Source: Chitinophagales bacterium
GTDB taxonomy: Bacteria > Bacteroidota > Bacteroidia > Chitinophagales > Chitinophagaceae
Assembly: GCA_013298665.1 (NCBI GenBank)
Contig: JAAFIK010000001.1
Location: 1 to 64,000, forward strand
Length of the DNA stretch: 64,000 nucleotides
Direction of reading: 5' to 3'
The notes below the pieces were generated by a model. That model ran no database searches. It was not told the origin of the DNA and saw nothing but the letters and a program-made list of their open reading frames with translations. Position 1 is the first letter of the stretch; each line of letters starts with the position of its first letter. Made by a program: the position numbers and the translations under genes. Below, one piece after another: positions 1 to 64,000 of this stretch.

Positions 1-483
1 CTCATATTGTGTCTCGCCATAAAAAAAGGTCTCCCCCTGTGCGCCAAACTGCGCCTGCATAAAGGCCTGCTGCTGGGCAAAGGGGTTGCGTTTAAACTGC
101 CCGTCGTCAATAGAAGTATTGCCACCGGCGGCATTGGCATTAAAGGGCAGGTACTGGTACTGTTCACGGCCAAAGGCATCATAAGTCTGCGCGGTCACCA
201 CATCCACCGCAGCACCAAAGGTATTGCGCGAAGCCTGTTTGGCTACTGTTTGTATGGGACGGCCGAGACCATCCATATACACCGTTGTCTGCCGCACACG
301 GGTGATGGGCTGGCTGGCAGCGCTGATGGTGCTGTCGGTCAATCCGGGTGCTGCGGCTTCCCAGGTGCGGATATAGTTCACTTTGGTACCGGCGGGGTAG
401 GCGGCGGGCAGCGGGGCAGGAGATTGGGCAAAGAGTAGAAAGGGCAGCAGAAAAATCGTCAGCAGGGTTATCCTCGCGGTCAT
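1..483 (-). CDS. RHS-family secreted protein, N-terminal part (DUF6443-like), cut by window start
   Basis: Reading the minus strand from an ATG at 483 gives 161 codons without a stop up to the window edge, so the gene continues outside. The product starts with a signal peptide (hydrophobic TLLTIFLLPFLLFAQ, cleavage likely after AQ near residue 20). The mature part holds the pattern of the DUF6443 domain that opens many Bacteroidota RHS/YD-repeat proteins: QTTVYMDGLGRPIQTVAKQ followed by YDAFGREQYQYLPF. Such proteins are large, secreted, and often end in a polymorphic toxin, but the C-terminus lies outside the window, so no activity can be assigned. Family assignment is from motif recognition. 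Confidence 0.8.
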   Translation of the reverse strand, partial: MTARITLLTIFLLPFLLFAQSPAPLPAAYPAGTKVNYIRTWEAAAPGLTDSTISAASQPITRVRQTTVYMDGLGRPIQTVAKQASRNTFGAAVDVVTAQTYDAFGREQYQYLPFNANAAGGNTSIDDGQFKRNPFAQQQAFMQAQFGAQGETFFYGETQYE

Positions 484-1375
484 AGCATTACCGGTTGTGT
501 TGGTTATATTATAGTATTGTGGTGAAAACAGTGGTATCCACCGCAGCCGGTACAAATATGGGTAGATTTTTTCATACTACCAACCCGGGAAAACCCTGCT
601 TTTTGACCCCGGAAAACCCCTTTCTCAAAAGGGATAAGGGAACCATTGGCTATCAACCGGTTAAAAACGGGTGTTTCGCAAAAAGGGAATACTGGCTCCC
701 AAAGTTCCCAAAAACACTGCTGCTTTATCAAAATGCAAACGGTTTCACCCCAAATGCAAACGGATTTTATCAAAATGCAAACGGATTTTATCAAAATGCA
801 AACGGTTTTGGGTCAAATGCAAACGGTTTTGGGTCAAATGCAAACGGTTTCACCCCAAATGCAAACGGATTTTATCAAAATGCAAACGGTTTTGGGTCAA
901 ATGCAAACGGTTTTTTTCAAAATGCAAACGGTTTTGGGTCAAATGCAAACGTTTTTTTTCAAAATGCAAACGGTTTTGGGTCAAATGCAAACGGTTTTTC
1001 CCAAAATGCAAACGGTTTTGCCCCGGGTACAAACCGGATTTTTCCCATTACCGCCGGCACCGGAAGCATATCCCTGAACCGGTAACGAGGGGATTCATCT
1101 GCCGGATATTGACCCCGGGTGGTTCCATATATTTTATTTTTTCCGGAAAATTGTAAAAAATGGCGCAAAAAGGAGGCGAAAAATGGCCTTATGAAGCGCA
1201 GCCGAAAAGGAATAATTGCAAAAAAAAGGGCAAAAACGGGGGTGAAAATTTTGCTGTTTTTTGACTTAAATCAAAAAAAAGGGCGTTTTTCGAAAATAAA
1301 TGGCCAAAATGATTTTTTATGTCATTTTTTTCTCTTGCTTTATTCCGGGTACTGACAAAACAGTATTCCGAAAAT
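484..1375. other. Gene-free region (892 bp) with a repeat array and A-rich flanks
   Basis: No convincing gene lies here. Its centre is the 21-bp array listed separately. The left flank (about 555-731) has decayed copies of a similar pattern, with CCGGAAAACCCC- and CGCAAAAAGGG-like words. The right flank (about 1140-1320) is A-rich and polypurine on the plus strand. Several long open frames cross this region only because the repeat period is a multiple of three and the repeat lacks stop codons; they are not counted as genes. Confidence 0.7.
732..1025. repeat. 21-bp tandem repeat array, 14 units
   Basis: The core AATGCAAACGG begins at 732, 753, 774, 795, 816, 837, 858, 879, 900, 921, 942 (last base T), 963, 984 and 1005, an exact 21-bp spacing with no indel. 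The ten bases between cores are one of a few cassettes: TTTTGGGTCA, ATTTTATCAA-like, TTTCACCCCA, or a T-run with TCAA. A decayed further copy (GTACAAACCGG) follows at 1026. There is no unique sequence between units, so this is not a CRISPR. The period equals two helical turns (2 x 10.5 bp), and each unit has A-runs and T-runs about half a unit apart. Confidence 0.95.
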
Positions 1376-2005
1376 ATGAAAAAAAATAAAGTGGCGCTTA
1401 ACCTCAGGGGGTTAGGCATTCCCGCCAAATTGCAGAAGACAAGAGCGGTCGCAAAATCGCTCACCGGTAACCCTGATTACCCCAATCCGATACCCACACC
1501 GGAGGAATTGGTGGCCATTGCCAACAAGACGGAAAGTACTTTCCTGAAATACCAGTCGCTGGTTCAGGAAACGGCGAGCGTCCGTGCCATCCTGCAGGAG
1601 GAGGATACGTTGGTAGACACTGTACTCACCCGGGTAGGTGGGTATGTACAGGTGGCCTCCGGCGGCGATGAAGCCAAAATCCGGTCGGTAGGTTTCGACA
1701 TTAAGTCTGATTCTTCAAGGATCAGCGTAGTGGGCATTCCGCTGGCATTGGCCGCCAGTGCAGGTCAGAAGCCCGGCACAGTTGCGCTCAAGTGGAAGCC
1801 CGTTCGCGGTGCACACGCCTATGTGGTGCAGGTAACGGAAACCATTGGCGATGCAGAAAGCTGGAAACCGGCAGCAGTGGTCACCAAAAGTAAGGCCCTT
1901 ATAGAAGGCCTGAAAACGGGGACGCACTACTGGTTTCAGGTAGCCGTAACCGCCGCTGTTGGTCAGGGTGCCTGGAGCGACCCCGCCACCAGGATGGCAC
2001 CTTAA
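1376..2005 (+). CDS. Hypothetical protein with C-terminal fibronectin type III-like domain
   Basis: 209 residues from ATG 1376. An upstream in-frame start at 1319 would add 19 residues resembling nothing. There is no signal peptide. Residues 1-125 are mostly polar, with a likely helical segment around 41-90 and no recognised family. Residues about 133-207 look like a fibronectin type III fold: GTVALKWKPVRGAHAYVVQV, then LKTGTHYWFQVAVTAAVG and a final WSDPA. Such domains bind partners rather than catalyse. It stands alone between the repeat array and atpD. The function is unknown; the domain call rests on the W/Y pattern. Confidence 0.75.
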   Translation: MKKNKVALNLRGLGIPAKLQKTRAVAKSLTGNPDYPNPIPTPEELVAIANKTESTFLKYQSLVQETASVRAILQEEDTLVDTVLTRVGGYVQVASGGDEAKIRSVGFDIKSDSSRISVVGIPLALAASAGQKPGTVALKWKPVRGAHAYVVQVTETIGDAESWKPAAVVTKSKALIEGLKTGTHYWFQVAVTAAVGQGAWSDPATRMAP

Positions 2006-3885
<1,880 letters not shown>

Positions 3886-3889
3886 GCTG

Positions 3890-3904
3890 GTACTTAGTCT
3901 TTAG
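3890..3904 (+). repeat. Left inverted repeat of the cassette between atpD and atpC
   Basis: GTACTTAGTCTTTAG lies 5 bp after the atpD stop. Its reverse complement, with one mismatch, is at 4335-4349, overlapping the stop of the next gene. A second GTACTTAG (3911-3918) and the palindrome AGTACCTGGTACT follow directly. Confidence 0.75.
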
Positions 3905-3975
3905 TACCTGGTACTTAGCAACGGGAATAAAAAGAAGAAAGTCTGCGGGAATACACGCAGTGATTGAGTGATAAA

Positions 3976-4338
3976 ATGGCTAACCCCATGAATAAGTTCA
4001 AAAATTTGCTGGTTTGGCAAAAGTCAATTGAACTGGCGCAAGTCGTTTACACCCTTGCAGCAAGTTTTCCTGCAGAGGAGAAGTTTGGCTTGCAATCGCA
4101 GGTAAGAAGATGCGTTGTTTCGATAGCGTCAAATATTGCGGAAGGCGCAGGCAGAGCATCAGAAGGAGAGTTTAAACATTTTTTGGGTATTGCACTGGGA
4201 TCGGGTTTTGAGTTGGAAACACAACTGATCCTTGCACATAAGTTTAATTATATATCAAACGAAACCCTGGTACAGGTAACAAACGGACTGCTTGAAATTC
4301 AGCGAATGATCAACGGATTACGCAGAAGCATCCGCTAA
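3976..4338 (+). CDS. Four-helix bundle protein (TIGR02436 / S23 intervening-sequence type)
   Basis: 120 residues from ATG 3976; a TTG at 3964 and an ATG at 3988 (MNKFKNLLVW) are alternatives. The family shows as FKNLLVWQKSIELAQVVY, then FGLQSQVRRCVVSIASNIAEGAGR and a final LLEIQRMINGLRRSIR. These small all-helical proteins were first found in intervening sequences of 23S rRNA genes, but most copies are scattered through genomes and have no settled function. The gene splits atpD from atpC and is bounded by a 15-bp inverted repeat, suggesting an inserted cassette. It is co-oriented with both neighbours, so it is probably read with them. Confidence 0.9.
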   Translation: MANPMNKFKNLLVWQKSIELAQVVYTLAASFPAEEKFGLQSQVRRCVVSIASNIAEGAGRASEGEFKHFLGIALGSGFELETQLILAHKFNYISNETLVQVTNGLLEIQRMINGLRRSIR

Positions 4339-4349
4339 GGACTAAGTAC
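4335..4349 (-). repeat. Right inverted repeat of the cassette between atpD and atpC
   Basis: CTAAGGACTAAGTAC overlaps the TAA stop of the four-helix-bundle gene and is the inverse of 3890-3904 with 14 of 15 positions matching. Further ACTAAGGACTAA copies follow up to about 4360. Confidence 0.75.
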
Positions 4350-4370
4350 TAAGGACTAACGACTATCATC

Positions 4371-4622
4371 ATGACTCTAGAGATACTGACTCCGGAAAAA
4401 AAAATATTCAGCGGCGATGTATACGGCGTACTGTTGCCCGGTATCAGCGGTTTGTTTGAGGTGCTGGACAGGCACGCCCCGATGGTAAGTGCACTGAGGG
4501 CAGGTACTATGAAAGTACTGATCGATAAAAGCGCATCAACATTATATACCATCCAGAGCGGATTTGTGGAAGTACTCAACAATAAAACCACTGTACTCAT
4601 CGAAGGGGCTGTTGAAGGATAA
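4371..4622 (+). CDS. atpC: ATP synthase F1 epsilon subunit, short form
   Basis: 83 residues. The epsilon subunit sits on the central stalk between gamma and the c-ring and couples or inhibits rotation. The N-terminal beta-sandwich is recognisable: LEILTPEKKIFSGDVYGVLLP, GLFEVLDRHAPMVSALRAG, and FVEVLNNKTTVLIEGA near the end. The C-terminal helical hairpin that inhibits ATP hydrolysis in many bacteria is missing; short epsilon subunits of about 80 residues are normal in Bacteroidota. It would follow atpD directly but for the inserted gene. A probable terminator follows at 4651. Confidence 0.95.
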   Translation: MTLEILTPEKKIFSGDVYGVLLPGISGLFEVLDRHAPMVSALRAGTMKVLIDKSASTLYTIQSGFVEVLNNKTTVLIEGAVEG

Positions 4623-4650
4623 GCCATCATTTTTGTACGACGATATTGAC

Positions 4651-4678
4651 CCGTGGCAGCAGCTGCGGGTTTTTTTGT
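4651..4678 (+). terminator. Probable terminator of the atpD-atpC unit
   Basis: GCAG-CAG-CTGC core stem with outer CC/GG pairs, followed by a run of seven T (4671-4677). The stem is short but the T-run is clear, 28 bp after the atpC stop. Confidence 0.6.
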
Positions 4679-4743
4679 GCAACGGCATGGCGGCGGCGAT
4701 TAAAACTACGCGATGTACTTATCCGTATGTGCAATAACCTCAT

Positions 4744-4751
4744 TACCTTTG
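4744..4751 (+). promoter_or_regulatory. Promoter -7 element for the M1 peptidase gene
   Basis: TACCTTTG is an exact match to TAnnTTTG, 69 bp before the chosen ATG at 4821. No good TTTG is seen at the -33 distance. Its position argues for the ATG at 4821 rather than the in-frame ATG at 4713, which lies upstream of the element. Confidence 0.5.
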
Positions 4752-4820
4752 GCAAAACCTGCTGCCGGATACCAACCTGCAGCAGGTCATACATACAATA
4801 TCAAAAAAAACTGCTTGAAC

Positions 4821-7118
4821 ATGTTACGTTTGCTATCTGTCTTTATCTGTCTTGTCTGCCTCAGCAGCGCATATGCACAGGATGATTATGTGCCGGTAAC
4901 CCATCCCATCGCAGGCGCCACGCCCCTGAGTACAGGACAAAGCGGTACCGGTGCCAACATCAACGTTGTGTATCACCGTGCAGACTGGACGGTTAATCCC
5001 AATGCAGCTTCAAAAACCATCACCGGCACCATCACCACCTGTTTCAAAACGCTTACGGCTAATGTGAGCAGCCTCAGCTTCGACCTGAATAAAACTTCTT
5101 TCAACAACGGATCACTCGTCATCACCTACCACGGCAGCAACTGCAGCTTCAGTTTCCCCACTACCGGTAATGTGAATATTGTCAACATCACCTTACCCGC
5201 TTCAATCGCAGCAACGGGTACACCCGACTCTGTCACGATCAGCTATTCAGGCATACCTCCCGCCAGGAATGGTGCAGCCGAAGGGTTTCAGAAAGGAACA
5301 TATACCGACCAGAACGGTGTTACGCAAAATTATACCACCACGCTGTCTGAGTCTTACGAAGACCGCGACTGGTGGCCCTGCAAAGCTGATATGCAGGATA
5401 AGATCGACTCAATGGACATCAACGTAACCGTGCCCTGGAGCGGTGCCGACACCTTCTGGGTGGCAACCAATGGAAAACTGGTGGACTCTGCCATCAACGC
5501 AGGTAACCGTATCTTCAGATTCAAAACGCGTTACCCCATTGCCTCTTACCTGGTTTGCCTCGCCGTGGCCAAATACAACCGCTATTACAGCCAGACCCTT
5601 GCAGGCAGTACGAATGTGCCTACGGCATTTTACCTGCTTGGTGGAAAAACGGCCGCTTATTATACCAATGCACTATCGGCTATGACAAAAATCAATGCTG
5701 TTGTAACCGCCTTCAGCGCCAAACTGGGCGATTACCCATTCAAGCTGGAGAAGCACGGGTTTTATGATGGATTGCTGGGTGCAGGCGGAATGGAACACCA
5801 GACTTTTTCGGGTATGTCATCTGGCTCAATCGCCAGTTTGTCCACCCTCGCACACGAATTGATGCACCAGTGGTTTGGCGACAATGTAACCTTTGCCACC
5901 TGGAACGATCTTTGGCTGGCAGAGGGTTTTGCCCGCTATGGCGAGGCACTCGCAGCAGAACTGGTGCCGTCCCTCGGTATCAACCCTTACAGCATCCGCA
6001 ATAGTTTCAAAACCAGTGCACTCGGCCAGAATGCACAAAGCGCCTGGATACCCAACGGCAACAGTGGTACCTCGGCCTTAATCTGGAGCAGCAATTATGG
6101 CGGTACGGTGTATTCGCGGGGCGGCATCATCGTATCGATGCTGCGTGCCATCTGCGGCGATCAGAAGTTCTTCGAAGCCCTGACCAATTACCAAACCAGC
6201 CTGGCCGGTAAATCAGCCACAGGCGATTCACTCAAGAACCATTTTAATGCGGTGCTGAATACCGATATCTCCGGCTTTTTTGATAATTATGTGGGTGGAT
6301 CCGGCGCTGCGGCTACTGCCGTGGGTGGTGTAGGCAATCCCATTTATACTATTGGCTGGAACAACCCCTCAGGCAACAAACTGGTGGTACGTGTCAATTC
6401 GCAAACCCGGTCCGCCGGGTCGAATGTGAGCTATTTTACCGGTCCCGTTGTACTGCACGTGACCGGTGCCACACCAGCCACACAGGATACCACCATCGTA
6501 TTTTACGACTGGGGTGGGGGCAAACTCTCTTATGCCGGTAATGGTGTAAGTGAACTCATCAGTGGCAACCTGCTCAGCTACGACCTGTCGTTTGTACCAA
6601 CTGCTGTAGCCTACGACGATAGTGCGCGCACCCTCTCTACCGGTACCACCACCAAAGATGTAAACCTGCTGGGCTATATCTGGTCGGGTGGTACCAGTAC
6701 GGCCTGGAATACAACAGCCAACTGGACGGCCTGCTGCGGTGTGCCACCCGACAATGCCGATGTAACCATAGCCACGACTACTTTTCCACCCATACTGCCC
6801 GCTGCGGTAACGATGCGCAACCTTACCCTCAACGCGGGCAAATACCTCGACCTTGGTAATATGACGCTGACCATCAATGGTGCCATCACGGGTACGGGTA
6901 GTCTGTCGGGATCAGCGGCATCAAATCTTGTCATCAACGGGAATGCCGGTGCCATCAACTTTCTGCAGACTAATGCCGCCACCCGTTCCTTAAATAACCT
7001 CACGCTTTCACCCGGCAGCGCGGCAAGGCTCAGTACAGCACTGGAGGTGAATACCTTACAGGTGGGGACGTCGAATTTTACGATTAATACCGGGGTGGCG
7101 TTGAAGGTGAAGTTGTAA
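4821..7118 (+). CDS. Exported M1-family (gluzincin) metallopeptidase with C-terminal beta domain
   Basis: 765 residues from ATG 4821, chosen because it gives a signal peptide (MLRLLSVFICLVCLSSAYAQ) directly at the start. The zinc site HELMH is at 345-349 with the third ligand in WLAEGFARY at Glu368, giving HExxH-x18-E. GAGGMEHQ upstream corresponds to the GxMEN substrate-binding loop. Aminopeptidases of this family remove N-terminal residues; this one should act in the periplasm or outside. After about residue 510 comes a Thr/Gly/Asn-rich region, including a WSGGTSTAWNTTANW segment and beta-strand repeats. It stops at VALKVKL with no recognisable type IX sorting domain. Confidence 0.9.
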   Translation: MLRLLSVFICLVCLSSAYAQDDYVPVTHPIAGATPLSTGQSGTGANINVVYHRADWTVNPNAASKTITGTITTCFKTLTANVSSLSFDLNKTSFNNGSLVITYHGSNCSFSFPTTGNVNIVNITLPASIAATGTPDSVTISYSGIPPARNGAAEGFQKGTYTDQNGVTQNYTTTLSESYEDRDWWPCKADMQDKIDSMDINVTVPWSGADTFWVATNGKLVDSAINAGNRIFRFKTRYPIASYLVCLAVAKYNRYYSQTLAGSTNVPTAFYLLGGKTAAYYTNALSAMTKINAVVTAFSAKLGDYPFKLEKHGFYDGLLGAGGMEHQTFSGMSSGSIASLSTLAHELMHQWFGDNVTFATWNDLWLAEGFARYGEALAAELVPSLGINPYSIRNSFKTSALGQNAQSAWIPNGNSGTSALIWSSNYGGTVYSRGGIIVSMLRAICGDQKFFEALTNYQTSLAGKSATGDSLKNHFNAVLNTDISGFFDNYVGGSGAAATAVGGVGNPIYTIGWNNPSGNKLVVRVNSQTRSAGSNVSYFTGPVVLHVTGATPATQDTTIVFYDWGGGKLSYAGNGVSELISGNLLSYDLSFVPTAVAYDDSARTLSTGTTTKDVNLLGYIWSGGTSTAWNTTANWTACCGVPPDNADVTIATTTFPPILPAAVTMRNLTLNAGKYLDLGNMTLTINGAITGTGSLSGSAASNLVINGNAGAINFLQTNAATRSLNNLTLSPGSAARLSTALEVNTLQVGTSNFTINTGVALKVKL

Positions 7119-7354
7119 GATTATCAGGTGAAATATGGCCTTCAGGAAGCGAATGATCCCTGGGATGAAAGTCTTAGACGGATTCAGGCAAACATTTGGT
7201 AATGTACATATTTTATACAGACTCACGGCCACCCAGCTTCAGATAATGAAATCGATATACCGGCTGCTCTGCTGCCTGAATTACATGAACAACCATCGAT
7301 CCGGTAATCGTTCAATACAGTTACCTGCCGGTTGATTGCTGAATGCTGCTCCCG

Positions 7355-7792
7355 TTATGCAGTTGCCATCGTTTTTTTTACGGTAGCTTGTGTTAGTTCC
7401 GGAGATGATTTCACGATGAGTTTATACGGACGGTTAAATGCTTCCTGGTTAAGTTTGAAATGTACAGACAGTTTACGGATAACAAGCTTGCTCAGTCCTT
7501 TTTTGTAATGCAGTATATCACTCATCAGCCCTTTGCTTACACCCAGCAGGGCAGCAAGTTCAGTCGCTTTGATATGGTTGGCCGCCATTAGTTGCCGGAT
7601 CAGGCAAACAGGATCAGCATCCGGTGTACTGAAATGTACCTGCTGGTATTTTTCGATCAGGAGGGTGAGCAACTCAATCTCATCACGTATGGCTTTGGAA
7701 GGCTTTGTATTGCTCAGCAGTTGCTCCAGTATTTTGCAACAGGTTTTGTATTGTGTCGTCGTTTTAATGACGGTATATTTTAATGTTTGCAT
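7355..7792 (-). CDS. higA: HigA-type antitoxin / helix-turn-helix regulator
   Basis: 145 residues from ATG 7792; a TTG at 7798 would add two. The C-terminal half has an XRE-like helix-turn-helix: IKATELAALLGVSKGLMSDI followed by LHYKKGLSKLVIRKLSVHF. In HigBA systems the HTH protein neutralises the HigB mRNA interferase and represses the pair's promoter. It follows the toxin gene with only 7 bp between, the toxin-first order typical of HigBA. The roughly 65-residue N-terminal part is helical and not distinctive. The pairing supports the call; autoregulation is inferred from the family. Confidence 0.85.
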   Translation of the reverse strand: MQTLKYTVIKTTTQYKTCCKILEQLLSNTKPSKAIRDEIELLTLLIEKYQQVHFSTPDADPVCLIRQLMAANHIKATELAALLGVSKGLMSDILHYKKGLSKLVIRKLSVHFKLNQEAFNRPYKLIVKSSPELTQATVKKTMATA

Positions 7793-7799
7793 GTTCAAT

Positions 7800-8132
7800 T
7801 TAATATTCGGTTACCCTGTATTGTTGCCTTTTTTTACAAAGGACATTATATTCCGCATGTGTACCTATCCAGCATATAAACAAGTGTACCTGTTTATGAC
7901 CGAAAGCGTATTTGGCAATTATGCGGTAATGATTACCCCCTATGTCAATTACAACCCTGTTGCTTCCATTACCCAATAAGTCTGCAGTCCTGAAGGTGCA
8001 GAGGATATCGCCCGGTGTTTGCCAGTCCGCAAACCTTACCATTTGCAGCCATCCCGTTAGCGCAGCACGGCTTCCGGGATATAAGGTCATAAAGCTCATC
8101 AGGGCCGGTTGCTTGATAAGGTGTACTTTCAT
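7800..8132 (-). CDS. higB: HigB-family toxin
   Basis: 110 residues from ATG 8132 (MKVHLIK), preferred over 8144 because family members start this way. The HigB pattern is clear: VRFADWQTPGDILCTFRTAD, then NRVVIDIGGNHYRIIAKYAF and FICWIGTHAEYN near the C-terminus. HigB toxins are RelE-fold ribonucleases that cut mRNA, usually at the ribosome. It is first in a two-gene minus-strand unit with the HTH antitoxin. A possible promoter, TATCTTCA with TTGT 21 bp before it, lies just upstream on the minus strand. No truncation is seen. Confidence 0.88.
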   Translation of the reverse strand: MKVHLIKQPALMSFMTLYPGSRAALTGWLQMVRFADWQTPGDILCTFRTADLLGNGSNRVVIDIGGNHYRIIAKYAFGHKQVHLFICWIGTHAEYNVLCKKRQQYRVTEY

Positions 8133-8239
8133 AATGTGGTGCATGAAGATACCAATAGTTTACATTTGGTGAACAATTTGTGCGGGGATATACCCTGGTT
8201 CATGAAACTGATGTTTAAAAGCTTTCGTTACTTTACAGT

Positions 8240-8926
8240 ATGCCGATCTCCATCATCATCCCCACCTGTAACGAAGCCGGAAACATCGGCCCGCTCATTG
8301 CATACCTGAAGCAGTATGGCGGTACCGCACTGGCTGAAATACTGGTTTGTGACGGGGGCAGTACCGATGCTACGGCAGCAGTAGCTGCAGCAGCCGGGGC
8401 AAGGGTGGTGCCGGCAGCAAAAGGCAGGGCTATGCAGATGCATGCGGGGGCTGCAATAGCCGCGGGCGATACCTTATATTTTGTACACGCCGACACCTTT
8501 CCGCCACAGGGTTTTGCTCAGGATATTACAACTGCTGTACAGCAGGGCTATGCCATTGGACGTTACCGTACCCGCTTCGATTCACGGGCGTGGCTGCTGA
8601 AACTGAATGCCTGGTTTACCCGCTTCGATTGGTGGATGTGTTATGGTGGCGACCAGACCCTGTTTATCACCAAAGCCGTTTACCAGCTTGCCGGGGGCTT
8701 CAATACCACCATGCTGATCATGGAAGAATATGAATTTACGGAACGCGCCAGGGCATATGGCCGCTACCTTGTGTTGCCCGGGGCAGCCACTGTTTCTGCC
8801 CGAAAATATGAAGGCCGAAGCTGGTTGCAGGTACAACGCGCTAATTACAGGGCCACGCAACTCTACAAAAAAGGAGCTTCCCAGGAAACCATTGCGGCAA
8901 CCTATAAACAGATGCTGGCAAAGTAA
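8240..8926 (+). CDS. Glycosyltransferase family 2, arsenosugar-type (TIGR04283-like)
   Basis: 228 residues. The GT-A fold shows at the N-terminus: ISIIIPTCNEAGNIGPLI, then the nucleotide-binding LVCDGGSTDAT (Asp38, Asp43) and YFVHADTFPP for the metal site. GGDQTLFITKAVYQLAGGF and the following IMEEYEFTERARAYG match the subfamily named for its place in arsenosugar clusters. The presumed role is transfer of a sugar or activated aglycone in the cytosol; the true substrate is not established. It is on the opposite strand from TIGR04282, ArsS and the peroxidase-like gene at 10.5-12.7 kb, which belong to the same pathway set. Confidence 0.88.
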   Translation: MPISIIIPTCNEAGNIGPLIAYLKQYGGTALAEILVCDGGSTDATAAVAAAAGARVVPAAKGRAMQMHAGAAIAAGDTLYFVHADTFPPQGFAQDITTAVQQGYAIGRYRTRFDSRAWLLKLNAWFTRFDWWMCYGGDQTLFITKAVYQLAGGFNTTMLIMEEYEFTERARAYGRYLVLPGAATVSARKYEGRSWLQVQRANYRATQLYKKGASQETIAATYKQMLAK

Positions 8927-8930
8927 AAGT

Positions 8931-9890
8931 CTACCACTGTTTTTTTATCCTTACCCTGGCCCAGGCACAAAATGGAAGGACAACCCATAATATCCAGCAC
9001 CAACTGCTGCCTGTTACCAACCATAAGGTAAGTATAATCAATAGCAGGTAGAAGGGGTAGAGCAGGAAAAGTGCGCCTGTCATTGCCGAGTCAAAATGAT
9101 CATTGTGCGCCAGTTTTTTCCAGCAATATCTTTTGAGCGGGCGGTACAGTGGCCAATGGGCGATCCTGCCGGCCAGCGCCGGTAAGGCCAGTAACAGTCG
9201 TTGCCACGCAGGCACCTGCAGGGCAAAGGTTTGCTGTAACAGGGGGGTATCTTTTTGAGCTATTTCATACACCTGTTGCTGCAGTTCGGCTGTAAGCAAT
9301 TGGTTGAATGTGGCGATGGATTTACCCGGTGGCTGTGAAAGATCAATGTCTGCTGCCGTTATGATACGGCCAAATCCCAGATGAATATCCTTGCCAAAAC
9401 TGCTGAAACTCTGGTAGTTGATGCCGGCAGGTAATACCTTTAACGGGATACCCGCTTCCCAACTGCTTACGGCAAGCCTTGCGGTACCTTTCATGAGCGG
9501 GCGCAGATGCCATTCGTTGATGCAACGCCCTTCTGTAAAAATCAGTACAACGCCATTGCGTTTGAAGAGATCGCGGCATTGGTCGAACGTGGTGTAGTTG
9601 TGTGCTAAGTTTTCGGCGCCCTCACTCAGGCGGTAAACCGGCAGGATATTGAGCTGACGGAGCAGCCAACTGGTGAAGCCACCCGAAAATGCATCGCCCC
9701 TGGCCAATGAATATACCGGCTGCCGGAAGAGTGTGGCGATAATGATTGCATCTAAAAAAGAATTGGGGTGATTGGCGGCGATGAGTAGTGGCCCCTTCAG
9801 ATCCAGCAGGGTTTTATCGCTGATGCGCAGGCTGCGGCAATAGATACGGAAAGCCAGACGTGCGGGTAATTTTAGTAACGAAAACAGCAA
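8931..9890 (-). CDS. Lysophospholipid acyltransferase (PlsC-like)
   Basis: About 319 residues from a TTG at 9890 (LLFSLLKLPARLAF). Upstream ATGs, such as 10001, are in frame but would overlap the divergent gene at 9985 and its promoter; a -7-like TACCTTCC (minus strand, 9911-9904) lies just before the TTG. The acyltransferase site is AANHPNSFLDA, the Bacteroidota form of the NHx4D block, with FTEGRCINEW corresponding to FPEGTRS and GTARLA after it. A hydrophobic pair of helices near the C-terminus suggests membrane attachment. The family transfers acyl chains to lysophospholipids or glycerol phosphates. It ends 4 bp from the convergent glycosyltransferase. Start uncertain, family firm. Confidence 0.82.
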   Translation of the reverse strand: MLFSLLKLPARLAFRIYCRSLRISDKTLLDLKGPLLIAANHPNSFLDAIIIATLFRQPVYSLARGDAFSGGFTSWLLRQLNILPVYRLSEGAENLAHNYTTFDQCRDLFKRNGVVLIFTEGRCINEWHLRPLMKGTARLAVSSWEAGIPLKVLPAGINYQSFSSFGKDIHLGFGRIITAADIDLSQPPGKSIATFNQLLTAELQQQVYEIAQKDTPLLQQTFALQVPAWQRLLLALPALAGRIAHWPLYRPLKRYCWKKLAHNDHFDSAMTGALFLLYPFYLLLIILTLWLVTGSSWCWILWVVLPFCAWARVRIKKQW

Positions 9891-9940
9891 AGGATTTTTT
9901 TTTGGAAGGTAAGGATATTTCCTTTCACCCGGATATGGGA

Positions 9941-9971
9941 TTGGCAAAACAAGGAATGCCCCATAGTTTTG
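9941..9971 (+). promoter_or_regulatory. Promoter of the ricin-like secreted protein gene
   Basis: TAGTTTTG (9964-9971) matches TAnnTTTG exactly; TTGG (9941-9944) sits 19 bp before it as a partial -33 element. The ATG is at 9985, giving a very short leader. Confidence 0.6.
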
Positions 9972-9984
9972 TAAAAAATGCGTT

Positions 9985-10509
9985 ATGAAAAAAATACTCA
10001 TCTCCCTGCTCATGCTGGTACCTTTTGCTGCCCTGCTGGCACAACCGGGTAAGAAACCCGCAGCGGCTAAACCCAAACCCCCGGTTGCCAATGGAATCTA
10101 TTATATCGTTAATGCAGGCAATGGCAAGGCGATTGAGCCTGGTTCTATCGGCTCGGGGCAAAATGTATTCTGCCGCGAGTTCAGCGATGGTAACGACAGC
10201 CAGCAGTGGGAAGTAAAATGGACCGGGAAAAGTTACCTGATTTACCCCCGTGGTAAAAATGATCTCCTGCTGCAACCCCACCCGGGCATACGCGAAGCTA
10301 CCGCGATCATCAGCATCAATATGGGAAATGGCGGACCGGGTATCGGTATCACGGCAACCGCCGACAGTATGATTTTTGTGATAAAATCGCTGATGAACGG
10401 GGGTACGAGTTTTTTTGCGCAGGAGGAAGGAAACGAGACAATACTGGCCAATTCGCACAAAAATATGGGTGCTTTGGGCAACTGGAAGTTTATCCGGGTA
10501 AAAGAGTAA
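9985..10509 (+). CDS. Secreted protein with ricin-type beta-trefoil-like domain
   Basis: 174 residues. A signal peptide (MKKILISLLMLVPFAALLAQ) is followed by a short Lys/Pro/Ala linker. From residue 37 the sequence resembles a ricin-B carbohydrate-binding fold: NGIYYIVNAGNGKAIEP, the QxW-type DSQQWEVKW at 71-79, and a closing GNWKFIRVKE. The complete trefoil is short and divergent, so sugar binding is an inference. It sits between divergent and convergent minus-strand genes with its own promoter, not in an operon. Its position inside the arsenosugar region may be chance. Confidence 0.75.
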   Translation: MKKILISLLMLVPFAALLAQPGKKPAAAKPKPPVANGIYYIVNAGNGKAIEPGSIGSGQNVFCREFSDGNDSQQWEVKWTGKSYLIYPRGKNDLLLQPHPGIREATAIISINMGNGGPGIGITATADSMIFVIKSLMNGGTSFFAQEEGNETILANSHKNMGALGNWKFIRVKE

Positions 10510-10523
10510 CCATGGCGATCAGG

Positions 10524-11120
10524 CTATAGCTGCCGGGCAATAGCCGCAGGCAGGTCTTTTTCTTCATCTACATCAGTCAGCATGGGCAGCATACTGCAAC
10601 TGTGTTGTGCCCTTTGTAAGGTTGCTATAGTCGTTTGTGTCACCTCATCCGTACTCCAGGGAATATCGTCAAAAACATCGGGTATAAATTTCGATAATCC
10701 GAGGAGATAATAGCCGCCATCAGTGGCCGGGCCGATAACCGCATCGTGATGACGGAGCGCCAGGAAAGCGCTCATCAGCATCTCCGTTGTCAGCTCATAG
10801 CAGTCGCTGCCGATGATGATTACCCTGTCGTGGCCAATAGAAAATACATCACGAAAGGCGTGCTTCATCCTGCGTCCGAGATCATCACCCCATTGCAGGT
10901 GTTTAACAATATGATCTCCCTGCCAGATATCTTCCTCTTCTACCAGTTCGCTGTAATAAACATACACAGGGGTGTCAATATGCGCGATGAGCTGATAAGT
11001 GTGCTCAATGAGCAGTTTGTAGGCGGTCAATGCCTTCCGGTGCCCGATGGTAGCCGCAAGCCGGGTCTTTACTTTGCCGGCGGTTGCGTTGCGCACAAAT
11101 ATGATGATTGCGTCCTGCAT
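10524..11120 (-). CDS. TIGR04282-like glycosyltransferase / nucleotidyltransferase (DUF2064)
   Basis: 198 residues from ATG 11120 (MQDAIIIFVRN); an ATG at 11138 is possible. Family marks are IIFVRNATAGKVKTRLAATIG near the start, VIIIGSDCYELTTEML in the middle and AVIGPATDGGYYLLGLSKF after it, the GT-A-like pattern shared with CofC/MobA-type nucleotidyltransferases. The TIGR04282 subfamily is named for arsenosugar clusters and usually travels with TIGR04283. It may activate or transfer the sugar; its reaction has not been fixed. ArsS lies upstream on the same strand, 126 bp away. Confidence 0.88.
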   Translation of the reverse strand: MQDAIIIFVRNATAGKVKTRLAATIGHRKALTAYKLLIEHTYQLIAHIDTPVYVYYSELVEEEDIWQGDHIVKHLQWGDDLGRRMKHAFRDVFSIGHDRVIIIGSDCYELTTEMLMSAFLALRHHDAVIGPATDGGYYLLGLSKFIPDVFDDIPWSTDEVTQTTIATLQRAQHSCSMLPMLTDVDEEKDLPAAIARQL

Positions 11121-11246
11121 TTTTATTAGTAGTGCCACAAGGTCAAATATTATACCAGAAATATATATGAGGGCGTAGATGATAAAATGATAATGCCGGT
11201 TGACATTGATGCCTGTCGTTGCCGGATGCTGCGGGACGGGTATGCT

Positions 11247-12305
11247 TTATTGTGTTACGGCTCCGCCACAGCTGCTGCCGGCTCCTGCTGTACAACCAAA
11301 GCAGTGCTGGTTAACCACAATATGCCTGTTTGCAAGGGCTGTTGCGTCAAACATCGAAACATGTTTGGCAGTGCAGTCCACCTTCAGGTCGAGCATCTGG
11401 TTAAAGTCGCAATCATAGAGATAGCCATCCCATCCTACCGACAGGGTATTGCGGCACATCACATTCGCTGCTGCTGCCGGGTTAAAAGCCCCCAGTAATT
11501 TCTCCATATATTTCTCGTAATTGCCGCTTTGCAGCAGGTAGTCTAAATAGCGGCTGATGGGCATATTTGTAATGGTATAAAGGCTGTTGAAACTGATGCC
11601 AAAATCTTTTCCAAGTGCTGCTTTGTATTCCTTCTCCAGCGCCTGTTGCGCCGGGGGCAAAAAAGCCCCTGCAGGATTATACACTAAATTTAATACGAGG
11701 TCTGTTCCATCAATGCCATAGCCTACACTGTTGAGCAGTTGCAGGGCTTTGATGCTGTCTTCAAATACCCCGTCGCCCCGCTGGCGATCTGTCCTGTCCC
11801 GGGTGTAAGAGGGCAGGGAAGACACTACTTCAATGCTATGGCTTTTGAAGTAGTCCGGCAGGTCATTAAACCGTTTGTTGGCAAGGATAATGGTGAGGTT
11901 GCAGCGAACGATTACATGCCTGTTGAGTTTTCTGATTTCATCCACAAACCAGCGGAAGTCGGGATTCAACTCCGGTGCACCGCCCGTCAGGTCCACCGTT
12001 GTAAAGTTGGGGTGCAATTGCAGTATCTCAAGACACTGCTGCATCGTTTCCCGGGTCATGATTACCTTGCGGTCGGGGCCGGCATCCACATGGCAATGGC
12101 GGCACACCTGGTTGCACATCTTCCCCAGGTTTACCTGGAAAATATTCATCGCCGTTGGTTGCAATGGATATAAACCTATCTGTTCTATTTTTTGCTGAAA
12201 GGGTATCAGTGTAAATGCATCCATTGTTGCGGCGCCATGTGCTAAAATATCAAGTTGTTGCTGGCTGTCGGCCAGTTTGCTCCCTTGTGCATGTAATGAC
12301 TTCAC
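11247..12305 (-). CDS. arsS: Arsenosugar biosynthesis radical SAM protein ArsS
   Basis: 352 residues from a GTG at 12305. The radical SAM cluster motif is CNQVCRHC at 64-71 (Cys64, 68, 71), and VDLTGGAPELNPDF is the GGE-like SAM-binding motif. The C-terminal DUF3641-type region is Cys-rich (284, 299, 311, 335, 338, 346), ending HCFGCTAGAGSSC, so an auxiliary iron-sulfur cluster is likely. ArsS joins the 5'-deoxyadenosyl group to dimethylated arsenic, giving the nucleoside precursor of arsenosugars. ArsM, the methyltransferase that supplies the substrate, is not in this window. The neighbours fit the same pathway. Confidence 0.93.
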   Translation of the reverse strand: MKSLHAQGSKLADSQQQLDILAHGAATMDAFTLIPFQQKIEQIGLYPLQPTAMNIFQVNLGKMCNQVCRHCHVDAGPDRKVIMTRETMQQCLEILQLHPNFTTVDLTGGAPELNPDFRWFVDEIRKLNRHVIVRCNLTIILANKRFNDLPDYFKSHSIEVVSSLPSYTRDRTDRQRGDGVFEDSIKALQLLNSVGYGIDGTDLVLNLVYNPAGAFLPPAQQALEKEYKAALGKDFGISFNSLYTITNMPISRYLDYLLQSGNYEKYMEKLLGAFNPAAAANVMCRNTLSVGWDGYLYDCDFNQMLDLKVDCTAKHVSMFDATALANRHIVVNQHCFGCTAGAGSSCGGAVTQ

Positions 12306-12359
12306 TCTTTTCGTTTAAATGTACTGAAATGATTCGTCCGGCAACTATGTTGTGTATGC

Positions 12360-12698
12360 TTACATGGCAATCTCCTTTACCTTGTTCATCATCTGTACGC
12401 CGTGTACCAATGCCGCCCCGCCTTTAATGGCCGCAGCCACATGTACTGCTTCCATCATTTGGGCTTCGTTGTATCCCTTTTCATAAGCATCGCTGCTGTA
12501 AGCGTCGATGCAGTAGGGGCATTGCACGGCATGGGCAACCGCAAGGGCTATCAGCGATTTTTCGCGGGCCGTGAGTGCGCCATCAGCAAACACTTCGCCA
12601 TACCAGCCAAAAAACTTGTCGGCCAGTGGTTGCTGGTAGTCGGCAATTTTACCAAATTTGCCCAGATCTGATGCATTGTAGTAATGATTATTGTCCAT
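12360..12698 (-). CDS. Arsenosugar-associated peroxidase-like protein (AhpD/CMD family, TIGR04169-like)
   Basis: 112 residues from ATG 12698 (MDNNHYYN); the upstream ATG at 12740 would add 14 poor residues. The carboxymuconolactone decarboxylase/AhpD fold is shown by LTAREKSLIALAVAHAVQCP and the redox pair CPYCIDAYSSDAYEKG, then EAVHVAAAIKGGAALVHGV. AhpD-like proteins use the CxxC to reduce peroxides or partner disulfides. This subfamily is recurrent in arsenosugar clusters, where its job is unproven; keeping arsenic trivalent is one possibility. It lies 54 bp upstream of arsS on the same strand and is divergent from the nucleoside phosphorylase gene, 59 bp away. Confidence 0.88.
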   Translation of the reverse strand: MDNNHYYNASDLGKFGKIADYQQPLADKFFGWYGEVFADGALTAREKSLIALAVAHAVQCPYCIDAYSSDAYEKGYNEAQMMEAVHVAAAIKGGAALVHGVQMMNKVKEIAM

Positions 12699-12757
12699 CT
12701 GTTGGTATTTATGTTGTTTATTAATTAATTTGTGGCTCAAGTTATCATAATTTATTC

Positions 12758-13585
12758 ATGAGTCATACAATTATACAGCAGTTAGCAGAGACATACGCAT
12801 ACTTACACCACCATGGTTTTACCGAAGCCCGTACGGGTATTGTGCTGGGTACCGGCCTGGGCGATTTTGTGCAAAAAATGGAGGTAAGGGTTGCCATCCC
12901 CTACCATGATATCCCGCATTTTCCCGTTTCAACAGTAGAATTTCACAAAGGACAGCTCCTGCTCGGTACTATTGGCAAACAAGTGGTGATGGCTATGCAG
13001 GGGCGCTTTCATTATTATGAAGGGTACAGCATGGCCGAGATTACTTTTCCGATCCGGCTCATGAAAATGCTTGGTGTGGAGCGGTTGCTGCTGAGCAATG
13101 CCGCAGGCGGGATGAACCCGGACTTTAAGAAGGGCGATCTTGTTATCCTCAGCGACCATATCCATATGCAAACCGAAAACCCGCTTCGGGGAATGAACGA
13201 CCCCCAATTCGGGCCGCGCTTTCCTGATATGAGTTGTCCATACGATGAGGCACTCAGTCAAAGTATTCATGCTGCGGGTGCAGCCCATGGTGTGGTGTTT
13301 AAAACAGGCGTGTATGTATCTGTTAACGGCCCCAGTCTCGAAACCCGTGCTGAATACCGTCACCTGCGTGCTGCGGGTGCAGATATGGTGGGTATGAGTA
13401 CGGTGCCGGAAGTGATTGTAGCCAACCAGGTGGGACTGCCCTGTGCTGCCGTGAGCGTGATTACCGATGAGTGCGATCCCGATCACCTGCAACCTGTTGA
13501 CATTAGCGATATCATTGCTGTGGCGGGGATGGCAGATAAGAAACTGAGTACCGTACTGGCAGCAATGGTATCAGGATTCGCCTGA
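12758..13585 (+). CDS. Purine-nucleoside phosphorylase, trimeric type
   Basis: 275 residues. The enzyme splits purine nucleosides with phosphate into base and (deoxy)ribose-1-phosphate. Family motifs: GIVLGTGLGDF (phosphate loop, Thr32 in place of the usual Ser), QGRFHYYEGYSM, LLLSNAAGGMNPDFKKGDLV, GPSLETRAEYR (Glu195, base pocket), MVGMSTVPEVIVA and SVITDECDP. The residue equivalent to Asn243 of 6-oxopurine-specific enzymes is Asp237 here, which in related enzymes such as methylthioadenosine phosphorylase goes with 6-aminopurines. It is transcribed divergently from the arsenosugar genes across 59 bp. It may be plain purine salvage or the step that removes adenine from the ArsS product. Confidence 0.93.
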   Translation: MSHTIIQQLAETYAYLHHHGFTEARTGIVLGTGLGDFVQKMEVRVAIPYHDIPHFPVSTVEFHKGQLLLGTIGKQVVMAMQGRFHYYEGYSMAEITFPIRLMKMLGVERLLLSNAAGGMNPDFKKGDLVILSDHIHMQTENPLRGMNDPQFGPRFPDMSCPYDEALSQSIHAAGAAHGVVFKTGVYVSVNGPSLETRAEYRHLRAAGADMVGMSTVPEVIVANQVGLPCAAVSVITDECDPDHLQPVDISDIIAVAGMADKKLSTVLAAMVSGFA

Positions 13586-13617
13586 AACCTGTAACTTCAT
13601 GTCTGATCTCTATCAAC

Positions 13618-15003
13618 ATGAAAAAAAGCATTTTTGTACTGTCGGGTCTTGCTCTGCTGATTACCGTATATAGTTTTGTACGTCCTTTTGTTGCGGCAGA
13701 AGAAGCTACCTTTATCCCCCCTTCTGTACAGCGTTCCGGTAATGCGGATAGCGGCTACCGATACCTCTCCGCCGGCGATTATGTTAAAGGTGGACTACCG
13801 TACAGTGTCTTTATCAAAGCAATGGGGAAAGACACGACCAACTACCTCAAACGTGAAGGGTATAATGCCAAAGTAAGTCATGAATATACTGTCATAACAG
13901 CACCCAATGGTGAAGAACTGGTGGCACCCAATTGTATGCAGTGCCATGCGCAGGTACTTGACGGGCAGTTGTATATCGGTATGGGTAATACCTTTATTGA
14001 TTTCTCCGATCCCAAACTGGTAAGCCGGGAACGCATTAAACTGCTGGAAAATGTACTGAAGATTACCGCACCCAGAAAATACCGGGCCTCAAAAGATTTT
14101 CTGGAAGTAACACGTACCATCGCTCCCTACCTCACCACAAAAGTGAAAGGGGTGAATGCAGCCGACCGCCTCGCTGCTGTACTCGCGGCACACCGCGATC
14201 CGCAAAGCTTTGCCTGGAGCAGTAAACCACTGATGGAACTGCCCGAAGAAGTTATTCCCAGTGATGTACCCGCCTGGTGGCTGCTGAAGAAAAAAAATGG
14301 TATGTTTTACAATGGCTTTGGCCGTGGCGATTTTGGCCGTTTCCTCATGGCCAGTAACCTGCTTACTGTTAATGATACTGCTGAATCAAGAGGGGTAGAT
14401 AACCGCATCAACGATGTACTCGCTTATATCTACACCCTGCAACCGCCAAAGTATCCCAAAGCGATTGACACCAAACTCGCTGCTGCCGGTCAGCAACTCT
14501 TTACGGCGAACTGCGCACGCTGCCATGGTACTTATGGTGCTGCAGCCAGTTACCCCAACCTGCTGATACCCGGGGGCATCATCCAGACCGATTCTTTCCT
14601 GTATAGTGCCAATTATCAAAATCCGCAATTTGTAAACTGGTTCAACAGCAGTTGGTTTGCCCGCGGCGATCATCCTGCCCGCCTGGTACCCTACAGCGGT
14701 TATATCGCGCCGCCCCTCGATGGGGTTTGGGTTACAGCCCCTTACCTGCACAATGGATCTGTACCCAACCTAGAAGCCCTGCTCAACAGCCGGATACGCC
14801 CCACTTACTGGCAACGCAATTTCGACAATCCGCAGTATGACTATGCCAATCCGGGCTGGCCCTATATTGCACACGACCAGCCTGGCGATAATACCGTGTA
14901 CAATACCACCCTCAACGGTTATGGCAACAAAGGGCATTATTTTGGTGATGCTTTTACAGATAAAGAACGAAAGGCTGTAATGGAATACCTGAAGACGTTG
15001 TAA
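13618..15003 (+). CDS. Exported di-haem c-type cytochrome
   Basis: 461 residues with an N-terminal signal/anchor (IFVLSGLALLITVYSF). Two haem c sites are present: CMQCH at 106-110 and CARCH at 299-303. The segment APYLHNGSVPNLEALL near residue 375-390 is typical of the di-haem peroxidase and oxidoreductase families, including RoxA-like proteins, so a periplasmic redox role is likely. The two haem sites are unusually far apart, and the N-terminal half resembles no family I can name. It starts 32 bp after the nucleoside phosphorylase gene and could be co-transcribed. No terminator was seen between them. Confidence 0.8.
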   Translation: MKKSIFVLSGLALLITVYSFVRPFVAAEEATFIPPSVQRSGNADSGYRYLSAGDYVKGGLPYSVFIKAMGKDTTNYLKREGYNAKVSHEYTVITAPNGEELVAPNCMQCHAQVLDGQLYIGMGNTFIDFSDPKLVSRERIKLLENVLKITAPRKYRASKDFLEVTRTIAPYLTTKVKGVNAADRLAAVLAAHRDPQSFAWSSKPLMELPEEVIPSDVPAWWLLKKKNGMFYNGFGRGDFGRFLMASNLLTVNDTAESRGVDNRINDVLAYIYTLQPPKYPKAIDTKLAAAGQQLFTANCARCHGTYGAAASYPNLLIPGGIIQTDSFLYSANYQNPQFVNWFNSSWFARGDHPARLVPYSGYIAPPLDGVWVTAPYLHNGSVPNLEALLNSRIRPTYWQRNFDNPQYDYANPGWPYIAHDQPGDNTVYNTTLNGYGNKGHYFGDAFTDKERKAVMEYLKTL

Positions 15004-15146
15004 AGAAACACAGTACTCAACAGGTTGTTTATGGTACAACGTAATGGCTAAGATTATGCGAGGCGTGAAGCAGGGACAGGCTGTTTCCGGCTGTTTGGTA
15101 CCGCGTACTGCAATTGCTTTCTTAACTTTATAAAAATTATCATCCC

Positions 15147-17030
15147 ATGCGTATCGCCATATGTATTGCTGTTCTATGTTGTGCCCTTACTGTAAATGCT
15201 CAAACCCAGAAGCCCCCCCTGCACGGTAAGCACTGGATGGCCATTACGGGCAAGCCTTTGGCAGCCACCGCCGGCAGTATGATTTTTCAGCAGGGCGGAA
15301 ATGCCATTGATGCAGCCTGTGCCATGCTGGCAGCAACCTGTACGATGTGGGATGTGCTGAGCTGGGGTGGCGAAACACAAGCCCTCATCTACAACCCCAG
15401 AACCGGTAAGGTAATCGGGATCAACGCATTGGGCATGGCACCAACAGGCGCTACTGCCGATTTCTTTAAAAGCAAAGGCTATAATTTTCCACCTGAATTT
15501 GGTCCCCTTGCAGCGCTAACACCCGGTACTCCCGGCGGCTTATGTCATATGCTGGCGCAGTATGGCACCATGAGCCTTAAGCAGGTACTCGCTCCTGCGA
15601 TGCAACTTGCTGCAGGCTACCCTATTGAAGCGCAGACGGCCAACAGCATTGAGCGGGCAAAGGCCAGGATAAAAGAGTGGCCGTACAGTAAAAAAGTATT
15701 GCTGCCCCATGCGGGACAGAAAAGGGAAGCTCCCGAGGCCGGGGAGATCTTTGTGCAGGCCGATCTGCTCAATACACTTACCAGGATGGTGGAAGCCGAA
15801 CAGGAGGCGCTGAAAAAAAAGAAGAACAGAAAAGAGGCCATTATGGCTGCCTATGACCGGTTTTATAAAGGGGATATTGCGCAGGAACTGGTGCGTGGCT
15901 GCCAGGAGCAGGGAGGCCTGATCACTATGCAGGATCTTGCTAAATGGCAACCGGTTGAAGAGCAGCCACTGCAAACCAATTATAAAGGTATTGAGGTATA
16001 CAAACTGCAGCAATGGACACAAGGCCCCATGTTGCTCCAATCGCTCAATATCCTCGAGAACTTCGACCTGAAAAGTATGGGTTATAACAGTACGCGCTAC
16101 CTGCATACCCTCTATCAAGTGATGAACCTCAGTTTTGCGGACCGGGATTTTTATTATGGGGATCCTTACTTTTCGCCAACCGAACCTATGACGGGGCTCC
16201 TCAGCAAAGCCTATGCCCGTCAACGCGCTGCACAGATCAACCCCGATCGCAACAATCCCAATGTTGGGCCAGGCGATCCCTATCCCTTCGAGGGGAAAGT
16301 TAACCCTTATATGGATATTTTGCGCCAGCGTGGCTTTGGAATCGATTCGGTAAAGGGTGGCGGTAATGCCATTCCTGCACACGATGTGCGTGGTGTGGCA
16401 ATGAATGATGAGGTGTATCAGGACAGACTGTGGCGGGGCACTACTTCCATAGAGGCAGCCGATGCAGAGGGGTGGGTGGTATCGATCACGCCGAGCGGAG
16501 GCTGGATACCTGCATGTATAGCCGGTAATACCGGCGTGGGACTAAGCCAGCGGATGCAAAGTTTTGTACTCAACCCAACACTCAATCCCTTCAATGTGGT
16601 GGAGCCCGGCAAGCGGCCACGTGTAACGCTCACACCCACCCTGGCCTTAAAAGACGGCAAACCCTATCTCAGCTTTGGTGTGCAGGGCGGCGATACGCAA
16701 GACCAGAACCTTTTGCAGTGTTTCCTGAATATGGTGGAGTTTGGTATGACGGTACAGGAAGCTTGTGAGGCTGCCAACATCAACAGCAACCAGCTCTGGC
16801 TTTCATTGGGGGGCACGAAAACCGCCGATCGCCAGCCCCGGCCAGGAAATCTCTACCTGAGCGACAAAACCCCCGACTGGCAGCGCAATGAACTGCGCCG
16901 CATGGGTTATACACTCAGTTTCGACGACCGGACCAGCGGCCCGATCAATGCGATTTACTTCGACTGGAAGCACGGCAGCTTCTGGGGAGGTTCATCCAAT
17001 CACGGGGAAGATTACGGCATCGGATGGTAG
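15147..17030 (+). CDS. ggt: Gamma-glutamyltransferase (GGT family)
   Basis: 627 residues with signal peptide MRIAICIAVLCCALTVNAQ. GGTs hydrolyse or transfer the gamma-glutamyl group of glutathione and its conjugates in the periplasm, after self-cleavage into two subunits. The N-terminal segment GNAIDAACAMLAATCTMWDV and LAALTPGTPGGLCHML are family marks. The self-cleavage site is in RGTTSIEAADAEGWVVSITP, with the nucleophile Thr432 or Thr433; GTTS replaces the usual TTHYS. A Lys/Glu-rich insert sits near residue 220-230. Substrate may differ from glutathione, since the C-terminal half is divergent. Confidence 0.88.
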   Translation: MRIAICIAVLCCALTVNAQTQKPPLHGKHWMAITGKPLAATAGSMIFQQGGNAIDAACAMLAATCTMWDVLSWGGETQALIYNPRTGKVIGINALGMAPTGATADFFKSKGYNFPPEFGPLAALTPGTPGGLCHMLAQYGTMSLKQVLAPAMQLAAGYPIEAQTANSIERAKARIKEWPYSKKVLLPHAGQKREAPEAGEIFVQADLLNTLTRMVEAEQEALKKKKNRKEAIMAAYDRFYKGDIAQELVRGCQEQGGLITMQDLAKWQPVEEQPLQTNYKGIEVYKLQQWTQGPMLLQSLNILENFDLKSMGYNSTRYLHTLYQVMNLSFADRDFYYGDPYFSPTEPMTGLLSKAYARQRAAQINPDRNNPNVGPGDPYPFEGKVNPYMDILRQRGFGIDSVKGGGNAIPAHDVRGVAMNDEVYQDRLWRGTTSIEAADAEGWVVSITPSGGWIPACIAGNTGVGLSQRMQSFVLNPTLNPFNVVEPGKRPRVTLTPTLALKDGKPYLSFGVQGGDTQDQNLLQCFLNMVEFGMTVQEACEAANINSNQLWLSLGGTKTADRQPRPGNLYLSDKTPDWQRNELRRMGYTLSFDDRTSGPINAIYFDWKHGSFWGGSSNHGEDYGIGW

Positions 17031-17122
17031 ACATGTTCCTGCTGCTATAATCAACAATAAACGGGAATGACAAAGTGATTGTCATTATATACCGGGTAAA
17101 GGGTGGGGGAATGCGGTACCTG

Positions 17123-17674
17123 CTAATTAAACTGTGGATCCAGAGGATAGTTTACCATCATTTCATAATCACCGCCAAGGTGGCGCAGGCTATCTTTCCA
17201 GATATTGCCAGGCTTATCGTGGAAAACCAGATTCGTTGTGGCCTCTGCGGTTATCCAGCTTTTTTCCTCTAATTCACCAGTCAACTGCCCATTGCTCCAG
17301 CCACTGTATCCGATAAAAAAACGTATATGATCTGCGTCAATGATATTGCTGTTAATCAATGTCTTTACGACCTCAAGATCGCCGCCCCAGTATATACCCG
17401 GTGCCACTTCAAAGCCATCAGGAATGAGGTGGGGATATTGGTGCAGAAAATGAATAGTATCAGGTTGTACCGGCCCGCCTACAAATACCGGTAATTCATG
17501 TCCGTCAAACCCGCTCATCAGCTCATCAAGGGTATAAGTAAAAGTCTTGTTGAGGACAAAGCCAAAACTGCCCTCGTTTTGGTGTTCACATAAAAATACT
17601 ACCGACCTCTTGAAGTTGGGGTCTTTCAAAAAAGGATCAGCAATCAATAATATACCGGGGGCAGGCTGTACCAT
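17123..17674 (-). CDS. YqgE/AlgH family protein
   Basis: 183 residues. The DUF179 family is recognised by GILLIADPFLKDPNFKRSVV at the start, FGFVLNKTFTYTLDEL, VFVGGPVQPDTIHFLHQ, and GDLEVVKTLIN followed by FIGYSGWSNGQLTGELEE. It is a small soluble protein widely conserved in bacteria; its molecular role is unsettled. It is a lone minus-strand gene between ggt and the sensor kinase. A minus-strand -7-like TATTTTAG lies about 10 bp before the start, implying its own promoter and a short leader. Confidence 0.95.
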   Translation of the reverse strand: MVQPAPGILLIADPFLKDPNFKRSVVFLCEHQNEGSFGFVLNKTFTYTLDELMSGFDGHELPVFVGGPVQPDTIHFLHQYPHLIPDGFEVAPGIYWGGDLEVVKTLINSNIIDADHIRFFIGYSGWSNGQLTGELEEKSWITAEATTNLVFHDKPGNIWKDSLRHLGGDYEMMVNYPLDPQFN

Positions 17675-17768
17675 GTAGCTAAAATAATATTCCTTCTACA
17701 GTTTTTTATGTATTGTGGAAGATTTAACCATGATTTGTTAAAATGAATAAGTATCGTTTTAACAAACG

Positions 17769-17803
17769 CTTGTCCGTAAAAGTCCCGTAAACCCTTAATT
17801 TTG
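17769..17803 (+). promoter_or_regulatory. Promoter of the sensor kinase gene
   Basis: TAATTTTG (17796-17803) matches TAnnTTTG exactly. CTTG at 17769-17772 is a weak -33 candidate at 23 bp spacing. The kinase ATG is 84 bp downstream. Confidence 0.5.
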
Positions 17804-17886
17804 TTAGCCTGATGGCTTGCACAGGCATACAATGCTGTATATTGCCTATCGGGAATCAATAAATGGGTACTTAAACGTGGATTGGC

Positions 17887-19218
17887 ATGAAGAAAATTTT
17901 CCCTATTATAACCGGTTTGGTGTTCTTATCGCTCATAGGGCTGATCTTTTTTCAATTTTTGTGGATCAAGAGTGCCAAAGATGCCAAAGAGCAACAGTTT
18001 GAAGACAATATCAACAACTCATTGCCCGATGCAGCCAATGAACTGACCGCAGAGCGAACTTTGCTGATACCTCCGGGCGCAAAAGGCAGCAATCCTCTTT
18101 TTTCTAACGACCGGTTGCATTACGAACTCTTCCGCCCCTCGGTAACACAACGGTTTTCGAAGACCGAAATTCGTGATATTGTCAGGCGTGCTTTCGAGAA
18201 ACATAATCTCCGCAACATCAATTTCGAATTTGCCATTACCCCGGTTGGTGTTGTGGGGGAAGAAGTAGTGAGTGAGAAATTCATGAGTTTTTATATTGAT
18301 TCTGTCAACAACCGCAACAAACGCCACATCATCCTGCTCGAACCCCAAAGCGGAAGTAACCTTGAAAACCTTTCCCAGGGAGAGTACATGGTCGTTATTG
18401 TACCCTACCAGAGTAATATCATATGGAAATCTATGCGCTGGTTTATCGGTGGTGCTATCATTTTTACTGCGATCATCACTACAGCATTTTTCCTGACCAT
18501 ACGTACATTGCTCAAGCAAAAAAAACTCAGCGAGATCAAATCCGATTTTATCAACAACATGACGCACGAGTTCAAGACACCGCTCGCTACCATCTCCCTG
18601 GCCGTGGACGCACTGCGCAACGAAAAAGTGATCAGCGACAGGGAAAAAACCAATTACTTTACCGCCATCATTAAGGAAGAGAATAAACGGATGAATAAAC
18701 AGGTTGAAACCATCCTCAAAGCCGCCCTGCTCGATAAGCAGGAGGTGGAGGTAAACCTGAAACAAACGCATGCTCACGAACTCATTGAAAGTGCTCTGCA
18801 CAACATCATGCTGCAATTGAAGGAAAAAGAAGGCAGCATCGATGTAAAGCTCGATGCCGCAAAAGATGAGATCATGGCAGATGAAGTACACTTCACCAAT
18901 CTCGTGAATAACCTGCTTGACAATGCCGTCAAATATTCCAAAGAGAACCTGCACATCAAACTGACCACTGGCAATACCGGCAACCAGTTGCGTATCCGCA
19001 TTGAAGACAATGGTATTGGCATGAACAAAGAAACCCTCAATCGCATATTCGAAAAATTCTACCGCGCCCATACGGGCAATATTCACAATGTAAAAGGCTT
19101 CGGTCTCGGCCTGAGTTATGTTAAAACCATGGTAGAAGCACACAAAGGCAGCATCAAAGCAGAAAGTGCACCCGGCAGGGGCAGCAGTTTTACCATTACA
19201 ATGCCATTAGCGGGTTAG
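17887..19218 (+). CDS. Membrane sensor histidine kinase
   Basis: 443 residues. A first membrane helix (residues about 5-26) and a second (about 183-205) flank a periplasmic sensing domain of about 155 residues with no recognised fold. The cytoplasmic part has the phosphoacceptor motif MTHEFKTPL with His227, then an HATPase domain: NLLDNAVKYS (N box), RIEDNGIGM (G1) and VKGFGLGLSYVK (G2). No response regulator gene is adjacent, which is unusual for this class; its partner must be elsewhere. It is followed by the regulatory region of mraZ, but there is no evidence that it controls the division cluster. Confidence 0.93.
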   Translation: MKKIFPIITGLVFLSLIGLIFFQFLWIKSAKDAKEQQFEDNINNSLPDAANELTAERTLLIPPGAKGSNPLFSNDRLHYELFRPSVTQRFSKTEIRDIVRRAFEKHNLRNINFEFAITPVGVVGEEVVSEKFMSFYIDSVNNRNKRHIILLEPQSGSNLENLSQGEYMVVIVPYQSNIIWKSMRWFIGGAIIFTAIITTAFFLTIRTLLKQKKLSEIKSDFINNMTHEFKTPLATISLAVDALRNEKVISDREKTNYFTAIIKEENKRMNKQVETILKAALLDKQEVEVNLKQTHAHELIESALHNIMLQLKEKEGSIDVKLDAAKDEIMADEVHFTNLVNNLLDNAVKYSKENLHIKLTTGNTGNQLRIRIEDNGIGMNKETLNRIFEKFYRAHTGNIHNVKGFGLGLSYVKTMVEAHKGSIKAESAPGRGSSFTITMPLAG

Positions 19219-19259
19219 TACATCGCTCCTCAGCTCCGGGCTATCCATTTCTTTTACAG

Positions 19260-19362
19260 TTATACACAGGTGATTCACACTAATCCACAGCTTTTACACA
19301 GGGTTATACTACAAAAAGGGGCTGAAAGGCAATAGTAGGCTACAGTTGAGTGCTGTGGATAA
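19260..19362. promoter_or_regulatory. Cluster of DnaA-box-like 9-mers upstream of mraZ
   Basis: Within 103 bp are TTATACACA (19260-19268), TAATCCACA (19281-19289), TTTTACACA (19292-19300) and, on the minus strand, TTATCCACA (19354-19362, written TGTGGATAA on plus). The last is the exact consensus; the first and third fit TTWTNCACA; the second has one mismatch. A looser TGATTCACA lies at 19271. Such a cluster is expected at an origin or a DnaA-controlled promoter. Gene orientation (atpD, dcw and ffh all on plus) argues against an origin here. Confidence 0.6.
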
Positions 19363-19377
19363 AAAACTTTACACCAA

Positions 19378-19414
19378 TTTCGTGTGGAAAGTGGGAAAAA
19401 GTGTTATTTTGTGT
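19378..19414 (+). promoter_or_regulatory. Probable MraZ operator (10-bp direct repeats)
   Basis: Four 7-mers at exact 10-bp spacing: TTTCGTG (19378), AAAGTGG (19388), AAAGTGT (19398) and TTTGTGT (19408). MraZ proteins bind AAAGTG-like repeats with 3-bp linkers, or TGGGA repeats with the same 10-bp period, in front of their own gene. The last repeat is 35 bp before the mraZ ATG. The segment TTATTTTG inside it could also be a -7 element with a shortened spacer. Confidence 0.65.
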
Positions 19415-19448
19415 CAATTCCAGGTTAAAATGGAATAAGTCACTGATA

Positions 19449-19910
19449 ATGATAGGGTTCCTCGGCGAATATGACTCCACTTTAGACTCCAAAGGTCGCT
19501 TTCTCCTCCCGGCAGGCTTCAAGAAGCAGTTGCCGGAAGAAGGGGGCAATCTTTTTGTCATCAACAGGGGGTTTGAGAAGTGCCTGACCCTCTACCCGAT
19601 CCAGAGTTGGGAACCCATTTTCACCGATATCAGCAAACTCAACGACTTCGATCCAAAGGTACGCGAGTTCCGCCGCATATTCCTGAATGGCGCTACACAG
19701 GTTGAGCTCGATTCGGCCGGGCGGATTAACCTGCCTAAAAACCTGGTTGATCATGCCGGGCTGGAAAAAGACATCGTACTCGTGTCTGCCATCAACAAAA
19801 TTGAGATTTGGGATAAACATACCTATACAAAGTTCTTTGAAACAGTTTCACCGGAAGATTTCAGCAACCTGGCCAACGGGGTGATGAACAGAAACGGAAC
19901 CGGGGTTTAG
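19449..19910 (+). CDS. mraZ: Transcriptional regulator MraZ
   Basis: 153 residues from ATG 19449 (MIGFLGEYDST), the standard MraZ start; an upstream in-frame ATG at 19350 would run through the operator. Two AbrB-like half-domains are seen: GEYDSTLDSKGRFLLPAGF and ATQVELDSAGRINLPKNLV, each with the Asp-x-x-Gly-Arg core. MraZ forms ring-shaped oligomers and represses the dcw operon it heads. The 10-bp repeats directly upstream are its likely operator. It is the first gene of a 13-gene plus-strand cluster; rsmH begins 16 bp after its stop. Confidence 0.97.
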   Translation: MIGFLGEYDSTLDSKGRFLLPAGFKKQLPEEGGNLFVINRGFEKCLTLYPIQSWEPIFTDISKLNDFDPKVREFRRIFLNGATQVELDSAGRINLPKNLVDHAGLEKDIVLVSAINKIEIWDKHTYTKFFETVSPEDFSNLANGVMNRNGTGV

Positions 19911-19926
19911 GGTAAAACGATTGTCA

Positions 19927-20871
19927 ATGAAACAAAACAGCAGCGATACCCCTTCATCCTTTCCCGGTAGCGGGGTTTATCATGTGCCGGTAATGTTGCA
20001 GGAAACCATTGAGGCGCTTGCGATAGTGCCGGACGGGGTTTATGTCGATTGTACCTTCGGCGGCGGTGGTCACAGCCGTGCCATACTGGATGCTCTCGGG
20101 TCTGAAGGCCGGCTGATCGCGTTCGATCAGGATGCTGATGCCGCGCAAAACCTGCCTGACGACCAACGTATCCTGTTCATTCCGCAGAATTTCAGGCACC
20201 TGCAGCGTTTCCTGCGGCTTCACAAAGTGACAAAAGCAGATGGCCTTCTCGCAGACCTCGGCGTGTCCAGTCACCAGTTTGACGAAGCGGAAAGGGGGTT
20301 TTCCACCCGCTTTGATGCCACACTGGATATGCGTATGGACCAGCGCCAGGAACTTACTGCGGCAAATATTGTAGCCACTTACAGCGAGCTGCAGTTACAC
20401 AAGTTGTTTGAAACCTTTGGCGAAGTAACCAATGCCAGAACCCTTGCCCGAACGATTGTCAGTCAGCGTACCCATATGGCCATGGATACGATCACCGGAT
20501 TCAAGCAGTCTGTACAGCAGGTGGTGAAAGGAAACCCGCAAAAATATTTTGCCCAGGTATTCCAGGCATTGCGGATTGCCGTGAATGATGAGTTGGGCGC
20601 ACTGACAGCATTGCTGGAGCAATTGCCCGATGTGCTTAAGCCAGGCGGGCGGGCGGCCATCATCACCTTTCATTCACTGGAGGACAGGATCGTCAAGAAT
20701 TTTTTTCGTGAGGGCACATCGGCTACCATTGAAGTGGATGAAGTATATGGAACCAGACCCGAAAATCCTTTTACCGTTATCACTAAAAAGCCGGTTACGG
20801 CCGGAGAAACTGAACGCAACAATAATCCCAGGAGCAGGAGCGCCAAACTAAGGGTAGCCTCGCGCAAATGA
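19927..20871 (+). CDS. rsmH: 16S rRNA (cytosine1402-N4)-methyltransferase
   Basis: 314 residues from ATG 19927 (MKQNSS); a TTG at 19921 is in frame. RsmH methylates N4 of C1402 in 16S rRNA, tuning the P site. Motifs: HVPVMLQETIEAL at the start, the SAM loop VDCTFGGGGHSRAIL, ADLGVSSHQFDEAERGFS, QALRIAVNDELGAL and the closing NPRSRSAKLRVA. The length is normal. It is the usual second gene of the dcw cluster and is followed by the small FtsL-like gene after 42 bp. Confidence 0.98.
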   Translation: MKQNSSDTPSSFPGSGVYHVPVMLQETIEALAIVPDGVYVDCTFGGGGHSRAILDALGSEGRLIAFDQDADAAQNLPDDQRILFIPQNFRHLQRFLRLHKVTKADGLLADLGVSSHQFDEAERGFSTRFDATLDMRMDQRQELTAANIVATYSELQLHKLFETFGEVTNARTLARTIVSQRTHMAMDTITGFKQSVQQVVKGNPQKYFAQVFQALRIAVNDELGALTALLEQLPDVLKPGGRAAIITFHSLEDRIVKNFFREGTSATIEVDEVYGTRPENPFTVITKKPVTAGETERNNNPRSRSAKLRVASRK

Positions 20872-20913
20872 CCAGGGACAATCAATATTCATCAATCAAC
20901 AATTATTCAACCG

Positions 20914-21234
20914 ATGGCGGAACAACAGCAGCAGGTTAAAACAGACTGGAAAAAATGGCTGACCCATAAGTGGGTGGTACAGAATATTCCTTTTTTCCTG
21001 TTTCTCGCCCTGCTTGCAGTTGTGTATATCTACAACGGGCATTATGCCGATAAGCTGGCCCGTCGGATCAGCAATACCGAAAAGCACATTAAAGAATTGG
21101 AATACGAATATAAAACCATAAAGAGCGAAGTCATTTTCAGGAGCAAAGCCAGCGAACTGGTGAAAGCGGTAACCCCATTGGGTTTAAAGGAACTGACCAA
21201 GCCCCCTGTTACCTTACCGGCAGAAAACCGGTAA
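20914..21234 (+). CDS. ftsL: FtsL-like cell division protein
   Basis: 106 residues. A basic cytoplasmic tail is followed by one membrane helix (about 29-43, FFLFLALLAVVYIYNGHY) and a short extracytoplasmic coiled coil (ISNTEKHIKELEYEYKTIKSE). This is the FtsL/DivIC topology. FtsL joins FtsQ and FtsB to control septal peptidoglycan synthesis by FtsW and FtsI. Sequence conservation is low in the family, so the call leans on topology, length and position between rsmH and ftsI, where the Bacteroidota FtsL-like gene always stands. Confidence 0.88.
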   Translation: MAEQQQQVKTDWKKWLTHKWVVQNIPFFLFLALLAVVYIYNGHYADKLARRISNTEKHIKELEYEYKTIKSEVIFRSKASELVKAVTPLGLKELTKPPVTLPAENR

Positions 21235-21253
21235 TGGCAGCATTACACTGTTC

Positions 21254-23380
21254 ATGGATATAAGAAAAGACATACTCTGGAGGGTTTATCTCTGTTTCAT
21301 AGGGATGATCATACTGGGCTTCGCTGTGCTCGGCAGGGTCATTTATATCCAGCAGGTTCAGGGAAAATTCTGGCGCAGCATGGGCGACAGTCTCCACCTC
21401 CGCTACCTGCCCATCGAAGCCGAACGCGGCAGTATCTATAGCGAAGACGGTAATATGCTCAGTACATCGGTGCCCATTTTTGATGTCTATATCGATTTTG
21501 CTGCTGATGGCCTCCGTGAAAAAAATGGACAACGCTTTAAAGACAATATTGATTCACTCGGGTACTCCCTCAGCCGGTTGTTTGGTGATAAAACTGCTGA
21601 AGTTTATAAAGCTGAATTAAAAGCTGCTTACAAAAGAAAAGACCGGTATTATCCGCTGAAGAAAAAAATTTCCTTTGTAGCCTACAAACAACTGCGTGAG
21701 TTTCCGTTAGTCCGCCTGGGGCGTAATAAGAGCGGCTTTATCATCGATGCCCGCGATAAGCGCATCAACCCTTACCAGTTGCTTGCCAACCGTACCATCG
21801 GCTTGTCCAGGGAAGACTCTGCCAGGAATGTTGGTCTTGAAAGAAGCTACGACAGTTTGCTCAAAGGCACTACCGGTCAGCGGCTCATGCGTTATATCGC
21901 CGGTGCCTACCTGCCCGTGGAAGGTGCAGAAGTAGAGCCCGAAAATGGAAAAGACATCATCACTACCCTGGATACTTATATGCAGGATGTGGCTGAAGAC
22001 GCCCTCATGGATATGATGGTCAATAACAATTCCCTTCATGGAACAGCCATTGTGATGGAAACCGCTACAGGTAAAATAAAAGCCATTGCCAACCTGGGCA
22101 AACAGGCTGATGGCACTTATGCCGAAGACCTGAATTATGGCATTGGTAAACGTACAGAACCGGGATCCATATTTAAACTGGCCACACTGCTCAGCCTGCT
22201 GGAAGACAAGTATGTGGATATCAATACAATGGTAGATTGTGAAGGGGGCAGTAAAACCTTTTATGGACTGCGCATCCGCGACTCTCATCTTGGTGCTGGT
22301 ATCGTATCCGTTAAAGACGCTTTTGCCGCAAGCAGTAATGTTGCTTTTGCAAAACTGGCTGATCAGTACTACCACGATCAACCTTCGAAATTCATCAATC
22401 ATCTGCATAAACTGCGTCTTGATACGCTTACCGGAGTGGATATTGTGGCTTCTTCCGGCTATCCCATTATCAAAAAAGCGGGTAGTCGTACCTGGAGTGC
22501 CACCACTATCCCATTTATGGCGCATGGTTATGAAGCACTGGTAACACCGCTGCACATGCTCATGCTTTATAATGCTATTGCCAATAACGGGAAAATGATG
22601 CGACCATACCTTGTGAGCGCGGTAAAAGACTATGGTGTGGAAATAAAGCATATTGAGCCTGTAGTGCTTGATGAAAAAATCTGTAGTGATGCCACCATTA
22701 CCCAGTTGAAAGAAGCTATGCTTGAAGTAGTGAGGAGTGTACATGGTACCGGGCATAAAGTGTTGTTCGACAGTGGATACAGTATCGCCGGTAAAACGGG
22801 TACAGCAGTAACTGCACTTAACAATAAAGGCTATAATAAAGGTAATAAAATTTACCAGTCTTCTTTTATGGGGTATTTCCCCGCAGAAAAACCTGCATAC
22901 AGTATCGCCGTGGTGATACAGAACAGTAACGAGTCCAGGCTCATATATGGCGCAGACGTTGCCGGCGTGGTATTTAAAAAGATCAGCGATAAGATATACG
23001 GGCGTTTCCTGAGCAGTATGCAGTTGGTACTGACGGGTAAGGCCGACAGCCTGCTTTATCAATATCAAGGTGCGCGCAGTGATTTTGCAGCCATCTTCGG
23101 TTGGATGGGAATACCCTGCCTGGATTCTGCAAATGGAACCCCATTTGTATCCACAGCAGTACAGGCAAACAATGCAACATGGCGCCCGATGGCAGCCGCT
23201 GCGCCGGTCAATGGGCTGGTACCCAATGTTACAGGTTTGGGATTGAAAGATGCCATTCAATTACTGGAAGACAAAGGTGCAAAAACAAAAATAACGGGTA
23301 GGGGCAGGGTATTGAGCCAGCTCCCGCTTGCAGGAACGCCTTTAAAAAAAGGGCAAACGATAAGTCTGCTATTAAACTGA
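21254..23380 (+). CDS. ftsI: Septal penicillin-binding protein (FtsI/PBP3) with PASTA domain
   Basis: 708 residues. One N-terminal membrane helix (about 10-32) is followed by a pedestal domain and the transpeptidase domain. Active-site motifs: SIFK at 305-308 (Ser305 nucleophile), SSN in AASSNVAFAK, and KTGT at 514-517. The last about 55 residues are a PASTA domain (VPNVTGLGLKDAIQLLEDKG, ending GTPLKKGQTISLLLN), usual in Bacteroidota. It cross-links septal peptidoglycan together with FtsW, encoded later in the cluster. It begins 19 bp after the FtsL-like gene, so co-translation is likely. Confidence 0.97.
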   Translation: MDIRKDILWRVYLCFIGMIILGFAVLGRVIYIQQVQGKFWRSMGDSLHLRYLPIEAERGSIYSEDGNMLSTSVPIFDVYIDFAADGLREKNGQRFKDNIDSLGYSLSRLFGDKTAEVYKAELKAAYKRKDRYYPLKKKISFVAYKQLREFPLVRLGRNKSGFIIDARDKRINPYQLLANRTIGLSREDSARNVGLERSYDSLLKGTTGQRLMRYIAGAYLPVEGAEVEPENGKDIITTLDTYMQDVAEDALMDMMVNNNSLHGTAIVMETATGKIKAIANLGKQADGTYAEDLNYGIGKRTEPGSIFKLATLLSLLEDKYVDINTMVDCEGGSKTFYGLRIRDSHLGAGIVSVKDAFAASSNVAFAKLADQYYHDQPSKFINHLHKLRLDTLTGVDIVASSGYPIIKKAGSRTWSATTIPFMAHGYEALVTPLHMLMLYNAIANNGKMMRPYLVSAVKDYGVEIKHIEPVVLDEKICSDATITQLKEAMLEVVRSVHGTGHKVLFDSGYSIAGKTGTAVTALNNKGYNKGNKIYQSSFMGYFPAEKPAYSIAVVIQNSNESRLIYGADVAGVVFKKISDKIYGRFLSSMQLVLTGKADSLLYQYQGARSDFAAIFGWMGIPCLDSANGTPFVSTAVQANNATWRPMAAAAPVNGLVPNVTGLGLKDAIQLLEDKGAKTKITGRGRVLSQLPLAGTPLKKGQTISLLLN

Positions 23381-23414
23381 TGCCGGTCAACTGATGCATC
23401 ATCACTAAAAAGAA

Positions 23415-24887
23415 ATGAAAGTCATGCTGCTGCACGACATATTATACAAAGTTAATATTCGCTCCATAACAGGTAGTACCGCTGTGGAAGTGAATGCTTT
23501 GTGTATTGACTCCAGGCAGGCAGTCGCGGGCAGTTGCTTTATCGCCATCCGCGGCAGTCATACGGACGGACATGACTTTATCGGTAATGCAACAGCACTG
23601 GGCGCTGTTGCCATTATTTGTGAAGCATTGCCTTCCCCCTTGCCGGAAGGGATAACGTTTGTGGTGGCGGACAACAGCAGTTTTGCAGCCGGTATCGCCA
23701 GTCACAATTTTTACGGAGAACCTTCCCTGCAATTGAAATTGGTGGGTGTAACGGGTACCAATGGTAAGACGACCATTGCCACCCTGTTATGGAAACTCTT
23801 TACCGCCATGGGCTATCACTGTGGATTGGTGAGTACGGTTCAGAACCAGATCGGGGATACTGTTCTGCCCGCAACCCATACCACGCCCGATGCCGTTAGC
23901 ATCAATGCCCTGCTGGCAAAAATGGCAGCAGCAGGTTGTACACATGTGTTTATGGAGTGCAGCAGCCACGCCATTCACCAGCACCGCATTGCCGGGTTGA
24001 AGTTTACCGGTGCACTGTTCAGCAATATCACCCATGATCACCTTGATTATCACCACACGTTTGACGAGTATATCCGGGTGAAAAAATCATGGTTTGATGA
24101 TTTGCCCGCTACAGCCTTTGCAATCAGTAATGCCGATGATAAACGGGGTGCAGTAATGCTCCAGAATACGGCTGCTAAAAAGTATTACTACAGCCTCAGG
24201 ACCCTTGCCGATTTTAAGGGAAAGATTTTAGACAATAGTCTTACCGGTCTGCACCTCAGCATCAACGAAGTGGAGGTGTATTTCAGGCTGATCGGGGAGT
24301 TTAATGCCAGTAACCTGCTGGCGGTATATGGTGCTGCGGTTTGCCTTGGTGAAGACAGGTTCAGGGTACTCGAAACACTCAGCAGACTTGATGGCGCTGA
24401 AGGCAGGTTTGAATACATCGTGAGCAATGTACAGCGTGTAATGGGTATCGTTGATTATGCGCATACCCCCGATGCTTTGCTCAATGTGCTGGCCACGATC
24501 AGAAAACTGCGCCAGGGTCATGAACAGGTTATTACCGTGGTGGGCTGCGGGGGCAACAGGGATAAAACCAAACGTCCGGTGATGGCTGAAGTTGCCTGCG
24601 AATACAGCGACAGGGTGATTTTTACATCCGATAATCCACGCGACGAAGATCCTGCTGCCATATTAAAAGATATGGAGGCAGGTGTTACGGCTGTTACGAA
24701 AAGGAAATGCCTGTCTATTGCCGACAGGAGAGAAGCCATCAAAACAGCGGTCGCTTTTGCACAAAAGGAAGACATTGTACTGGTGGCTGGTAAAGGACAT
24801 GAAAAGTACCAGGAGATCGGGGGAGTACGCAATGTGTTTGACGATAAGGCAGTACTGGCAGAGATGTTTACATTATTAGAAAAATAA
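23415..24887 (+). CDS. murE: UDP-MurNAc-tripeptide synthetase (meso-diaminopimelate-adding)
   Basis: 490 residues from ATG 23415; ATG 23424 (MLLHDILYKV) is an equally good start. MurE adds the third residue to UDP-MurNAc-L-Ala-D-Glu in the cytosol. The ATP loop GTNGKTT is at 114-120; the DNPR motif at 406-409 (SDNPRDEDP) marks meso-diaminopimelate as the substrate, in contrast to lysine enzymes. VDYAHTPDALLNVL and AGKGHEKYQ are further family marks. It lies 34 bp after ftsI and 8 bp before mraY. murF, the next enzyme in the pathway, is not in the cluster. Confidence 0.98.
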   Translation: MKVMLLHDILYKVNIRSITGSTAVEVNALCIDSRQAVAGSCFIAIRGSHTDGHDFIGNATALGAVAIICEALPSPLPEGITFVVADNSSFAAGIASHNFYGEPSLQLKLVGVTGTNGKTTIATLLWKLFTAMGYHCGLVSTVQNQIGDTVLPATHTTPDAVSINALLAKMAAAGCTHVFMECSSHAIHQHRIAGLKFTGALFSNITHDHLDYHHTFDEYIRVKKSWFDDLPATAFAISNADDKRGAVMLQNTAAKKYYYSLRTLADFKGKILDNSLTGLHLSINEVEVYFRLIGEFNASNLLAVYGAAVCLGEDRFRVLETLSRLDGAEGRFEYIVSNVQRVMGIVDYAHTPDALLNVLATIRKLRQGHEQVITVVGCGGNRDKTKRPVMAEVACEYSDRVIFTSDNPRDEDPAAILKDMEAGVTAVTKRKCLSIADRREAIKTAVAFAQKEDIVLVAGKGHEKYQEIGGVRNVFDDKAVLAEMFTLLEK

Positions 24888-24895
24888 TACGGCAT

Positions 24896-26206
24896 ATGTT
24901 TTATCACTTTTTTAAATGGTTGACAGACGAGGGATTCAAATTCCCGGGAAGCGGCCTTTGGCAGTTTACCACCTTCAGGGTGTTACTGGCGATGTTGCTG
25001 TCATTGGTGATAACAACAGTGTATGGCAAACGACTGATAGGCTTCCTGCAACGCAAACAACTCGGGGAGAGTGTTCGCGATCTTGGACTCGCGGGTGAAC
25101 AACAGAAAAAAGGCACCCCTACCATGGGCGGTATCATCATCATACTCGCCATCATTATCCCCACCATCCTTTTTGCCAACCTCGGAAAAGTATATATCCG
25201 GCTCATGTTGCTCTGCACCGTATGGCTGGGTATCATCGGGTTTATAGACGACTACCTGAAGATCAGGGCCAAGCGGCTGGCCAAACTCAAAGGGGTGGAT
25301 TATAAGAAAAGCGATAGCGATGGCCTCGCGGGCAGGTTTAAGATCTTTGGGCAGGTGATGCTGGGCATCATTGTTGGCGCTACACTCTATTTTAACCAGA
25401 ATGTGGTGGTAAAACGCGAAGTGGTGCAACAGACGGGCGGGGTACAGGTAGCCCTTGATGCTAAGGAAAAAAGAACCAATGCCAAACTGGATACGGTAAC
25501 GATTGACGGAAAGGTACACGTTTTTGCATCTGTAAAAACCCCCATCACCACTATTCCTTTTGTAAAGTCTCACGAGTTTAATTATGCCAAACTCCTGCCC
25601 GCCTCCTGGCGCGACTTTACCTATATCCTCTACATCCTGGTCGTGATCTTTATCGTTACCGCAGTTTCTAACGGTGCAAATATTACTGACGGGCTGGACG
25701 GACTCGCCACAGGGGTAAGTGCCATCATTGGCATTTGTCTGGGCATATTTGCTTACGTAAGCGGTAATGTTAAGTTTGCCGAGTACCTCAATATCATGTA
25801 TATCCCCAACCTGAGCGAGCTGAGTATTTTCATCGCTGCTTTTGTGGGTGCCTGTATCGGGTTTCTTTGGTACAACTCTTACCCTGCACAGGTATTCATG
25901 GGTGATACCGGTAGTCTGGCACTCGGTGGTATTATTGGTGCCCTGGCCATAATCGTACGTAAAGAATTACTCATTCCCATTTTCTGTCTCGTGTTCCTGG
26001 TCGAAAACCTGAGTGTGATGATACAGGTAGGGTTTTTTAAATATACCAAACGGAAGTATGGTGAGGGCAGACGCGTTTTCCTGATGAGCCCCCTTCACCA
26101 CCACTACCAGAAAAAGGGGTATCATGAAAGTAAGATTGCCGTAAGGTTCTGGATTGTAACCATATTAAGCGTGGTGACAGCAATCGTAACGCTTAAGTTA
26201 AGATAG
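24896..26206 (+). CDS. mraY: Phospho-N-acetylmuramoyl-pentapeptide transferase
   Basis: 436 residues, long for MraY because of a soluble insert. MraY joins UDP-MurNAc-pentapeptide to undecaprenyl phosphate to make lipid I at the inner membrane. It has about ten membrane helices and the family motifs KKGTPTMGG, GFIDDYLKIR, NGANITDGLDGLATG and FMGDTGSLALGG, with a C-terminal MSPLHHHYQKKGYHESKI. The insert between about 165 and 215 is polar, as in other Bacteroidota MraY. It is followed by a 188-bp gap before murD, the longest gap inside the cluster. Confidence 0.98.
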   Translation: MFYHFFKWLTDEGFKFPGSGLWQFTTFRVLLAMLLSLVITTVYGKRLIGFLQRKQLGESVRDLGLAGEQQKKGTPTMGGIIIILAIIIPTILFANLGKVYIRLMLLCTVWLGIIGFIDDYLKIRAKRLAKLKGVDYKKSDSDGLAGRFKIFGQVMLGIIVGATLYFNQNVVVKREVVQQTGGVQVALDAKEKRTNAKLDTVTIDGKVHVFASVKTPITTIPFVKSHEFNYAKLLPASWRDFTYILYILVVIFIVTAVSNGANITDGLDGLATGVSAIIGICLGIFAYVSGNVKFAEYLNIMYIPNLSELSIFIAAFVGACIGFLWYNSYPAQVFMGDTGSLALGGIIGALAIIVRKELLIPIFCLVFLVENLSVMIQVGFFKYTKRKYGEGRRVFLMSPLHHHYQKKGYHESKIAVRFWIVTILSVVTAIVTLKLR

Positions 26207-26394
26207 TTATTGGAAAGCCACGGCTATGATTAACGCTGCGCAAAAAACCAGGTAACAATGAGGAGAACCTGCTCGTGAAAAGACCAATATCCACAATGAA
26301 GCCATAACCTGGAAAGGCATGGAGACCTGTTAAATTCTATGCTTGGGAAGAACCATTTTTTTAACTGTTAAACAGGGAAAGGACGTTTATTGCA

Positions 26395-27735
26395 ATGGCA
26401 AAAAAATTAGTCATATTGGGAGCAGGGGAGAGCGGTATTGGCGCTGCATTGCTGGGAAAACAGCAAGGCTATGATGTGTTTGTGAGTGATGCCGGTATCA
26501 TCAGCGATCTGCACCTGTCTGAATTAACAGCCCATAATATCTCTTTTGAGCAGGGCAGCCATGATGAAGCTCGTGTACTCGCTGCGGATGAGGTGATGAA
26601 GAGCCCGGGAATTCCTGAGAAGAATGCGCTGGTGCAGAAAATAAGGGCCAGGGGTATTCCCATCATCAGTGAGATTGAAATGGCGCACAGGTTCAAGGGA
26701 GAGAGCAAGGTCATCGCCATTACCGGCAGTAATGGCAAAACCACTACCACGTCATTGGTGTACCATATCTGTAAAACCGGTGGACTTGATTGCGCCCTCG
26801 TAGGTAATATTGGTTATTCCTTTGCACGGCAGGTTGCCATTGATCCCAAGCCCTGGTATGTGGTGGAAGTCAGTTCTTTCCAGTTGGATGACATTCACCA
26901 GTTCCGACCCGATATCGCCATACTGACCAATATCACCGAAGATCACCTGGATCGCTACGACTATATATTTCAGCACTATATCAACAGCAAGTTCAGCATT
27001 ACACGCAACCAGTTGAAGGAAGACGTATTCATCTACTGCGCTGATGATGATGTGACGATGCAAAATATCACTAACTACCCCATTCAATCAACTTTATTAC
27101 CATTTACAATGAGTAAACAACTTCCCGATGGCGCTTACATCACCAACGCCCAACTACACCTGAAATGGCGACAGGAGGAAATGAGCATGAGTATCAACGA
27201 TTTTAAATTAAAAGGAAAACATAATCAATACAACAGTATGGCAGCAAGTTTGGCCGCAGTGGCCGCAGACATAAAAAAAGAATCCGTGAGGGAAGCACTT
27301 ACCACATTTCAAAGCCTCGAACACCGGATGGAACCAGTGGTGACGATCAAGGGCGTGGAATTCATCAACGACAGTAAAGCCACCAATGTAAACAGTACCT
27401 GGTATGCCCTGGAGAGTATGGAGAAACCCGTGATCCTGATACTGGGTGGGGTGGATAAAGGGAATGACTATGAACCCCTTAAGGCATTGGTAAAGGAAAA
27501 AGTAAAAGCCATCGTTTGTATGGGCAAAGACAACCGGAAGATTCATGAAGCCTTTGGAAATATTGTGGAGCTGATGGTCAACACCGAAAGTACACAAGAG
27601 GCGGTTCGGTCGGCTTTTCATTTTGCCAGTAAAGGTGATGTGGTTTTGCTGAGTCCTGCCTGTGCCAGTTTTGATCTTTTCAGCAATTATGAAGATAGGG
27701 GGAACCAGTTTAAACAAGCCGTAAAGGCATTATAA
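26395..27735 (+). CDS. murD: UDP-MurNAc-L-alanine--D-glutamate ligase
   Basis: 446 residues. MurD adds D-glutamate to UDP-MurNAc-L-Ala in the cytosol, the step before MurE. The N-terminal Rossmann-like segment KLVILGAGESGIGAALL is followed by the ATP loop GSNGKTTT at 111-118, VEVSSFQLDDI, TNITEDHLDRYDY, the EHRMEPV motif and FINDSKATNVNST. The 188-bp gap upstream (26207-26394) has no ORF, hairpin or promoter that I can support. ftsW starts 31 bp downstream. Confidence 0.98.
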   Translation: MAKKLVILGAGESGIGAALLGKQQGYDVFVSDAGIISDLHLSELTAHNISFEQGSHDEARVLAADEVMKSPGIPEKNALVQKIRARGIPIISEIEMAHRFKGESKVIAITGSNGKTTTTSLVYHICKTGGLDCALVGNIGYSFARQVAIDPKPWYVVEVSSFQLDDIHQFRPDIAILTNITEDHLDRYDYIFQHYINSKFSITRNQLKEDVFIYCADDDVTMQNITNYPIQSTLLPFTMSKQLPDGAYITNAQLHLKWRQEEMSMSINDFKLKGKHNQYNSMAASLAAVAADIKKESVREALTTFQSLEHRMEPVVTIKGVEFINDSKATNVNSTWYALESMEKPVILILGGVDKGNDYEPLKALVKEKVKAIVCMGKDNRKIHEAFGNIVELMVNTESTQEAVRSAFHFASKGDVVLLSPACASFDLFSNYEDRGNQFKQAVKAL

Positions 27736-27766
27736 ATATCGTCGGCAAAAGCGGCAGTACTGCAGC

Positions 27767-29050
27767 ATGACAGGAACAGACAACATATCAGGCTTTTTCA
27801 CTTCACCCTTTCGCTCGATCGGGCGTGCAAATCTTGTGCAACGCACAAAAGGCGATCGCGTAATCTGGGGCATTGTGGTGATACTTACGATGGTGAGTCT
27901 GCTTGCCGTTTACAGCAGCACAGGATCGCTTGCCTATAAGTACAGCAAAAGCAACGAAAGTTTTCTTTTCAAACAGGTGGCCTTTATCGCCATCGGTGTA
28001 CTGATCATCTACTTTGCCCATCGCGTCAACTATACTATTTATTCCAGGGTAGCAAGGGTGCTCTTTCTGATCGCTATTCCCCTGCTGATTTATACTTATT
28101 TCTTTGGTGCCAAACTCAATGAAGGCAGCCGCTGGATCAAGCTGCCCATCATCAATATGACCTTCCAGACCTCCGATCTGGCAAAGCTGGCTTTGTTTAT
28201 GTACCTGAGCCGTTTGCTGAGTAAAAAGCAGGCTGTTATCAAAGACTTTCGTAAAGGTTTCCTGCCGCTGATCATACCTATTGCGATAATCTGTGTACTT
28301 ATAGCCCCGGCGAACCTCTCTACTGCATTGCTGGTGGGTGGCACCAGTTTTATGCTGCTCTTTATCGGCAGGGTGAGTACCAAACATATCTTACTTACTA
28401 TTGCCGTGGCTTTGCTGCCCATATTTCTATTGCTTGGTGTTGCCGCTAAATATTACGATAAGGAAGAGCATAAATGCAAAGACCTGCCAGCCATCTTTTC
28501 TGCGGGCAGGATCCCAACCTGGATCAGCCGTATCCAGACATTTATGTATGGCAGTAAAGATATTGACAATGATAAGCTTTACCAGATCAACCAGGCCAAG
28601 ATCGCCATAGCCAATGGAGGCCTTATCGGCAAGGGGCCTGGCCGCAGTGATGCACGTAACTTTTTGCCCCATTCTTACAGCGACTTTATTTACGCCATCA
28701 TTCTCGAAGAGTATGGCCTGATGGGCGGTGCATTTATGGTATTCATCTACCTGCTTTTTCTTTTCCGCTGTATCCGCCTCTACCGCAAATGTCCATATGC
28801 CTTTGGCGCCTTTCTGGCCCTGGCACTCAGCTTTATGCTGGTGATACAGGCCATTGCCAACATGGGCGTTAATGTCAATCTGTTTCCCAATACAGGGGTT
28901 ACCCTGCCATTGGTAAGTATGGGCGGCAGTAGTTTTCTGTTTACTTGTTTATCCATCGGTATTATCCTCAGTGTAGCCAGGAACGTTGAGCAACTGGAAG
29001 GCGAAACTGCCCAGACCGATACAAAACCCGCAACCGCCCACGCCGTATAA
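27767..29050 (+). CDS. ftsW: Septal SEDS glycosyltransferase FtsW
   Basis: 427 residues with about ten membrane helices. FtsW polymerises lipid II into septal glycan strands with its partner FtsI. Family marks: STGSLAYKYSKSN early, a GSRWIKLP loop, QTSDLAKLALFMYLSR, the long extracytoplasmic loop ending GKGPGRSDARNFLPHSYSDF, and GVTLPLVSMGGSS near the end. RodA is the alternative, but the position between murD and murG fixes FtsW. The N-terminal 35 residues are polar and cytoplasmic. murG begins 4 bp after its stop. Confidence 0.97.
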   Translation: MTGTDNISGFFTSPFRSIGRANLVQRTKGDRVIWGIVVILTMVSLLAVYSSTGSLAYKYSKSNESFLFKQVAFIAIGVLIIYFAHRVNYTIYSRVARVLFLIAIPLLIYTYFFGAKLNEGSRWIKLPIINMTFQTSDLAKLALFMYLSRLLSKKQAVIKDFRKGFLPLIIPIAIICVLIAPANLSTALLVGGTSFMLLFIGRVSTKHILLTIAVALLPIFLLLGVAAKYYDKEEHKCKDLPAIFSAGRIPTWISRIQTFMYGSKDIDNDKLYQINQAKIAIANGGLIGKGPGRSDARNFLPHSYSDFIYAIILEEYGLMGGAFMVFIYLLFLFRCIRLYRKCPYAFGAFLALALSFMLVIQAIANMGVNVNLFPNTGVTLPLVSMGGSSFLFTCLSIGIILSVARNVEQLEGETAQTDTKPATAHAV

Positions 29051-29053
29051 AAC

Positions 29054-30162
<1,109 letters not shown>

Positions 30163-30166
<4 letters not shown>

Positions 30167-31539
30167 TTGAACTGAACAACATACAAAGCATTTATTTTAT
30201 CGGTATCGGGGGTATCGGGATGAGTAACCTTGCGCGGTATTTTGCCGGGCGGGGGGTACAGGTGTCTGGTTATGATAAAACAGCAACCGACCTCACCCGC
30301 CAGTTAGAAGCAGAGGGCATTGCCATTCATTACGAAGAAAACCTTGCATTGATTGCCCGTAATGCCGGCCTGGTTGTTTATACCCCTGCCGTACCCGCAT
30401 CGCATACCGAGTTATTGTTTTATCAGCAAAACAACTACCCGGTAGTAAAGCGCAGCGATCTGCTTGGTGCCATTACCCGGGAATCGTTTAATATATGTGT
30501 TGCCGGCACCCATGGCAAAACCACCACCACCACAATGGTGGCGCATATCCTGCGGCACAGTGGTTATGGATGTAATGCTTTCCTGGGGGGCATCGCTGCC
30601 AATTATAATAGTAATTTCTGGAGTAGTGATAATGATGTTTGTGTGGCAGAAGCAGATGAGTACGACAGGAGTTTTCTCAAGCTGTCGCCCGATATCGCCA
30701 TCATCTCTTCAATGGATCCGGATCACCTGGATATTTATGGCACGCCCGAAGCGGTGGAAGAAGCCTTTGTTGCATTTTCAGCAAAAATCAAACCCGGTGG
30801 TATGCTGATACATAAATATGGTCTGCCCAGGCAGGCGCAACTGAAAGCCGGCCGGGTGCTTACCTACAGCAGCAGCAGCGAACAGGCAGACGTATATCCG
30901 CGGAACATACAAATGAAAAATGGCAGCTACCAGTTCGACCTCGTCAACCGGCAGCAGGAAATAAAAGCGCTGCAATTGAATATGGGCGGCCTGCACAATG
31001 TAGAGAATGCAGTGGCCGCAATAGCAGTGGCTATGGAACTGCAGATTGATCCGGAAAAGATACGTGCAGCCATAGGTGCATTCAAAGGCGTTAAACGACG
31101 GTTCGAATATGTGATCGGACCGGGTGAGGGCGGACATTGTATCCTGATTGATGATTATGCGCATCATCCCGCAGAACTTACTGCTTTGCTCTCAGGTACG
31201 AAGGGGTTGTTTCCCGACAGAAGATGCACGGTCGTTTTTCAGCCCCATTTGTACAGCCGTACGAATGACCTAGCAGAAGGGTTTGCACTTGCACTCGACC
31301 TGGCCGATGAAGTGGTACTGTTGCCCATTTATCCCGCAAGAGAATTGCCCATGGCGGGGGTAAGCAGTGAGATGATTGCCGGGCGGATGAAAAAAGCAAA
31401 AGTGACTCTTACCACTATGGAGGAACTTACCCACTGGGTGGCTGCCAACCAGCCCGTATTGCTGGTGATGGCAGGCGCTGGTGATATAGACACGCTGGTG
31501 CAATCTGTAAAAGCAATATTGCAGCAGCGCGATAATTAG
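30163..31539 (+). CDS. murC: UDP-N-acetylmuramate--L-alanine ligase
   Basis: 458 residues from a GTG at 30163 that overlaps the murG stop. MurC adds the first residue, L-alanine, to UDP-MurNAc. The nucleotide-sugar site YFIGIGGIGMSNLA is near the start; the ATP loop GTHGKTTT begins at residue 115. EADEYDRSFLKLSPDIAIIS, NVENAVAAIAVAMELQ, GVKRRFEYV, and IDDYAHHPAELTALL, followed by FQPHLYSRTNDL, match the family. The length is normal. A 66-bp A-rich spacer separates it from the ftsQ-like gene. Confidence 0.98.
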
Positions 31540-31605
31540 ATAAAGATTAACAGTAAAAAAGTAATAAATAAACAAAAGGACGTGTTGAGGTAACAAAAGC
31601 AGTGA

Positions 31606-32808
31606 ATGGCCAATAAAAAAACGATATGGAAATGGTTCTTTCGCACCGCCTGGGTAGTAGCCGGGGTAGGCGTGATTGTTCTGCTTGTAGCTGCTGTTCA
31701 CAAGAAGGAGAGCAAGGCTTGTAAAGGCATCGATATCAATATTATGGCTGATGGGGACAACTTCTTCGTTGACCAGAAAGATGTACGGCAATCCATAAAA
31801 GCAACACTCGGTACCGATCCCGTGGGTAAACCCTGTGGAAATATAGACCTGCGCCTCGTGGAGGCCGGTCTTCGGGAAAACGTCTGGATCAAAAGTGCAG
31901 AGCTGTTCTTTGACAATACTGATGTGCTGCGTGTAAAGATCCGGGAGCGCGTACCGGTGGCAAGGGTGTTTACGACTACAGGATCCACTTTCTACCTCGA
32001 TACGGCAGCAGCCCGTTTGCCGCTGAGTGAAAAGTTCTCCGCCAGGGTACCCGTTTTTACCAGTTTTCCGTCTGACCGGATTGTGTTCTCTGCTGCTGAT
32101 AGCAGCCTGCTCCGCGATATGGTCGGCATCAGTACCGCCATTGTGCAGGACAGTTTTTTGCTGGCGCTCATCGACCAGGTGGATATCACGCCTGATCGTC
32201 GGTTTGAAATGATGCCCCGTATGGGCAACAATACCATTCTGTTTGGTGATGCGAAAGATGTGGCAGAAAAGTTCCGTAAGCTGAAAATTTTTTATCGCCA
32301 GGTAATGCCCAAAGCAGGTTGGGGTTATTACAGCAGCATCAACCTGCAATACCGCGGGCAGGTGCTGGCAAAAAAAAGGGGTGCGGAAGAAATTACGGCC
32401 GATTCGCTGAAGGTGGTTTTGCTTATGCAGGATATTGCCCGAAAGGCTGCAGAGCAGCAGACCACAGATACTGTGCAACGCTTTGTTCAGGATAACCCGG
32501 CCAATACAGCCGACAGCAGTATGATTCAGGAATCGCTGCAACGGGATGAAGGAGCCGGAACAACGCCGGAAAGGGTGGTGAGTTCGTCTGCTGCCCTGCC
32601 TGGAGCGGTAGTCGCTACGCCAAAACCGGTTACAGCACCGGTGGTACGCACCGTAAGTCCGCCGGTTAACCGCCCTGCTGCTCCGGCAGTACGGCCAGCA
32701 GCAACAAGACAGGCGCAGCCGGGAAGATCAGCAACGCCCAAGCCACCGGTAAAACCACCCGGGCCAAAACCAAGGGTGGTGATGCCACCCAAAAATGAAT
32801 ACAGGTAA
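31606..32808 (+). CDS. ftsQ: FtsQ-like cell division protein with Pro/Ala-rich C-terminal tail
   Basis: 400 residues. A short cytoplasmic tail, one membrane helix (about 13-34), then the POTRA-like and FtsQ domains: GIDINIMADGDNFFVDQKDV, NVWIKSAELFFDNTDVLRVK and RERVPVARVF. FtsQ bridges FtsL/FtsB and early division proteins on the outer side of the membrane. After about residue 290 the protein continues with a low-complexity tail rich in Pro, Ala, Val, Thr and Lys that ends PPKNEYR. FtsQ proteins usually stop near residue 280, so the tail is unusual. Position before ftsA supports the call. Confidence 0.9.
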   Translation: MANKKTIWKWFFRTAWVVAGVGVIVLLVAAVHKKESKACKGIDINIMADGDNFFVDQKDVRQSIKATLGTDPVGKPCGNIDLRLVEAGLRENVWIKSAELFFDNTDVLRVKIRERVPVARVFTTTGSTFYLDTAAARLPLSEKFSARVPVFTSFPSDRIVFSAADSSLLRDMVGISTAIVQDSFLLALIDQVDITPDRRFEMMPRMGNNTILFGDAKDVAEKFRKLKIFYRQVMPKAGWGYYSSINLQYRGQVLAKKRGAEEITADSLKVVLLMQDIARKAAEQQTTDTVQRFVQDNPANTADSSMIQESLQRDEGAGTTPERVVSSSAALPGAVVATPKPVTAPVVRTVSPPVNRPAAPAVRPAATRQAQPGRSATPKPPVKPPGPKPRVVMPPKNEYR

Positions 32809-32859
32809 GAACTATAAGCAACAAAACATAAAAGCAAACAAACAAAACAATCAAAAACT

Positions 32860-34236
32860 ATGAGCAGTGAACAACCCATTATCGTAGGTCTTGACATTGG
32901 AACAACAAAAATTGCCGCCATTGCAGGACGAAAAAACGAATACGGCAAGCTGGAGATACTCGGCTTTGGCCGTGCCAACAGTAACGGGGTACAGCACGGT
33001 ATGGTACTCAATATCGACCAGACCATCAAAGCCATCCAGACGGCGCTGGAGAACTGTTATGCGAGTAACCCCAACCTCGAAATCAATGAAGTATATGTTG
33101 GCATCGCCGGGCACCACATCAAAAGTCTGCAAACCCGTGGTGATATTGTACGTCAGCACAACGAGGAAGAAATCAAACAACAGGAGATTGATCAACTGAT
33201 CGGCGACCAGTACCGTACGTATATACCCGCCGGCGATCAGATCATTGACGTGATTCCACAGGAGTTTACTGTAGACAATTTTCAGAACATCCCCAATCCT
33301 ATCGGGTACAGTGGTGTAAAAGTTGGTGCCAATTTTCACATCATTACCGGCGATAAGAACGCCATCCGCAACATCAACAGGAGCGTGGAGAAAGCAGGGT
33401 TACTCACCAAAGACCTCGTTTTACAGCCATTGGCCTCTGCCGCAGCCGTTATGTGCGACCAGGACCTGGAAGCCGGTGTAGCCATTGTGGATATTGGCGG
33501 GGGTACAACAGACCTTGCCGTGTTTTACGAAGGAATACTCAAGCATACAGCAGTGATTCCTTTTGGCGGGGAGAACATTACCAATGATATCAAGACAGGA
33601 CTGGGTGTACTCAAAACGCAGGCGGAGCAGATGAAAGTGCAGTTTGGCAGTGCACTCTCTGATGAGGCCAAAACAAACGCCTTTATTACCATTCCCGGGC
33701 TGCGTGGGATGGCACCCAAAGAAATCAGCGTAAAAAATCTTGCTGCCATCATACAGGCACGCATCAGCGAAATCATGGATTTTGTTACCTACCACCTCAA
33801 ACAGGTGGGGCTTGATACGCGGATGCTCAACGGCGGTGTTATCCTGACCGGGGGTGGCTCGCAGCTTAAACACCTGGTGCAACTTACAGAGTACATTACC
33901 GGATTAAACGCGCGTATCGGTTATCCCAATGAGCACCTTGCTTCGGGACATATTGATGAGCTGGCCAAGCCCATGTACAGTACCTGTATCGGGCTGATCC
34001 TGAAGGGGTACAATGATTACGAAAACAACCAGAAACAGTTTGAAGGTACTTTCAGAAAAGTGGAGATCCCCGGTAGTCTGCAGGAACAACCCATCGTTGA
34101 CGAAGTGGTGGATGTAGCTGAAACCGCTGGTAGCAACGGTAAAGCGCGGCAACGTAAGTCGCTCAAGGGATTTATGGATTCGTTCAAGAATGGCCTGATC
34201 GACCTGTTTAAGGAAGAGGAAGACGCCAAGCTGTAA
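32860..34236 (+). CDS. ftsA: Cell division protein FtsA
   Basis: 458 residues. FtsA is an actin-like ATPase that tethers FtsZ to the membrane. The first phosphate loop VGLDIGTTKIAAIAG is at the N-terminus, the second phosphate loop is VAIVDIGGGTTDLAVF, and GVILTGGGSQLKHL is the adenosine site. The SHS2 (1C) domain is seen in EINEVYVGIAGHHIKSL. The C-terminal end, KGFMDSFKNGLIDLFKEEED, is the amphipathic membrane-binding helix. A spacer of 136 bp separates it from ftsZ. Confidence 0.98.
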   Translation: MSSEQPIIVGLDIGTTKIAAIAGRKNEYGKLEILGFGRANSNGVQHGMVLNIDQTIKAIQTALENCYASNPNLEINEVYVGIAGHHIKSLQTRGDIVRQHNEEEIKQQEIDQLIGDQYRTYIPAGDQIIDVIPQEFTVDNFQNIPNPIGYSGVKVGANFHIITGDKNAIRNINRSVEKAGLLTKDLVLQPLASAAAVMCDQDLEAGVAIVDIGGGTTDLAVFYEGILKHTAVIPFGGENITNDIKTGLGVLKTQAEQMKVQFGSALSDEAKTNAFITIPGLRGMAPKEISVKNLAAIIQARISEIMDFVTYHLKQVGLDTRMLNGGVILTGGGSQLKHLVQLTEYITGLNARIGYPNEHLASGHIDELAKPMYSTCIGLILKGYNDYENNQKQFEGTFRKVEIPGSLQEQPIVDEVVDVAETAGSNGKARQRKSLKGFMDSFKNGLIDLFKEEEDAKL

Positions 34237-34372
34237 TGTTCAGTCATATTTAGTTCTTATTATATAATAACCCATTCTATTCAACAGGCCTTACGGGGGT
34301 AGTACCCGGGGGGCTATTTAAAAATTCCGTGATTGCGCTGCAAACGGGCAATGCGGTAAAAAACTAAAGCGT

Positions 34373-36262
34373 ATGATACATTTTGATTTGCCCAAGGAAA
34401 AATCTTCTATCATTAAAGTGATAGGGGTAGGCGGCGGAGGAAGCAATGCGGTAAACCATATGTTTTCCCAGCAGATTGAGGGCGTAAACTTCATCATCTG
34501 TAATACCGATGCCCAGGCAATTGCCCTGAGCAAGGTGCCCAACAAAATACAACTCGGTCCGCACCTTACGCAGGGGCTGGGTGCGGGCGCTAATCCCGAA
34601 ATTGGCAGACAGGCTACTGAAGAAAGCCTGGAAGAAATCAGGAATATCCTGGAAGTGAATACCAAGATGGCCTTTATCACCGCCGGTATGGGTGGTGGTA
34701 CGGGTACGGGCGGTGCGCCAACGCTGGCCAAGATATGTAAAGACCTTGGCATACTGACCGTGGGTATTGTAACCACACCTTTTGCTTATGAGGGTAAAAA
34801 GCGCATTGCGCAGGCAGAAGCGGGTATCAACGAGCTTAAAAATCATGTCGATACCCTGCTGGTGATCAGCAATGATAAACTGCGGCACCAGTTTGGTAAC
34901 CTTAAGATGCGTGAAGCGTTTGCCAAAGCCGATAATGTACTGGCTACAGCAGCGAAATGCATAACCGATGTGATCAACAGTACAGGCCAGATCAATGTCG
35001 ATTTTGCAGATGTTTGTACGGTTATGAAAAACGGTGGTGTTGCTATTCTGGGCAGTGCAGCCGTGAGTGGCGAGAACAGGGCACATCGTGCCATTGAAGA
35101 AGCACTCAATTCACCACTGCTCAACGACAACGATATCCGCGGCGCCCGCTGGATACTCATCAACATCAACTCTGCTGAAGGGGAGAATGAGTTCACGATG
35201 GATGAAGTGGAAGTGATCCAGAATTACCTGCTCAGCCAGGCAGGCGAAAATACCGATGTAATCCTTGGTTTGGGATACGACAGCACACTGGGTGATGCCA
35301 TCGGCATTACACTTATTGCTACCGGCTTTGAGCATAAAAATCCTTTTGTAAAAGAACCCGTGGTTACCGAAGAGAAAAAGGTAGAAAAAATTGTGATGGC
35401 ACTCGCCATGCCTGAACCTGTAAAGCCACAGCCAACGGCAAAAATCTACGAGCAACCCGTGCTGCAGTTTGAAGACGACCGGGCCATTGATGAGATTACT
35501 GAACAGGCAGCGATACCCCCGGTGAACGACCCGATGATGCCGGTACTTACGGAACTGCCGGCAGCCGCAAAACTGGTAGAATTACCAAGTAAAACTACTG
35601 TGGAAAATATAGCAGAACAACCTGTATATTTTGAAATATCTTCGGCCTCAGATCAGGTAGCACCAGTTGATTATGATGCAGTCATGCAGCAGAGGCCAAT
35701 TGAAGAAAAACCAGCAGCAACACAAGGCACACCCCCCCAAATTGAATCTAAAGAAGCTAGCACTGCCTATTCGTCGGGCGGTTATTTGGCCAAGCCTTTA
35801 CAATTGTATGTAAAGGACGAACCGGAATCAGAATCCAATAAAGTAGAGGAACCACTGCCGGTGCAGCTTAACGTACAGAAAGACGAACCTGTACCTGAGA
35901 TGCACATGGTGGTTAAAGATTCCCATGAAGCGGCGGAGGAGCCAAAAAAAGATCAACAGACTCAGCCCATATTAATGTCCAATGTTGAGGAGCCTGCGAT
36001 GCAGGACGAAGCAGAGGAACTTAGGCGCCGGGCTATGGAACGTATTGCGAAGTTGCGGAATTTATCATTCAACATCAACGCAGCAGATCCTAACAACGAG
36101 TTTGAAACGGTACCGGCGTACCTCCGCCGCAATATGGAACTCCACAATTCCATAGCCAATGTAGAATCCTTCTACAGCAATTACACGGTAAAGACAGGCG
36201 ACAACAACCAGACCGAAATTGGTACAATCAATACATTCCTGGAGGGTGATAAACCCGATTAA
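34373..36262 (+). CDS. ftsZ: Cell division protein FtsZ with long C-terminal linker
   Basis: 629 residues. FtsZ is the tubulin-like GTPase that forms the division ring. The GTPase domain (1-320) has GGGGSNAVNHM, the tubulin signature GGGTGTG at 107-113, and NVDFADVCTVM for the T7 loop. The segment 321-550 is an acidic, Pro/Gln-rich linker, much longer than the about 50 residues of E. coli. The FtsA-binding peptide VPAYLRR is at 580-586, but 43 more residues follow it, an unusual feature. Two terminators follow the gene, so the dcw cluster ends here. Confidence 0.98.
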   Translation: MIHFDLPKEKSSIIKVIGVGGGGSNAVNHMFSQQIEGVNFIICNTDAQAIALSKVPNKIQLGPHLTQGLGAGANPEIGRQATEESLEEIRNILEVNTKMAFITAGMGGGTGTGGAPTLAKICKDLGILTVGIVTTPFAYEGKKRIAQAEAGINELKNHVDTLLVISNDKLRHQFGNLKMREAFAKADNVLATAAKCITDVINSTGQINVDFADVCTVMKNGGVAILGSAAVSGENRAHRAIEEALNSPLLNDNDIRGARWILININSAEGENEFTMDEVEVIQNYLLSQAGENTDVILGLGYDSTLGDAIGITLIATGFEHKNPFVKEPVVTEEKKVEKIVMALAMPEPVKPQPTAKIYEQPVLQFEDDRAIDEITEQAAIPPVNDPMMPVLTELPAAAKLVELPSKTTVENIAEQPVYFEISSASDQVAPVDYDAVMQQRPIEEKPAATQGTPPQIESKEASTAYSSGGYLAKPLQLYVKDEPESESNKVEEPLPVQLNVQKDEPVPEMHMVVKDSHEAAEEPKKDQQTQPILMSNVEEPAMQDEAEELRRRAMERIAKLRNLSFNINAADPNNEFETVPAYLRRNMELHNSIANVESFYSNYTVKTGDNNQTEIGTINTFLEGDKPD

Positions 36263-36268
36263 TGCTAT

Positions 36269-36300
36269 AGGCCGTAAGCATATGTTGCGGCCTGTTTTGT
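36269..36300 (+). terminator. Terminator directly after ftsZ
   Basis: AGGCCG at 36269-36274 pairs with CGGCCT at 36288-36293, followed by GTTTTGTTTG. The stem is 6 bp with a 13-nt loop, and the T-run is broken by G. Confidence 0.6.
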
Positions 36301-36324
36301 TTGTGTTTGGTGCTTTTATAGTTA

Positions 36325-36360
36325 AAGAGGCTGTCCCGTAAGGGCAGCCTCTTGTTGTTT
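36325..36360 (+). terminator. Strong terminator of the dcw cluster
   Basis: AAGAGGCTGTCCC (36325-36337) pairs with GGGCAGCCTCTT (36342-36353) around a GTAA loop with one bulged T; a T-rich tail (GTTGTTTGT) follows. The 12-bp stem is the strongest hairpin in this stretch. Confidence 0.8.
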
Positions 36361-36368
36361 GTAAAAGA

Positions 36369-36817
36369 CATCCCGGGGTTGCTTTAAAACCTGCGGGGTT
36401 GCAAAGGAACGGGTACCCGTTGCAGGATACGGAGTACTAAGCACCGGGTACCCGGTACCCGTTATCCTGCGCGGAGTACCCCGTACAAAGCAGGAAGTAC
36501 CCCTTGCAAAAGAACAGAACCAGTGTACAAAGCAATACCCTGGTGTTATCCGGCAACCGGTACATATTGCTGAGTACTGCGTATTGAGTACTAAGTACCG
36601 GGTACCCATTACCCTGCAGGGGGTACCCGGTACAAAGCAACCCCCGGGGATGTTAAGCAAATGGGTACCTGTTACTCCATAATAAGTGGGTGTTACCCCG
36701 CACAGGGTATCCCTTGCAAAGCAGGGTGTACCCCGTGCAAAGGAACGGGTACCCATTATAAAGGAAACGCTCCGGGCTATAAAGCAATGGGTACTGCTCG
36801 TAAAGAAACCCACTCCG
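36369..36817. repeat. Diverged 21-bp phased repeat array, about 21 units
   Basis: The consensus is roughly TTGCAAAGnAnnGGGTACCCn. The 8-bp palindrome GGGTACCC starts at 36411, 36600, 36621 and 36747, distances of 189, 21 and 126 bp, all multiples of 21. Between them, in-register GTAC or one-base variants occur at most of the expected places (36432, 36453, 36474, 36495, 36558, 36663, 36705, 36726, 36789). Units differ by many substitutions, yet no net indel is needed across more than 370 bp. The array starts right after the dcw terminator and fades toward 36960. Confidence 0.85.
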
Positions 36818-37450
36818 GGGGATAATGAAGAGCTGGTCGGGCAGCAGGTACGCCGGATAAGAATGGGCAACCACTGCAAGAGAACCGGTTCGGAATATTT
36901 GCTATTGTGTACCAGGTACTAAAAAGATATCCCTGCCGGAAAAAATAGCCCTCTTTATGAAAAGGGGTATCCATTACTGGTATTGCTGTATACGCAGGTT
37001 ATTTCCATACCGGAAGCACAGGATTATTTGTTTTTGTGCCTTGTATGCAGGATTCTGGCCTGTATTTTGCAGCAATGTTGTACCGGAAAAAATTCACCCC
37101 ATATAACACCCCCAGCCGCAATTGGCAATAAAACGACATGATTTTTTGCAGTGCCTGGGTTGCCTCAAACCTGACCACAACCAGTAACCTGGCATATTGC
37201 ATTTGTTTATATGTGTTTTCGGCCCACCCTTTCAGGCGTGTTTGGGTTGGCAATAGCTGGTATGACGCATATTCTAACTGTGAGAATGCCTAATGGCTGT
37301 TTGCTGACTATGAAAAACATCGGGATCCCGGACGAGCGGGCGGCAGCATGCTCATCACCGCCAGCCACCCCTTGTCCGGGGTTGTTTTGTAACCTGTGCA
37401 AACCGCAACCATTTGCGTAATATCTTAGGTACCTGTATCAAAAATACACC

Positions 37451-37458
37451 TACATTTG
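37451..37458 (+). promoter_or_regulatory. Promoter -7 element for kup
   Basis: TACATTTG matches TAnnTTTG exactly, 66 bp before the GTG start of kup. No clear TTTG lies at the -33 distance. Confidence 0.5.
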
Positions 37459-37524
37459 TACCCGTTTTCGCATCAGGTAAACAACCTTTCGCCTAAACGA
37501 GTCATCTTACTCTAAATATTTTTT

Positions 37525-39594
37525 GTGGGAAAACATATCAATAAAGTCACGGCAGCAGGTCTGCTTGTCGCTTTAGGTATTATCTACGGGGATATCGGCA
37601 CTTCCCCCCTCTACGTTTTTGATGCCATTATCAAAAGTAAGCCCACCGACCTGCGGATGCCCCTTAATTCCCTGCTTATTATTGGTGGTCTTTCGTGTAT
37701 CATCTGGACACTTACCCTTCAGACTACGGTTAAGTATGTACTCCTTACCCTGAAAGCCGATAACAAAGGGGAAGGTGGTATATTTTCACTCTACACGCTT
37801 GTACGCCGACGCAGAAAGTGGCTGGTACTCCCTGCTATGGTGGGGGGCGCAGCGCTACTGGCCGATGGGATGATCACCCCCCCGATTTCTGTTACGGCTT
37901 CCGTTGAAGGGCTAAAAAACCTCCCTGGCCTTGGCACCATCAGCGAAAGTACCATCGTGTATATTGTATTGGGTATACTGGCCATCCTGTTTTTTATGCA
38001 GCAATTTGGCACCGGATCAATCGGCAAACTCTTTGGCCCGGTAATGCTTACCTGGTTTGTGATGCTGGCCGTTCTCGGAATTACCCATATCTCCGACGAC
38101 TGGCAGGTATTGAAAGCCTTTAATCCCTACTACGGAATAAAATTATTGTTACTCTATCCCAAAGGCTTCTGGCTTCTTGGTGCCGTATTTCTCTGTACAA
38201 CAGGTGCCGAAGCTCTCTACAGTGATCTCGGCCATTGTGGCCGGGGCAATATCCGCTATACCTGGATTTGTGTAAAAATCTGCCTCATTGTACATTACCT
38301 TGGGCAGGGTGCCTGGTTATTGCGCAATTATACGGGTACCATTTTTGCCGATGCTGATATGCTCGCAAAAGTAAAGACCGCTGCCATGGCTAATCCGGCT
38401 ATTATGGCCGCCTCACCAAAGTTCGCCACCATCATCAAACCCATTTATGGGCTGATGCCCGAGTGGTTTCTCCTGCCGGGTATCATTATCGCCACAGCCG
38501 CCGCCATTATTGCCAGCCAGGCATTGATCAGCGGGTCCTTCACCCTCATCAGCGAAGCCATACGTCTCAACCTCTGGCCCAAAATGAAAATTGTTTATCC
38601 CTCTGAAGCCAAGGGACAGTTGTTCATTCCCGGTATCAATACATTATTACTCCTCGGTTGTTTTGCGATCGTACTGTATTTCAGGAATTCTGGTGCTATG
38701 GAGGCCGCTTACGGATTAGCCATTACGCTTTGTATGCTGGCCACTACTATCCTTTTCAGCAACTACCTGGTTTCCCACCGGGTCAAGCCGGGACTTATTT
38801 ATCTGTTTCTTGTGGTATACCTTACCATCGAGGTCTGCTTTCTGGTGGCCAATCTCGATAAGTTCTCGCACGGTGGCTATGTGACGCTGATAGTAGGCGG
38901 TGGACTTTTTGCCGTCATGTATATCTGGTACCGCAGCCGCAAAATCAAAAACCGCTATGTGGAGTTTGTAAAACTGGAGGACTATGTACCCAAGCTCGAA
39001 GAGCTCAGCAACGATACCAGCGTACCCAAGTATGCCACACACTTAGTGTATATGACGAGTGCGAATAACCCCAAAGAGATCGAACATAAAATTATTTACT
39101 CCATACTGAGCGGTATGCCCAAACGGGCCGACATTTACTGGTTTGTGCATGTGGATACGCTTGATGATCCCTATACCTGCGAATACCAGGTAACCCATAT
39201 TATCCCCAATGATATCATCCGTGTGGAGTTTCGCCTCGGTTTCCGCATTGCCCCAAGAATCAACCTGATGTTTAAAAAAGTGGTTGAAGACCTGGTGGCC
39301 AACCGCGAGGTTAATGTTACCAGCCGCTACGAAAGCCAGCAACGCAACAATGTTGTGGGCGATTTCAAGTTTATTGTGATGGAAAAATTCCTCAGCCAGG
39401 ATAATGAATTGCCATTTATCGAAAAAATAATTATGCAGCTCTATTTCTGGCTTAAAGAACTGAGCCTGAGTGAGGAGCGGAGTTTCGGGCTGGAACAAAG
39501 CTATGTCCACGTAGAGAAATTTCCACTCATTGTAGCACCCACCACAAAACTGAAGCTGAGCAGGATATACAACGATGACGACGAGGAGGAATAA
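37525..39594 (+). CDS. kup: Kup-type potassium transporter
   Basis: 689 residues from a GTG at 37525. Kup proteins import potassium with protons across the inner membrane. The family hallmark GIIYGDIGTSPLYVFDAI is at residues 18-35, and there are about twelve membrane helices up to about residue 450. GEGGIFSLYTLVRRRRKW, GAEALYSDLGHCG and ASQALISGSFTLISEAI are further family marks. The C-terminal cytoplasmic domain of about 230 residues is present in full. Two alpha/beta hydrolase genes follow on the same strand, 60 bp away. The upstream region carries a -7 element. Confidence 0.97.
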   Translation: MGKHINKVTAAGLLVALGIIYGDIGTSPLYVFDAIIKSKPTDLRMPLNSLLIIGGLSCIIWTLTLQTTVKYVLLTLKADNKGEGGIFSLYTLVRRRRKWLVLPAMVGGAALLADGMITPPISVTASVEGLKNLPGLGTISESTIVYIVLGILAILFFMQQFGTGSIGKLFGPVMLTWFVMLAVLGITHISDDWQVLKAFNPYYGIKLLLLYPKGFWLLGAVFLCTTGAEALYSDLGHCGRGNIRYTWICVKICLIVHYLGQGAWLLRNYTGTIFADADMLAKVKTAAMANPAIMAASPKFATIIKPIYGLMPEWFLLPGIIIATAAAIIASQALISGSFTLISEAIRLNLWPKMKIVYPSEAKGQLFIPGINTLLLLGCFAIVLYFRNSGAMEAAYGLAITLCMLATTILFSNYLVSHRVKPGLIYLFLVVYLTIEVCFLVANLDKFSHGGYVTLIVGGGLFAVMYIWYRSRKIKNRYVEFVKLEDYVPKLEELSNDTSVPKYATHLVYMTSANNPKEIEHKIIYSILSGMPKRADIYWFVHVDTLDDPYTCEYQVTHIIPNDIIRVEFRLGFRIAPRINLMFKKVVEDLVANREVNVTSRYESQQRNNVVGDFKFIVMEKFLSQDNELPFIEKIIMQLYFWLKELSLSEERSFGLEQSYVHVEKFPLIVAPTTKLKLSRIYNDDDEEE

Positions 39595-39654
39595 GGGGTT
39601 GGATGGATGGATGCAAATGGTTATCTTAACGGCACAATAAAATAACAGCATCCC

Positions 39655-40443
39655 TTGTTTCATGTAATTCTATACATTATTGGCGGTATTCTTCTGCTTT
39701 CTGTCATTGCCTATTTTGTGCAGGAAAAATTTATCTTCAAGCCGGAAAAACTGCATCAGGATTTTGTGTATAAATATGATGCGCCTTTTGAAGAATTGTT
39801 TTTTGATGTAGCCCCTGGTGTACGGATCAACGGCTTACACTTTAAAGTAGATGCCCCACAGGGTCTTATCCTTTATTTTCATGGCAATACCCGCAGTATT
39901 AAAGGCTGGGCCAGGTATGCCCGTGATTTCTACCGGTATGGTTATGATGTGGTACTGGTTGATTACCGGGGTTTTGGTAAAAGTACGGGCAAGCGCAGCG
40001 AAGCGGAGATGCTGAGTGATATGCAGTTTGTTTACGAAGCATTGATCCGGCAGTACTCCGAGCAGCACATGATCGTTTATGGACGGAGCATGGGCAGCGG
40101 TTTCGCCACCAAAATTGCAAGCGACAACAGTCCGCGCTACCTGATCCTTGATGCGCCATATTTCAGTTTTAAAAAAACGGTTGAACGATTTCTGCCCATG
40201 CTACCGGTAAAATACGTATTGCGTTTTCACCTCCGGACTGATAAATGGATCACCCGCGTCAACTGTCATACCTATATCCTGCATGGTACCCGCGATTGGC
40301 TGATCCCCATCAACCACAGTGAAAAATTACAGGCCATTTCTCCCCGGAAGATTACCCTTATCCGGATCCATGGTGGCGGGCATAATAATTTACCATCCTT
40401 CCCGGAGTACCATAACTTTGTACGGGATATCCTCAAATACTAA
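39655..40443 (+). CDS. Membrane-anchored alpha/beta hydrolase, copy 1
   Basis: 262 residues from a TTG at 39655. One N-terminal membrane helix (VILYIIGGILLLSVIAYFV), then an alpha/beta hydrolase fold: LILYFHGNTRSIKGWARYAR, VDYRGFGKSTG, nucleophile Ser145 in YGRSMGSGFA, acid in HGTRDWLIP and the His in HGGGHNNLPSF. The family (DUF/BEM46-like serine hydrolases) covers esterases and thioesterases; the substrate is unknown. The next gene is a paralogue with the same layout, so the pair arose by tandem duplication. A TTG start is less common, but no ATG lies near. Confidence 0.88.
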   Translation: MFHVILYIIGGILLLSVIAYFVQEKFIFKPEKLHQDFVYKYDAPFEELFFDVAPGVRINGLHFKVDAPQGLILYFHGNTRSIKGWARYARDFYRYGYDVVLVDYRGFGKSTGKRSEAEMLSDMQFVYEALIRQYSEQHMIVYGRSMGSGFATKIASDNSPRYLILDAPYFSFKKTVERFLPMLPVKYVLRFHLRTDKWITRVNCHTYILHGTRDWLIPINHSEKLQAISPRKITLIRIHGGGHNNLPSFPEYHNFVRDILKY

Positions 40444-40481
40444 TACATCGGTATCTGCGCAGGAAAAATTATACTACAATC

Positions 40482-41297
40482 ATGAAACTGAACCGGAAGA
40501 AAATTGGCAGATGGCTCAAGATCCTCCTCCTGCTTTACGGAGCCCTCGGTATCACTTATTATTACCTGCAGGAAAAATTCCTCTTTCACCCCGTGCCATT
40601 AGCACCCGGGTACGCCTATCATTTCGATATGCCCTTTGCCGAAGTAACCATCCCTTTCTCCAAAACGGATACCATCAGTATGGTTAAATTCTTTCCAAAA
40701 GATAGTCTGCGCAGGGGAGTGGTACTGTACTTTCATGGTAACCGCGAGAACATCAACCGTTATGCCCCCTTTACAGAAGTGTTTACCCGCCATGGCTATG
40801 AGGTTTGGATAGAAGATTATCCGGGCTTTGGCAAAAGTGTGGGTACCCGGGATGAAAATACGTTGTACAACCAGGCACTGCAACTGTACAAGATGGCGCA
40901 AAGCCGTTACCACGACGACAGCATCATCATCTACGGCAAGTCGCTCGGCACTGGCATTGCATCCTATACCGCCTCATTGTCAAAAGCGAAACGATTGATC
41001 CTGGAGACGCCTTACTACAGTATTCCTGCACTCCTTGGCTGCTATGCGCCCATTTACCCGGTTTCGGCAATGAGTACGTATAAACTACCTACGCATCATT
41101 ATCTCGAAGACCTTTCTATGCCCATAACCATCTTCCATGGCAATAACGATTGGGTGATCCCTTACCGCTGCGCAGCACGCCTGAAGAAAGTGCTTAAGCC
41201 CGCAGATGAATTTATTACCATTGATGGGGGTACCCATCACAATCTTTACAGCAAACCTGTTTATCAGCAAACGATTGACAGCCTGCTGCGGCGGTAG
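40482..41297 (+). CDS. Membrane-anchored alpha/beta hydrolase, copy 2
   Basis: 271 residues from ATG 40482. It shares the layout of its upstream neighbour: membrane helix (WLKILLLLYGALGITYYYL), LQEKFLFHP, VVLYFHGNRENINRYAPF, EDYPGFGKSVG, Ser154 in YGKSLGTGIA, HGNNDWVIP and a catalytic His in DGGTHHNLYSK. It lies 38 bp after copy 1 and is probably co-transcribed. The two proteins are clearly related but well diverged, so they may differ in substrate. Nothing in the sequence fixes that substrate. Confidence 0.9.
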   Translation: MKLNRKKIGRWLKILLLLYGALGITYYYLQEKFLFHPVPLAPGYAYHFDMPFAEVTIPFSKTDTISMVKFFPKDSLRRGVVLYFHGNRENINRYAPFTEVFTRHGYEVWIEDYPGFGKSVGTRDENTLYNQALQLYKMAQSRYHDDSIIIYGKSLGTGIASYTASLSKAKRLILETPYYSIPALLGCYAPIYPVSAMSTYKLPTHHYLEDLSMPITIFHGNNDWVIPYRCAARLKKVLKPADEFITIDGGTHHNLYSKPVYQQTIDSLLRR

Positions 41298-41324
41298 TAT
41301 TTCCAGGGCTGTAACCGGCTGTGT

Positions 41325-42233
41325 TTATTGTTTCAGGCGTACGGTTTTTTTACCTACCTGCAGGGTGTATATTTCCCCTGTTTTTAATGCATAATTTTCT
41401 TTGCCGTGGCTTACCGGGAAGTTGTAACAAACGGGATAGGGTTTGTTGCCCACCAGGTGGTGTATGGCTTCATAAATGGTTTGCCCGAAGGGACGATCGG
41501 TATCCCTGGTATCGGTAAATCCACCAACCACCAGTCCGGCCAGTTGATCGAATTTGCCGGTACGGTACAACTGGTGCAGCATACGATCGCTGCTGTAGAG
41601 GTATTCGCCGATGTCTTCGATAAACAGTATTTTCTTTTTTGTATCAATATCCGATGCAGTGCCGCAGAGATGTGCGAGCAGCGTCAGGTTGCCGCCAATC
41701 AATACTCCCGTAGCCTCTCCATGCTGGTTAAGCGGATGGATGGCCGTGGTATAATTTGCCTTTTTGCCCATGAGTGCCTGTTTCAGCGAAAGAATACAGG
41801 CGTCACCGGCTCCTCCATCGTTAAATGCCGCAGCCATCGGGCCATGCAGCGTGGCAATCCTGAACTGTGTATGGATATGACTGTGGAGTACGGTAATGTC
41901 GCTGAATCCAACGAGCCATTTAGGATGTTTCCTGAATTTTGTAAAACTAAGCTGGTCGATGATCCGGCTCACGCCATAACCACCCCGACCACAGAGAATG
42001 GCCCTGATACCGGGATCATCCAGCATCGCCTGTAATTCATCCCTGCGATCCTCGTCTGTGGCACTGAAATAATTAGCAGAGTTGCTGCCCAGGGTTTTAC
42101 CCACCATCACCTGGTAGCCCCATTGCTGAAGCGTATCAATACAAACCTGGGCTTTTGCCGCAGTCATATAGCCCGCAGGACAGGTAATACCGATGGTATC
42201 GCCTTTTTTGAGGAAGGGGGGAGATTTGATCAT
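41325..42233 (-). CDS. LD-carboxypeptidase (S66), cytoplasmic form
   Basis: 302 residues with no signal peptide. LD-carboxypeptidases remove the terminal D-alanine from murein tetrapeptides during cell wall recycling. The S66 triad is present: nucleophile Ser111 in VGFSDITVLHSH, Glu in LFIEDIGEYLYSSDRML, and His in NFPVSHGKENYAL; CGRGGYGVSRIID precedes the nucleophile. It lies beside a second S66 gene on the same strand, 93 bp downstream of it. It converges with the hydrolase pair; 27 bp separate the stop codons. Confidence 0.95.
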   Translation of the reverse strand: MIKSPPFLKKGDTIGITCPAGYMTAAKAQVCIDTLQQWGYQVMVGKTLGSNSANYFSATDEDRRDELQAMLDDPGIRAILCGRGGYGVSRIIDQLSFTKFRKHPKWLVGFSDITVLHSHIHTQFRIATLHGPMAAAFNDGGAGDACILSLKQALMGKKANYTTAIHPLNQHGEATGVLIGGNLTLLAHLCGTASDIDTKKKILFIEDIGEYLYSSDRMLHQLYRTGKFDQLAGLVVGGFTDTRDTDRPFGQTIYEAIHHLVGNKPYPVCYNFPVSHGKENYALKTGEIYTLQVGKKTVRLKQ

Positions 42234-42326
42234 ATTGTAAAGTTAACAGGAAAATGATTTGACACAGGAATGTCTGATCTGCTGGTGTAAAAAAAAGGAT
42301 CAATGACAAATTTGCCGGTAAAGATT

Positions 42327-43364
42327 TTATACCTCGCTCAGGGATACATTACCGGTCTTTACCTCGAGCCGGTGAATGACCCCGCATTTCAGCGCAAAAT
42401 TATTTTTTTGGTGTCCAACCGGAAAATCGAAGGCCACAGGATAAGTACAATTTCTGGTGACGGACAGGACAATATCCGTAAGCGATCGCCCAAACTCTTC
42501 CCCCGGCTCGTCTGGTTTTACTTTAAAGCCCCCTACCACCAACCCTGCCAGTCTGGCGAGTTTGCCGGTACGCCTGAGGTTCCAGAACATCCGATCGATA
42601 CTGTAAAGGTACTCGCCCGTATCTTCCACGAATAATATCTTATTGTCTGTGAGGATATCACTGCGGGTGCCGGCGAGGGTTTCCAGCATTTTCAGGTTGC
42701 CACCTGTCAATTGTCCCGTGGCCGTTCCCGGGCGGTTGGCCGCGTGTACAGGGGCGCTGTATTGCATTTTTTCGCCGCTCAGGGCTTTTTTAATGGAGAG
42801 GATGGTTTCGATCTGTACCGGTTCTGCCAGTGCCCAGTCTTTAGGGAAGCTGTTGCACATTTTCGAGTGTATCGAAGCAATGCCATAATTACGGCTGAGG
42901 TGGTTATGGATAACCGTAATATCGCTGAAGCCGATGATCCATTTGGGCGCAGTGGCAAATTTTTTAAAATTGAGCCCGTCAATAATCCTGCCCATACCAT
43001 AGCCCCCACGGGCACAAAGAATGGCTTTAACATTTTTGTCATCCAGCAATTGCTGAAAATCGGCAGTACGTTCTTCATCGGTGCCGCCGAAGGTGAAATC
43101 TTTTTTACCGATGGTGGTGCCAATAAGGGCTTTAAAACCCCAGCTTTCGAGTTGTTTGATGGCAGGCTGAATATCTTCAATAGTGATAAATCCGGCCGGG
43201 CTGGTAATGCCGATTGTATCGCCGGGTTTCAGGTAGGGTGGAATATGCGCGGGCGGATCGGGGGAGAGGGCGGGTTGCCGTTGTCCGCCAAACCCTGATG
43301 CCGTTTTTACCAGGGCCATGCCAGATGCCGCCAGCAGTGATGATACAAACGCCTTTCTTTTCAT
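42327..43364 (-). CDS. LD-carboxypeptidase (S66), probably exported form
   Basis: 345 residues from ATG 43364, chosen over 43469 because it gives a signal sequence: MKRKAFVSSLLAASGMALV, with a twin-basic start. The S66 motifs are ARGGYGMGRIIDGL, IGFSDITVIHNH, LFVEDTGEYLYSIDRMF and DFPVGHQKNNFAL, so the Ser-Glu-His triad is intact. The enzyme would trim tetrapeptides in the periplasm, complementing the cytoplasmic copy downstream. Bacterial LdcA proteins usually act in the cytosol, so an exported copy is notable. The signal is a Sec or Tat type; I cannot tell which. Confidence 0.9.
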   Translation of the reverse strand: MKRKAFVSSLLAASGMALVKTASGFGGQRQPALSPDPPAHIPPYLKPGDTIGITSPAGFITIEDIQPAIKQLESWGFKALIGTTIGKKDFTFGGTDEERTADFQQLLDDKNVKAILCARGGYGMGRIIDGLNFKKFATAPKWIIGFSDITVIHNHLSRNYGIASIHSKMCNSFPKDWALAEPVQIETILSIKKALSGEKMQYSAPVHAANRPGTATGQLTGGNLKMLETLAGTRSDILTDNKILFVEDTGEYLYSIDRMFWNLRRTGKLARLAGLVVGGFKVKPDEPGEEFGRSLTDIVLSVTRNCTYPVAFDFPVGHQKNNFALKCGVIHRLEVKTGNVSLSEV

Positions 43365-43485
43365 AAAGCTAATGTACGGTAAAATAGCAGGAATGTTGCC
43401 GTGTGGTACCGCTGCCCCGCAAAGGCTTAAAATAAGTTTCGTGCCACCCAACCCTTTTTTACCCGGCAACAGTTCCCTATATTAG

Positions 43486-44073
43486 ATGAATCAAAAGATT
43501 ACGAAACGCTTTTTGGAAACAGATACCAATATATTGATCGAGGGGTGCAGGCGAAACGAGCTGCAAAGCCAGCAGCGGTTGTACCGCCTGTTTTATCCCG
43601 ATATGATTAAGATTTGTTTCCGTTACGCCAGCGATGCTGATGGCGCCGGTACCATCTACAACAATGCCATGCTTAAGGTTTTTAAGCATATTGGTAACTA
43701 TGCCGAAGAAGGAAAGTTTACCGGCTGGGTCAAGACCATCGTCATCAACTGCTGTATTGATCATTGTAAGCAGAAAAATGCTTTCCGTGAATCCGTTCCC
43801 TGGTTTCCTGAAGAAGAAACCGGTCTCCGCCCCGAAGCGCTGGATCGTATATCGGGCAAGGAAATCCAGCAGATTATCCGTACCCTGCCTGGTGCCACCG
43901 CTACCGTGTTTAATATGTATGTGTATGAAGGGTTTACCCATAAACAGATTGGTGAGGTACTGGGCATCAGTGATGGTACGAGTAAATGGCACCTGAGTGA
44001 GGCCCGTAAACAGCTCAGGCAGCGGATAGAACAATTGTCTAACAACGAATTAAAAATCAATGCAGCAGGATAA
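43486..44073 (+). CDS. ECF-type RNA polymerase sigma factor
   Basis: 195 residues. Region 2 is seen in YRLFYPDMIKICFRYASDAD and KFTGWVKTIVINCCIDHCKQ, region 4 in VFNMYVYEGFTHKQIGEVLG followed by ISDGTSKWHLSEARKQLRQR. There is no region 1.1 or 3, as expected for the ECF class. ECF factors redirect RNA polymerase in response to envelope or other signals and are held by an anti-sigma factor. The next gene overlaps it by 14 bp and is a single-pass membrane protein, the likely partner. No target promoter could be identified. Confidence 0.93.
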   Translation: MNQKITKRFLETDTNILIEGCRRNELQSQQRLYRLFYPDMIKICFRYASDADGAGTIYNNAMLKVFKHIGNYAEEGKFTGWVKTIVINCCIDHCKQKNAFRESVPWFPEEETGLRPEALDRISGKEIQQIIRTLPGATATVFNMYVYEGFTHKQIGEVLGISDGTSKWHLSEARKQLRQRIEQLSNNELKINAAG

Positions 44074-45793
44074 TACAATCGTGAACAAATTGCAGCAACT
44101 GGAAAACCAGCAACTGCCCGACCTCAGCCATATGGATGCGCACTGGGCTGCGATGGAGGCGATGCTGCCCAACGCCCATCCCCCTGCCCGCAAACCCCTG
44201 CGATGGTGGTGGCTCGTGGCTGCCTGCCTGTGCTGTGGAACACTGTTTCTGCTGCTGCGGAAAGGTGATCCGGCGGATACGGTTCAGCATTCCCTTGCTT
44301 CGGCAGCAGTACCGCAACAAGCCTCAACTCCTCAGCCTGTTGGCGACAGCTCTCCTGTGGCTCGTTTTGTGGTCAGCGGCGACACGCTGAAGCTGATCCG
44401 GTTCCCGCCTGTAGCTGCCCGGAAAAAGACTGCCCGGCGCAGTTCCGGAACCGGCAACAATACCGATGTGACGAATCGTCGTGTGGACACGGTATATTTT
44501 AACCTGAATTATATCGATTGTAAGGATAAGGCTGCAACCGGCAATACTGATTCGCAAAGTAACGGTATGCTGCGTAAAGAAAAACGCCTGGCATTGATGG
44601 CGCAATTGGAGAAATCACCCGATGGCTATATCATCGACAATCGTCAGGATACCCAACTGCTTTGCCGTGAAGGCACCCTCCTGGGTATTCCCGCGGGTAG
44701 CCTGGGCCGGAGTGCCGCGGTGCAACTGCTTGTAAAAGAGTACTATAAAAAATCTGAATTTGTAGCTGATCAGCTCACGGCCACCAGCGATAAGGACCTG
44801 CTTGAAAGCGGCGGTATGCTGCACATCACCGCGTTGGTGAATGGAAATCCGGTGACGATAGTGCCAGGGTTTTCCATCCGGGTGTATATGGCTACTGAAG
44901 CAGGGAAAATGACGGGTATGCAGCTTTTTACCGGCGAAAGGATAACCCGGCAGGTGGCCAGTCCTGTTGTGCGTTTTGACGATGAATTACGGGATATCAC
45001 CAACGGGCCATCATCCACCTATGTAAACTGGACAGCACAAGGCCGGCCTTTTACGGGGATGAGTGTCAGGACTGAAGTACGCGTACTCGACCTGGTTGAT
45101 GAACCTGCGCGTGTGAAAGAAAAGGCAAAAGGAAAGGTCGGTATTTTTTATCGTGCGCCGGGTGCTACGCTCAGCAGGGCAGCGCTTCGGGCAGAACTGC
45201 AGACCCGTTATGATTATTATAAAGTACGGGTTAAACAATGGCGCCGCCGGGGCTTATTCGGAAAGATCAGAACAGATGGGGTAATGGCAGGTGATTCGGC
45301 CTGGTTGGACAAAGCTACTGCCGATCGTTACAAGTTACCTTATACGCAGATACGGTTGCTGCCCGGGGAGCGGGGAGTGGCTTATCCCGAATCCTTTTTC
45401 AGCAATACAGTCCGGCAAAATCTTCAGCAGCGGCTGGGTGTTGATATCCGTGCACTCGGCTGGATCAACTGCGACCGTTTTTATAATTCCACCAGCGAAA
45501 AGGTTACGTATGTGGTAAACCTTGGCGATCAGGCATCGGGTTATGCTACCGTGCTGGTGTTTGACAACCTCAATGCCGTTATGAATGGGTATGTGTCTGG
45601 GAAAGAAGTGTTTTTTCAGCAGGTGCCCGCAGGTGAGCCGGTTACTGTGGTGAGTATTGGCGTCACTGCCGCCGGCAAAACAGTGTATGGTATTAAAAAA
45701 GTGGTTATTGCTAAGGAAGGCTTGCAGGAAATCGGTTTTACACAGGCCCCTGCCGGGGATATCAAATCAGCATTGCAAAAACTGGATCAATAG
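44060..45793 (+). CDS. Single-pass membrane protein, candidate anti-sigma factor
   Basis: 577 residues. The first about 50 residues are cytoplasmic and acidic/Gln-rich; one membrane helix (WWWLVAACLCCGTLFLLLR) is at about 50-68. The rest is outside. Residues about 205-310 resemble the beta-rich segment found in other Bacteroidota membrane proteins: CREGTLLGIPAGSLGRSAAV, then ESGGMLHITALVNGNPVTI. The remainder is unrecognised. The 14-bp overlap with the sigma gene and the topology suggest an anti-sigma role. The protein is much larger than FecR-type partners and has no zinc-finger motif. Function is inferred from context only. Confidence 0.8.
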   Translation: MQQDNTIVNKLQQLENQQLPDLSHMDAHWAAMEAMLPNAHPPARKPLRWWWLVAACLCCGTLFLLLRKGDPADTVQHSLASAAVPQQASTPQPVGDSSPVARFVVSGDTLKLIRFPPVAARKKTARRSSGTGNNTDVTNRRVDTVYFNLNYIDCKDKAATGNTDSQSNGMLRKEKRLALMAQLEKSPDGYIIDNRQDTQLLCREGTLLGIPAGSLGRSAAVQLLVKEYYKKSEFVADQLTATSDKDLLESGGMLHITALVNGNPVTIVPGFSIRVYMATEAGKMTGMQLFTGERITRQVASPVVRFDDELRDITNGPSSTYVNWTAQGRPFTGMSVRTEVRVLDLVDEPARVKEKAKGKVGIFYRAPGATLSRAALRAELQTRYDYYKVRVKQWRRRGLFGKIRTDGVMAGDSAWLDKATADRYKLPYTQIRLLPGERGVAYPESFFSNTVRQNLQQRLGVDIRALGWINCDRFYNSTSEKVTYVVNLGDQASGYATVLVFDNLNAVMNGYVSGKEVFFQQVPAGEPVTVVSIGVTAAGKTVYGIKKVVIAKEGLQEIGFTQAPAGDIKSALQKLDQ

Positions 45794-45819
45794 GCTTTTA
45801 CTTTTGAGGGATGTATCGT

Positions 45820-45850
45820 ATCAGTCCTGCCAGTGGCGGGACTGATTTTT
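45820..45850 (+). terminator. Terminator of the sigma/anti-sigma unit
   Basis: ATCAGTCCTGCC (45820-45831) pairs with GGCGGGACTGAT (45835-45846), one T-G wobble, loop AGT, then TTTT. It lies 27 bp after the stop codon. Confidence 0.85.
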
Positions 45851-45933
45851 GGGTGGGGGAGGGCCGGCGCCGGTATCAGGCATAAATGATGCTGGTGTTT
45901 AGTGTTTTCCTTTGGATTAGCTGCTGCCGGGTA

Positions 45934-45965
45934 CTTGCAGGATTCGGGGAAATGCCATATATTTA
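45934..45965 (+). promoter_or_regulatory. Promoter of the peptidoglycan hydrolase gene
   Basis: CTTG (45934-45937) and TATATTTA (45958-45965) are 20 bp apart, each one base from the Bacteroidota consensus (TTTG and TAnnTTTG). The ATG is 17 bp downstream. This supports the start at 45983, because an upstream in-frame GTG at 45902 lies before it. Confidence 0.5.
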
Positions 45966-45982
45966 GCAAAACAATATATGTC

Positions 45983-47689
45983 ATGCAAACAAAAGACGCC
46001 ATTCGCTGGTTCAAAACCACATTCGCTGATCGCCTGCAGGTTGCTGTGCAAAACACTCCATATAGTGTTGACCTGCTCTGCGCCATCGCTTTTCAGGAAA
46101 CGGGTTATATCTGGAGCCGGATGATTGACAAACTTCCGCTTGCCCAGATACAGGAACTTGCTGTGGGCGATACCATCGATGCACCGCGGCGTAGTGCTTT
46201 TCCCCGCAACAAAACTGCATTGCTCAGCCAGCCGAATGGCGATGCCATGTTTGCCATTGCCCACGATTGCCTGGTGCGGATGTCGGCATTTGTGCCGGGT
46301 TACCAAAGTGCTGCAGCCAATGCCAATAAATTCTGTCATGGCTTTGGCATTTTTCAATACGACCTGCAGCATTATCTTACCAATCCCGGCTTTTTTCTGC
46401 AGAAACGCTGGGCTGATATGGATGCCAGCGTGGCCAATTGCATCAGCGAACTCAAAGAAGCACAGGCGCGGCAGGGCTGGAAAAGCAAAACCACGCTTAC
46501 CGATGATGAGAAGATTTTTGTGGCCATCGCCTACAATGCAGGTTCGGCCGACCTGAAAAAAGGATTCAAGCAGGGATTTAAGGATAAGAATGATCCCCTG
46601 TTCTACGGTGAATACATCTTTCAGTACTTCAATATAGCCCGTAGCATAACTGTTGACGGTACGATCGCGCCTTCAGCCGGCCCTGCACCAATACCTCCCC
46701 CCACGCCTGTGGCAACGGGTAAAAAAATATACCGGGTACAGGTGACTAACGATCCGCTTAACCTGCGTGCTGAACCCAAAATTCCCAAACCCGATCCAAA
46801 AGCAAATGTCAAAACGCGGTTGCCCAATGGACACCTCGTAAGCTGGATATCGGGTAAGGCTACTGATGAGTGGCTGGAAGTGGAGACAACGCTGAACGGT
46901 GCCATGTTCCGCGGATTTGCTGCAACAAGGTTCCTGGTGCTGGTAAAAGAGGAAATACCTGCTGTACTGCCCGTTGTTACGCCGGATCCTGTACCACCTG
47001 CCACCGGTGTTACCGCAGTGTTTATGCCCCGCAAAAGCGACAATATTACCAAACGTATCGATTTTGCCAATGCCTTTTCGCTCAATGAACCCGGGCAGCC
47101 AGGTCGTAAAACCGATGGCGATATCGCGGGGTCCAAAGCATCGCTGCAGGCAATCATCGATTGGCTCAATGTGGAGAAAGCAGCCCATAAACGCTACCAG
47201 CCAAGAACCGGACTCACCTTCTGCAATATATACGCCCACGACTTTTGTCACCTTGCCGGAATCTATTTTCCGCGCGTCTGGTGGACAGGTAAGGCACTCA
47301 TACGTATCACACAGGGGGAAACTGTTGCGCCTTTGCTTGGCGATACCATCGATGAAATACGTGCCAACAGCCTGTTCCGCTGGCTCAGCGACTTTGGCGC
47401 TTCGTTCGGCTGGCGCCAGACGGGCGAACTGAGCAAGCTGCAGAATGCGGCCAATCTTGGGGGAGTAGGTCTGATCATCGCCCGCAGAAAAGACGAAGGC
47501 CGCTCGGGACATGTGACGGTGGTGGTGCCGGAAACCAATCTGGTAACGGCCAGGCGGGATGCCACTGGTGCCGTTATTGCACCCGTGCAGAGCCAGGCAG
47601 GCGCCGTCAACTTCAAAGCGGGTACAGGCCGCTTAAACTGGTGGCTGGATGCCAACTTCGCCGATCATGCTTTTTGGATACATGCCTGA
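45983..47689 (+). CDS. Multidomain peptidoglycan hydrolase without signal peptide (lysozyme-like + SH3-like + NlpC/CHAP-like)
   Basis: 568 residues from ATG 45983. Residues 1-222 look like a lysozyme/transglycosylase fold: Glu39 in LLCAIAFQETGY is the likely catalytic acid, then GFGIFQYD and the AYNAG motif at 183-187. Residues about 247-322 resemble an SH3-like wall-binding domain (NLRAEPK, LVSWISGKATDEWLEVE). The C-terminal about 190 residues look like a Cys amidase/peptidase of NlpC/P60 or CHAP type, with Cys414 in TFCNIYAHDFCHLAG and His510 in SGHVTVVVP. There is no signal peptide or membrane helix. Export by another route, such as a contractile injection system, is possible. Domain calls rest on motifs. 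Confidence 0.75.
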   Translation: MQTKDAIRWFKTTFADRLQVAVQNTPYSVDLLCAIAFQETGYIWSRMIDKLPLAQIQELAVGDTIDAPRRSAFPRNKTALLSQPNGDAMFAIAHDCLVRMSAFVPGYQSAAANANKFCHGFGIFQYDLQHYLTNPGFFLQKRWADMDASVANCISELKEAQARQGWKSKTTLTDDEKIFVAIAYNAGSADLKKGFKQGFKDKNDPLFYGEYIFQYFNIARSITVDGTIAPSAGPAPIPPPTPVATGKKIYRVQVTNDPLNLRAEPKIPKPDPKANVKTRLPNGHLVSWISGKATDEWLEVETTLNGAMFRGFAATRFLVLVKEEIPAVLPVVTPDPVPPATGVTAVFMPRKSDNITKRIDFANAFSLNEPGQPGRKTDGDIAGSKASLQAIIDWLNVEKAAHKRYQPRTGLTFCNIYAHDFCHLAGIYFPRVWWTGKALIRITQGETVAPLLGDTIDEIRANSLFRWLSDFGASFGWRQTGELSKLQNAANLGGVGLIIARRKDEGRSGHVTVVVPETNLVTARRDATGAVIAPVQSQAGAVNFKAGTGRLNWWLDANFADHAFWIHA

Positions 47690-47801
47690 TGCGTACAATA
47701 AGCGGGATGCGTACCGGGAGATCGTACTGTTGCTATAGCTATGGGGCTGCTGTATTGAAAAGCAGGCCGCTTCACCATGCCCGCGCTTCAGCACAAAACC
47801 T

Positions 47802-47809
47802 TACCTTTG
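47802..47809 (+). promoter_or_regulatory. Promoter -7 element for ffh
   Basis: TACCTTTG matches TAnnTTTG exactly, 22 bp before the ffh ATG. No -33 element stands out. Confidence 0.55.
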
Positions 47810-47831
47810 CTCCCGTTTCAAAAGGAAGAAT

Positions 47832-49154
47832 ATGTTCAATTCATTAGCAGAAAAGTTAGAAACCGCATTTAAAAATATCAAAGGCCAGGGCCGGATTACG
47901 GAACTCAACATTGCCAATACCGTAAAAGACATACGCCGGGCATTGGTTGATGCAGATGTGAACTATAAAATCGCCAAGGAATTTACCGAAAAGGTAAAAG
48001 AAGAAGCATTGGGTGCTAAAGTGCTTACGGCTGTTAATCCCGGTCAGCAGATGATCAAGATTGTACAGGATGAACTGACCAGCCTCATGGGGGGTACGGA
48101 AAGCGATTTCAACATTACCGGCAACCCTGCGGTTATCCTTATCGCAGGCTTACAGGGTAGCGGTAAAACCACGTTCAGCGGCAAACTGGCCAATTACCTC
48201 AAAACAAAGAAGGGAAAGAGTCCTTTACTGGTAGCGGCCGACATCTACCGTCCGGCAGCGATTGACCAGTTGAAGGTACTGGGTAGCCAGATTAATGTAG
48301 ACGTTTACAGCGAACCCGATAATAAAGATGCGGTGGCCATTGCCCAAAATGCCATTCGTGAAGCAAAATCCAAAAATAAGAATGTGGTCATTATCGATAC
48401 GGCCGGCCGGTTGGCTGTTGACGAAGCGATGATGAATGAAGTAGCCAATATTAAAGCAGCGCTTAACCCTACAGAAATTCTTTTTGTGGTGGACAGTATG
48501 ACCGGCCAGGACGCCGTGAATACGGCTGCTGCATTTAATGAGCGGCTGGATTTCAGTGGCGTGGTACTCACCAAGCTTGATGGCGATACCCGGGGAGGGG
48601 CCGCCCTTTCCATCAAATATACGGTACAAAAGCCCATTAAATTTGCCAGCAATGGAGAGAAGATGGACGCACTTGACGTTTTCTACCCCGAACGGATGGC
48701 GCAGCGGATACTTGGAATGGGAGACATTGTGAGCCTGGTAGAGCGGGCACAGGAACAATTCGACGAGAAAGAAGCCGCCAAACTGGAGAAAAAAATACGC
48801 AAAAACCAGTTTGACTTTGAAGACTTCCGCACCCAGCTTCAGCAGATCAAAAAAATGGGTAACCTGAAAGACCTGATGGGTATGATACCAGGTGTAGGTA
48901 AGCAGATCAAGGATATTGACATCAAGGATGATGCTTTCAAAGGAATAGAAGCGATGATTAACTCGATGACACCGGAAGAAAGACATAATCCCGACCTGAT
49001 CAACCCCAGCCGGAAGAACCGGATCGCTAAAGGAAGTGGTAAAGACCTGAACGAACTCAACCAGTTCCTGAAACAGTTTGAACAAATGAAAGGCATGATG
49101 AAGATGATGAATAAAATGCCCATGGGACGTATGCCCGGATTCGGTAAAAAGTAA
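47832..49154 (+). CDS. ffh: Signal recognition particle protein Ffh
   Basis: 440 residues. Ffh binds signal sequences at the ribosome and targets membrane proteins to FtsY and SecYEG. The N domain (1-about 100) is followed by the GTPase domain with GLQGSGKTT at 106-114, DTAGRLAVDE, TKLDGDTRGGAALS and GMGDIVSLVERAQE. The methionine-rich M domain covers about 325-440 and ends MMNKMPMGRMPGFGKK; it binds the SRP RNA and signal peptide. The SRP RNA gene was not seen in the window. The gene stands alone with its own promoter, and rpsP follows from a separate promoter. Confidence 0.98.
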   Translation: MFNSLAEKLETAFKNIKGQGRITELNIANTVKDIRRALVDADVNYKIAKEFTEKVKEEALGAKVLTAVNPGQQMIKIVQDELTSLMGGTESDFNITGNPAVILIAGLQGSGKTTFSGKLANYLKTKKGKSPLLVAADIYRPAAIDQLKVLGSQINVDVYSEPDNKDAVAIAQNAIREAKSKNKNVVIIDTAGRLAVDEAMMNEVANIKAALNPTEILFVVDSMTGQDAVNTAAAFNERLDFSGVVLTKLDGDTRGGAALSIKYTVQKPIKFASNGEKMDALDVFYPERMAQRILGMGDIVSLVERAQEQFDEKEAAKLEKKIRKNQFDFEDFRTQLQQIKKMGNLKDLMGMIPGVGKQIKDIDIKDDAFKGIEAMINSMTPEERHNPDLINPSRKNRIAKGSGKDLNELNQFLKQFEQMKGMMKMMNKMPMGRMPGFGKK

Positions 49155-49219
49155 GCCCGGTCCATCTGCCGGCTCCTTATGGCCATACACGGATTATTTT
49201 TCAACACGTATGGTTAAAA

Positions 49220-49251
49220 TTTGTTTTTTTTCTTTTGGCTTATTATCTTCG
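49220..49251 (+). promoter_or_regulatory. Promoter of rpsP
   Basis: TTTG (49220-49223) and TATCTTCG (49244-49251, one base from TAnnTTTG) are separated by exactly 20 bp. The leader to the ATG at 49323 is about 65 nt. Confidence 0.7.
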
Positions 49252-49322
49252 CCCTCCTTTCGGAATGGTCCGGGGGGATGAACCTATATTTATTCACAAC
49301 CCAAAAAAAATGTCAATTTTTT

Positions 49323-49781
49323 ATGGTTAAAATGAGACTGCAACGTCATGGCTCCAAAAAAAGGCCATTCTATTTCATCGTTGTTGCCGATGCCCGTTCT
49401 CCGCGTGACGGAAAATTTATTCAGAAACTTGGTACGTACAACCCTCAAACGGTTCCCGCAACGATCCAGATTGATCGTCAAAAGGCGTTGGATTGGTTAC
49501 ACAAAGGTGCTCAGCCTACTGACACCGTTCGTCGTATCCTTTCTTTCAAAGGCGTACTGTTCCTGAAACACCTGTTGCGTGGGGTAAGTTTAGGCTTATT
49601 CGATGAAGCGGTGGCAATGGAGAAATTTACCAGTTGGAGCGCTGAACATGAAGCAAACGTTGCAAAACGCCAGGGCGAATATAAAAAAGTTCGCATGGTA
49701 AAACGTAACCAGCCTGTGGTTCGCAAAGTGGCTCCGGCCAATGATGCGCCCGCAGCAGAAGAAACTAAAACAGAAGAATAA
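49323..49781 (+). CDS. rpsP: Ribosomal protein bS16
   Basis: 152 residues from ATG 49323 ([10 protein letters not shown]); ATG 49332 is an alternative. An in-frame upstream start at 49221 would lie inside the promoter. bS16 binds 16S rRNA in the 30S body. Family marks are [57 protein letters not shown] and [12 protein letters not shown]. The protein is longer than the about 80-residue E. coli form, with a charged C-terminal extension of about 65 residues, normal in Bacteroidota. A strong terminator follows, then rimM with its own promoter-like element. Confidence 0.98.
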
Positions 49782-49809
49782 CTTTCACCTCTGTTACAGT
49801 AATTCATTT

Positions 49810-49840
49810 AACAACCCCGCATTACCGGGGTTGTTTTTTT
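49810..49840 (+). terminator. Terminator after rpsP
   Basis: AACAACCCCG (49810-49819) pairs with CGGGGTTGTT (49826-49835) across a 6-nt loop, followed by five more T. It separates rpsP from rimM. Confidence 0.9.
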
Positions 49841-49885
49841 ATACACCCGCCCGGAGCAGCTTGTTGTCTTCACCCTTATTTGTAA

Positions 49886-49893
49886 TACCTTCG
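49886..49893 (+). promoter_or_regulatory. Promoter -7 element for rimM
   Basis: TACCTTCG is one base from TAnnTTTG and lies 5 bp before the ATG at 49899, so the leader would be almost absent. TTGT at 49861-49864 is a weak -33 candidate at about 21 bp. Confidence 0.4.
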
Positions 49894-49898
49894 TACCC

Positions 49899-50414
49899 AT
49901 GAGCGAATACTTTAAAACGGGGAAACTGGTAGCTACCTACGGCCTCAAAGGGGAATTGGTCTTCAAGCACCACCTTGGCAAAAAAACATCGCTGAAAGGC
50001 CTCGAAGCCATATTTATCGAAGAGAAAAAAGACAGCTTTATCCCGTACTTTATCCAGTCCACACAAATTAAGAATGACTCGGAAACCTACCTGAAGTTAG
50101 AACAGGTGGATACCAGGGAAGCTGCCCATCGCCTTTGTCCGCGTGAGGTATGGCTTGAAGCTGCCGATTTTAAGAAGTTCGCCGCCAAATCCGCCCCCAT
50201 CTCCCTGCTCGGTTTTACCATGATTCAGGACGATACCATCCTGGGTGAAGTGCTGGAAGTGATTGAACAACCCCACCAGGTACTCTGTACCATCCTTTTT
50301 AACGGCCGGGAAACGCTTATTCCCATCAATGAGGCCTTTCTTGAAAAGGTGGACAGCAAAAACCGGAAAGTATATGTGCAACTCCCCGATGGCCTGTTGG
50401 ATATTTACAAATGA
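49899..50414 (+). CDS. rimM: Ribosome maturation factor RimM
   Basis: 171 residues. RimM helps assemble the 30S head around bS19 and is needed for 16S processing. The N-terminal barrel starts YFKTGKLVATYGLKGELVFK, and the PRC-barrel half has LLGFTMIQDDTILGEVLEVI, ETLIPINEAFLEKVDSKNRK and a final LPDGLLDIYK, all family-typical. In many bacteria rpsP, rimM, trmD and rplS form one operon; here a terminator splits rpsP from rimM, and a membrane protein of unknown function follows instead of trmD. Confidence 0.96.
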   Translation: MSEYFKTGKLVATYGLKGELVFKHHLGKKTSLKGLEAIFIEEKKDSFIPYFIQSTQIKNDSETYLKLEQVDTREAAHRLCPREVWLEAADFKKFAAKSAPISLLGFTMIQDDTILGEVLEVIEQPHQVLCTILFNGRETLIPINEAFLEKVDSKNRKVYVQLPDGLLDIYK

Positions 50415-50456
50415 ATAAGTAATATTGCAGGTAATTCACTTTAATCCGGATTACTC

Positions 50457-51269
50457 ATGAATTTCAGTCTCACTGAATATTGGGGTGTCATTACGAAGTA
50501 TATAAACCCCTTTACCATTATCGGATCGGCATTAATCAGCACATTTATTGCATTTGTTGTTTTCCTGGTCATTGTATTGGTTTTCCGCAAAATCATACGG
50601 GTAAAACGCAGCCAACCGTTTCTGAATCTGTTGTCTATAGCCTACATGATCCTGATCCCGCTGCTGGCAGCCCTGTTTGGGTTCAAATGGGGGGTGGTGA
50701 ACGGGTTTCAGAAAGATATTAAAAGCCATATCGGGTATTATGCCAAAGACCTGAGTCATGCTTTTGACGGACAGCTCAACGAAACAACCGGGCATTTCCT
50801 TTTTGGTGGTTTGGCGGTAGACAGCTCCGGCGTTGTGATGAAGATGAGTACCAATGCGCTGGTCGATACGCTTTCTCAAAAGTTGTATGACAAGTACGGT
50901 GCAACCCTTGAAAGCACAGCTATGGATGATGGCACATTTACCGGTAAACTATCAGGGTTGTTGCTTAAAGTATTCAGGAGTAAAGCGATTGCCTTTGCCA
51001 CAAAGAAGGGCATCAATAAAATGCTATCCGGCCAGCTTGGGGTAGATAAGGAAACCACGGCCACCCTCATGGAAAAAAAACTGGTCGATATCGCGGGAGA
51101 GGGTCTGTTTCCCAGGATACTGGAAATACAATTAGAAAAGGTATTCGGCAGTATGAAAAAAGGTGTATTCATTACTTTCAGCCTTATCCTGCTCCTGCCT
51201 GCCCTTGAGGTATTTATTGCCTGGCGCCGCAATAAGCGAAAGCACCAGTTGGCCGTTGCCATCACATAG
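50457..51269 (+). CDS. Membrane protein of unknown function
   Basis: 270 residues. Two hydrophobic helices lie near the N-terminus (about 20-43, FTIIGSALISTFIAFVVFLV, and about 57-78, LNLLSIAYMILIPLLAALFG), and one near the C-terminus (about 237-257, VFITFSLILLLPALEVFIAW). Between them is a polar domain of about 155 residues, predicted mostly helical. A basic tail (RRNKRKHQ) ends it. No family was recognised. It follows rimM by 42 bp on the same strand with no visible terminator, so they could be read together. The middle domain faces one side of the membrane; which side is not clear. Confidence 0.8.
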   Translation: MNFSLTEYWGVITKYINPFTIIGSALISTFIAFVVFLVIVLVFRKIIRVKRSQPFLNLLSIAYMILIPLLAALFGFKWGVVNGFQKDIKSHIGYYAKDLSHAFDGQLNETTGHFLFGGLAVDSSGVVMKMSTNALVDTLSQKLYDKYGATLESTAMDDGTFTGKLSGLLLKVFRSKAIAFATKKGINKMLSGQLGVDKETTATLMEKKLVDIAGEGLFPRILEIQLEKVFGSMKKGVFITFSLILLLPALEVFIAWRRNKRKHQLAVAIT

Positions 51270-51335
51270 CTGCCGCTTTGTGTTGTTCATGCCGAAGCAG
51301 CCCGGCATACGGTAAATTCTTTGTAATTTTAGCTA

Positions 51336-52481
51336 GTGAATCTTCCGCAACGCATCATAGCCCACTTCGATCTTGATTCTTTTTTTGTATCGGTTGAAGT
51401 GCTTAATAATCCCTCCTTAAAAGGCAAGCCCGTTATTGTAGGTGGCCGGGAGAGAGGTGTGGTGGCGGCCTGTAGTTATGAGGCACGCAAATTTGGCATA
51501 CACAGTGCAATGCCTGCTAAAAAAGCCTTGCAGCTCTGCCCTGAAGCCATTGTTATTGGCGGGTCGAGGGGCGAATACAGCAAGTACAGCCGCTGGGTTA
51601 CGCAGATCATCGCTGCCCGGGCACCCTTGTTTGAGAAAGCATCTATTGATGAATTTTACCTTGACCTTACCGGGATGGATAAATTTTTCAACCCGCTGCA
51701 GTGGACGATAGAACTGCGGCAAACCATCATTGATGAAACCGGTCTGCCCATTTCTTTTGGCCTGGCCAGCAACAAGATGATCGCAAAGATGGCCACCAAC
51801 GAAGCCAAACCCAATGGCTATCTGCATATTCCCTTTGGTAAGGAAAAAGAGTTTCTGGCTCCCATGCCTGTTGGCCATATCCCCGGTGTGGGTGATCATA
51901 CCCGGGAGGTGCTGAAGGCCATGGGTATTCATCTTGTGCGTGATATCAGCGCACATACGGCAGAAGGCATGGAAGAAAAATTGGGCAAATGGGGTATTGA
52001 TCTTTGGCAAAAAAGCCAGGGCATCCACTCTGGCGAAGTGGCCCAGTACCACGAAGCCAAATCTGTTTCTACAGAAAACACTTTTGATGAAGACAAACTC
52101 GACGATCGTTTTCTCATGAGCGAACTGGTGCGGATGTGCGAACGCATCGCCTTCGAATTGCGACAGGACAATAAAGTTGCGGGTTGTGTGGCGGTCAAGA
52201 TCCGTTACCCCGATTTTGAAACCACCAGCAGGCAAACCACCATCCCCTATACCAGTGCCGACGATGAGATTATGCCTGTTGCGAAAGACCTTTTTCACCA
52301 GTTGCACAGGAAGGGCAGACCCATCCGGTTGCTGGGCGTAAGGTTGAGTGATCTTACCAATGAAGCTATACAGACCAACCTTTTCAGCGATACCGAAAAG
52401 AAGTCTGACCTCTACAAAGCCATTGATGCCGTGAAAAATAAATTTGGTAAAAAACTGATCAAGCGGGCATCGTCCAATTAA
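51336..52481 (+). CDS. dinB: DNA polymerase IV (Y family)
   Basis: 381 residues from a GTG at 51336. DinB copies damaged DNA past lesions at low fidelity. The catalytic acidic residues are Asp12 in AHFDLDSFFVSVE and Asp105-Glu106 in SIDEFYLDLTG; CSYEARKFGIHSAMPAKKAL is the fingers motif and SFGLASNKMIAKMAT follows. The helix-hairpin-helix region (PVGHIPGVGDHTREVLKAMG) and the little-finger domain are present. The C-terminal tail does not show a clear beta-clamp motif. No LexA-box-like site was identified upstream. The Rrf2 gene converges with it. Confidence 0.96.
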   Translation: MNLPQRIIAHFDLDSFFVSVEVLNNPSLKGKPVIVGGRERGVVAACSYEARKFGIHSAMPAKKALQLCPEAIVIGGSRGEYSKYSRWVTQIIAARAPLFEKASIDEFYLDLTGMDKFFNPLQWTIELRQTIIDETGLPISFGLASNKMIAKMATNEAKPNGYLHIPFGKEKEFLAPMPVGHIPGVGDHTREVLKAMGIHLVRDISAHTAEGMEEKLGKWGIDLWQKSQGIHSGEVAQYHEAKSVSTENTFDEDKLDDRFLMSELVRMCERIAFELRQDNKVAGCVAVKIRYPDFETTSRQTTIPYTSADDEIMPVAKDLFHQLHRKGRPIRLLGVRLSDLTNEAIQTNLFSDTEKKSDLYKAIDAVKNKFGKKLIKRASSN

Positions 52482-52523
52482 CCAGTGCATTGATCGGGCA
52501 ATGCTGTACAGTGTGTGTAAACC

Positions 52524-52934
52524 TTATTGGTCGATCAGGTCGTACAGGGTTTTCTTTTCCAGTACTTTAAGGGTTGCATCACGGGTCTGTATCATAACCC
52601 GGTTGAGTCCGCAGGTGGCCTCATTACAATCCTTGCAGCGTTCATAAAAATTCAGGCTCACGCAGGGTACCAGGGCAATAGGACCATCTACAATACGTAT
52701 GGCATTGGCAATTGACGTTTTTTTGGGCGATTGTACAAAACTATAACCACCGCCTTTGCCTTTTTTGCTGTCCAACACCCCGTTTTGCTTGAGGGTAAGC
52801 AGGATGCTTTCGAGAAACTTCAGTGGAATTTTTTTCTTTTTGGCTACTTCAGCAATGAGTACAGGACCTTCCCCATACCGGGCTGCCAGATAACCCAGGG
52901 CTTTTAATGCATACTGTGTCTTTTTTGATAACAT
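52524..52934 (-). CDS. Rrf2-family transcriptional regulator
   Basis: 136 residues. The winged helix is seen in MLSKKTQYALKALGYLAARY, IAEVAKKKKIPLKFLESILL and KKGKGGGYSF. The iron-sulfur ligand region has Cys91, Cys100, Cys103 and Cys108 (CVSLNFYERCKDCNEATC). Rrf2 proteins such as IscR and NsrR sense iron-sulfur status, nitric oxide or cysteine and control the matching genes. Four cysteines are one more than the usual three, so the cluster type is not certain. The targets are not evident from the neighbours: dinB converges and a pseudouridine synthase lies upstream on the same strand. Confidence 0.92.
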   Translation of the reverse strand: MLSKKTQYALKALGYLAARYGEGPVLIAEVAKKKKIPLKFLESILLTLKQNGVLDSKKGKGGGYSFVQSPKKTSIANAIRIVDGPIALVPCVSLNFYERCKDCNEATCGLNRVMIQTRDATLKVLEKKTLYDLIDQ

Positions 52935-53007
52935 AGCCGTAAGGTATAAAAAGGGTTAAAATAATATCCTTGTAAAGGTATGAAAAGAACTTCAGAAGGA
53001 TAAATGG

Positions 53008-53763
53008 TCAGCGTACGGTTTTTGCCAACTGTTGCAGCATCGCCCGCATATCCTTAGGTAATGGTGCTTCGAAGAAAAACGGATGGCCGTTCTCACCGGC
53101 AAAGGCGAGTGAAAATGCATGCAGACCGAGTCTCGACAGGATGGGGCGCTCCTCTTCTTCATTTTTGGCCAGTTTGAATTTCTTTTTGACGGAAGACAGC
53201 AGGAAAGGCTTGCCATCACCATAAATACTGTCGCATGCAATCGGGTGGCCGATATGCTGCATGTGCAGCCTGATCTGGTGCGTACGCCCGGTAAGGATAC
53301 GGAATTGCAGCAACGAGTATTGGCCATAGCTTTCTATGACCTCGTAGGTGGTGAGAGCGGGCTTGCCTTTCCGGTGAATAACCATGGAGCCCTTGTGTAC
53401 CGGGTGACTGGCAATCGGCGCATCAATTGTTCCTGTGGCCCGGGGCAATATACCATGTACGATGCCGCGGTAAACTTTCTCTACCGCCCGTTCTTCAAAA
53501 AGTACAGACAGGTAACGATGGGTATCTTCTGTTTTGGCAAAAACCAGCACACCACTGGTTTCGCGGTCGATACGATGTACGGTAAATATTTTTTCCGTGC
53601 GGCTACCCAGTATCCTTTGTACCGATGGCTGATTCTCGTCATGCCGGTCGGGTATCGTAAGTAGCCCTGCAGGTTTATTCACTACTACAAATGCATGGCT
53701 TTCATACAGGATGGGTAACTCCCATTTGGGCTGGGGTAAAGGGCTTATTCCAATATCACTCAT
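53008..53763 (-). CDS. RluA-family pseudouridine synthase
   Basis: 251 residues. The catalytic motif HRIDRETSGVLVFAKT has Asp66, which attacks the uridine. The segments FVVVNKPAGLLTIPD and LTGRTHQIRLHMQHIGHPI are also typical. The protein lacks an N-terminal S4 domain, like RluA and TruC, so its target could be a site in 23S rRNA or tRNA; the site cannot be told from sequence. It overlaps the upstream S4-type synthase gene by 4 bp (ATGA), so the two are translationally coupled. Confidence 0.95.
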   Translation of the reverse strand: MSDIGISPLPQPKWELPILYESHAFVVVNKPAGLLTIPDRHDENQPSVQRILGSRTEKIFTVHRIDRETSGVLVFAKTEDTHRYLSVLFEERAVEKVYRGIVHGILPRATGTIDAPIASHPVHKGSMVIHRKGKPALTTYEVIESYGQYSLLQFRILTGRTHQIRLHMQHIGHPIACDSIYGDGKPFLLSSVKKKFKLAKNEEEERPILSRLGLHAFSLAFAGENGHPFFFEAPLPKDMRAMLQQLAKTVR

Positions 53764-54860
53764 GGCTTCTTCGGCGCGGGTTTACGGGATTTATTGAGGT
53801 ATTTGAGCAGGCGGATTTCCTTTTCACTCAGGAAACGCCACTTGCCACGTTCTACATTTTTCTTGGTCAGGTTGGCATACATCACCCGGTCAAGCCCCTT
53901 TACATCATATTTGAGCGATTCAAAAATACGGCGGACTATCCTGTTGCGACCACTGTGTATCTCGATGCCAACCACACTTTTGTCTTTGCTGTCGGCATAA
54001 GCCAGGGCATCCACTTGTACAGGCCCGTCTTCCAGTACCAATCCTTTGAGTACCTTTTCAAAATCGGCTTTGATAAAAGGGCGGTCTAATTTTACCTCGT
54101 ATATTTTTTTAATCTGGTAACTGGGGTGCGACAGTTGCTGGGTGAGCTCGCCATCATTGGTGAGCAGTAATACCCCGGAAGTATTGCGGTCGAGGCGGCC
54201 AACCGGGTAAATACGTTCGGTGGTAGCCATTTTGGTCAGTTGCAGTACCGTTTTACGTCCCTGCGGATCGTCGGTGGTGGTAATGTAATCCTTGGGTTTG
54301 TTGAGCAGGATATAAACCAGGTTTTTGGTAACAAACAATTTCTTGCCGTTAAACTTCACTTCGTCGGCGGGCAATACCTTCTGTGCCGGATTGGTCACTA
54401 CTGTCCCGTTTATTTTCACCTTACCTTCCTTGATGATGTCCACCGCCTCACGTCTTGAAGCAATGCCGCAGTGCGCCAGGTATTTATTCAAAGGCATATC
54501 CTGGTCATCTTTGGCTTTTGCTGCGGGTGACGCTTTAGCCGGAGCACCTTTTGCAGGCGTTCTGGTCATGCCAGCAGGTGCAGCAGCAGGCTTGGGCTGC
54601 GGGCGTACATTACCTGAAGCCGCACGGCCATAGCCCTTCTTCTCTTCATAGCTGATTTTTACCGGGGGCTTTCCTTCAGCCTGTCCCTTACGTACCGGCG
54701 GCGGGGCAGCCTGTTGCATGGCCTGTCTTTTTTCATCACGGATTTTGTCAAAATACGCAGCCCTTTCTCTTTTGGCCTTTTTCTTTTCCTGGCGCAGTTC
54801 TTCCTTCACCACGCTGTTGCGCTTCTTTTTAACAAATTTTTGAAATTGCTGTTGGCTCAT
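53760..54860 (-). CDS. RsuA/RluB-family pseudouridine synthase with basic N-terminal extension
   Basis: 366 residues. An S4 RNA-binding domain (about 122-168, MPLNKYLAHCGIASRREAVD) is followed by the catalytic domain with Asp224 in YPVGRLDRNTSGVLLLTNDG and a closing GRNRIVRRIFESLKYDVKGLD. These enzymes modify uridines in rRNA; RluB-type is the nearest reading. Residues 1-120 are an extra Lys/Arg/Ala/Pro-rich tail, probably disordered and RNA-binding, which is common in Bacteroidota homologues. The gene precedes the RluA-type gene and overlaps it by 4 bp. Confidence 0.94.
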   Translation of the reverse strand: MSQQQFQKFVKKKRNSVVKEELRQEKKKAKRERAAYFDKIRDEKRQAMQQAAPPPVRKGQAEGKPPVKISYEEKKGYGRAASGNVRPQPKPAAAPAGMTRTPAKGAPAKASPAAKAKDDQDMPLNKYLAHCGIASRREAVDIIKEGKVKINGTVVTNPAQKVLPADEVKFNGKKLFVTKNLVYILLNKPKDYITTTDDPQGRKTVLQLTKMATTERIYPVGRLDRNTSGVLLLTNDGELTQQLSHPSYQIKKIYEVKLDRPFIKADFEKVLKGLVLEDGPVQVDALAYADSKDKSVVGIEIHSGRNRIVRRIFESLKYDVKGLDRVMYANLTKKNVERGKWRFLSEKEIRLLKYLNKSRKPAPKKP

Positions 54861-55046
54861 ATTGCAGATAATAAAGGGTTGTTATACTGATTTGACAATC
54901 CTGCGCGGCAATAACCGTTTGCTGTGCAATGGTACCGGAATCAGCCGGTTGGTTGCTGAATAACTCATCTTTTGCCAGTAAAATAACCCTGATCAGCCGT
55001 AAAGGTAGCATTTCCCTGCCGAAGGGGCAGTATTGGCGGGGGACAA

Positions 55047-55070
55047 TAAAAAACGCTCCCGGAGGAGCGT
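55047..55070 (-). terminator. Terminator of the LTxxQ protein gene
   Basis: ACGCTCC (55053-55059) pairs with GGAGCGT (55064-55070); on the minus strand the stem is followed by TTTTTTATTG. It lies just beyond the stop of the 55094-55711 gene. Confidence 0.85.
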
Positions 55071-55093
55071 CTCTATAAAATCCCAATTTTTGC

Positions 55094-55711
55094 CTATTTA
55101 GCCATGGTCCTTGCTGCATGTTTTTTCTTGAGGCCCTTCAGCTTTTCCTTCTGGTCTGGAGTAAGCAAGGCCTCCATTTGTGTCTTTCTTTCCTGCTTTA
55201 ATGCCTGCATCGCCTCCCGGCGTTGCGCGCGGTTCAGGGTTTGGTTCTCCTTAAGAGACTGTCTGCGGGCTGTAAAGGTTGCTCTGTCTGATTTTATTTT
55301 TGCTACCTGTTCGTCAGTCAATCCTGCCCCGGTACGCATTTTTTCTAATCGATTGGTGAAGTTTGCTTCTTTTTTTGCGCGGTGTGCGGCCTTTTGCTGA
55401 GCCAGTTTTTCTTTTTGGCTGGGTGTCAGTATCGCCGCCATTTGTGTTTTATACGACTGGCGGAGTGCTGCCTTCCGGTCGCGGAACTCCTTTACGGTAA
55501 TGCTTTCATTCTTGTTCAGTTCTGCTATTTGCTTACGCTGTGTTTCGCGGATGGCTTTGGCCTGTTGTTGCTGCCCTTCTGTCAGACCCAATTGCCGCAC
55601 CATCTCCTTACGGTGCTGCTTTTTTCCGTTGTGCCTGCCTTTTGTTAAGTCTTGTGCGTTTGCGGCTGTGATGACCAGCAACGACCATACCGCCATCATT
55701 AATTTTTTCAT
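55094..55711 (-). CDS. Exported Spy/CpxP-like LTxxQ-repeat protein
   Basis: 205 residues with signal peptide MKKLMMAVWSLLVITAANAQ. The mature protein is highly charged and helical, with four LTxxQ motifs: LTEGQQQQAKAI, LTPSQKEKLAQ, LTDEQVAKIKS and LTPDQKEKLKG, separated by Arg/Lys/Gln/Ala-rich stretches. This resembles periplasmic Spy/CpxP chaperones, which hold unfolded proteins under envelope stress, but the E. coli proteins have two motifs, so the repeat number differs. The mature part is strongly basic. The gene stands alone with a terminator after it. The role is inferred from the repeat pattern. Confidence 0.8.
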   Translation of the reverse strand: MKKLMMAVWSLLVITAANAQDLTKGRHNGKKQHRKEMVRQLGLTEGQQQQAKAIRETQRKQIAELNKNESITVKEFRDRKAALRQSYKTQMAAILTPSQKEKLAQQKAAHRAKKEANFTNRLEKMRTGAGLTDEQVAKIKSDRATFTARRQSLKENQTLNRAQRREAMQALKQERKTQMEALLTPDQKEKLKGLKKKHAARTMAK

Positions 55712-56020
55712 TGCTATGATTTTTATTGTTCCAGTAATAGACGGGGGAACGGGGGAGAGGTTTAAGCACGGGGGTATTCTAAAGTGTTAATCTTTCTTAA
55801 CCATTAAGATGAGGAGCGGGGCAAAACCGTTTGCATTTTAAAAAAACAGAAGTGTTTTTGGGAAACGCAAAACTGTTTCAAAAAAGAACTGTTTTTTGGG
55901 AAAACAGATGGCAAACCAAAATGTACCTTTTTCGGTCCTCCAGGGGCAATGGTAGTGGTATAAAAAAAACGGCACGGGTATTAAATGCGTGCCGTTAGAA
56001 TATCGTTGCTATTAGTATAC
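55712..56020. other. Gene-free region (309 bp) with weak repeats
   Basis: No gene. AACCGTTTGCATTTTA at about 55826-55840 is the reverse complement of the core of the 14-unit array at 732-1025. It is followed by words such as GTTTTTGGGAAACGCAAAACT, and G-TTT starts at 55829, 55854, 55875 and 55891 (spacing 25, 21, 16 bp). A terminator for the minus-strand lipoprotein gene closes the region. Confidence 0.55.
55961..55995 (-). terminator. Terminator of the lipoprotein gene
   Basis: ACGGCACG (55969-55976) pairs with CGTGCCGT (55988-55995) around an 11-nt loop; on the minus strand the stem is followed by eight T in the tail (TTTTTTTT, ATACC). Confidence 0.9.
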
Positions 56021-56785
56021 TTAATTATGGCTGATCATCGTCAGCGTAATGCCATATCCTGTTTTGGTACCTCTGCGGTTGGGATCCAGGGGTACGCCCG
56101 GTGCCGGCGGTGGCGGTGGCTGATATTCCCAGTATTCCAGCTTGCGGTAAACCAGGCCGATGCCCTTTGCATACTTCTCCAGACCGAAATTTCTTTCGCT
56201 GTAAGTATCAATATCATTCTTGTTGCCATAAGTGGTATCGGCCTGGTTGATGGTGATGGTACTATCCACATTGCGTGTGCCAAGTGTAATGCGCTGGTTG
56301 AGATTCTGGTAGTAATAATCCCAGTCGTCTAAGAAGGCATAAGGCGAACCGGAAGAGCGGGTATCGATAAATGCATTGCCCTTCCAGGAAAACCCATCGC
56401 GCAGCGGTTGCTTAAGTTTGATAAAACGAAGATTGTTCTCCACAAATTCCACGGTATTGTCGGTGGGCACGGTCATAAAAGTATTGCTGGGCGTCCACGC
56501 ACTTGCGGCATTCTTGCGGATGAAGCGCATGATACGGAAAGCTGTACGTCCGAGATTGTCGGTAATCTGTGCCGACACCGAATCCATCACCTGGTAGCTG
56601 ATGGTGGTATCTTTTTTTCCGAAATTGATAAAAACAAGGGAGTCGAGCTTGTAAACGATGGCTTTACCCGGTTTCTGGAGGTTGTAGTCCCTGATATCCC
56701 CGAGGCTGAGCGTTTCCGTTGTTTTGCTGCATCCTGCCAGGAAGAGAAGGAAAAAGCCCGCCGGTATGTACATTAATTTTTTCAT
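56021..56785 (-). CDS. Lipoprotein of unknown function
   Basis: 254 residues from ATG 56785 (MKKLMYIPAG); an upstream ATG at 56803 adds six poor residues. The lipoprotein signal MKKLMYIPAGFFLLFLAGCS has the lipobox LAGC with Cys19, so the protein should be anchored to the membrane. The mature part is about 235 residues, rich in beta-type segments (YKLDSLVFINFGKKDTTISY), with a Pro-rich YWEYQPPPPPAPG near the C-terminus. No family was recognised. It is followed by a strong terminator. It is likely its own transcription unit, since mnmA upstream has a separate promoter. Confidence 0.82.
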   Translation of the reverse strand: MKKLMYIPAGFFLLFLAGCSKTTETLSLGDIRDYNLQKPGKAIVYKLDSLVFINFGKKDTTISYQVMDSVSAQITDNLGRTAFRIMRFIRKNAASAWTPSNTFMTVPTDNTVEFVENNLRFIKLKQPLRDGFSWKGNAFIDTRSSGSPYAFLDDWDYYYQNLNQRITLGTRNVDSTITINQADTTYGNKNDIDTYSERNFGLEKYAKGIGLVYRKLEYWEYQPPPPPAPGVPLDPNRRGTKTGYGITLTMISHN

Positions 56786-56849
56786 CCGCGATGGTCTGAT
56801 CACCTTTTTAAGTTTTGGTTAAAATACGGTCATTATACTATATAAGACT

Positions 56850-57971
56850 CTATGCCAGCATAAAAGGCTGCTCTTTTCGTTGAATTATTCCCCCGCCGAT
56901 AACATCATCGCCTTCATAAAATACGGCGCTCTGTCCGGGGGCAATACCTTTCACCTCCGTATAGAAACGCACATCAACCCCGTTTTCGTATGTGGAGAGG
57001 GTGCTCAGGGCACCTTTATCCTTGTACCTGATCTTTGTGATGACTTCCTGTCCGTCGGTAATCCCATTATATTTGATCCAGTTAATCCTGGCTACTTTGG
57101 CATCCGCCTGTTGCAGGTCGCCCTCATCCCCGAGTACCACGGTATTGGTTTCGGGTACAATCTCTGTTACAAAAACGGGTTTGCCAAGGGCGATGTCCAA
57201 TCCCTTGCGCTGACCCACCGTATAAAACGGATAGCCCTTGTGTTTGCCGAGTATATTACCCGACCGATCCACAAAATGCCCGCCATTCACTTTTTCCTCC
57301 AACCCGTCCACCTGGCGTTTGAGAAAGCCGCGGTAGTCGTTGTCGGGTACAAAACAAATCTCATAGCTTTCGGCTTTTTTGGCGAGTTCGGGATACCCAT
57401 AGTCGAAGGCCATCTGGCGGATAGCGGTTTTATGATAGGTGCCGAGTGGCAGCAGGGTACGGCTGAGCAGATCCTGTTGCAGTCCCCAAAGCACATAGCT
57501 CTGGTCTTTTGTATCATCAATACCCTTGCGGATAAAATACCGGCCATTGTCGTGCTGGTGTACCTGTGCATAATGCCCCGTGGCAATAAAATCGCAGTTG
57601 AGCGCATCCGCCCTTTTGAGCAACGCCCGCCATTTGATATGGGTATTACACATTACACAAGGGTTGGGTGTACGCCCGGCGAGGTATTCCTCTACAAAAT
57701 TCTCAATAACAAAATCGCCAAACTCCTCGCGTATGTCCAGGATGAAATGCGGGAACCCGTGCTGCACGGCTGCTGCACGGGCATCGTTGAAACTGTCTAA
57801 ATTGCAGCACCCGGTTTCTTTTTTGCCCGTGGTACCCACACTGGTTGCATAATCCCAGGTTTTCATGGTAATGCCCACCACTTCATATCCCTCGTGGTGC
57901 AGCATGAGGGCGGCCACAGTACTGTCGATACCGCCGCTCATGGCCATTAATACTTTTCCTTTTTTACTCAT
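56850..57971 (-). CDS. mnmA: tRNA-specific 2-thiouridylase MnmA
   Basis: 373 residues from ATG 57971 (MSKKGKVLMAMSGG). An upstream in-frame start at 58106 would cross the promoter and overlap thyA. MnmA thiolates U34 in the anticodon of Glu, Gln and Lys tRNAs. The ATP loop MSGGIDST is at 11-18. The catalytic cysteines are Cys105 in NPCVMCNTHIKW and Cys206 in ESYEICFVPDNDYRGF. An insert with GCCNLDSFNDARAA at about 54-67 is usual in Bacteroidota. It is divergent from thyA, 120 bp apart. Confidence 0.97.
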   Translation of the reverse strand: MSKKGKVLMAMSGGIDSTVAALMLHHEGYEVVGITMKTWDYATSVGTTGKKETGCCNLDSFNDARAAAVQHGFPHFILDIREEFGDFVIENFVEEYLAGRTPNPCVMCNTHIKWRALLKRADALNCDFIATGHYAQVHQHDNGRYFIRKGIDDTKDQSYVLWGLQQDLLSRTLLPLGTYHKTAIRQMAFDYGYPELAKKAESYEICFVPDNDYRGFLKRQVDGLEEKVNGGHFVDRSGNILGKHKGYPFYTVGQRKGLDIALGKPVFVTEIVPETNTVVLGDEGDLQQADAKVARINWIKYNGITDGQEVITKIRYKDKGALSTLSTYENGVDVRFYTEVKGIAPGQSAVFYEGDDVIGGGIIQRKEQPFMLA

Positions 57972-57987
57972 TGTTGTATTCCTGCTG

Positions 57988-57995
57988 CAAAGATA
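57988..57995 (-). promoter_or_regulatory. Promoter -7 element for mnmA
   Basis: On the minus strand TATCTTTG matches TAnnTTTG exactly, 16 bp before the ATG of mnmA. This supports the short start and a short leader. Confidence 0.6.
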
Positions 57996-58091
57996 CGGGA
58001 TATGCCGCAGTGGTCTCAGGTGTTGCGGGTACCGGCAGTCTTTACCACGACCACGCTCGTTTCTGTGCCGTATTATTATTAACTTGCGGCC

Positions 58092-58901
58092 ATGCAGCAA
58101 TACCATCGTTTACTACAGCATATTCTTGATACCGGCACCGATAAAAGTGACCGTACAGGAACCGGTACCCGCAGCGTCTTTGGTTACCAGGCCCGTTTCA
58201 ACCTGCAGGATGGTTTCCCCCTGGTGACCACAAAAAAATGTCACCTCAAGAGCATCATTTACGAGTTGCTCTGGTTCCTGCGCGGGGAAACCAATATAGC
58301 CTACCTCAAAGCCAATAATGTAAGCATATGGGATGAGTGGGCGGATGAAAATGGCGACCTTGGCCCGGTTTATGGTAAACAATGGCGGAGTTGGGAAGGG
58401 GCAGACGGTAAAGTGGTGGATCAGGTTACCGACCTGATCCATCAACTGAAGACCAACCCCGACAGTCGCCGCCTCGTCATCAGTGCCTGGAATGTGGCCG
58501 ATCTGCCGCAGATGAAACTGATGCCCTGCCATTGCCTGTTCCAGTTTTATACCACGGTTATGGCTGATGGTCGCCGGGAATTGAGTTGCCAGCTCTACCA
58601 GCGTTCGGCAGATGTATTTCTTGGGGTACCGTTCAACATAGCCTCTTATGCACTGTTTACCCTGATGGTGGCCCAGGTATGTGATATGGAGCCCGGGGAG
58701 TTTATTCACAGTTTTGGTGATGCACACTTGTACAACAATCATTTTGAACAGGCTAAGCTGCAATTGTCGCGTAACCCGTTTCCATTGCCGCAACTGCGCA
58801 TCAATCCTGCGGTAAAAGACATTTTCGGATTCGCGTACAGCGACTTTGAACTGCTCAATTACCAGTGTCACCCGGCCATTAAAGCACCGGTAGCAGTATA
58901 A
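58092..58901 (+). CDS. thyA: Thymidylate synthase
   Basis: 269 residues, the short E. coli-like form. ThyA methylates dUMP with methylene-tetrahydrofolate to make dTMP. The catalytic Cys146 is in [10 protein letters not shown], the same number as in E. coli; [15 protein letters not shown] near the start, [33 protein letters not shown] and [14 protein letters not shown] are the other family blocks. It precedes folA by 49 bp, the usual pairing, since ThyA turns the folate cofactor into dihydrofolate that DHFR must recycle. A -7-like TAACTTGC lies just upstream. Confidence 0.98.
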
Positions 58902-58950
58902 TGCAGAAAGGCCAACGTCTTTAACTTTTTCCGTGTAAGAATCTTTTTAT

Positions 58951-59457
58951 ATGATCATCAGTATTATTGTCGCAGCAGCCACCAATGGCGCTATTGGCCA
59001 GGCGGGTCAGTTACCCTGGCACCTGCCTGCAGACCTGCGCTTTTTTAAAAATACCACATGGGCAATGCCGGTGATCATGGGGCGCAAGACCTATGCATCG
59101 ATGAATAAACTGCTGCCCGGCCGGTTCAATATAGTCATTACCCGTAATGCGGACTGGCAGCAGGAGGGTGTTGTTACTGCCGCCAGTCTCGAAGCTGCGC
59201 TGGCAATCGCAGCAGCGGCGCATTTTAAGGAAGCGTATATCATCGGTGGCGGAGAAGTTTACCGCCAGGCATTGCCGATGGCAGGGCAGGTATTGCTTAC
59301 CCGGGTGCATACCGAACCAGAAGATGCAGATACCTTTTTCCCGGCATTGGATACTGCAGATTGGCAACTGATCAGTGATGAGGCATTTCCGGCAGATGAT
59401 AAACATGCTTATGCCTTTAATTTTCAGCGCTGGCAGCGGCAAAACCCTTCTGTATAA
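58951..59457 (+). CDS. folA: Dihydrofolate reductase
   Basis: 168 residues. DHFR reduces dihydrofolate with NADPH. MIISIIVAAATNGAIGQAGQ starts the domain; PWHLPADLRFFKN holds the substrate-binding Asp28, and VIMGRKTYASM, LPGRFNIVITRN and AYIIGGGEVYRQAL are the NADPH-side motifs. The length is normal. It follows thyA on the same strand and ends 2 bp before the methyltransferase gene, so the three are likely one operon. Confidence 0.97.
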   Translation: MIISIIVAAATNGAIGQAGQLPWHLPADLRFFKNTTWAMPVIMGRKTYASMNKLLPGRFNIVITRNADWQQEGVVTAASLEAALAIAAAAHFKEAYIIGGGEVYRQALPMAGQVLLTRVHTEPEDADTFFPALDTADWQLISDEAFPADDKHAYAFNFQRWQRQNPSV

Positions 59458-59459
59458 GC

Positions 59460-60257
59460 ATGTATGCGCCTCTGCCATTAGCGGGAAAGTTTATCCGGTA
59501 TTACCTGACGGCGACCAACGGGCGCGGGCATGGGGTACATTCTCCTTTTGTGTTCGACTTCATCACAACGGTATTGCGCGATAAACGGCAGTTTTACTGT
59601 TACCGTGGTATAGAAGCCCTGCGTGAAGTACTGCTGCACGATCATACGCTGATTGAGGTGGAGGATTTTGGTGCGGGTTCTGCTGTTATTAAAACAAACC
59701 AACGCCGGGTAAGTGCCATTGCTGCTTCTTCGCTCAAACCCAGGAAGTTCGGGCAATTGCTTTTTCGCATCGTCAACAGATACCAGCCTGGTGTTATTGT
59801 TGAGCTGGGTACTTCCTTTGGTATTACTACGGCCTATCTCGCCTCGGGTAATCCACAGGCGCAGGTATTTACCTGTGAAGGGTCGGTGGCTATTGCGCAG
59901 ATCGCACAACGGCAATTTAATCAACTGGGGCTCCGGAATGTTGTTCAGCTCCAGGGTGATTTTGCCAAAACATTACCCGTATTGCTGGAAACGCTGGAAA
60001 GTATAGATATGGCTTTTATTGACGGCAATCACCGGAAAGTCCCAACCCTTGCCTATTTTGAACAATTGCTTACCCGTACCCACCCGCAATCAATCCTCAT
60101 CTTCGACGATATTCACTGGAGTGCGGGGATGGAAGAAGCCTGGACTGCTATCCGCCAGCATCCGGCTGTAACCCTCAGCATCGACTTATTTTTTATCGGC
60201 CTCATTTTTGTAAACCCTGATTTCAGGGTAAAACAACACTTCAGTATCCGGTTTTGA
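59460..60257 (+). CDS. SAM-dependent methyltransferase, class I
   Basis: 265 residues. The SAM motif I is VIVELGTSFGITTAYLASG; the acidic end of the next strand is FTCEGS, and DMAFIDGNHRKVPTLAYF and ILIFDDIHWSAGMEEAW match the Methyltransf_24/O-methyltransferase group. The N-terminal about 95 residues are extra, with an N-terminal RYYLTATNGRGHGVHSPFVF that recurs in homologues of this kind. The substrate is unknown. It is directly after folA, but a role in folate metabolism is not implied. Confidence 0.88.
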   Translation: MYAPLPLAGKFIRYYLTATNGRGHGVHSPFVFDFITTVLRDKRQFYCYRGIEALREVLLHDHTLIEVEDFGAGSAVIKTNQRRVSAIAASSLKPRKFGQLLFRIVNRYQPGVIVELGTSFGITTAYLASGNPQAQVFTCEGSVAIAQIAQRQFNQLGLRNVVQLQGDFAKTLPVLLETLESIDMAFIDGNHRKVPTLAYFEQLLTRTHPQSILIFDDIHWSAGMEEAWTAIRQHPAVTLSIDLFFIGLIFVNPDFRVKQHFSIRF

Positions 60258-60305
60258 GTTTGTCGTGGCGCGTAAACAACCGTTGCTGCTGCATTTCAAG
60301 CGCTA

Positions 60306-60337
60306 TTTGTTCGTTGCAGGGTATTGCGGTATTTTTG
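60306..60337 (+). promoter_or_regulatory. Consensus promoter of metG
   Basis: TTTG (60306-60309) and TATTTTTG (60330-60337) are separated by exactly 20 bp, both exact matches to the Bacteroidota consensus. The metG ATG is at 60345, 8 bp past the element, so transcription should start at or within a few bases of the start codon. Confidence 0.8.
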
Positions 60338-60344
60338 CGCCATA

Positions 60345-62477
60345 ATGAATACAGCAAAAAGATACCTGATTACATCGGCATTGCCATATGCCAACGGGTT
60401 GAAACATATCGGGCACCTTGCCGGGGCATACCTGCCGGCGGATATTTATGTGCGTTACCTGCGGGCCGGGCAAAAGGATGTGGTATTTGTATGTGGCAGT
60501 GATGAGCATGGTGCGGCCATTACCATACAGGCCATGAAGGAGCACACCACACCCCGTGCCATCGTGGATAAATACCATGCCATACTCGAAAGTAATATGG
60601 CTGATCTCGGGATATCTTTCGATATTTATCACCGCACGTCTGATCCGCTGCAGCACGAAACGGCGCAGGAATTTTTTGCTCATCTTGAAAAGAACGGAGA
60701 TCTGGAGACAAGGGAGAGCGAGCAGTTTTACGATGAGGCGGCTCAGACCTTTCTGGCTGACCGTTACATTACCGGTACCTGCCCGGTGTGTGGCTATACG
60801 AATGCTTATGGCGACCAGTGTGAAAAATGTGGCAGTACGCTCAGTCCGGAACAATTGATCAATCCTAAAAGCACACTGAGCGGTAATCCACCCGTACTCA
60901 GACCTACCCGCCACTGGTACCTCCCGCTGAACAAACATGAAGAGTGGTTGCGCGGATGGATACTCGGCGAACATGGGAATGACTGGAAGCCCAATGTACT
61001 GGGGCAGTGTAAAAGCTGGCTGGACGCAGGTCTTCAGCCGAGAGCTGTTACCCGTGATCTTGATTGGGGTATTTCCCTGCCGGCAGGAACACCGGGCGGC
61101 GAAGGCAAGGTACTCTATGTCTGGTTTGATGCACCGATTGGTTATATCAGCGCTACCCGCCAGTGGGCAAAGAATACAGGGCGCGACTGGAAGCCTTACT
61201 GGTATGATGGGGATACCAAACTGGTGCATTTTATCGGGAAGGATAATATTGTTTTTCACTGCATCATCTTCCCGGTGATGCTGAAACTGCACGGTAATAT
61301 TCTGCCGGATAATGTACCCAGCAATGAGTTTATGAACCTGGAAGGCGATAAGATGAGTACGAGCCGGGGCTGGAGTATTGAGATGGAAGACTACATCAAC
61401 GATTTTGTAAAAAAGGAGCATGGTGGTGGCATGCTGGTAGATGCCCTGCGCTATTACCTGACCGTGATTGCACCCGAGAGTAAGGACAGTGAATTTACCT
61501 GGAAAGGGTTTCAGGATGCGGTGAATAGTGAACTGGTAGCGATATTTGGCAATTTTGTCAACCGCAGTTTTGTACTGATGCATAAACTCTGCAAGGGTAA
61601 AGTACCTCCGTTGCATACGCCGCGTATGGACGATGCAGACCGCAATATGCTGTCGGCTTTTGAAAAAACCAAAGCTGTAACGGAGCAATTGCTTGAGGGT
61701 TATAAATTCCGGGATGCCCTGTTTGAAGTGATCGATCTTGCCCGTAAGGGCAATAAATACATGCAGGAAAAGGAGCCCTGGATTATTGCTAAAAGCCTTG
61801 AGCAAACACCGGGCAACCAGGAACTCATAGATAATTGTCTGCACATTTGCCTGCAACTGACGGCTAATCTTGCGGTACTGATCAATCCCTTCCTGCCCAA
61901 TACCGCCCGTAAGATGCTCTACATGATGAAAGTGGTGGAGAAAATGCTGGATTGGGAAAATGCGGGTAAAACAAGGTTGCTCAGCGCGGGCTACAGTCTG
62001 CGCGCACCCGAGTTGTTGTTCAGAAAAATTGATGATGCAGAAGTCATGGAGCAGGTGGAAAAGCTAAAAGCCAAGGCTGCCGCGCTCAGTACAGCAGCCG
62101 GAGATACGTCTGCTGCAATACCCGCCGCAACGGAAGTGGCACCTGTAAAAGCAGAAATCCAGTATGATGACTTTGCAAAGCTCGATCTGCGCGTGGGCAC
62201 GATTGTATCGGCGGAAAAGGTGGCTAAAGCGGATAAATTGCTGAAGCTGGAAGTAGATCTTGGCTTTGAGAAACGAACCATTGTTTCGGGTATTGCGATG
62301 CACTTCAGCCCGGAAGAAATTGTGGGCAAACAGGTAACTGTGGTGGTGAATCTCGCGCCGAGGAAGATGAGGGGTATTGAGAGTGCAGGGATGATCCTGA
62401 TGGCCGGAGATGCGGATGGGAAGCTAAAATTTGTCAATCCCGATGAACCGGTGGCCAATGGTTCGGAAGTGAGTTAG
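60345..62477 (+). CDS. metG: Methionyl-tRNA synthetase with C-terminal tRNA-binding domain
   Basis: 710 residues from ATG 60345; the in-frame ATG at 60324 would lie inside the -7 element. MetG charges tRNA-Met. The class I signature HIGH is at 21-24 (KHIGHLAGAYLP), and KMSTS is at 336-340 (DKMSTSRGWS). The zinc site is CPVCGYTNAYGDQCEKCG. After a Lys/Ala-rich linker (about 575-605), the C-terminal EMAP/Trbp111-like domain (FAKLDLRVGTIVSAEKV, RKMRGIESAGMIL) binds tRNA and promotes dimer formation. A consensus promoter immediately upstream makes this a near-leaderless gene. Confidence 0.97.
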   Translation: MNTAKRYLITSALPYANGLKHIGHLAGAYLPADIYVRYLRAGQKDVVFVCGSDEHGAAITIQAMKEHTTPRAIVDKYHAILESNMADLGISFDIYHRTSDPLQHETAQEFFAHLEKNGDLETRESEQFYDEAAQTFLADRYITGTCPVCGYTNAYGDQCEKCGSTLSPEQLINPKSTLSGNPPVLRPTRHWYLPLNKHEEWLRGWILGEHGNDWKPNVLGQCKSWLDAGLQPRAVTRDLDWGISLPAGTPGGEGKVLYVWFDAPIGYISATRQWAKNTGRDWKPYWYDGDTKLVHFIGKDNIVFHCIIFPVMLKLHGNILPDNVPSNEFMNLEGDKMSTSRGWSIEMEDYINDFVKKEHGGGMLVDALRYYLTVIAPESKDSEFTWKGFQDAVNSELVAIFGNFVNRSFVLMHKLCKGKVPPLHTPRMDDADRNMLSAFEKTKAVTEQLLEGYKFRDALFEVIDLARKGNKYMQEKEPWIIAKSLEQTPGNQELIDNCLHICLQLTANLAVLINPFLPNTARKMLYMMKVVEKMLDWENAGKTRLLSAGYSLRAPELLFRKIDDAEVMEQVEKLKAKAAALSTAAGDTSAAIPAATEVAPVKAEIQYDDFAKLDLRVGTIVSAEKVAKADKLLKLEVDLGFEKRTIVSGIAMHFSPEEIVGKQVTVVVNLAPRKMRGIESAGMILMAGDADGKLKFVNPDEPVANGSEVS

Positions 62478-62637
62478 GTGGTTGTCGGGGTGATGCAATA
62501 GAAATCGTAACAAGCACTGGAAGCGCATTAAGCAGCGGTTTCCGGAATAGAATGGGGGCTGATCTTCAGCCGCAACCTGAAGCCTGGCAGATGTATGGCG
62601 GTGTACCGTATGGTGAAAGATTCAGTGTGTAAGTGAG

Positions 62638-63288
62638 TTAATCAATCAGTTGGTTCTTCATGGCGTAAAATACTAATCCAACCGAGTTTTTTACCCCGAA
62701 CCGCTCCATCAGCCTGTCTTTGATGGCCTCTACTGTACGGGCACTGATGCCCATTTTTAATGAAATTTCGCTGGCGGTAAATTCCATACAAACAAGGGTA
62801 AGCACTTCTTTTTCCCTGTCGCTCAGCACGGTTTCGCTGGTGAGGCTGGGGTTAACCTTTTGCTTGGAGAAATTTTTCTTGATCAGTACTTTATTGACAA
62901 ATGGGTTGAGGTAAAATCCGGTGCGCATCACATCGGTCACAGCCCGTTTGATTTCTGCGGGATCGGTACTCTTGAGCAGGTAACCCGCAGCACCGCAGTC
63001 CATCAGGTGCCCGACAAAACGTTCATCCTCATACATGGTAAGGATAATCACCCTGATTTGAGGCCAGGTTTTTGCAATGTGCTTGGTGGCGTCTATGCCG
63101 TCCTTAACAGGCATTTTCAGGTCGCACAATACCACATCCGGTTGCGCTTCGGGTATTTTATTGAGCAGGTCTTCTCCATTTTCGGCCTCCATGACAAACT
63201 TTATCTGGCTGTATGGCCTGAGAGAAAGAATGACACCTTTCCTGAAAATTTTATGGTCGTCTGCTATAGCTACTTTTATTATACTCAT
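62638..63288 (-). CDS. NarL/LuxR-family response regulator
   Basis: 216 residues. The receiver domain has Asp10-Asp11 (VAIADDHKIFRKGV), phosphoacceptor Asp56 in VVLCDLKMPVKDGI, and a Lys in GYLLKSTDPAEI. The C-terminal HTH has SDREKEVLTLVCMEFTASEI and LKMGISARTVEAIKDRLMER. Such regulators bind DNA as dimers after phosphorylation. The sensor kinase just upstream (63422 onward), on the same strand and 133 bp away, is its likely partner. Targets are unknown. Confidence 0.95.
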   Translation of the reverse strand: MSIIKVAIADDHKIFRKGVILSLRPYSQIKFVMEAENGEDLLNKIPEAQPDVVLCDLKMPVKDGIDATKHIAKTWPQIRVIILTMYEDERFVGHLMDCGAAGYLLKSTDPAEIKRAVTDVMRTGFYLNPFVNKVLIKKNFSKQKVNPSLTSETVLSDREKEVLTLVCMEFTASEISLKMGISARTVEAIKDRLMERFGVKNSVGLVFYAMKNQLID

Positions 63289-63421
63289 AAGTTATAGTAA
63301 AAATACAATAGTTTTAGTGGAAATTGACAACGGTCGCATGCATATTTTCTAAGGTTGCGTACAATATATTCACAAATTGAGAATAGCCGGAGCTTCATGA
63401 ACGACAGGGCAGGCATGCTGC

Positions 63422-64000
63422 TTACCCCTTGCTGTAATCTACTGGTACTTCTAAAGTAACCTTGTAATAAGTTTTGTTGGCATCAATTTCAAAGAAAATA
63501 CTGCCATTGAGGACCTTGGTCCTGCTGGAAATGTTTTTCAGGCCAAGCCCGAGCGCACTGTGGTTGAGTTTTTCAAATTCGGCCTGAACCAGGCCTACAC
63601 CATCATGGTGCAACCTGAAAAACATCGAGCCATTTGAAATGTTCTGTGTCAGGTGAATAAAGCCGGCATTACTGTGCTTAATAACGTTGTTTACAAGTTC
63701 CTGCACAATTCTGAATACGAGTGATTCCTGTTCTACTTTAAGCCGCATCTTATAATCATGAAAACGCGCGCTGGCATGTACACTGCCGCTGCCGGTTATT
63801 TTCTGAAAAAGGTCATTTACCGCACTTTCCAGCCCAAAGTTCTTAAGTGTGGGGGGCATCAGGCTGTGGCTGATGTTGCGGATCAATTGTATTGCATCGT
63901 CAATCAACTGTTTGGCGTTGTAAATGCTCTGTAGTTGGGTAGGGGGATCCTGGTTGATCAGGTTTTCGTTGAGGTAGAGCCTGATTGTAGCGAGGAGGGG
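63422..64000 (-). CDS. Sensor histidine kinase (HisKA_3 type), C-terminal part, cut by window end
   Basis: An open frame runs from the stop at 63422 to the window edge without a start, giving at least 193 residues; the internal TTG at 63907 is not the start. The visible part has LLATIRLYLNENLI from the HisKA_3 helical dimerisation domain, IRNISHSLMPPTLKNFGLES, the ATPase N box RIVQELVNNVIKHSNA, HHDGVGL (G1) and ALGLGLKNISSR (G2). The phosphoacceptor His lies beyond the window. Kinases of this type phosphorylate NarL-type regulators, and one follows 133 bp downstream on the same strand. The sensing domain is not visible. Confidence 0.92.
   Translation of the reverse strand, partial: PLLATIRLYLNENLINQDPPTQLQSIYNAKQLIDDAIQLIRNISHSLMPPTLKNFGLESAVNDLFQKITGSGSVHASARFHDYKMRLKVEQESLVFRIVQELVNNVIKHSNAGFIHLTQNISNGSMFFRLHHDGVGLVQAEFEKLNHSALGLGLKNISSRTKVLNGSIFFEIDANKTYYKVTLEVPVDYSKG

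Follow-up and report, generated by a model that had tools for sequence, protein, structure and literature searches.

A degenerate, seven-base-phased intergenic repeat behind ftsZ and its sister copies in a Ferruginibacter-like genome

The window analyzed here is a 64,000-nucleotide stretch of DNA from a Chitinophagales bacterium. Downstream of ftsZ it carries a real, old repeat with a basic step of seven bases, three of them to each 21 bp. Copies of the array are dispersed over the genome and have near-constant length at about 23% divergence, and a coding signal is absent. The kept length suggests either that spacing matters or that the copying process preserves it. The family keeps a seven-base register through about 54 steps and in dispersed copies that have many base changes but almost no net indels, so that spacing can be told apart from sequence. 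It poses a testable question: something reads the register, or the way in which the DNA is copied maintains it. A spacing-constrained heptad platform is preferred as a working model, and a neutral satellite that preserves the register ranks only a little lower.

The locus and its seven-base register

All coordinates refer to the plus strand of the window. The upstream neighbor of the array is ftsZ (ORF, 34373..36262), the last gene of the dcw cluster. Two terminator-like stem-loops 3′ of ftsZ were located by a consensus scan at 36267-36295 and 36325..36353. Both precede the array, in agreement with a preliminary description that placed its start directly after the dcw terminator. The downstream neighbor is an ORF at 37525..39594, which we take from its sequence to encode a kup-type potassium transporter. 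The gap between ftsZ and kup is about 1.26 kb here, compared with 64-339 bp in six relatives that have kup as the first ORF after ftsZ (40 loci examined). Lag-21 identity is 0.23-0.31 in the five relatives' ftsZ–kup gaps long enough to score. Identity of FtsZ is 62-78% across the best 80 Chitinophagaceae-type loci, and the nearest named relatives by this protein are Ferruginibacter MAGs (top identity 78%). The host genome is likewise Ferruginibacter-like (4.83 Mb, 108 contigs, 98.7% complete).

The 21-bp period proposed in the preliminary description is real. Over 36369-36817, bases 21 bp apart agree at a rate of 0.465 (lag-21 identity); 1000 dinucleotide shuffles averaged 0.253 (z 9.4), and none scored as high. 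Lags 42, 63, 84, 105 and 126 are likewise high, and 21 bp is the strongest single period of the array. Nevertheless, the basic register is 7 bp. Identity is also raised at lags 7 (0.328), 14 (0.338), 28, 35 (0.377), 49, 56, 70, 77, 91, 98 (0.387), 112 and 119, and every one of the 19 GTAC sites in the interval has the same mod-7 phase. The 21-bp unit is therefore three heptads. GTAC-like cores do lie in register, as had been noted, but their phase is one of 7 bp rather than 21. Three further GTAC sites at 36848 to 36916, beyond the array, fall outside it.

The one true slip within 36369-36817 is a 20-bp step between two RTTRY anchors, at 36378 and 36398. In-phase sequence with the higher-order period of 3 × 7 = 21 bp, as defined by lag identity and GTAC phase, consequently extends only from about 36398 to 36811. 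The heptads of the array are strongly unlike one another. TRF with a minimum score of 30 recovered only two array fragments, 36705-36754 and 36443-36461, the latter with just 2.7 copies of a 7-mer.

The palindrome GGGTACCC was found at 36411, 36600, 36621 and 36747, exactly where it had been reported. A fifth copy at 36446 lies 35 bp (5 × 7) from that at 36411, on the 7-bp register and off the 21-bp one. Such sites had been read as operators of a dimeric protein, one per 21 bp and thus one per two helical turns. The palindromic nature of GGGTACCC and the dominance of the 21-bp period agree with this idea. Nevertheless, lags 7 and 14 are raised while lags 10 and 11 give no signal (0.221 and 0.201, both background), just five GGGTACCC occur in about 20 units, one of them out of the 21-bp register, and the 104-bp units of sister arrays described below carry a 20-bp step. 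We consider dimer operators very unlikely, and the two-turn spacing attributed to the array is not supported.

Sister copies and their length

A blastn search of the interval against its own genome gave 30 matches, self included. In what follows, C1 is the window copy of the array, and C65, C56, C32 and similar handles are other contigs of the same genome. A dispersed core of 307 bp (36448..36754), delimited by blastn and alignment, recurs on C65, C56, C32 and C42; over about 300 bp these four match the window copy at 75-78% identity. Between C32 and C42 the identity is 94% along about 500 bp. In the core, the mod-7 phase of GTAC is kept at 66 of 68 sites across the five copies.

On C65, C56, C26, C12 and C45 the family forms tandem units of 104 bp, each made of anchor steps of 21 bp and one step of 20 bp (15 × 7 minus 1). 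The window array has pieces of this unit at both ends. Its 5′ piece (36376..36424) matches the 104-bp units of C12, C56, C65 and C45 at 82-92% and is the sole site of the 20-bp step in the array. The 3′ piece (36736..36812) is 90% identical to the end of the C65 array and 84-88% identical to the C26 units. The 1-bp deletion behind the 20-bp step occurs in the window array, and all five contigs carry it in amplified form in their 104-bp arrays. As a result of these steps, GTAC leaves the single phase over whole arrays that hold them.

C56 ends and C45 starts within the array, and their 164-bp overlap is 98% identical. The two may therefore be one broken locus, so that the family occupies at least seven intergenic places in its own genome, and eight at most among those counted if C56 and C45 are separate. 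An ancient array unique to this locus is ruled out by these dispersed copies. The window copy lies between ftsZ and kup, and all others lie between or beside ORFs; the flanking genes are ordinary. As read from ORF maps, the gaps are co-directional, divergent and convergent, so no common regulatory role is apparent. The copies are without fixed common ends, which argues against a simple transposon.

Other mobile or foreign origins were considered and rejected. RAYT/REP mobility gains no support from this genome, in which no PF01797 (Y1_Tnp) match was obtained at E 0.001 with 98.7% completeness; the domain was found in five of 14 control genomes. REP/BIME elements are dispersed intergenic palindromic units. 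The array units resemble them in all three respects, but differ in that no Y1 (RAYT-type) transposase turned up in the genome and in that no alternating REP hairpins were seen by eye. A phage or plasmid origin was dismissed, as the array gave no blastn match to plasmids or phages and viral contigs contained no exact match to the core pattern. The array is not a CRISPR array either, its units being contiguous and degenerate rather than near-identical repeats split by unrelated spacers.

Length is kept in the core while bases change. Over its 307 columns the five copies differ pairwise at 11 to 75 positions and show no gaps; on an assumed, not inferred, tree this amounts to 139 parsimony changes and no indels. 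The MAFFT gap-opening penalty had been raised to 3, which disfavors gaps, and the core is the stretch chosen because it aligned in all five copies. Default MAFFT over nearly the same stretch also placed no internal gaps. A 5-bp gap was set by MAFFT just beyond the core, where a 21-bp unit differs. Plain BLAST of the ten non-independent core pairs gave 493 mismatches and seven gap openings, all of the latter in C1/C32 and C1/C42 and canceling within each pair.

Longer alignments gave a similar result. C56 and C65 differ by 90 mismatches and no gaps over 557 bp, and C32 and C42 by 17 mismatches and one 14-bp (2 × 7) indel. Net length differences are of 14 bp (C32 compared with C42 and C56), of 21 bp (C1 compared with C56 in a longer match and, by eye, with C65) and of whole 104-bp units. 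In C56/C42 and C56/C32, BLAST set small gaps at the 3′ ends, including one unpaired 1-bp gap at the edge, and canceling gaps appeared in some C26 pairs. The canceling and 3′-end gaps were judged to be alignment choices.

Indel rates for comparison were taken from BLAST alignments of the noncoding parts of relatives' ftsZ loci. In 36 pairs, 1270 substitutions were accompanied by 278 indels (1483 to 335 without a length filter). Pairs of at least 85% identity had 98 substitutions to 18 indels, or to 6 indels outside homopolymers. Relatives' intergenic DNA thus has 4.4 to 5.4 substitutions per indel, and the control rates together lead to an expectation of about 9 to 32 indels in the core. Even at the lowest rate, with one non-homopolymer indel to about 16 substitutions, about nine would be expected where none was seen (Poisson P about 2e-4). 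These probabilities are rough, as the control DNA is AT-rich (GC 0.31-0.36 compared with 0.53) and its pairs overlap and are non-independent. The preliminary description had proposed selection on spacing rather than on sequence. Its first part is borne out by the length kept in five paralogous copies; selection as the keeper of that length goes beyond what these comparisons demonstrate.

Several other repeats were observed in the same genome. At 731-1020 the window contains a first 21-bp array, whose higher-order unit is 42 bp (85% matches, 2% indels). BLAST (E 1e-6, matches of at least 60 bp) found no similarity between it and the array studied here, and C66 has a second copy of 133 bp of it at 96%. 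A short CTAAGGA heptad tract at 4333-4383 of the window (4.4 copies by TRF) includes one GTAC. At locus L011, two perfect tandem repeats adjoin at 807-946, one with a 12-bp unit (4.1 copies) and one with a 14-bp unit (6.6 copies); the array copy of C32 is about 0.9 kb away. Locus L016, on contig C24, has an 86-bp tandem repeat of 93-96% identity at 1337-1705.

Possible keepers of the register

Since 21 bp equal seven codons, a coding repeat of seven-residue units on one strand was considered. A 185-codon ORF lies on the minus strand, and frames are open over the core, one on the minus strand in all five copies and one on the plus strand in three of five. Nevertheless, core changes by position mod 3 number 43, 41 and 55, and 277 of 1000 permutations were as uneven. 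In three frames and four pairs, pN/pS was not significantly under the null (lowest P 0.117), and the 104-bp units shift the frame. Coding is scarcely credible as an explanation.

A structured RNA or terminator could form by pairing of the palindromic units. Folding was tried on three of the five copies, all of which proved more stable than shuffles (z -4.6 to -6.9); in one helix, at alignment positions 121-150, both partners have changed in five pairs. Good folding is, however, given by construction in palindromic repeats, and the MFE structures differ between copies by eye. Covariation over the whole structure was 0.123, compared with a shuffle mean of 0.118 (162 of 500 shuffles), and double-change pairs were no better than in shuffles (51 of 500). 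The RNAalifold covariation term was unfavorable and no Rfam match was obtained in the window, making this reading highly improbable. No tRNA was found.

The distribution of changes within the core bears on both of the leading explanations. Positions of GTAC changed less among the four copies excluding that of the window, with 39 of 87 changes in four of the seven positions (permutation P 0.009); a three-position version of the test gave P 0.051. The 557-bp pair C56/C65 showed no dip at one phase (12, 15, 18, 9, 12, 11 and 13). Heterogeneity of the core changes by position mod 7 was marginal (40 of 1000 permutations, for one of 28 moduli tried). In six of ten pairs of copies the differences are clustered by heptad at P < 0.05. 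In the window copy, 18 of 32 private differences fall in 36566..36621, a block of GTAC heptads that is its most divergent part relative to the sisters; the net length of the block is unchanged, and its heptads are of a kind scattered elsewhere in the genome. The clustering by heptad and this private block make patchy in-phase exchange a serious alternative to selection.

On such an account the array would be a neutral heptad satellite, made by slippage and unequal exchange in multiples of 7 bp and read by no protein. Its register would survive because small indels are few in non-homopolymeric, GC-richer DNA and because ectopic exchange is in phase, with exchange between sister arrays spreading base changes and not length changes. 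The clustered differences are those expected of patchy exchange, and the GTAC heptads of the divergent block, together with a family seen only in its own genome among those searched, also fit. Heptameric repeats are a known over-represented class in bacteria, for which slippage has been proposed (PMC4679880, PMC4692102). The indel deficit in the core, calculated at the lowest control rate, stands against neutrality. We regard the neutral satellite as a real possibility, somewhat short of an even chance.

The preferred explanation is a degenerate heptanucleotide-phased intergenic satellite whose spacing would now be held by a nucleic-acid-binding protein reading 7-bp steps; we put its chances at about even. 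The 7-bp steps have a preferred GTAC core and are organized in 21-bp (3 × 7) and 104-bp units. Slippage or unequal exchange by 7, 21 and 104 bp at a time would have created the array, and ectopic recombination would have spread it within the genome. A putative nucleic-acid-binding protein, or a polymer of one, might then read successive 7-bp steps. Given such a reader, single-base indels would be removed and many base changes tolerated. The protein reader, which we infer rather than demonstrate, is the weakest part of the explanation, and we know of no protein that binds the array.

A bolder form of the preferred explanation is a genome-specific, spacing-locked platform on which a protein polymer would step every 7 bp, so that length is kept and sequence drifts. 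This form is rather unlikely. If it were true, 7 bp would correspond to two thirds of a helical turn and three polymer subunits would occupy two turns, and species-specific heptad tracts across Chitinophagales would be footprints of a reader/writer family.

Heptads in other genomes and known heptameric repeats

No match to the array DNA was found in 58 other genomes, 35 of them of the same genus, with up to 11 candidates scored per genome. A search of 194 other genomes of the family, an overlapping set, with C32 as the query and three candidates per genome also gave none. In the host genome this second search did not recover C1 and C65, so divergent copies like that of the window could escape it. 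A contig scan using the FtsZ tail confirmed no relative. As no copy was found in relatives, there is no conservation by descent to point to. The repeat family was not found described in the open-access literature.

Heptad patterns were searched more widely. The pattern GTACNNNGTACNNNGTAC has 100 matches in its own genome, overlapping ones counted, whereas the backwards pattern has none. G055, which belongs to another family, has 64 matches, and the remaining 57 genomes searched have between 0 and 8. Of 396 genomes of the order, 31 have four GTAC heptads in a row; the host genome is among them, with 43 such matches. The backwards control pattern (CATGNNN heptads) gave 88 four-unit matches in G436, and G344 and G510 had 13 apiece. 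This pattern is itself a heptad, and its 88 matches in G436 indicate that heptad words with other cores exist.

In the 80 named ftsZ loci, 31 lag-7 tracts were detected in 19 loci, compared with 7, 1, 1 and 2 tracts at lags 8, 10, 11 and 13. All but three of the lag-7 tracts (28 of 31) lie outside ORFs of at least 200 codons, a space that makes up 11% of the bases. The heptad words of relatives include GTGAANN, GTCCNNN and GATACTN. A 400-kb sample of the host genome, measured by whole-sequence spectra, shows weak heptad enrichment (ratio 1.07 at lag 7 and 1.19 at lag 14) and no lag-7 tracts. Heptads seem to be concentrated in particular loci of this genome, unlike in some relatives.

Heptameric repeats have precedents. 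According to work cited in PMC4679880, most genomes that are rich in simple repeats of 5-11 nt have more heptameric ones than any other class. Intergenic direct repeats of TAACTGA were described in Beggiatoaceae, Cyanobacteria and five Bacteroidetes (MacGregor 2015, PMC4679880). In the parts of that account drawn on here, the repeat is an exact heptamer located mostly just 5′ of start codons in the main genome studied, some of the genomes have other heptamers nearby, and the gaps of close relatives are shorter and without obvious repeats. The array resembles the TAACTGA repeats in its seven-base phase, intergenic location, species specificity and clusters of differing heptamers, and in that the corresponding gaps of close relatives are shorter and show no obvious repeats. 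It differs in its strongly degenerate units, its 21- and 104-bp higher-order units, its occurrence in all gene orientations and the copying of long pieces between loci.

Heptameric LSSR are exemplified by GGGAATC in Xanthomonas and GGGGAYT in Nostoc, and the passages of PMC4692102 concerned describe them as generally having no tie to mobile elements. They too are heptameric and intergenic, but consist of a single short unit that varies in length and sequence between close species, whereas the array is old and degenerate with little length change between copies. A proposal cited in PMC4692102 links slippage to a polymerase contact of 7 nt. For the step of seven, the cited passages of PMC4679880 and PMC4692102 offer this kind of proposal, slippage, alone. 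Prokaryotic satellites derived from heptamers also exist (PMC6749651). The array is like them in being a larger satellite built from a heptamer, a likeness by description; the passages of that source drawn on here give no Bacteroidetes example.

With its 7-bp period and its intergenic location, and with related genomes showing that phase in different words, the array belongs with the heptameric intergenic repeats. Because its units are not near-exact tandem 7-mers, it is an unusual higher-order variant and not a typical member. Beyond the known repeats it adds the 21- and 104-bp higher-order units, dispersal and conservation of length.

GTAC heptads of other kinds were also observed in related genomes. 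Loci L160-L163 and genus g21 of family f21 (G055, G261, G295, G305 and G311) have many of them. Among the matches listed, their heptad trinucleotides are mostly RAD and its complement, while those of the host genome are mostly YNR, as judged by eye. At L149, L153 and L148 the GTAC heptads lie inside longer dispersed repeats (AAGACGGGCTTAGACGGGTAACAC..., AAGTATCAAGTATCAGG...), and by eye the number of heptads seems to vary between the copies of these repeats.
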